In this document: positions 1-24,348 of the stretch, one piece after another
Layout: every line of letters begins with the position of its first letter
Numbering within the stretch: the stretch's first letter is position 1
Assembly: GCA_001799195.1 (NCBI GenBank)
Contig: MGSU01000339.1
Span: forward strand, 1 to 24,348
Length of the DNA: 24,348 bases
From: Deltaproteobacteria bacterium RIFOXYA12_FULL_61_11
GTDB lineage: Bacteria; Bdellovibrionota_F; JAHFAK01; YA12-FULL-61-11
Direction of reading: 5' to 3'
Position numbers and translations under genes: made by a program
Notes under the pieces: model-generated
What the model was told of the DNA's origin: nothing
What the model saw: only the letters and a program-made list of their open reading frames with translations
The model's database searches: none

Positions 1-183
1 GCTCCCTCTCTCTTCCTTCTGTTCCTCCCCTGTTCGCTCGTGTGTCCCTGCCCCTTGAAGCTTCGCTCTTCATTGCTGGGATAAAAACCCGTGACTCACT
101 GCGCTCACTCGGGAATGATCCCCTAGCGAACCTACACCCTTGTCCCGGGCGGAGTCCTCGCAAACCAGGAAGGTGCCTCTCTG

Positions 184-2700
184 ATGCCCACGCTCGTGCT
201 TGCTTCAATCCTCTCCGAGAGCGCTGGCTTGCTTCGCCTCGCTTCGGGTCTCGGCATCCTCTCAGTCCTGAGCCTCGGCCTGCACACCCCCTTAGCTGGA
301 CTTGTCCTCGGGCTCGAAGCAACAGGTTTCCTCATCCTCCTAGGTCTGTCCAGCAGGTATCATCCTCTCGATGCTCCCAGGCTCTTTGCTGCCCTCACGG
401 GGGTCTGCTCTCTAGCGATTGCCGCGGCCATTCTCGATACCGCGGCCGTGGGACCACTCCAGCTCGGCCTGCACGCCGTGCTCGTGCTCCCCATCTTCCT
501 TGCGAGCTGGAGCCGAGCTCCCTGGCCCTATCTCCTCGCCACCATGCTTGCGACCTATTCGCCCCCTGCCATTGCCCTGCACCCGCTTGCCGACTTCGAG
601 ACCTTGCTGTGCATCCAACTCCTCGCCACCCTGGTCCTCGTGCCTGCCAACCTTCTCCGGCAACCGCGAGGCTCCTGGCTGGTCTTCTGCATACTCGCCC
701 TCCTCGGCCTGTCCTCGGCAACAGCAGAGCTCAGCCACAACGCCATCATCGGTCTGGCCCTCGAGACCTCGATCCTCGGGCTGCTCTTCCTCGTACCTAC
801 CGTCCTCGTTCGTCCCACGGGTTTGCATCCCATCGTACTCGTCGTCCTGCTCTTCGCGTTGACCGCTTCGGCCGGAGCCGCTCTGTACGAGTACGTGCCG
901 CGACTCGTGGTCCTGGGTTTCGACGAGGGGCTGACCCACCGTTTCTTTCCCTTCGGCGATCACCCCAACCATCTCGGGCAATACCTCGTGCTGACCCTGG
1001 CCGTCGCCGCCAGCCTGGTCCTCTCCGGACAATGGCTCTTGCCCGCCGGTTTGGCGGTGATCCTCTCCCTGCTCCTCCTGCTGTGCAACCACGGCAGGGC
1101 CGATCTCGTTTCCGCGGCAGCTCTGCTCTTCCTGGTCCTGGGTCGCCTGCTCTTCACCCGTCGTCCCAGCACCAAATCCTTGATCGTGCTCGGCGTGGCC
1201 CTCATGACCCTCGCCGCGTTGCTCGGATCGGTACGTTCCTTCCGGGTACGCCTCTCGCATACCTTCCACCTCAGCGGAGCCGGTCGACTGGACGACTTCG
1301 CCACCACCGGCCGTATCCTCGCCGAACATCCCTTGCTCGGTCTCGGCTTGCAGAATCGGGCTTATCTGGTCCCTCGCTTCGTCACGGAACATGCTCCGAC
1401 AAGCGGCTTCTACCGTTCCGTCTCGCACAACTACCCTCTCTCCTTCGCGGCCGAAGCAGGTCTGCCCGTGGCCTTGCTCCTCTTCACCTTGATCACCGTG
1501 CTCGCGCTGCCAAGCCTTCGCTCCTTCCTCTCCGATCCCAGGCCTGGTCCCAACGCCCTGCCGGGACTCGCCCTGGTCGCCCTCGGTCCGACCCTCCTCG
1601 CCGGCGCCTTCCTCCTCCCGACGCGCCTCCTCGGCGGACTCTTGCTCCTCACCGCTGCGCAACCCCGACACACCCGCCCGCTCTCCATGCCCCTCCGCTT
1701 CACACTGCGGGCCCTCGCCGCTTCGCTGCTCATCTACCTGCTCTGCACGCATGCAAGCCACCAACTCTTCCGCGAGCTCCAAATCGTCGAGGTCGGAACG
1801 GAAGAGGAGTATCGCCGTACCTTGAACCGCGCCCTCGCCCTGGGGCCTCTGGATCACCAACTCCGGTACAAGGCCGCCATGGCCGCTTCCTACCCTCTCG
1901 ACTACCCAGAACGCGAAGGCCTGCTGCGTCAAGCCCTCACCCTGGCACCGAATTTCCCCATGTACCACAATCGGTTGGGTATCTTACTGCAGGAGCAAGG
2001 GCGGCACCGCGACGCCCTCGTCCCTCTGGAACATGCGCTCGCCCTGGCCGGCGGGCACGGTGGCCGCTACCTGCGCGATATCGTCGTCTCCCTTGAAGGA
2101 TCCGGCCTCCCGTTCGGAGCCCAACTCGATGTCATGCTGCACAGGGATTGGCGACATCTCGAGCCTCTCCTCATTCGCGGAACGATACACCTCGAGCAAC
2201 TCTTCCCCCTTGCGGACACTGCCGCAAAGCGCCGAGCCCTGACCATCGTGGTCGCGCGTTTCCAAAGATTCGAACTGCTCCCTCGCCTGCTCGAAGGCGC
2301 CGCCTCGCAACAAGAGGTCCTCGAGCTCCTCCCCCTGTTGCCGGGTTTTCCGCTCGACGATGCCCTGCTCACTGCCGCTCGTGAACGAGAGGACGACCCC
2401 TTCGTGGCCAACGCTCTGTGCCTTTGCGGCTTGACCCGGGGATGGCCCGCCGACATGTTGACCGCCTTGGCCCAGCGTTCTCTCAGGCGTTGGACCGACC
2501 TGTACCTCGACGACCTGCCGGCTCATCTCTGCCTGGCCCTGATCGCTGCAAGATCCGGCGATCGCGAGGCCTTCGCAGAACAACGTCGCATTCTTGACTT
2601 CCTCGGCGCATCGATCCTCCCGGCGCTCCATCGGGCGGAACAGAGCGATCCGGAGAGCCTTGCCCTCCACCAGGTCGTACTTGGTCTCACCCCACGTTGA
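184..2700 (+). CDS. O-antigen ligase/polymerase-like membrane protein with C-terminal TPR region
   Basis: This 838-residue protein is probably an inner-membrane enzyme that polymerises or transfers lipid-linked glycans (WaaL/Wzy_C superfamily). Residues 1-525 are a run of hydrophobic helices, about 12 or more. Residues 302-311 (NHGRADLVSA) match the conserved Arg motif, and H415-N416 followed by E424-A-G matches the His/Glu loop of Wzy_C proteins. Residues about 545-640 are soluble and helical with TPR-like spacing (ALxLAPNFPxYHNRLGxLLxEQG), a tail seen in many O-antigen ligase homologues. The ATG at 184 has an AGGAAGG at 167-173. The gene stands alone and converges on the pilin genes. Its substrate (LPS O-antigen, exopolysaccharide or pilin glycan) cannot be read from sequence; being beside pilins, a PglL/TfpO-like pilin O-oligosaccharyltransferase is a possible alternative. 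Confidence 0.8.
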   Translation: MPTLVLASILSESAGLLRLASGLGILSVLSLGLHTPLAGLVLGLEATGFLILLGLSSRYHPLDAPRLFAALTGVCSLAIAAAILDTAAVGPLQLGLHAVLVLPIFLASWSRAPWPYLLATMLATYSPPAIALHPLADFETLLCIQLLATLVLVPANLLRQPRGSWLVFCILALLGLSSATAELSHNAIIGLALETSILGLLFLVPTVLVRPTGLHPIVLVVLLFALTASAGAALYEYVPRLVVLGFDEGLTHRFFPFGDHPNHLGQYLVLTLAVAASLVLSGQWLLPAGLAVILSLLLLLCNHGRADLVSAAALLFLVLGRLLFTRRPSTKSLIVLGVALMTLAALLGSVRSFRVRLSHTFHLSGAGRLDDFATTGRILAEHPLLGLGLQNRAYLVPRFVTEHAPTSGFYRSVSHNYPLSFAAEAGLPVALLLFTLITVLALPSLRSFLSDPRPGPNALPGLALVALGPTLLAGAFLLPTRLLGGLLLLTAAQPRHTRPLSMPLRFTLRALAASLLIYLLCTHASHQLFRELQIVEVGTEEEYRRTLNRALALGPLDHQLRYKAAMAASYPLDYPEREGLLRQALTLAPNFPMYHNRLGILLQEQGRHRDALVPLEHALALAGGHGGRYLRDIVVSLEGSGLPFGAQLDVMLHRDWRHLEPLLIRGTIHLEQLFPLADTAAKRRALTIVVARFQRFELLPRLLEGAASQQEVLELLPLLPGFPLDDALLTAAREREDDPFVANALCLCGLTRGWPADMLTALAQRSLRRWTDLYLDDLPAHLCLALIAARSGDREAFAEQRRILDFLGASILPALHRAEQSDPESLALHQVVLGLTPR

Positions 2701-2708
2701 AACGTGGG
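2691..2708. repeat. Perfect inverted repeat at the convergent gene ends
   Basis: CCCACGTT (2691-2698) and AACGTGGG (2701-2708) form an 8-bp inverted repeat across the TGA stop of the O-antigen-ligase-like gene. A further AACGTGGG lies at 2747-2754, just beyond the stop of the first pilin. There is no T-tract on either strand, so a simple intrinsic terminator is doubtful, although the position between converging genes suits transcript end formation. Confidence 0.4.
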
Positions 2709-2765
2709 CGACGCTCACCCGAGGAGCGCGTGGGACGTGTCGTTGGAACGTGGGATGAGCGGAGA

Positions 2766-3284
2766 TTATTCGAGTTCGTTGGCCTTGTAGAGCCCACCGC
2801 CGCCGATGATGTTGCCGGAGGCATCGACGGCCCCGGTGCGCAGAAAGGTGGAGTAGTTGGCATCTCCGTCCTGGTCACCGATCGCGTTGGCGGTGAAAGA
2901 CGAGGCCGTGCCCGTACCTCCCGCGCTCACCCGGTACATGTAGAGCACCGGCCCGTCGACCGCGAACGAGATCCTCTTCCAGTCATCGCCGTCAAAGGAC
3001 GCTGCCGTGCCGCCCTTGGTCCCAGTGGGAGGAATGGTGTCCGGCGACGGTCCCGCATTGGTGAAGGCCCGGGTCACGTACGTACCGCCGAGCGTGGCCC
3101 GTTCGTCCTGGTAATAGGCGACTTCGCCATCGTAGATCTTGCGGATGTTGTTCTCGGCTTCGATGGTCTTGGACTTTTGCACATAGCGCAAGAAGGCAGG
3201 GATGGCCACCGCAGCTAAGATACCGATAATCGCGACCACAATCATCAATTCGATCAGCGTGAACCCATGATGCCGTCTTGTCAT
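2766..3284 (-). CDS. pilA: Type IV pilin (pilin 1 of 4)
   Basis: This is a type IVa prepilin of 172 residues. The leader MTRRHHG is followed by the prepilin peptidase (PilD) site G/F and the N-methylation/assembly helix [20 protein letters not shown], with the conserved Glu at mature position 5. The C-terminal head carries a GDQDGD loop, possibly a calcium site, and the protein ends in NELE. It has no cysteine. The chosen ATG at 3284 has a strong AGGAGGG 9 bases upstream; an in-frame GTG 33 bases further upstream is less likely. The mature form differs from pilin 2 at only 5 of 165 positions. The product should be secreted by the Pil machinery and polymerised into surface fibres. No other pil assembly gene is in the window. 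Confidence 0.95.
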
Positions 3285-3425
3285 GGCAATAACCCTCCTG
3301 ACAGCGTGGTAGTGCAATCAATCCCACCCCTCGAGAAGGCGGGCGGCGGGTACATTGCAAAAAACATTCCTGAGACCCCTGCAAGCCTTTCTGCGAGTTG
3401 GACCTCCCCCCAGCAAGGAGTGCCG

Positions 3426-3451
3426 TTTTTCGGCAGTCAGTAGCCGAAAAA
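3426..3451. repeat. Inverted repeat with 9-bp arms between pilins 1 and 2
   Basis: TTTTTCGGC (3426-3434) and GCCGAAAAA (3443-3451) flank an 8-base loop. Read on either strand the T-run comes first and the A-run last, which is the wrong order for an intrinsic terminator. GCCG at 3422-3425 can also pair with CGGC at 3431-3434, so two exclusive hairpins are possible in the pilin 1 leader RNA. It could be a protein-binding site or a leader switch; the function is unknown. Confidence 0.45.
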
Positions 3452-3528
3452 ATGTCATCACTCAACTTGAGGAAGGACGGCCCCTGCAGTCAGGGAACCG
3501 TGGAATCTCTTCAGGATACGGTGGGACG

Positions 3529-3557
3529 CGGTTCGGACCCGTCAGGAGACCGAACCG
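3529..3557 (-). other. Hairpin just after the pilin 2 stop codon
   Basis: On the minus strand CGGTTCGG (3557-3550) pairs with CCGAACCG (3536-3529) around a 13-base loop, starting 3 bases after the pilin 2 TAA. No U-tract follows, so it is a candidate mRNA 3' end stabiliser, processing stop or weak attenuator rather than a classic terminator. Confidence 0.45.
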
Positions 3558-3560
3558 GTG

Positions 3561-4073
3561 TTATTCGAGTTCGTTGGCCTTGTAGAGCCCACCGCCGCCG
3601 ATGATGTTGCCGGAGGCATCGACCGCACCGGTGCGCAGGAAGGTGGAGTAGTTGGAGTCGCCGTCTTGGTTGCCGATCGCGTTCGCGGTGAAGGACGAGG
3701 TCGTGCCCGTGCCGCCCGCGCTCACCCGGTACATGTAGAGCACCGGCCCGTCGACCGCGAACGAGATCCTCTTCCAGTCATCGCCGTCGAAGGACGCGGC
3801 CGTGCCGCCTTTGGTCCCGCTGGGAGGAATGGTGGCCGGTGACGGTCCCGCATTGGTGAAGGCCCGGGTCACGTACGTGCCGCCGAGCGTGGCCCGTTCG
3901 TCCTGGTAATAGGCGACTTCGCCATCGTAGATTTTGCGGATGTTGTTCTCGGCTTCGATGGTCTTGGACTTCTGCACATAGCGCAAGAAAGCAGGTATGG
4001 CCACGGCGGCCAGGATGCCGATGATCGCGACCACGATCATCAATTCGATCAAGGTGAATCCATGTTTCTTCAC
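3561..4073 (-). CDS. pilA: Type IV pilin (pilin 2 of 4)
   Basis: This 170-residue type IVa prepilin begins with GTG (leader MKKHG, cleavage G/F) behind a GGGGGG-type ribosome site about 4 bases upstream. The mature protein has 165 residues, the same length as pilins 1 and 3, with Glu5, the long hydrophobic helix, a GNQDGD loop and the NELE terminus. Its DNA matches pilin 1 over long stretches inside the coding region, including the last 60 or so bases up to the stop, but the flanking DNA is unrelated. That pattern fits duplication followed by gene conversion or strong purifying selection. It lies between pilins 1 and 3 with spacers of about 276 and 106 bases, so it may be co-transcribed with pilin 3. 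Confidence 0.95.
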
Positions 4074-4123
4074 AGCGCCCCCCTACAGAGCAAAGAATGG
4101 TCACAGGGTCAACCTATACCATC

Positions 4124-4168
4124 GTTCCGAGGTCCCACGGCCTCACCCGGACCCTAGGACCTCGGAAC
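4124..4168 (-). other. Long hairpin just after the pilin 3 stop codon
   Basis: GTTCCGAGGTCC (4124-4135) and GGACCTCGGAAC (4157-4168) are perfect 12-bp inverted arms around a 21-base loop. The element begins about 11 bases after the pilin 3 stop, in the short gap before pilin 2. No U-tract follows on the minus strand. The position parallels the hairpin after pilin 2, which suggests a shared role in setting pilin mRNA stability or relative output. Confidence 0.55.
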
Positions 4169-4179
4169 AACAGCAAATA

Positions 4180-4701
4180 TTACTCCAATTCGTTGACCTT
4201 ATACAGGCCGCCGCCGCCCTGGATGTTCCCGGAGGCGTCGATGCTGCCCGTGCGCAGGAAGGTCGAGTAGGTGCCGTCGCCGTCCTGATCGCCGATCGCA
4301 TTCGCGGTAAAGGACGAGGTCGTTCCCGTGCCGCCCGCGGTCACCCGGTACATGTACAACACCGGACCATCGACCGAGAAGGAGATCCGCTTCCACTCAT
4401 CACCTTCGAAGGAAGCCGCGGTGCCGCCCTTGGTCCCCGTAGGAGGCACGGTCGCAGGAGAAGGACCGGCATTGGTGAAGGCCCTGGTCGTGTAGGTCCC
4501 GCCGATGGTGGCCTTCTCGTCTTGGTAATAGGCGACTTCGCCGTCGTAGATCTTGCGGATGTTGTTCTCCGCCTCGATCGTCTTGGACTTTTGCACGTAC
4601 CGCAAGAAAGCAGGAATGGCCACCGCGGCCAGGATGCCGATGATCGCGACGACGATCATGAGCTCGATCAGGGTGAAACCTTTCATATCTCTCTTAAGCA
4701 T
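4180..4701 (-). CDS. pilA: Type IV pilin (pilin 3 of 4)
   Basis: This is a type IVa prepilin of about 173 residues: leader MLKRDMKG, cleavage G/F, Glu5, standard hydrophobic helix, 165-residue mature form, GDQDGDG loop and NELE terminus. It differs from pilin 2 at roughly 16 positions, mostly conservative, so it is the oldest branch of the three close copies. The ATG at 4701 follows GGAGG by 4 bases. A second in-frame ATG at 4686 would shorten the leader to MKG but lacks a good ribosome site. It is the pilin directly downstream of a sigma-54-like promoter at 4828-4842, which suggests that it is the main transcribed copy and may lead a 3-2-1 transcript. Confidence 0.95.
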
Positions 4702-4827
4702 GGGACCTCCAAACAACAGATCGTGTGAAACCTTCGAACGCCTTCGTCGAAAGGGAACTTCGGCGGAGGCCGCAGCGGTAAAGCATTTTTCATGCCGCGC
4801 CGATACTTCAATTTATATCAATATATT

Positions 4828-4842
4828 GCCAAACAATTGCCA
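4828..4842 (-). promoter_or_regulatory. Candidate sigma-54 (-24/-12) promoter for pilin 3
   Basis: Read on the minus strand, the site is TGGCAATTGTTTGGC followed by A. It has the GG-N10-GC spacing and matches the TGGCACG-N4-TTGCW consensus at 9 of 12 defined positions. It sits in an AT-rich patch about 127 bases before the pilin 3 ATG, leaving a leader of about 115 bases. Pilin genes in several proteobacteria use RpoN with the PilS/PilR pair (established knowledge). The 8-mer TTGGCAAT is directly repeated here, which produces both half-sites. Confidence 0.5.
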
Positions 4843-4884
4843 ATACGAGTGCCTTTTTTTGTCATTCCAAGACACCCATTTCCG

Positions 4885-5520
4885 TCATTCCAGTTCGCGA
4901 TCTCGGTAGATCGCCGACATGTCCATGGTGGAGAAGAAGATCGACCACAGGGTGGTGTACGCCGAAGCGGCATCCCCATCGAGATCCCCGCGCGCCTGGA
5001 GGGCATACCAGCTCACCCCGGCTCCGGAATACAGGTTGCTCGAGTTGACGAAGGTCCGGTCGAAGAGGTTCCCCTGGGTATAGGTCGCGAAACTATCGGG
5101 GTTTTTGTTTACCCCGTTTAAAACCAAGGAGGTATTGTAGGTTCCGGTCCCGGCCGCGGCTTGGTACTGAAAATAGGTCTGCGTGGAGATGAAAGTCGCT
5201 ATCCCGTCGACTCCCCAGAACGCTCGGTAATTAGAGGTCGACCCGGCGCAATTGGCGTCGTCCGAGGTCTGCCGGACGAAGTTCTTCGGTGCCCCGATGG
5301 GATCACTACAGGGGTTCGCAGGGAGGGGCAGGTAGCTCCCCTCCTCGCTGTAGTACGCCTCTTCGCCTGAGCGGATCTTGGCGAAGGCCATCGGCACCTC
5401 GGCGGTCCGGGACCGCTTCACGTACTTCAAATAGGCGGGAACAGCCACCGCGGCCAAAATGCCGATAATGGCGACCACGATCATCAATTCGATCAAGGTG
5501 AAGCCAACGGATCGTTTCAT
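4885..5520 (-). CDS. Type IV pilin-like protein (pilin 4 of 4, divergent)
   Basis: This 211-residue prepilin has leader MKRSVG, cleavage G/F, Glu5 and a canonical N-terminal helix ([21 protein letters not shown]). The head is longer than in pilins 1-3 and unrelated over most of its length. It has two cysteines (C71, C91) that may form a disulfide, plus a GDLDGD loop (178-183) and a terminal RELE matching the NELE of the others. The ATG follows AGGGGGG closely. It is the first pilin after lnt, with a 114-base gap. It may be a second major pilin or a minor pilin; length and full head domain favour a PilA-like role. A direct repeat (GTCATTCCA on the plus strand at 4861-4869 and 4884-4892) covers its stop codon. 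Confidence 0.93.
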
Positions 5521-5634
5521 GCTACCCCCCTCGCGGCCTGTGAGGTACCGCTTCGCGCTCGGTCGGTCTCTCTCCGAACCGGTACGCCCCCTTGGACTGG
5601 ACCTCGGTATTGTGGCCGACCTCGGACCTGGAAT

Positions 5635-7197
5635 TCAAGCCTTATTTTCAGCCCTCCCCAGTCGCCGTTGCCGCCAGACTCCCCGGAGCAGCGCCACGAC
5701 GAGGGCCACGGCCACGAGGAGCTCGAACCACGGACCGAATTCCCGGTACAGGCTGAATTCGGGAGCCACATCGACCGTCCCGACCAAGGTGGCCGGCTCA
5801 AACAGCGCGGTGGTCGCGAGCAGTCGTCCGTCCTGGTCGACATGGGCACTGATCCCGGTATTAGTAGCCCGCAGGAACGGCAGGCGATACTCGACAGCCC
5901 GGAACACGCAGAGGGCGAGGTGCTGATACGGGCACTTGGTCCTACCGAACCACACGTCATTCGTGAGGTTTATCAGAACATTGGTCCCCCTCTCGACGAA
6001 CTCGCGTATGAGGTGGGGTTTGATCATCTCGTAACAGATCGGGATCGAAGCTCGGAAGCCTGCACCGAGGTCGGCCACCGTGTAGTCGGTCCCGGGTTTG
6101 AAATGCCCGCCTCCTCTGATCCATTCCGATAGTATGGGAAACTCGTCCTCGAACGGCAAATATTCGCCGAACACCAAGAGGTTGATCTTCCGGTAACGAG
6201 CCCGCGTCTCACCATCCGTACCCAGGAGTACCGCGCCGTTGTAACTGGCCCTGCCTTCATGCTCGACCATACCGACGATCAACTGCACCCCCAACGTGCG
6301 GACCAGCTCGCGCAGGCCGGCGACATCCCCGGAGTCCTCGCGCCAAACGAAGGGATAGGCGGCTTCGGGCCAGACTACCAAATCCGGCTTGCCCTGGCCG
6401 GCCTCCACGGTATGCTCGAGCAGCCGACGATAGATAGCCGAACCAGGATTTTGCCTCCCGAAACGATCCTCGATGAGCACATTGGGTTGCACGAGCGCGA
6501 AAGACAGGCGCCGGGGTTCGGGCCGTTGCTTCACCTCGAGGTTCCACCAACCATAGCCTCCGACCAAGCCCCAGCAAAGGGCGGTCACAGCGAGCTCGAG
6601 TCTCCAGCGCGGTGCCCGCCGGAACAGATCCACAACGAGGCAATTGGTCATCACCACGAGGTAACTCAAGCCGAGCATTCCGCAGAGGTCCACCACCTGG
6701 ATCAACGCGGTCTGGCGGTAGAGGGTCATGCCGAGGTAATAGGGGTAGACCTGGGGATAGAGCAGATCGAGCCCGGCGTAGACCAAGGGGTAGGCCACGA
6801 ACCGGTTCAGCCCCGCGTTCTGTACCAACCAGGTCCCGCCTGCCAGGAACAAAGCGTTGAGGAAGGCGGATACGATGGCGAAGAGGAGCAAGACGGCGAG
6901 CGCTAGGTGCCAATCCAAGTTGCTGTAGTTGACGATCGTCTCGCGGATCCAGGAGAAGGCCAGGAGATGGAACACGAAGCCTTGCAGCCACCCCATTCGG
7001 AAACGGTGCCACAACTCTTGGCCGCGGATCAGGAGCAAGGGGACGAAGGCGATGAAGACCAGCCACCAGGTCGGGAAATAGGGATAGGACAGCACCAGCA
7101 AGAGGGCGGAACCGATAGCCAAGCCGGGGTCGTGCAAGCGCCCCCGCCACGATCCCGAGCTCTTCCCGTCGCTCCTGGGCTTCTGCTTCTTGCTCAT
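5635..7197 (-). CDS. lnt: Apolipoprotein N-acyltransferase
   Basis: Lnt adds the third acyl chain to the N-terminal Cys of outer-membrane lipoproteins at the periplasmic face of the inner membrane. The 520 residues are typical. About six hydrophobic helices fill residues 25-215, and a short C-terminal helix lies at 492-505. Between them is a nitrilase-type domain (about 232-475). The catalytic triad can be read as E278 (WPEA), K337 (YRKIN) and C388 (PICYE), with FGEYLPF (343-349) also conserved. The ATG at 7197 is the natural start before a basic N-terminus (MSKKQKPR), though the ribosome site is weak. It reads in the same direction as the pilin array 114 bases downstream and may share some transcription. 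It implies an outer membrane with triacylated lipoproteins. Confidence 0.95.
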   Translation of the reverse strand: MSKKQKPRSDGKSSGSWRGRLHDPGLAIGSALLLVLSYPYFPTWWLVFIAFVPLLLIRGQELWHRFRMGWLQGFVFHLLAFSWIRETIVNYSNLDWHLALAVLLLFAIVSAFLNALFLAGGTWLVQNAGLNRFVAYPLVYAGLDLLYPQVYPYYLGMTLYRQTALIQVVDLCGMLGLSYLVVMTNCLVVDLFRRAPRWRLELAVTALCWGLVGGYGWWNLEVKQRPEPRRLSFALVQPNVLIEDRFGRQNPGSAIYRRLLEHTVEAGQGKPDLVVWPEAAYPFVWREDSGDVAGLRELVRTLGVQLIVGMVEHEGRASYNGAVLLGTDGETRARYRKINLLVFGEYLPFEDEFPILSEWIRGGGHFKPGTDYTVADLGAGFRASIPICYEMIKPHLIREFVERGTNVLINLTNDVWFGRTKCPYQHLALCVFRAVEYRLPFLRATNTGISAHVDQDGRLLATTALFEPATLVGTVDVAPEFSLYREFGPWFELLVAVALVVALLRGVWRQRRLGRAENKA

Positions 7198-7229
7198 GCT
7201 GCGATGATCCGTTCTCGACCCGACGAGGA

Positions 7230-7258
7230 ACCATAGCCGCGTCCCGCGAACAATGCAA
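7230..7258 (-). promoter_or_regulatory. Possible sigma-70-type promoter for lnt
   Basis: On the minus strand TTGCAT (7258-7253) and TATGGT (7235-7230) are separated by 17 bases. This would place the transcript start about 25 bases before the lnt ATG. Both boxes are imperfect (about 3/6 and 4/6), so the call rests mainly on spacing and position. Confidence 0.3.
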
Positions 7259-7302
7259 CGCTCCCGACCTGCAAAGGAGCATGCCCTCGACCGAGGCGCA
7301 AC

Positions 7303-7324
7303 ATTGAAAGGACATTATTTCAAT
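7303..7324. promoter_or_regulatory. AT-rich palindrome in the divergent gap
   Basis: ATTGAAA (7303-7309) and TTTCAAT (7318-7324) form a 7-bp inverted repeat with 8 bases between them, inside the only AT-rich patch of the lnt/secreted-protein divergent gap. The spacing fits a dimeric regulator site. TTGAAA within it could also be a -35 box for the plus-strand gene at 7405. No regulator gene is near. Confidence 0.3.
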
Positions 7325-7404
7325 ATGTTGTACATTCTTCCTGGTCTGTTCTCGTGGCATCCTTCTTGCGTCGGGCCTCGGGCCCTCATCGCGGAGGTTC
7401 GCGC

Positions 7405-8127
7405 ATGCGCCGTCATCTACGAACGATCATCCTGTGCTCGATGGCCTTCCCGACCCTCCTCCACTCCATGCCCGCAACCAACTGCCTACAGGACCATCCG
7501 CTGAAGTCCGATCTCGCCGGTATCGTGGTCCATTGCACCAAGGGCCTCGTCATCGGAGCCCTGGATTCCACGCTCGGCGCGGTCATGATCATCGCCGAAC
7601 TGGCAGGTATCCGCCTCACCGGCCCCTCGCAGGGGCCCGACTTCCTGACCACCCTCGAGGCCGTCCAGGCCGAACAAAGCGGGGCCGGCGACGACCACGC
7701 TACCCTTGCCACGTTGGCCAAGGCCACGAAACGCCACCTTGGCGGCATGAGCGACAAGGATAAAGCCTCGGCGATCTGCCAATTCCTTTCCTTCACCGGT
7801 TTCACCATCGCCGAGGTCGCGGCTTCGACTCCCGTTGGAGGGGCTCTGGGCTGGGACAATCTCTCTCCCCTGCTCCGCCCCTTCGTCCGCACCCTGGGAG
7901 GCAAAGCAGGGAAGCTGATCGCGGCAGAAGCGGCCGAGAACGCCGTCGAAGCCACGGCCCGGGTCTCGCTGCGCCAATCCGGGCGGAAGTACCTCGCCCG
8001 CACGCTCGGGGCCATGGCCCGGTTGCGCCAATGGGATCACCACACGGCCTCAAAGATAAGCGAGGCCGCGGCCTCGATCCAGAACCTCCTCGCCCCGATG
8101 CGCCTAGCTCCGGTCCCGGTTCACTGA
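7405..8127 (+). CDS. Secreted protein of unknown function
   Basis: I do not recognise a family. The ATG at 7405 has GGAGG 7 bases upstream and gives 240 residues. Residues 1-24 (MRRHLRTIILCSMAFPTLLHSMPA) read as a signal peptide, with a likely cut before TNC. The mature part has three Cys (27, 44, 125) and two hydrophobic, Gly-rich segments at about 46-68 and 124-148. An Ala-rich helical stretch follows at 165-205, then a charged C-terminus. The segment GLVIGALDSTLGAVMIIAEL loosely recalls the hydrophobic N-terminal parts of secreted or pre-toxin-like proteins in predatory and myxobacterial genomes, but no toxin domain follows. The gene stands alone in a divergent position to lnt and 74 bases before apt, and it could be transcribed on into apt. 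Confidence 0.75.
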   Translation: MRRHLRTIILCSMAFPTLLHSMPATNCLQDHPLKSDLAGIVVHCTKGLVIGALDSTLGAVMIIAELAGIRLTGPSQGPDFLTTLEAVQAEQSGAGDDHATLATLAKATKRHLGGMSDKDKASAICQFLSFTGFTIAEVAASTPVGGALGWDNLSPLLRPFVRTLGGKAGKLIAAEAAENAVEATARVSLRQSGRKYLARTLGAMARLRQWDHHTASKISEAAASIQNLLAPMRLAPVPVH

Positions 8128-8201
8128 GCTCTCTCGACCCTTGCCAATCGCGATAGTCTCTGGTAATCGAAGGGCGTGTCATCGACCTCCCGAGGATACT
8201 C

Positions 8202-8717
8202 ATGGACTTGGTCAGATCCCTCCTCCGCGACGTACCCGATTTCCCAAAACCCGGCATACTTTTCAAAGACATCACTCCGGTACTGGCGCATCCGATCGCC
8301 TTCCGACACTGCATCGACCACTTCGTGCATCGCTACGCCGACCGCACCTTCGACCTGGTCGTTGCCGTGGAATCGCGTGGCTTCATCTTCGGCGCCGCCC
8401 TTGCCCTGGCCCTCGGCAAAGGTTTCATCCCGGTACGCAAGAAAGGGAAATTGCCCTATAGGACCCTGCAGCAGACCTACGCCCTGGAATACGGCACCGA
8501 CACCTTGGAAATTCACGAGGACGCTCTGCCCGGAGGCGCGCGAGTGCTGATCGTCGACGATCTCCTGGCCACAGGCGGTACGGCCCGGGCCACCGTGGAG
8601 CTCTGCCGGAAGGCCGGGGGAGAAGTGATCGAGTGCGCCTTCGTCATCGAGTTGGCCTTTCTCGAGGGCCGGGCCAAGCTGGCCCCGCTGCCTGTCCATG
8701 CGCCACTCGTCTACTGA
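8202..8717 (+). CDS. apt: Adenine phosphoribosyltransferase
   Basis: The enzyme converts adenine and PRPP to AMP and pyrophosphate in purine salvage, in the cytoplasm. The 171-residue length is normal. The N-terminus [15 protein letters not shown] (14-28) is the Apt hallmark. The PRPP-binding loop is [14 protein letters not shown] (115-128), and [10 protein letters not shown] (55-64) and VRKKGKLP (78-85) are conserved. The ATG at 8202 has GAGGAT at 8192-8197. The last 20 bases overlap folE, so the two are probably translationally coupled. The protein ends in Val-Tyr shortly after the core fold, without any extension. Confidence 0.95.
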
Positions 8718-9306
8718 AAAGGTTCCTACCGTTCGGGCGGAACCGGACCCCGTCATCGAGGAGCTCGCGCACCACTTCGGCTCGATCATCACCGGACTGG
8801 GCGAGGACCTCGACCGGGAAGGCCTGGTCGATACCCCTATCCGCGCGGCCGAGGCCATGCGTTTCCTGACCCGGGGGTACCGTCAGGAGCCCAAGGACGT
8901 CATCAACGGGGCCATCTTCGAGACCGACGCCGACGAGATGGTCGTCGTGCGGGATATCGAACTCTATTCCTTGTGCGAGCACCACCTGTTGCCGTTCTTC
9001 GGACGTTGCCATGTCGGTTACGTCCCGCACGGCAAGGTCATCGGCCTCTCAAAGATCGCACGCCTCGTCGATCTCTATGCCCGCCGCCTGCAGCTCCAGG
9101 AACGGTTGACCACCGAGCTCGCAACCTGCATCCAGGAGCAGACCGAGGCCTACGGCGTGGGAGTGATCGTGGAAGCCCGGCACCTGTGCATGATGATGCG
9201 CGGCGTGGAGAAACAGAACTCGTCCATGACCACCTCCTGCATGCTCGGCTCCTTCAAGCACAACGGCACGGTGCGGGCCGAGTTCCTCGACTTGGTCCGG
9301 CAATGA
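8698..9306 (+). CDS. folE: GTP cyclohydrolase I (type IA)
   Basis: FolE converts GTP to 7,8-dihydroneopterin triphosphate, the first step to folate and other pterins. At 202 residues it matches the family. The zinc ligands can be placed as C93 and H96 (CEHHLLPF) and C164 ([10 protein letters not shown]), with [18 protein letters not shown] (115-132) and KQNSSMTTS (172-180) also conserved. No later start codon fits before the conserved core, so the ATG at 8698 is used despite a poor ribosome site and a 20-base overlap with apt. The TGA overlaps the ATG of the next gene (ATGA), making an apt-folE-SDR operon. Confidence 0.95.
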
Positions 9307-10025
9307 CGGGCTCCGCCGGGCCGATCGCCCTCGTCACGGGTGGCGCCCGGCGCATCGGCCGTGCCCTGGTTGAGACCCTGGCCGAGCGAGGCTACCGGGT
9401 CGCCTTGCATTTCCACGATTCCGAGACCGCCGCGGCCGAGGTGATCGCCACCTGTTCGGGGAAGGGTTTGATGGTGCAGCCCTTCCGCGCCAACCTCGCC
9501 GATACCGAACAGGTGGAGAGTCTCCTCCCCCAGGTGCTCGAACACCTGGGACCGCCGAGCTTGCTGGTCCACAATGCCTCGCTGTTCGAACCCGGCACCC
9601 TCCGGGAGACCGACGCGGCCTTGCTCGGGCGGCATATCGCGGTCAACCTCGCGGCGCCGGTGCTCCTCACCGCTGCGTATGCACGGCTCTGTCTCTCCGG
9701 GCACGTGGTCTCGATCCTCGACACCTCGGTGACTTCCAACAGCACGCACCACTTCGCCTACCTGCTCAGCAAGAAGGCCCTCGCCAACTTCACCGCCATG
9801 GCCGCGCGAGAACTCGCCCCGAGCTTTCGGGTCAACGGCATCGCTCCCGGCTATATCTTGCCACCCGCGGGTTCTTCCCCGGACCACCCATTCAAAGCCG
9901 CTCGGAAAGTGCCACTGCAGAGGATCGGCGACCCTAACGATATCGCGGCAGCCCTGCTCTACCTCGAGACCGCGACCTTCGTCACCGGGCAGGTACTCAC
10001 CGTCGACGGAGGAGAGGCGCTCTAA
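9303..10025 (+). CDS. SDR oxidoreductase, probable pteridine reductase (FolM/PTR1-like)
   Basis: This is a 240-residue NAD(P)H-dependent short-chain dehydrogenase. The cofactor loop reads TGGARRIG (12-19), the TGxxxRxG form typical of pteridine reductases rather than the usual TGxxxGxG. The active site reads D140, Y153 and K157 (YLLSK). The 13-residue Asp-Tyr gap equals that of Leishmania PTR1 (D181/Y194/K198, from memory of the family). An FVTGQxLTVDGG motif closes the fold. The frame is open further upstream, but the ATG at 9303 sits in an ATGA overlap with the folE stop. Placement behind folE supports a role in reducing dihydropterin or dihydrofolate, as FolM does. A plain ketoacyl reductase is less likely given the Arg and Asp residues. 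Confidence 0.8.
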
Positions 10026-10028
10026 CCG

Positions 10029-10064
10029 CCTCGGTATCCTGGTCGCAAGAAAGGTGATCCGAGG
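10029..10064. terminator. Possible bidirectional terminator-like hairpin between convergent genes
   Basis: CCTCGG(t)ATC (10029-10038) can pair with GATCCGAGG (10056-10064), a 9-bp stem with one bulge, in the 49-base gap between the SDR and epimerase stops. There is no strong T-run on either side, so the call rests on stem and position. Confidence 0.3.
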
Positions 10065-10074
10065 AACTCCGGAC

Positions 10075-10488
10075 TCAGCCCTTTTCCGGCTTCGCCACCA
10101 GCTCCACCAGCACCGACCCGGTCGAAGCCGGGTGCAGGAACGCGATGGCACTGCCGTGCGCGCCGGACCTGGGCGTACGGTCGATGAGCCGGACTCCTTG
10201 ATCGGCCAACGCCCCAAGGGTTTTTTGGAGGTCTCCCTCGACCCGCAAGGCCAGATGGTGCAAGCCCTGGCCTCGCTTCTCCAGGAACTTGGCCACCGGG
10301 GAATCTTCGGCCGTCGGTTCGAGCAACTCGAGCCTGGTGGTTCCGAGGCCGAGCACGGCCACCCTCACCTGCTGTTCTGGCACCTCTTCAATGCCGAGGA
10401 GCTCTAAACCCAAGATCTTCTCGTACAAAGGCAACGCCTCCTCCAGCGAGGCCACGGCCACGCCGAGGTGATCGAGCGAGCTGATCAT
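10075..10488 (-). CDS. mce: Methylmalonyl-CoA epimerase
   Basis: The enzyme interconverts (2S)- and (2R)-methylmalonyl-CoA. It is a VOC/glyoxalase-fold protein of 137 residues. The likely metal ligands are H7 (DHLGVAV), Q40 (EQQVRVA), H77 (GLHHLAL) and E129 (VLVELV). The internal duplicate of the fold can be seen, with two beta-alpha-beta-beta-beta halves at about 3-57 and 75-132. The start is taken as the ATG at 10488, which has GGAGG 7 bases upstream and overlaps the meaB stop as ATGA; a GTG at 10494 lies too close to that site. It is the last gene of the mutase operon. Confidence 0.92.
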   Translation of the reverse strand: MISSLDHLGVAVASLEEALPLYEKILGLELLGIEEVPEQQVRVAVLGLGTTRLELLEPTAEDSPVAKFLEKRGQGLHHLALRVEGDLQKTLGALADQGVRLIDRTPRSGAHGSAIAFLHPASTGSVLVELVAKPEKG

Positions 10489-11369
10489 CGACACTCCTCC
10501 TCAATAATCCTGTCCACTGCTTCCAACAAACGGACGAGCAAGGCAGGCGGGACCGGTCCCCGACCCAGTTTGTCGGCAATCGTCCTGCGCACCTCGTCGC
10601 CAACCCTCCTGGCCACCTCGAGGCCTTGAGGTTTTCGGCCGGGGGCTCTCGCCAGAGCTTCCAGGATCGCTTCGTACAAGGCCTCTACCCCGCGACCCTC
10701 TTGTGCGACGACCTCCAGACACGGGCCCAACCCGAGGGTGGTGAGATGCCCCCGCAAACGATCGGCGCCCGGCAGATCGACCTTGTTCAGCACCAGGAGC
10801 TCGGCTACCTGGACGACTCCGCCCTTGAGCAACTGGACATCGTCCCCTTGCTCCGGTGCCAGGACCAGGAGCAGCAGATCGACCAGTTCTGCCACCGCCA
10901 CATCGGCCTGACCAATACCCACGGTCTCGACCAGGATCAGCTCGCGAGGAGCGGCGCTGACGACCTGGAGGATGCGAGGCAGGGCATCGCTGATGCCGCC
11001 TCCGGCTCCTCTGCTGGCCAGACTGCGGAAGAACACGGCTTCGGCCAGGAACTCGCGACCGAGCCTGAGCCGGTCCCCGAGAAAGGCCCCGCCGCTGAGC
11101 GGACTGGACGGATCAATGGCCAACACCGCGACCCGGTGACCTCTCGCCACGGCGACCTCGAGCAACGCAGCGACCAAGGTCGACTTGCCGACTCCCGGCG
11201 GTCCGGTCACCCCGACCGTCCTGCGACTCGAGCCGGAAGCCTCGCCGAGGTAGCGGAGCAAGTCCTCGTGGCCGGGGCCTCGGTCTTCGGCAAGGGTGAT
11301 GGCCTGGGCCAGGGCCGAGACCTCTCCTGCTACGACCCGCTGAGCCAACCTTCGCGGATCGGCCTTCAT
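10485..11369 (-). CDS. meaB: MeaB/ArgK-type G3E GTPase (methylmalonyl-CoA mutase chaperone)
   Basis: MeaB guards and reloads adenosylcobalamin in methylmalonyl-CoA mutase at the cost of GTP. The 294 residues have Walker [10 protein letters not shown] (56-64), the [15 protein letters not shown] motif (86-100), switch-region ETVGIGQAD (148-156) and the guanine-specific NKVD (195-198). Its ATG overlaps the mcmA2 stop (ATGA) and its stop overlaps the epimerase ATG (ATGA), which ties its output to the mutase. It was once named ArgK from lysine-arginine-ornithine transport; the context here settles the mutase role. Confidence 0.95.
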
Positions 11370-11773
11370 GCGCCCAGCTTCTCCCTGATGAACGCCCCGA
11401 TGGCCACCGCCGAGCTGCCCGGGGTGAAGATCTCGGCAAAGCCCTGGCCGCGGAGTTTCTCCGCGTCTGTAGCAGGGATGATACCCCCACCGAGGACCAT
11501 ACGGTCGCCAAGTCCCAGGTTACGGAGCTCGGTCAGTACGGCCGGGAAGGTCTGTTCGTGGGCTCCCGACAGACTGGACAATCCAATAACGTCGACGTCC
11601 TCCTGCAAGGCCATGGCCGCGACCTGGGCCGCCGTGCGCCGTAAGCCGCTGTAGATTACTTCGAAGCCCTGTTCCATCAAGGCCCTGGCCAAGAATTTCG
11701 CCCCGCGGTCGTGCCCGTCGAGGCCCACCTTGGCAATCAACACCCGTATGGGTCGTCCTTTCCGTGCATTCAT
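11366..11773 (-). CDS. mcmA2: Methylmalonyl-CoA mutase, cobalamin-binding small subunit
   Basis: This 135-residue protein is a stand-alone B12-binding domain (flavodoxin-like Rossmann fold). The base-off/His-on motif DxHxxG appears as D19-G20-H21-D22-R23-G24. The following LSSLSG (65-70) and VLGGGIIP (93-100) contact the nucleotide tail. The start ATG at 11773 lies 11 bases after the large subunit stop with a GAGGGGG overlapping that stop. In many bacteria this domain is fused to the C-terminus of the mutase; here it is a separate gene, the layout common in archaea and some bacteria. Confidence 0.95.
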
Positions 11774-11784
11774 CGCTCGCCCCC

Positions 11785-13425
11785 TCAGATAACCACGTGT
11801 TCGCGGTGCTCGCCGAAGACGGTGCGCAGCACCCCACAGATCTCGCCGATGCTTGCCGAGGCTTTGGCAGCCTCGACGAACAAGGGCACGAGATTGGTAT
11901 CCCCCTGCGCAGCCTCTCGAATGGCGTCGAGAGCCCGGTCGACGGCCGCACGGTCGCGCTGGGCTTTGAATTTCTTGAGACCTTCGAGCTGCCGCTGCTC
12001 GACTTCCGGGGGAATACGGGTCAATTCGGGTTCCGGCTCGGGACCGCCCTGCAGGGTGTTGACTCCGACGACCAAGCGCTCGCCGGCCTCGATCTCCTGC
12101 TGGTAGCGATACGCGGCGTGCTGGATCTCCTGTTGGATGAAGCCGCTCTCGATGGCGGCAACCACCCCTCCGAGTTCGTCGATGCGCCGGAGGTACACCT
12201 CGGCCTCGGCCTCGATAGCGTCCGTGAGCTGCTCGACCATGAAGGAACCGGCCAAGGGATCCACGCTGTTGGTCACCCCGGACTCGTGAGCGATGAGCTG
12301 TTGCGTGCGCAACGCCAGGAGAGCCGAGGCCTCGGTGGGCAAGCCGACGGCCTCGTCCCGGGAATTGGTGTGGAGACTCTGGGTCCCGCCGAGAACCGCT
12401 GCCAGGGCCTGGAGAGTCACGCGAACCACGTTGTTCTCCGGCTGTTGCGCGGTCAGGGTCGATCCGCCCGTTTGGGTGTGGAAACGCAGCATCGCGGAAC
12501 GCGGGTCCTTCGCCCCGAAGCGCTCGACCATGATCTTGGCCCACAAACGCCTCGCCGCGCGGAACTTGGCCACTTCCTCCAGGAGGTCATTGTGGGCGTT
12601 GAAGAAGAAGCTCAAGCGGGGGGCGAAGGCATCGACCTCGAGCCCGACCCGGAGCGCTTCTTCCACATAGGTGATGCCATTGGCCAGGGTGAAGGCGACC
12701 TCCTGGACCGCGGTGGATCCGGCCTCGCGGATGTGATAGCCCGAGATGCTGATGGTGTTCCAGCGCGGCACCCGCTCGCTGCAGAAGCGAAACAGGTCGG
12801 TGATCAACCGGAGCGAGGGGCGCGGCGGGAAAATGTATGTCCCGCGCGCCACGTACTCCTTGAGGATGTCGTTCTGCACCGTGCCGCCGAGTTTGTTCCA
12901 CGGCACTCCGGCGCGTTCGGCCGCCGCCAGGTAAAATGCGAGAACCACGGCCGCGGGAGCGTTGATGGTCATGGAGGTCGTTACCTCGCCGAGGGGTATT
13001 CCGGCGAAGAGGGCCTCGAGGTCAGCCAGGGTGTCGATAGCCACTCCGACTTTGCCGACTTCCCCGACAGCGAGGGGATCGTCGGAATCGTAACCGAGCT
13101 GGGTCGGGAGATCGAAGGCCACCGAGAGCCCGGTCTGGCCCTGGGAGAGGAGGTAACGGTACCGCCGGTTGGTTTCCTCGGCCGTGGAGAACCCGGCATA
13201 CTGGCGCATGGTCCAGAACCGTCCGCGGTACATGGTCGGCTGGACCCCTCGGGTATAGGGATAGGCTCCGGGATGACCGAGTGGCCCAGTACCCTGCCGG
13301 GTATACACCCGTTCGATGGGCCGTCCGGAAGCATTGGTGAAACGCTCCAGTCGCTCGGGATTGCGATGGAGGAAAGGTTGGAGTACGGTTTCGTCCCAGG
13401 ATGCAAACGTATCGTCGGACGTCAT
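11785..13425 (-). CDS. mcmA1: Methylmalonyl-CoA mutase, large (catalytic) subunit
   Basis: This is the TIM-barrel subunit of adenosylcobalamin-dependent methylmalonyl-CoA mutase (546 residues), which interconverts (R)-methylmalonyl-CoA and succinyl-CoA. [20 protein letters not shown] (63-82) is the signature. Residues Y66 and R194, which hold the substrate carboxylate, and H231 (SISGYH) are present; isobutyryl-CoA mutases have Phe and Gln at the first two sites. The ATG at 13425 has GAGG 6 bases upstream; a longer 581-residue reading starts with poorly conserved sequence. It leads the operon mcmA1-mcmA2-meaB-mce. No propionyl-CoA carboxylase is in the window, so the direction of flux (propionate use or propionyl-CoA formation) stays open. 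No B12-box riboswitch is visible upstream. Confidence 0.95.
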
Positions 13426-13659
13426 ATGGGACCTCTTCGTGAGAACCTCCTGATCGCATAGCACGAACCCTTGTCCTGGCCAATGGAATTCGACAGCCGA
13501 GAACCGTCCGAGTCCAACGCTACGTGTCATTAGTTTCTCATTGTAATGTTGGCGATTTGTTTATTTTTATTGCCTTTTTCTGCCCAGAGGTTTACATTCC
13601 CTCACGCTAAAAACCGACCGGGTCGTGCTCGCTCCGAGTGCCACTCCGGCTGGAGGACC
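13426..13659. promoter_or_regulatory. Divergent control region between mutase and mevalonate operons
   Basis: This 234-base gap must hold the promoters of both operons. Its centre (about 13530-13600) is sharply AT-rich, containing runs such as TTTGTTTATTTTTATTG, unlike the surrounding sequence. TACAAT on the minus strand (13545-13540) is a possible -10 box for mcmA1, and TTGTAA (13541-13546) a weak -35 box for the plus strand. Neither has a convincing partner, so I give no exact promoter. Confidence 0.4.
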
Positions 13660-14940
13660 ATGAACGCCGAGCATCCCTACTCGAAATTCTACCTGCGCAC
13701 CCTCCGCGAGCGGCAGAGCATCGTCGCCGAGACGACCGACCTGACCCCGGAGGAGCGCCAACTGCTCCTGAACGGCGGGGGGCTCCAACTCGACCTAGCC
13801 GACCTGATGTCCGAGAACGTGATCGGCACTTTCGGCCTGCCCTTCGCCCTGGCTGTCAACTTCGTCATCGACGGCACGCCCCGCGTCCTTCCCTTCGTCA
13901 CCGAGGAGGCCTCGGTCGTGGCCGCCGCTTCCAAGGCCGCCAAGCTCTCCGAGGGCTTCACCACGGATGTGGACGAACCGATCATGATCGGACAACTCCA
14001 GATCGTGAAGTGCCGCGATCCGGAACAAAGTCTGCAGAGCCTCCTGGACAACAAAGTCGAACTGCTGCGGGAGTTGCTCAACTCGGACTTGCCCCTCAAG
14101 GCCTTCGGCGGTGGCCCGCGCGATCTGCACGGAGAGGTCCTCGAGACCGAGCGGGGCCGCATGATCGTGCTGCACCTGCTCGTCGACGTCCGCGACGCCA
14201 TGGGCGCCAACGCCATCAATACGATCCTCGAGACCTTCGCCCCCCAGGTCCAGAAAATCATCGACGGCGAGGTTCGACTGCGCATTCTCAGCAACCTGAG
14301 CACCTATCGCATTGCCAGGGCAAAGACCGTCTGGCGGCGCGAAACCCTCGGCGCCGAGACTATCGATGGCGTGCTCGACGCCTATGCCTTCGCCCAGGCC
14401 TCGCCCTATCGCGCGGTGACCCACAACAAGGGTGTGATGAACGGCATCGATGCCGTCGCCCTGGCCACGGGCAACGATTTCCGCGCCCTCGAGGCCTGTG
14501 CCCACGCCTATGCCTGCCTGGTCAACGACGGGAAATACCGCAGCCTGACCGAGTTCTCTACCGATGACCAGGGCGACCTCTGCGGCCGCATCGAGGTTCC
14601 CCTCGGAGTCGGTACGGTCGGCGGCTCGACCCGCATCAACCCCATGGCCAGGTTGGCCCTCAAGATCCTCGGAGTACGATCCTCGCGCGAACTTGCCGGC
14701 ATCATGGCCTCGGCAGGGCTCGCCCAGAACTTCGCCGCCCTGCTCAGCCTCGCCACCGAGGGTATCCAGCGCGGCCACATGCGCCTGCACAGCAAGAGCA
14801 TCGCGCTCATGGCCGGAGCCATCGGCGAGGAGATCGAAAAAATCTCCCTGCGCATGATCCAAGAAGATAAGATCAGCCTGCACAATGCCGAGAACTTTCT
14901 CGCCTTGCTGAGGAGGATGAGCGGTGAACCGGGCGAATAA
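13660..14940 (+). CDS. mvaA: Hydroxymethylglutaryl-CoA reductase, class II
   Basis: HMGR reduces HMG-CoA to mevalonate, the committed step of the mevalonate pathway, in the cytosol. The 426 residues suit a soluble bacterial class II enzyme without membrane helices. ENVIGTFGLPFALAVNF (52-68) is the class II N-terminal signature. The catalytic residues can be placed as E83 (TEEAS), K257 (HNKGVMNG), D273 (ATGND) and H377 (GHMRLH), matching E83/K267/D283/H381 of the Pseudomonas mevalonii enzyme. DAMGANAINTI (179-189) is the cofactor-side motif. The ATG at 13660 has GGAGG directly before it; an upstream in-frame start would add 38 unconserved residues. The stop overlaps the next gene by 17 bases. 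Synthesis is inferred from the following kinases; a catabolic role, as in P. mevalonii, would not need them. Confidence 0.96.
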   Translation: MNAEHPYSKFYLRTLRERQSIVAETTDLTPEERQLLLNGGGLQLDLADLMSENVIGTFGLPFALAVNFVIDGTPRVLPFVTEEASVVAAASKAAKLSEGFTTDVDEPIMIGQLQIVKCRDPEQSLQSLLDNKVELLRELLNSDLPLKAFGGGPRDLHGEVLETERGRMIVLHLLVDVRDAMGANAINTILETFAPQVQKIIDGEVRLRILSNLSTYRIARAKTVWRRETLGAETIDGVLDAYAFAQASPYRAVTHNKGVMNGIDAVALATGNDFRALEACAHAYACLVNDGKYRSLTEFSTDDQGDLCGRIEVPLGVGTVGGSTRINPMARLALKILGVRSSRELAGIMASAGLAQNFAALLSLATEGIQRGHMRLHSKSIALMAGAIGEEIEKISLRMIQEDKISLHNAENFLALLRRMSGEPGE

Positions 14941-15865
14941 CCGCGGCTTCGGAAAAACCATTCTCTGCGGCGAGCACTTCGTGGTCCACGGTCTGCCCGC
15001 CATCGTCTCGGCCCTGTCCACCAGTACCTCGGCCGTCCTCTGCGAGAGTAACCTGCCGGGGCTCCAGCTCCTCGACGAGCGGCCGGCCACTCCCGGGTAC
15101 AAGGCCGAGAAACGTGCCCAGCAGGAGGCGAGTCTGCGGTTGATGGCCGAGGCTCTGGGGCTCAACCTCTCGGCGCGAGGCCTCGTCGTCCGCCTCGGAG
15201 GTGACCTCGTCGCGGCCAGCGGAGTGGGCGCCTCGGCGGCGAGCTGCACCGCCTTCGCCCGCGCCGCCAGCTCGTTCTTCGGCCTCGACCTCGACGATGC
15301 CCGGATCAATGCCGTGGCCTTCGAGGGCGAAAAAGCCTTCCACGGCACCCCTTCGGGCATCGACAACACCGCTGCGACTTACGGCGGCCTGCTCACGTTC
15401 CGGAAGGACCTCTCCGGCGGTGCGCCGAGCTTCACCCCCCTCGCCACCGGAACCCCCTTACCCATCGTCCTGGCCGACACCGCGCTCACGGCCGACACCA
15501 GCGCCGTGGTTGGCGAGGTCCGCGCGTTCCTGCGAGCGAACCCTGATCGCGGCCGCGAGCTGTTCACGGCCTATGACGCCCTCTACTCGGAGATGGTTCA
15601 GGCGCTCGAAGTCGGGGAACTCCGTCAAATCGGGACCTTGATGAATCGCAACCAGGACCTGCTCGCCGAGCTGGGCGTCTCCTGCCCGGAAATCGAGGAG
15701 CTTATCGCCATGGCCCGTTCGAACGGCGCACTGGGAGCAAAGCTGACCGGCACCGGCCGCGGAGGGCTAGTCCTCTGCCTCGCCGCAGACGAGCGTTCGG
15801 CAGACACGCTCGCAGAATTACTCGCCACCTCGGGGCGGCGCATCTTCCGCGCGACCCTCGGTTGA
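14924..15865 (+). CDS. mvk: Mevalonate kinase
   Basis: This GHMP-superfamily kinase makes mevalonate 5-phosphate from mevalonate and ATP. The 313 residues resemble the short archaeal-type enzymes. Motif 1 is GKTILCGEHFVVHGLPAI (10-27), with K11 near the active site. Motif 2, the ATP loop, reads SGVGASAASC (99-108). SGID (144-147) supplies the catalytic Asp D147. Motif 3 reads KLTGTGRGG (273-281), where Arg replaces one of the usual glycines. The GTG start at 14924 has AGGAGG 7 bases upstream and overlaps the HMGR end by 17 bases, which fits translational coupling. Phosphomevalonate kinase or a decarboxylase are the other GHMP options, but motif 1 is of the mevalonate kinase type. Confidence 0.93.
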   Translation: MNRANNRGFGKTILCGEHFVVHGLPAIVSALSTSTSAVLCESNLPGLQLLDERPATPGYKAEKRAQQEASLRLMAEALGLNLSARGLVVRLGGDLVAASGVGASAASCTAFARAASSFFGLDLDDARINAVAFEGEKAFHGTPSGIDNTAATYGGLLTFRKDLSGGAPSFTPLATGTPLPIVLADTALTADTSAVVGEVRAFLRANPDRGRELFTAYDALYSEMVQALEVGELRQIGTLMNRNQDLLAELGVSCPEIEELIAMARSNGALGAKLTGTGRGGLVLCLAADERSADTLAELLATSGRRIFRATLG

Positions 15866-15879
15866 AGTCCAGGATTCCC

Positions 15880-16677
15880 ATGTCCATCCCTTTGATCGTC
15901 TGCAAGCTCGGCGGCAGTGTTCTGACCAGGAAGCGCGACGGCTTGCCCGAACTCGACCGCCCCGCGCTCCGGCGCATCGCAGGGGAACTCCGCCGCGCCC
16001 TCGCCGAACGCGCGCTCCGCCTGGTGCTGATCCATGGCGTCGGGGCTTACGGACATTCCCTGGTGGCCGAGACCGGTATCGCCGAGGGACTGCGGCTTCC
16101 CGAGGACCTCCCTGCGTTCCTCCGCGCCCACCTCTCCGTGGCAGGCCTCAATCTGCGCCTGGCGGAATTCTTCCACGAGGCGGGGTTGCCGATCCTTCCC
16201 CTCTCTCCGGCCGCTCTCTTCGAACTGGACCGCAAGGCCATCGTGACGGCACATCTGGCCCCCATCGAATTCGCGCTCGAGACCCTCGCCGCCATCCCCC
16301 TCCTCCACGGCGACATGGTCCCCGATCGCACCCTCGGCGGCGCAGTACTCTCCGGAGATCTGATCCTGGCCTATCTTTCCAGAGTGCTGCGCGCCGACCT
16401 CGCCCTCTTGGGCACGGACGTGGATGGGGTCTTCGACCGCGACCCCCGGCTGGATCCTACGGCTCGCCTGCTCGAGCGCCTTCCCGACCCACAAAACCCC
16501 GCGGCTGACGTGAGCGGTTCGACCGCCACCGACGTGACCGGGGGTATGGGCGGCAAACTCGCCGCCCTGGCCAGGGAACTCTCAGGGATACCGGCCTGGA
16601 TCTTCAACCTCGAGGCCCCGGACCGATTGTTCCGGCTCCTCACCGGGCGGAGTTGTCCCGGCACGCGCATCGGCTGA
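15880..16677 (+). CDS. ipk: Isopentenyl phosphate kinase
   Basis: This amino-acid-kinase-fold enzyme phosphorylates isopentenyl phosphate to isopentenyl diphosphate. Using the ATG at 15880 (AGGATT upstream) it has 265 residues; a TTG at 15862 overlapping the mvk stop is the alternative. The family pattern is clear: CKLGGSVLT (8-16) for ATP, then IHGVGAYGH (51-59), whose last His matches the catalytic His of archaeal IPKs (H60 in the Methanocaldococcus enzyme). HGDMVPD (143-149) and TDVDGVFDRDP (179-189) follow, with GGMGGKL near the C-terminus. Glutamate 5-kinase or fosfomycin kinase are relatives, but gene order behind HMGR and mevalonate kinase favours IPK. It implies the alternative mevalonate route. 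The needed phosphomevalonate decarboxylase and IPP isomerase are not in the window. Confidence 0.9.
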   Translation: MSIPLIVCKLGGSVLTRKRDGLPELDRPALRRIAGELRRALAERALRLVLIHGVGAYGHSLVAETGIAEGLRLPEDLPAFLRAHLSVAGLNLRLAEFFHEAGLPILPLSPAALFELDRKAIVTAHLAPIEFALETLAAIPLLHGDMVPDRTLGGAVLSGDLILAYLSRVLRADLALLGTDVDGVFDRDPRLDPTARLLERLPDPQNPAADVSGSTATDVTGGMGGKLAALARELSGIPAWIFNLEAPDRLFRLLTGRSCPGTRIG

Positions 16678-16701
16678 AGGAACCGAACACAGGGAAAGGG
16701 T

Positions 16702-18486
16702 TCAATCCACCCGGACTTCGGTCGAGAGGTGCCGGAACCAGGACAGGTACAAACCCACCGAGAGCGCTAGCAGGGTGACGAAAAGGATACTGACGTTATC
16801 CCAACGCCGCAGCACGGTCATCATGAACAGGAGGAAGAGGACGACCTGCCAGGGGACGGCGAAGCAGGTTGCCAGGAGGTCGCGGCGGTTCTCGGTATTG
16901 ATCTTGGCGATGGTTGCTGCCGGCACCCCGCTCCGCACCGGTCCCCAGAAGCCGAAGGGGCGGGTGATCTTGTAGAATTTCAATAACACCTTCGGATCGG
17001 TCGGTTCGGTCAAATAGGTGCCGAGGATGCACCCGGCCAGAGAACCCCCGCAGGCGATGCTGAACGACCAGTACTCGGGAATGGTCCCGGCGAAGACCTT
17101 GGTCATGACCGCAGCGACCATGCCTGCCACCGTGCCCCAGGCGAAGCCGTAGCCGTTGAACCGCCACCAGTACCAGCGCAGGACCTGGGGGATGAACATC
17201 CCGGCACCGATGCCCATGGTGATCCAGCCCCAGATCTCGTTGATGTTGCTGATGCCGAAACTGGCCACCGTGCCGAGGATGATGATCACTGCCGAAGCCC
17301 AATAACTGTGCCGCATGAGTTGGCGCTCGGTCGCCTTCGGGTTGAGGAAGGTCTGATACAGATCCTTGACCCAATAGGCAGCACCCGCATTGACCGTGGA
17401 GTCGAAGGTCGACATGGCCGCAGCCATGAGCCCGGCCACGATCAACCCCTTCATACCACCGGGGATATAGGTATTGAGTACGGTGGGTAGGACTAATTCC
17501 GGATCAGCGATGACCTGGTGGGTCAGGCCATAGTGGACGCCGAGCAGGGCGAAAGCGGCGATCAGCGGCCAGCGGAAGGCGAGCAGGAGGATCCAGAAAA
17601 GAGACAGGAGCCCTGCTTCACGGTCGTTCTTGGCAGCAAAGTAGCGTTGAATCATGTAGTTGCCGGCACCACTGCTGCCTTCGAGGGTAACCTTGAACAG
17701 GTAGAACATGATCGCGATGCCGAAGAGATTATAAATGGAGTACGCCCCGGGAAGTTCCAACTCCCACGGCGGTACAAGGCGCGTCCAATCTGCGAGCGTG
17801 GTGCTGATCGTCTGGAAATTCCCTCCACCCAGGGGCACCGAGACCGAGAAGACCTCGGGCAGGTTCACCAGATCGATGGCCAACCAGCAGATATAGATAA
17901 TCATGCCGAAAATGAGCCCACCCTGAACCACGTCGGTCCAGACCACACCGTAGAGCCCGCTGGCGATGGTATAGGTCGAGGCCAGCACGATCATGATCAG
18001 GGTCGCCATGTACTCGGGAATACCCAGGAACTCGCCGATGAACTTGCCGGAACCGATGGCGAAATAGGTGATCATGGCCACGGTCATGATCAGGGCACCC
18101 ACTGCGCTGATGATGCGGGCGAGGTCCCCCTCTCGGCTGGTTCCGAAGCGCAGGTGCATCCATTCGGCCAGGGTCATGACCTGGGCCCGTCGGTTCCACT
18201 TGCCCATGAAGATCATCAGGAAGGCCATGATCAGGGTCACCCCACCACGGATCTCGATGAAGAAACCCAGGGTGCCCAGGGCATAGATGAAAGCGGTGTT
18301 GATCATGGTCCCGGACACGTCCACATTCGAAGACATACCCGAGGCGCCAAGGATCCACCAGGGAAGGTTGCGATTGCCGAGGAAGTAAGAGTCAATGCCG
18401 GCCGAGGCCTTGCGCTGGACCATGAGCCCGATGACCATGACCGCTATCAGGTAGACAGCGACGACGACATAATCGATGAACAGCAT
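16702..18486 (-). CDS. Sodium/solute symporter (SSS family)
   Basis: This 594-residue inner-membrane protein has about 13-14 hydrophobic helices and belongs to the SSS family (SGLT/PutP type), which couples uptake of a sugar, amino acid or organic acid to Na+. YFLGNRNLPWWILGASGMSS (34-53) is the family N-terminal signature with the first unwound helix. LMAAAMSTFDSTVNAGAAYW (353-372) carries the Ser/Thr residues of the Na2 sodium site (S359, T360). A long charged loop at 485-535 and a last pair of helices resemble larger bacterial sugar-type members. The ATG at 18486 has AGGAGGA about 5 bases upstream. It stands alone, converging on ipk. Substrate cannot be told; a GH4 alpha-galactosidase lies 3.6 kb away, so a sugar is possible. 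Confidence 0.9.
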   Translation of the reverse strand: MLFIDYVVVAVYLIAVMVIGLMVQRKASAGIDSYFLGNRNLPWWILGASGMSSNVDVSGTMINTAFIYALGTLGFFIEIRGGVTLIMAFLMIFMGKWNRRAQVMTLAEWMHLRFGTSREGDLARIISAVGALIMTVAMITYFAIGSGKFIGEFLGIPEYMATLIMIVLASTYTIASGLYGVVWTDVVQGGLIFGMIIYICWLAIDLVNLPEVFSVSVPLGGGNFQTISTTLADWTRLVPPWELELPGAYSIYNLFGIAIMFYLFKVTLEGSSGAGNYMIQRYFAAKNDREAGLLSLFWILLLAFRWPLIAAFALLGVHYGLTHQVIADPELVLPTVLNTYIPGGMKGLIVAGLMAAAMSTFDSTVNAGAAYWVKDLYQTFLNPKATERQLMRHSYWASAVIIILGTVASFGISNINEIWGWITMGIGAGMFIPQVLRWYWWRFNGYGFAWGTVAGMVAAVMTKVFAGTIPEYWSFSIACGGSLAGCILGTYLTEPTDPKVLLKFYKITRPFGFWGPVRSGVPAATIAKINTENRRDLLATCFAVPWQVVLFLLFMMTVLRRWDNVSILFVTLLALSVGLYLSWFRHLSTEVRVD

Positions 18487-18596
18487 GGCTTCCTCCTCGG
18501 GTCGAACGCCGGGGCATTCTATAGGTCAGACTGGAGATTGGGAAGCGAGAAGTGGGTTCTACCCACCGTCGACAAAACCTCGACCGGCGACCGGTC

Positions 18597-19340
18597 TCAA
18601 TCGCAGGAGGTGGTATCGCCTTTTCTATCGATGCAGGAACGCTCGCCGTCTGTCCAGACAATGGCCTTGCCGTTCTTGAAACTCAGAGCCTTGTTGAACC
18701 TCGGCTTGATCGCCCAGGACCAACTCTCGCCGTTGTAGGTGATGAAACCGTAAGGCGTGGAGGCTTCCTCCCGCACCACGGCCACCCCTTCGCGGAAGGG
18801 CTGCGCCTCGGCGAAGAGGTGCTCGATGAGCAGGTCGCCACTGCGGCCGTCCAGGTACCCCCACTTGCCATGGAGTCCCTCGCTGTGGCGTACCAGGCGG
18901 CGATCCGTTTCAAGATGCAGGCACGCGGCGAAACCCCTCGAGGTGACCTTGGACTCGTCGGCAAGCTGGTCCAGGCAGCGCACCTCCTCCAACCCGACCT
19001 GGCCGCAATACCCGACGAGCTGATCCATGCGCAACTCGAGGTTGCCGAGTTCGTTCTTGATCGTCGCGATGCAGGCCAGTTCGAAGACCTGTTCGATCGA
19101 ACCGCAGATCCTCTTCTGGTTCTGCTCGACCGTGCCCTCGGCGAAGCAGCGCACGTTGAACCGCTCGCCCTGGCTGCAGAACAAGAAGAAGTCCTCCAGG
19201 TTGGAGCGGCACATCTTCGCGAGCAACTGTCCGGAATTCTTTCCACCCCGAGTAATCTCCTCGAGGTCCTCCAGGAGGGAGGCCTCTGCAGAAACCCCGA
19301 GCAGCAAGGCGCACACCGTCGCACACACGGTTGTCTTCAT
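18597..19340 (-). CDS. Secreted Cys-rich protein with C-terminal WG repeats
   Basis: The 247-residue product begins with a signal peptide (MKTTVCATVCALLLGVSAEA, likely cut after residue 20). Residues 21-150 form a helical domain with eight Cys (44, 55, 65, 79, 90, 112, 122, 140), probably disulfide-bonded in the periplasm or outside. A clear WG repeat follows at 158-189 (GKWGYLDGRSGDLLIEH, then AQPFREGVAVV). A second degenerate one lies at 197-229 (YGFITYNG, then FNKALSFKNGKAIV), and a partial third ends the protein with two more Cys. WG repeats form beta-rich binding modules in secreted bacterial proteins. The N-terminal domain is not one I know. The gene starts 10 bases after the upstream gene, which also encodes a Cys-bearing secreted protein, so the two probably act together. 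Confidence 0.82.
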   Translation of the reverse strand: MKTTVCATVCALLLGVSAEASLLEDLEEITRGGKNSGQLLAKMCRSNLEDFFLFCSQGERFNVRCFAEGTVEQNQKRICGSIEQVFELACIATIKNELGNLELRMDQLVGYCGQVGLEEVRCLDQLADESKVTSRGFAACLHLETDRRLVRHSEGLHGKWGYLDGRSGDLLIEHLFAEAQPFREGVAVVREEASTPYGFITYNGESWSWAIKPRFNKALSFKNGKAIVWTDGERSCIDRKGDTTSCD

Positions 19341-19350
19341 GACCTCATCC

Positions 19351-20217
19351 TCAGCGCAGCTTGCATTGGCCGTCCCCGCTGAAGGTCACGGGCGGGGGAT
19401 CGATGAAGAATTTCCTCATCGAGGTCTTGTTCGCGCGATGTTCGTCGACAACTCCGAGTACATTGGAAACGGTCCAAAACCCGGCGTAGGCGGTTTCGCC
19501 GAGGGAGAACCCGCACAGGAAGCCCGGCAAACCTCCTAGGCTTGCGCCCATGAGACCCGGAAGAAGGCTGACCATAGTGGAAATCGCGGGATAGTTGCCG
19601 GATTTCTTCCCCATGCTGCCTTCTTCCCACTCCCGGCGCATCGCTTCGCGCACCTCCTCGCGGAAAGCGGCCATCGAGCCCTTGCAATGGAGGGCCGAAC
19701 CCTCGTCGAGCTCGGCACGCAGCTCCAAACCGAAGGTCTCCATGGTATGGTTGAACTCCTCGACCTTGGCCGTGATCTCATCGCGGTACCGGATGTCTTG
19801 ATTGCCGAGGGCCTGCAAGCACTCTTCCCGATTTTCGAAGGGTCCCCGCTCGATCGCGGGATAACTCTCCTCGCCGCGGAACTCGACCTGCAAGGCCGCG
19901 ACCACGCCGTACGCGCCGATACCGGGCAGATCACGCTGACAATAGATGCCGTTGGTCTTCTCCAAGGACATCCTGATTCCCGTGTCGAGCAACTCCTGGG
20001 TCAGGTTGAACACGGTCAGGTTACGATCCACGGCCTGGGCCAACTCGTCTTGATGGGTGCGCAGCCAGGCTTGGCAAGCACCGAGATCGCGAGTAGGTTC
20101 ATAGGCAAGGCCCTGACCTTTGTCGAGAGTGAGGTGGCGAGTGGTAGGTGTGGCGGCCTGGAGGGGTACGGTGCCCAACAGCACAACACCCAAGCCCGTG
20201 AGCAACATCTTCAGCAT
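19351..20217 (-). CDS. Secreted protein of unknown function
   Basis: The ATG at 20217, with AGGGAG 7 bases upstream, gives 288 residues and opens with a clean signal peptide (MLKMLLTGLGVVLLGTVPLQ, cut near Ala21-Ala22). The reading frame stays open 46 codons further upstream but there the sequence is not signal-like. The mature protein has six Cys (48, 93, 133, 178, 235, 285), mostly in charged helical sequence. A long hydrophobic Gly-rich stretch at about 211-257 (MVSLLPGLMGASLGGLPGFL and on) could enter a membrane. YPAIERGPFENREECLQAL (119-137) resembles the Cys-containing repeats of periplasmic proteins but names no family. It is the first gene of a two-gene unit with the WG-repeat protein. 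Confidence 0.78.
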   Translation of the reverse strand: MLKMLLTGLGVVLLGTVPLQAATPTTRHLTLDKGQGLAYEPTRDLGACQAWLRTHQDELAQAVDRNLTVFNLTQELLDTGIRMSLEKTNGIYCQRDLPGIGAYGVVAALQVEFRGEESYPAIERGPFENREECLQALGNQDIRYRDEITAKVEEFNHTMETFGLELRAELDEGSALHCKGSMAAFREEVREAMRREWEEGSMGKKSGNYPAISTMVSLLPGLMGASLGGLPGFLCGFSLGETAYAGFWTVSNVLGVVDEHRANKTSMRKFFIDPPPVTFSGDGQCKLR

Positions 20218-20294
20218 GGTCGAACTCCCTGAGTATCGCGGCAGCCGGTCGGCGAATGCACAGGGCATGCCCTGATAACAAGCAATAATTTCAT

Positions 20295-20324
20295 ATTGTA
20301 AAAATTTTTCACTCGCATTGTCTG
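20295..20324 (-). promoter_or_regulatory. Candidate promoter for the secreted Cys-rich pair
   Basis: On the minus strand CAGACA (20324-20319) and TACAAT (20300-20295) are 18 bases apart, matching 4/6 and 5/6 of the sigma-70-type boxes. The site is within a sharp AT-rich patch and would start the transcript about 70 bases before the ATG at 20217. Confidence 0.42.
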
Positions 20325-20504
20325 CAAGCCCCTCTGCAGTTCGATCCAGTTCCAAGGAACCTCGTTCAGACCACTAGAACCCTGTCACCCACCACCCTGT
20401 ACTGACCAGGGAATTCGCCCATTTCCCGATCCGACTTGTGCTATCTCCTCCCACTCTGCTACCGTCCTTCTCGGTCCATTGCAGGTTATCTCCCCCTTCT
20501 TCGT

Positions 20505-22019
20505 ATGCGAACCTCCTCCTCTTCTATCGAAGGAAGGACCCACCTCCTACCCTTCCTGCAGCTGCACCGCAGTACCCTCCGCTCGGGGCGTCTCCTCGAA
20601 GTCCTCGTCTTGTTCGTGCAGGCCGCCCTGCTCACGGTCCTGGTCATCCACCACGAACCCTGGTTCGACGAGGCCCAGGCTTGGCTCCTGGTCCGGGATT
20701 GCGACCTCACCGACCTGGTCAGCCTCTACCTCGGCTACGACACCTCGCCGCCGCTGTGGCACCTGTTGCTCATGGTGCCGGCCAAGCTCCGCCTACCCTA
20801 TCATCCAACGCTCAACCTCCTCTCTGCGGGCTGTGCAGTTCTGGCCTCGGCTCTCTTTCTCTTCGGGACCTCGCTCCCTCGCTTTTTCCGCCTGCTGCTG
20901 CCCTTCACCTACGGTCTTGGCTACCAGTACTCCGTGGTCGCACGGAGCTACGCGCCACTCGTGGCGTTGTTGGCTTTGCTCGCGGTGCTCTACCCGCGGC
21001 GGATGGAGCGGCCCGGACGCTACCTCCTGGCCCTCCTGTTTCTGGCCGCCACCTACTTCCACGGCACCCTGGTCGCGGGGACTCTCTATGCGGTCTTCGT
21101 CCTCGAACGCCTCGCCGCCGCCTTCCGTGCCCCAACCGGACGCCGGCAGGTGTTCTTCCGTCTGGTCGGCGAAGTCGTCGTCGCAACGATGCTTCTCTCC
21201 CTGCTCTACCAGGTCATCCGCCCCCCGGAGGACTACTACTTCCACGCTGGCTTCGACCTCGGCCGTCGGTTGTTGTTGTTCTCGCCTACCCGCACGCTCC
21301 AAGAGACGATCCTTCCCGTTATCGCCGGCGCCACCACCGGGCATATCCTCACCGCCCTGCCCATCCTCTGCGTTCTTTCGGCCTGGCTGTGGGGTCGCAA
21401 AGCCTTGCACCTCCTCGTCCTGCCCTGGCTGGCTTTACTTGGCCTCTTCGCCCTCCTCTACGTCAACTCCTGGCACCACGACCTCTTGTTCCTGGTTTTG
21501 GTCTTCGCCTGCGCCGCTGCGGTCTCGCGCTCTCCTCGGCGCCCGGCCCCCTGGCTCGACCGGGCCTCGGCTGCCTGTCTCGTCTTGCTGGCCATCTCCC
21601 AGCTCCCCTGGACCTGGAGCACGGCCCAGGACGACCTGCGAAAGCCCTACAGCGGTGCTGCCGTGGCAGCCCAATACCTACAAGATCACCACCCGGACCA
21701 ACCGGTCTTCCTCCTACGCGGTTCCTTTTGCGGCTTCGCCCTGCAACCCTATTTCGCCCGCAACATCTTCTCCAACTACCGCCACCCCTTCGCCTTCTAC
21801 TGGTGGTCGAGCAAAGCCGACCTCGACGGCGGCGAGGACGCCTTGCGGCGAGAACGTCCCGAAGTGGTGGTAGCGTGCCAGAAACTGCAGCACGAACTCG
21901 AGCCCGACCTCGCCTTGGCCGGGTACCGCAGGGTGCTCTACGCGCCGGGAGAGCTGTTCTTCAAAGGATCTGTCAAAGAGCGAGAGGACTTTCTGGTCTT
22001 CGTGGCCGAGGATCCCTGA
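20505..22019 (+). CDS. GT-C fold membrane glycosyltransferase (PMT/ArnT-like)
   Basis: This polytopic inner-membrane protein of about 504 residues has some 10-12 hydrophobic helices over its first 390 residues, then a soluble C-terminal domain (about 395-504). Right after the first helix comes HEPWFDEAQAWLL (50-62), the acidic loop motif (D55, E56) that binds the polyprenyl-phosphate sugar donor in GT-C enzymes. TSPPLWHLL (80-88) matches the next conserved loop (xPPLxH). Such enzymes move a sugar from a lipid carrier to a protein, lipid or glycan on the periplasmic side. The ATG at 20505 is preferred, but no start has a good ribosome site, and the frame is open from a TTG at 20436. It stands alone, divergent from the secreted pair, and its acceptor is unknown. 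Confidence 0.75.
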   Translation: MRTSSSSIEGRTHLLPFLQLHRSTLRSGRLLEVLVLFVQAALLTVLVIHHEPWFDEAQAWLLVRDCDLTDLVSLYLGYDTSPPLWHLLLMVPAKLRLPYHPTLNLLSAGCAVLASALFLFGTSLPRFFRLLLPFTYGLGYQYSVVARSYAPLVALLALLAVLYPRRMERPGRYLLALLFLAATYFHGTLVAGTLYAVFVLERLAAAFRAPTGRRQVFFRLVGEVVVATMLLSLLYQVIRPPEDYYFHAGFDLGRRLLLFSPTRTLQETILPVIAGATTGHILTALPILCVLSAWLWGRKALHLLVLPWLALLGLFALLYVNSWHHDLLFLVLVFACAAAVSRSPRRPAPWLDRASAACLVLLAISQLPWTWSTAQDDLRKPYSGAAVAAQYLQDHHPDQPVFLLRGSFCGFALQPYFARNIFSNYRHPFAFYWWSSKADLDGGEDALRRERPEVVVACQKLQHELEPDLALAGYRRVLYAPGELFFKGSVKEREDFLVFVAEDP

Positions 22020-22024
22020 ACCTA

Positions 22025-22058
22025 CATACCTCCCATACCTCATACCTCCCATACCTCC
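22025..22058. repeat. Short tandem repeat (CATACCT)n
   Basis: Four CATACCT units, three of them extended to CATACCTCC, lie end to end in the 48-base gap between two convergent stop codons (22025-22033, 22034-22040, 22041-22049, 22050-22058). On the minus strand each 9-mer reads GGAGGTATG. The array could vary by slippage. No promoter or gene start is associated with it. Confidence 0.7.
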
Positions 22059-22067
22059 GCAAGCGCC

Positions 22068-23453
22068 TCACTCGTCCGGCGTCGTGACGGCGAGCGGCGC
22101 CCGGCCGCGGGTGCTGCCGCCGGGTTCGGCGCGGCAGTGTTGGAACTGCGGCAGGTGCGATCGGTGTACCTCGAACAGGGCATTGACCAAGTCGCGGATC
22201 TCGGCCAGGGAGAGCACCGCTGCGGTGAGTGGATCGTAGGCCACGGCCTGGAAGATTAGCTCGGGCTTCCCGGTGAGTGCGCCTTCCACCGCCAAATCCT
22301 CGCTCTGAGCGGTGAGGGCCGTCAGCGGCAGACAAGCCGCCGGCAGCCGACCGACCTGTATGGGGTGGAGCCCATCCCGGTCGACCACCACCGGCACCTC
22401 GACGCAAGCCCCGGCCGGCAATTCGGGCAGCAGGCCATGGTTGGGCACGTTACCATTGAAGCGGTAGGGCGCTCCACCGCAAAAAGCCTCAATGATTCCA
22501 GCGGCATACTCGCCTCCGCGGGCGAGGTCGAGCGGCTGTGGGTCGTCCAGCAGGGCTTTAGCCGTGTCGCGCCAGGTCTTCTCGGTGCGCTGGTACTGGC
22601 TGAGGATGTAGGCGTGCTCCCCGGGATTCCAACCGGTGCCGTGGGTACAGTAGCGCTCGACGAGCTCAGGCCTCTTGCGGAACCACCAGTTGTACTCGGA
22701 GTTGTGCCCGCTGGATTCCGTGACGTAACGGCCGAGGGCCAGGAACAACTCGTTGCGGACCATCTCCTCGGCGTACACCTCAGGCCGGGACAGCACGGCT
22801 TCGGTCAGCGCCGGATACTGGTCCCGACCGGCGTGCGACAGCTCGAGGAACCAGGCTAGGTGGTTGAGCCCGGCGCAGCGGTAGGTCAGTTCGGCATACG
22901 GGACCCCGAGCCAGCGGGCCAGCATGGCCGCAGTGCCCTGCACGCTGTGGCACAAACCGGTGCAGAGCACCTTCGTACTTCGCTGCACCGCGGCACAGAG
23001 CATGCTCATGGGGTTGGTGTAGTTGAGCAGTAGAGCGCGCGGGCTCAGCCGTTCGAGGTCACGGGCGATATCCACCAGCACCGGAATGGTGCGCAGCGCT
23101 CGGAAGATCCCGGCCGGCCCGCGGGTATCACCGACGTTGAGGTCGATCCCGAAACGCTTCGGCACCTCGATATCGTGCCGCCAGACCTCGGTGCTGCCGA
23201 CCAGGATGGTACACAGCACCGCGTCCGCGCCCTCGAGCGCGGTCTGCCGAGAGAGCGTAGCCTCGACCCGTGCCGGTGCGCCGCTCTCAGAAATGAGTCG
23301 CGTGACCGCCCGGCGCGCGAATTCCAGGCGCTCGGCGTCGATGTCGTGCAAGACCAGCGTGGCCTCCCGGAGCCGAGGGTAGGTCAGGACATCCCTTGCG
23401 AGGCGAAAGGTGAACTCGAGACTCCCGGCTCCGACGAAGACGATCCTCGGCAT
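22068..23453 (-). CDS. Glycoside hydrolase family 4, probable alpha-galactosidase
   Basis: This 461-residue cytoplasmic enzyme belongs to GH4, which cleaves glycosides by an NAD+ and Mn2+ dependent redox-elimination route. The Rossmann motif is VGAGSLEFT (7-15), with LHDID (35-39) for the NAD ribose. NYTNPM (144-149) is conserved. The metal-binding Cys and His are C168 (GLCHSVQG) and H198 (GLNHLAWF). The CHSV form is that reported for alpha-galactosidases (MelA subgroup); 6-phospho-glucosidases have CNVP or CDMP instead, so an unphosphorylated substrate is expected. GGEYA near residue 317 is also typical. The ATG at 23453 has GGGGAGG 5 bases upstream. An alpha-glucosidase cannot be excluded. 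No PTS or ABC sugar transporter is next to it. Confidence 0.87.
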
Positions 23454-23567
23454 GGCGGCCTCCCCAGCATGGTGGGATACCGATTGTGCTCATCGGCATG
23501 CCAGGGTGTCAATCACACGAGGTTTTCCCAGTAGGTGCAGGAGGGAGGAGAGGTCGGTGAGGGGTTT

Positions 23568-24348
23568 TCAGCCGCGCCGGCGCAGAACGAGCAAGGCGCC
23601 GAGCAAGAGGAAGAGGCCGAACCACGCTCGTTGGTCACTCCAGCCGCCGAGCGTGCCGCACAAGCCGCGGTGCTCGCCGTCGGCAAGGTTGTCCACGGTT
23701 ACCAGGGCTTGGTGTCCGTCGAGGTTGCGCGTCACCGTGACCTCGGCGCGTAGTTCCTTGCCTTTCTCTATCGCCTTCTGCACGTCCTCGTTGAGCATGG
23801 CCATGGGCAAGGTGATCGTGAAGCGCTGCCCTTCGTCGCGCACGACCTGATCCCGCGGCACGGTCAGTTCCTGCCTCGTGTGGTACAGGCCGACCCAGTC
23901 AGGACCGAGCAACTTCAAGGCGAACGTGTCGTCATACCGATAGTCGTACGGGCTATTGTCCTGGAGGATCACGGTCACCCCCTCGGCCGAGGCGTCGACC
24001 TCGGGTTCACCGAAAGAAACGACCTGGTCTTCGTTGAGCACATCGGTCACCGTATAGACCGTCTGTCCGTCTTCGAGGCTTTCGGCGCCGAGCATCCAAT
24101 ACCCTCCGGTGGAGAAGGAAATCCGGCCGTACTGGTCGTAGTTCACACTCACGGGAGCCGACAAATAGGTGGTCGAGGGTTCCTCGGCCTCCCAGTGCCA
24201 ATGGTAGTCGTTGCTGAGCTGACGCTCGAACCACAAGTACTGGTCGGGAATATCGGAGTGGGCGGCGAAAAGGTTCCGGGCGCCTCTCTTCTCGCTCCAG
24301 ACCGTGCGGACCAGGTGTACCGAGCCGCGCAGCAGCATCGTCACCGTG
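23568..24348 (-). CDS. Partial surface or exported protein with C-terminal membrane anchor
   Basis: The frame is open to the right edge, so only the last 259 or so residues are seen and the N-terminus is missing. The visible part is soluble, acidic and aromatic-rich (YLWFERQLSNDYHWHWEAEE), with beta-type sequence that looks like a cell-surface or structural domain. It ends in CGTLGGWSDQR, a hydrophobic helix of about 15 residues and a basic RRRG tail. That tripartite end resembles C-terminal sorting or anchor signals of surface proteins in Gram-negative bacteria (MYXO-CTERM, GlyGly-CTERM and the like), though no exact signature match can be claimed. A plain single-pass anchor is the alternative. 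I recognise no catalytic motif. Confidence 0.7.
   Translation of the reverse strand, partial: TVTMLLRGSVHLVRTVWSEKRGARNLFAAHSDIPDQYLWFERQLSNDYHWHWEAEEPSTTYLSAPVSVNYDQYGRISFSTGGYWMLGAESLEDGQTVYTVTDVLNEDQVVSFGEPEVDASAEGVTVILQDNSPYDYRYDDTFALKLLGPDWVGLYHTRQELTVPRDQVVRDEGQRFTITLPMAMLNEDVQKAIEKGKELRAEVTVTRNLDGHQALVTVDNLADGEHRGLCGTLGGWSDQRAWFGLFLLLGALLVLRRRG

What the first reader, a model, noticed from the sequence alone, without database searches (positions are those of the whole stretch)
13660..16677. Bacterial HMGR-MVK-IPK operon implies the alternative mevalonate pathway
Three overlapping or tightly spaced genes encode class II HMG-CoA reductase, mevalonate kinase and isopentenyl phosphate kinase, all with readable catalytic residues. 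The classical bacterial pathway uses phosphomevalonate kinase and diphosphomevalonate decarboxylase; neither is here. IPK is mainly known from archaea, plants and a few bacteria such as Roseiflexus, where it pairs with a mevalonate-phosphate decarboxylase. This operon suggests that the whole route, or a salvage of isopentenyl phosphate, operates in another bacterial lineage.
Basis: partly seen in the sequence, partly recalled or inferred. Interest (0 to 1): 0.72.

Follow-up and report, generated by a model that had tools for sequence, protein, structure and literature searches.

The report
Alternative mevalonate pathway in unusual bacterium
This bacterium appears to make the building block of all isoprenoids (quinones, carotenoids and others) by a route so far known mainly from archaea and one bacterial phylum: genes for every step were found, scattered over several pieces of its genome, while key genes of the usual bacterial route were not found.

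Summary
Window 13660-16677 encodes class II HMG-CoA reductase, mevalonate kinase and isopentenyl phosphate kinase (IPK) as a bounded three-gene operon. IPK is a true IPK by curated HMM, tree, the diagnostic histidine and predicted fold. The same genome (4.64 Mb MAG, 87% complete) carries, on other contigs, an MDD-family decarboxylase closest to the solved Anaerolinea mevalonate-5-phosphate decarboxylase (45% identity; keeps the MPD-type His, lacks the MDD-type Lys), an archaeal-type HMG-CoA synthase/thiolase/OB-fold cluster, type 1 IPP isomerase and a prenyl synthase. No phosphomevalonate kinase, IspE, DXR, IspG or AcnX was found. The only held relative in its phylum has DXR and IspG instead. 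Best reading: a complete Roseiflexus/haloarchaea-type pathway (MVK, MPD, IPK) replaced MEP in a small, probably diderm bacterial phylum that is not Chloroflexota. The pathway is known; the host lineage and mosaic gene origin look new, as far as the papers held here show. Open: decarboxylase specificity is inferred only (Arg at the Lys/Asn position), and the MAG is incomplete. Side finding: another bacterial family carries the archaeal AcnX/UbiD/UbiX/IPK module.

The parts
13660..14940 (+). class II HMG-CoA reductase (426 aa)
   Evidence: TIGR00532 383 bits, PF00368 314 bits; best PDB 1qax HMGR E 2.5e-112; E83/K267/D283/H381 kept
14924..15865 (+). mevalonate kinase (313 aa), GHMP kinase; overlaps HMGR by 17 nt, GTG start behind gaggagg
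   Evidence: TIGR00549 209 bits over cut-off; best PDB 2hfs (putative mevalonate kinase, 257 bits) against 100 for the next
15880..16677 (+). isopentenyl phosphate kinase (265 aa from ATG 15880; alternative TTG start 15862)
   Evidence: NF040647 163.5 bits over cut-off 120; best PDB 3ll9 IPK; AlphaFold model pLDDT 91.9, first 33 Foldseek hits all IPK; catalytic His at nt 16054-16056
13531..13659 (.). 129-bp intergenic region, divergent from the methylmalonyl-CoA mutase gene; presumed promoter region of the operon (no sigma-70 consensus found)

Best explanation
The operon is the middle and last part of a complete alternative (haloarchaea/Roseiflexus-type) mevalonate pathway that is the only IPP route found in this bacterium. 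Acetyl-CoA goes to HMG-CoA by an archaeal-type thiolase/HMGS/OB-fold complex (contig C164), to mevalonate by class II HMGR (window), to mevalonate 5-phosphate by MVK (window), to isopentenyl phosphate by an ATP-dependent mevalonate-5-phosphate decarboxylase of the MDD family (contig C319), to IPP by IPK (window), then to DMAPP by type 1 IDI (C232) and to polyprenyl diphosphates (C116). Shown by sequence: the genes, their families, catalytic residues and the lack of hits to DXR, IspG, IspE/PMK and AcnX. Inferred: the substrate of the decarboxylase, flux, and the replacement of an ancestral MEP pathway.
For: IPK over curated cut-off, all invariant residues, split from glutamate kinases with 100% support, fold. 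Decarboxylase: best PDB is A. thermophila MPD, 254 bits against 152 for the best MDD; model pLDDT 92.5, first 17 Foldseek hits all A. thermophila MPD at 44-45% identity, next MDDs about 30%. The two residues mutated in entry 6n0z of that MPD (N20K H194M, to the Lys and Met seen in MDDs) are Arg and His here: the MDD Lys is absent and the MPD His kept (same diagnostic in PMC11052028). PF00288 finds only galactokinase, MVK and the decarboxylase, so no PMK or IspE. No DXR, IspG, AcnX, PF08540-type HMGS or IDI-2; archaeal HMGS 527 bits and IDI-1 153 bits present. Relative G001 has DXR and IspG and no IPK. Two other bacteria, UCB3 and family f84, have MVK, MPD-like and IPK genes side by side. All pathway contigs have the tetranucleotide make-up of the MAG.
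Against: MAG 87% complete, so one absent gene (PMK) has about a 13% chance of being merely missed. The decarboxylase scores over the MDD cut-off (TIGR01240 182 of 171) and far under the haloarchaeal MPD cut-off (NF040704 132 of 475), and is divergent (GSVSAARS for GSGSACRS, short insert); Arg could partly stand in for the MDD Lys, and the Ala and Thr of Roseiflexus MPD (Dellas Table 4) are Ser here. It lies on a contig of its own, not in the operon. No biochemistry.
Confidence: 0.85

Rival explanations
1. Classical mevalonate pathway with PMK lost from the assembly, plus an extra IPK that salvages isopentenyl phosphate or other alkyl phosphates.
For: MAG is 87% complete; the decarboxylase passes the MDD family cut-off; Chloroflexota enzymes with the same Lys-less, His-bearing motif are described as dual-function (PMC11052028).
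Against: IPK sits in the operon with HMGR and MVK; the closest decarboxylase is a solved MPD; MPD-type His kept, MDD-type Lys absent; no PMK among the PF00288 matches.
Confidence: 0.09
2. The pathway contigs are contamination from an archaeon or Chloroflexota binned into this MAG.
For: Several genes are of archaeal type and lie on separate small contigs; contamination 1.23%.
Against: Tetranucleotide distance and GC of C339, C319, C164, C232 and C116 lie within the MAG's own range; the window carries Lnt, FolE, pilins and MeaB/mutase genes and C232 a MutS2-like gene, all bacterial; without these contigs the MAG would have no IPP route found at all, as DXR and IspG were not found.
Confidence: 0.04
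3. Archaeal AcnX/UbiD-type route (via trans-anhydromevalonate phosphate) feeds the IPK.
For: IPK is shared with that route, and the nearest IPKs by identity (family f119, 40-42%) sit in AcnX/UbiD/UbiX/IPK clusters.
Against: No AcnX in this genome, and an MPD-like decarboxylase is present instead.
Confidence: 0.02

Closest known systems
Alternative mevalonate pathway of Roseiflexus castenholzii and other Chloroflexota (Dellas et al. 2013, PMC3857490)
   Same: MVK, MDD-family MPD and IPK, no PMK; bacterium
   Different: Host phylum is not Chloroflexota (only 2 species held for its phylum) and encodes Lnt and an O-antigen-ligase-like protein, hence probably diderm; HMGS is archaeal type; decarboxylase lacks the Ala and Thr of the Roseiflexus phosphate site
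Haloarchaea-type mevalonate pathway (Haloferax volcanii)
   Same: Order of steps MVK-MPD-IPK
   Different: Bacterial host; decarboxylase far from the haloarchaeal MPD model (NF040704 132 bits, cut-off 475)
Anaerolinea thermophila mevalonate-5-phosphate decarboxylase (PDB 6n0x, 6n0y, 6n0z)
   Same: 45% identity, same fold, His at the 194 position, no Lys at the 20 position
   Different: Arg instead of Asn at position 20; GSVSAARS loop and a short insert
Archaeal (Aeropyrum-type) modified mevalonate pathway; reported in the Chloroflexota bacterium Ca. Promineifilum breve (Kanno 2024, cited in PMC13001223; paper not held)
   Same: IPK as last step; archaeal-type HMGS
   Different: No AcnX; a single ATP-dependent decarboxylase instead of dehydratase plus UbiD-type decarboxylase

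Membership tests
Isopentenyl phosphate kinase | Over curated IPK score and apart from other amino acid kinases | tested here: met
   163.5 bits of 120; tree split from glutamate 5-kinases 100%
Isopentenyl phosphate kinase | Catalytic His plus 10 other invariant residues (K, GG, K, G, P, G, D-T-G) | tested here: met
   against PMC3857490 Table 2
Isopentenyl phosphate kinase | Phosphorylates isopentenyl phosphate | not testable with these tools
   needs assay
Mevalonate-5-phosphate decarboxylase (MPD) | Closest to proven MPD rather than MDD, MDD-family domains present | tested here: met
   PF22700 and PF18376; 254 against 152 bits; Foldseek ranks 1-17
Mevalonate-5-phosphate decarboxylase (MPD) | MDD Lys absent and MPD His present at the positions of N20/H194 of A. 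thermophila MPD | tested here: met
   Arg and His
Mevalonate-5-phosphate decarboxylase (MPD) | Roseiflexus/Chloroflexi-type residues (Leu77, Arg83, Ala201, Thr255) | tested here: inconclusive
   Positions read Arg, Phe, Ser, Ser by my alignment with S. epidermidis MDD; A. thermophila MPD lacks most of them too
Mevalonate-5-phosphate decarboxylase (MPD) | Uses mevalonate 5-phosphate | not testable with these tools
   needs assay
Alternative mevalonate pathway | HMGS, HMGR, MVK, MPD, IPK, IDI all encoded | tested here: met
Alternative mevalonate pathway | No phosphomevalonate kinase | tested here: met
   PF00288 search of own genome gives galactokinase, MVK and the decarboxylase only; limits: MAG 87% complete, animal-type PMK (PF04275) not searched
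MEP pathway | DXR, IspE, IspG present | tested here: not met
   no hit in own genome, DXR and IspG hit in relative G001; IspH not searched
Archaeal modified mevalonate pathway | AcnX phosphomevalonate dehydratase | tested here: not met
   no PF04412 hit

The most novel reading that the evidence does not exclude
A bacterial phylum outside Chloroflexota dropped the MEP pathway and put together a whole haloarchaea-type mevalonate pathway from separately acquired parts (archaeal HMGS complex and IPK, trypanosomatid/DPANN-like MVK, Anaerolinea-like MPD), with a decarboxylase of Arg/His signature that may accept both mono- and diphosphate and so stand at the switch point between the two mevalonate routes.
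Probability: 0.35. Interest if true: 0.65.

Novelty: new member of a known kind. Interest (0 to 1): 0.5.

Why it matters
A 2026 review (PMC13001223) still names only Chloroflexota as bacteria with an archaeal-type mevalonate route. A second, probably diderm phylum using it, next to a class-mate with MEP genes, makes pathway replacement in bacteria directly testable, and shows that automatic annotation (decarboxylase called diphosphomevalonate decarboxylase, PMK missing) hides such cases. IPK passed its cut-off in 8 of 386 sampled bacterial genomes, so more are waiting.

Tried and rejected
Searched for PF08540 HMGS and IDI-2 first: absent; archaeal HMGS and IDI-1 were then found. AcnX route tested and rejected for this genome. 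Contamination tested by composition and rejected. IPK and MPD trees do not place the window-genome proteins with any one donor (no starred clade for IPK; long branches meet for MPD), so donor claims are weak; only MVK groups with support (99/96) with Aenigmatarchaeota and archaeon RBG_16_50_20. Promoter/terminator scan gave nothing.

Full report
Observation. ORF calls and family searches confirm three genes on the + strand at 13660-16677: class II HMG-CoA reductase (13660-14940), mevalonate kinase (GTG 14924-15865) and isopentenyl phosphate kinase (TTG 15862 or ATG 15880 to 16677). HMGR and MVK overlap by 17 nt. Each start has a purine-rich ribosome-binding-like stretch before it (ggagg, gaggagg, agga). 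The gene upstream (methylmalonyl-CoA mutase) runs the other way and the gene downstream (sodium:solute symporter) is convergent, so the operon holds just these three genes. The first ORF can be opened at ATG 13546, but homology and the ribosome-binding site favour 13660.

Identity of the kinase. The last protein scores 163.5 bits with the curated IPK model (cut-off 120) and far below cut-off with glutamate 5-kinase, fosfomycin and UMP kinases. It keeps the IPK-specific His (residue 65 of the TTG form, nt 16054) and the other invariant residues listed by Dellas et al.. In a tree of 49 IPKs and three glutamate 5-kinase-like outgroups it lies with the IPKs (split 100%). Its AlphaFold model (pLDDT 91.9) matches solved IPKs in the first 33 ranks, before FomA and other kinases. 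One oddity is Val where most IPKs have Ala or Gly in HG(V/A)G; the Anaerolineae and one Patescibacteria IPK share it.

The missing step. A PF00288 search of the window's own genome (4.64 Mb, 342 contigs, 87% complete, 1.2% contamination) gave three GHMP proteins: a galactokinase (C10), the window's MVK, and a protein on contig C319. The last is a 338-aa MDD-family decarboxylase (PF22700, PF18376; TIGR01240 182 bits, just over its cut-off). Its best solved relative by far is the Anaerolinea thermophila mevalonate-5-phosphate decarboxylase (254 bits; next an MDD with 152). Its predicted structure (pLDDT 92.5) gives the same answer: ranks 1-17 are that enzyme at 44-45% identity, and MDDs follow at about 30%. 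Entry 6n0z is the N20K H194M mutant of that enzyme; at these positions the MDDs aligned here have Lys and Met. The window genome's enzyme has Arg and His. Zhu et al. (PMC11052028) use the same pair, conserved Lys of MDD against conserved His of MPD, to tell the two apart, and report dual function for Chloroflexota enzymes that lack the Lys and keep the His. The residues I take as catalytic from knowledge of the family (Asp in TLDAGPN, Arg in AARS, first Lys in KYWG) are kept. Substrate specificity is therefore likely mevalonate 5-phosphate, perhaps with some diphosphate activity; this is inference.

The rest of the pathway. Contig C164 carries an archaeal-type HMG-CoA synthase (527 bits of 353), an acetyl-CoA acetyltransferase-like thiolase and an OB-fold/zinc-ribbon protein in one cluster, which is the archaeal arrangement (own knowledge of the thiolase/HMGS/DUF35 complex). 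Contig C232 carries type 1 IPP isomerase and C116 a polyprenyl synthase. Not found: bacterial/eukaryotic-type HMGS (PF08540), IDI-2, DXR, IspG, AcnX, and through PF00288 no PMK and no IspE. IspD, IspF, IspH and animal-type PMK were not searched. The control genomes gave hits in each of these searches. Missing DXR, IspG and IspE together would be unlikely (roughly 0.2%) from 13% incompleteness alone, if losses were independent; a missing PMK alone would not be (13%).

Belonging. GC and tetranucleotide make-up of the window contig and of C319, C164, C232 and C116 fall inside the range of 20 other contigs of this MAG, and their neighbours are bacterial genes. The phylum is represented by just two held species, so it is not Chloroflexota. 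The other one, G001 (same class, other family), has DXR and IspG and no IPK. This fits replacement of MEP by the mevalonate route in the lineage of the window, or the reverse in G001; I prefer the former as MEP prevails in bacteria.

Relatives elsewhere. A scan of genome contigs with the IPK gave mainly archaea (many Micrarchaeota), two Patescibacteria, one Planctomycetota, two Anaerolineae and bacterium UCB3. UCB3 and bacterial family f84 have MVK, MPD-like and IPK genes next to each other. In 386 sampled bacteria, 8 pass the IPK cut-off. The MVK tree groups the window protein with Aenigmatarchaeota and archaeon RBG_16_50_20 (99/96), and the nearest solved MVK is 2hfs, a trypanosomatid enzyme by my own knowledge; the HMGR is 48% identical to that of RBG_16_50_20. 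IPK and MPD trees do not resolve a donor.

Side finding. The IPKs nearest to the window's by identity belong to bacterial family f119 (G133, G270) and close a five-gene cluster with UbiX, a UbiD-family decarboxylase and the two AcnX subunits, the archaeal modified mevalonate module. PMC10040528 calls that pathway unique to archaea; a Chloroflexota case is cited in PMC13001223. This was not pursued further.

Literature. Dellas et al. 2013 showed the MPD/IPK route in Roseiflexus; Zhu et al. 2024 name haloarchaea, some other archaea and Chloroflexota; a 2026 review names only Chloroflexota among bacteria. Kanno et al. 2024 (Ca. Promineifilum breve) is cited there but not held here. Within this library I found no report for another bacterial phylum; absence from an open-access subset is weak evidence.

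Verdict. It is a known pathway in a new place, with biochemical proof lacking.

Noticed in passing
L116:6439-10708 and L117:1517-6091 (bacterial genomes G133 and G270, family f119): Five-gene cluster UbiX, UbiD-family decarboxylase, AcnX large, AcnX small, IPK: the Aeropyrum-type archaeal modified mevalonate module in two bacterial genera. PMC10040528 calls this pathway unique to archaea; a Chloroflexota case was reported in 2024. Phylum of f119 and its HMGR/MVK not determined. Deserves its own study.
   Followed up: partly
L063:7040-10253 (bacterium UCB3) and L122:7078-10042 (bacterial family f84): MVK, MPD-like decarboxylase and IPK side by side: two more bacterial clusters of the alternative mevalonate pathway.
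   Followed up: partly
L126 (archaeon RBG_16_50_20): One locus holds HMGR, AcnX large and small, UbiD-like decarboxylase, MVK and an MPD-type protein, i.e. parts of two mevalonate routes together.
   Followed up: no
L025, L037, L038, L044, L046: Patescibacteria, Planctomycetota and Anaerolineae genomes with IPK but no MDD/MPD-family decarboxylase over cut-off; how they make isopentenyl phosphate was not followed.
   Followed up: no
window 2766-5520 (-): Four tandem type IV pilin-like genes with the N-terminal methylation motif, three of them nearly identical.
   Followed up: no
window 10075-13530 (-): Methylmalonyl-CoA epimerase, MeaB GTPase, B12-binding small subunit and mutase large subunit in one cluster, divergent from the mevalonate operon.
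   Followed up: no
window 15862-15865: MVK stop and possible TTG start of IPK overlap as TTGA; ATG 15880 has the better ribosome-binding site.
   Followed up: partly
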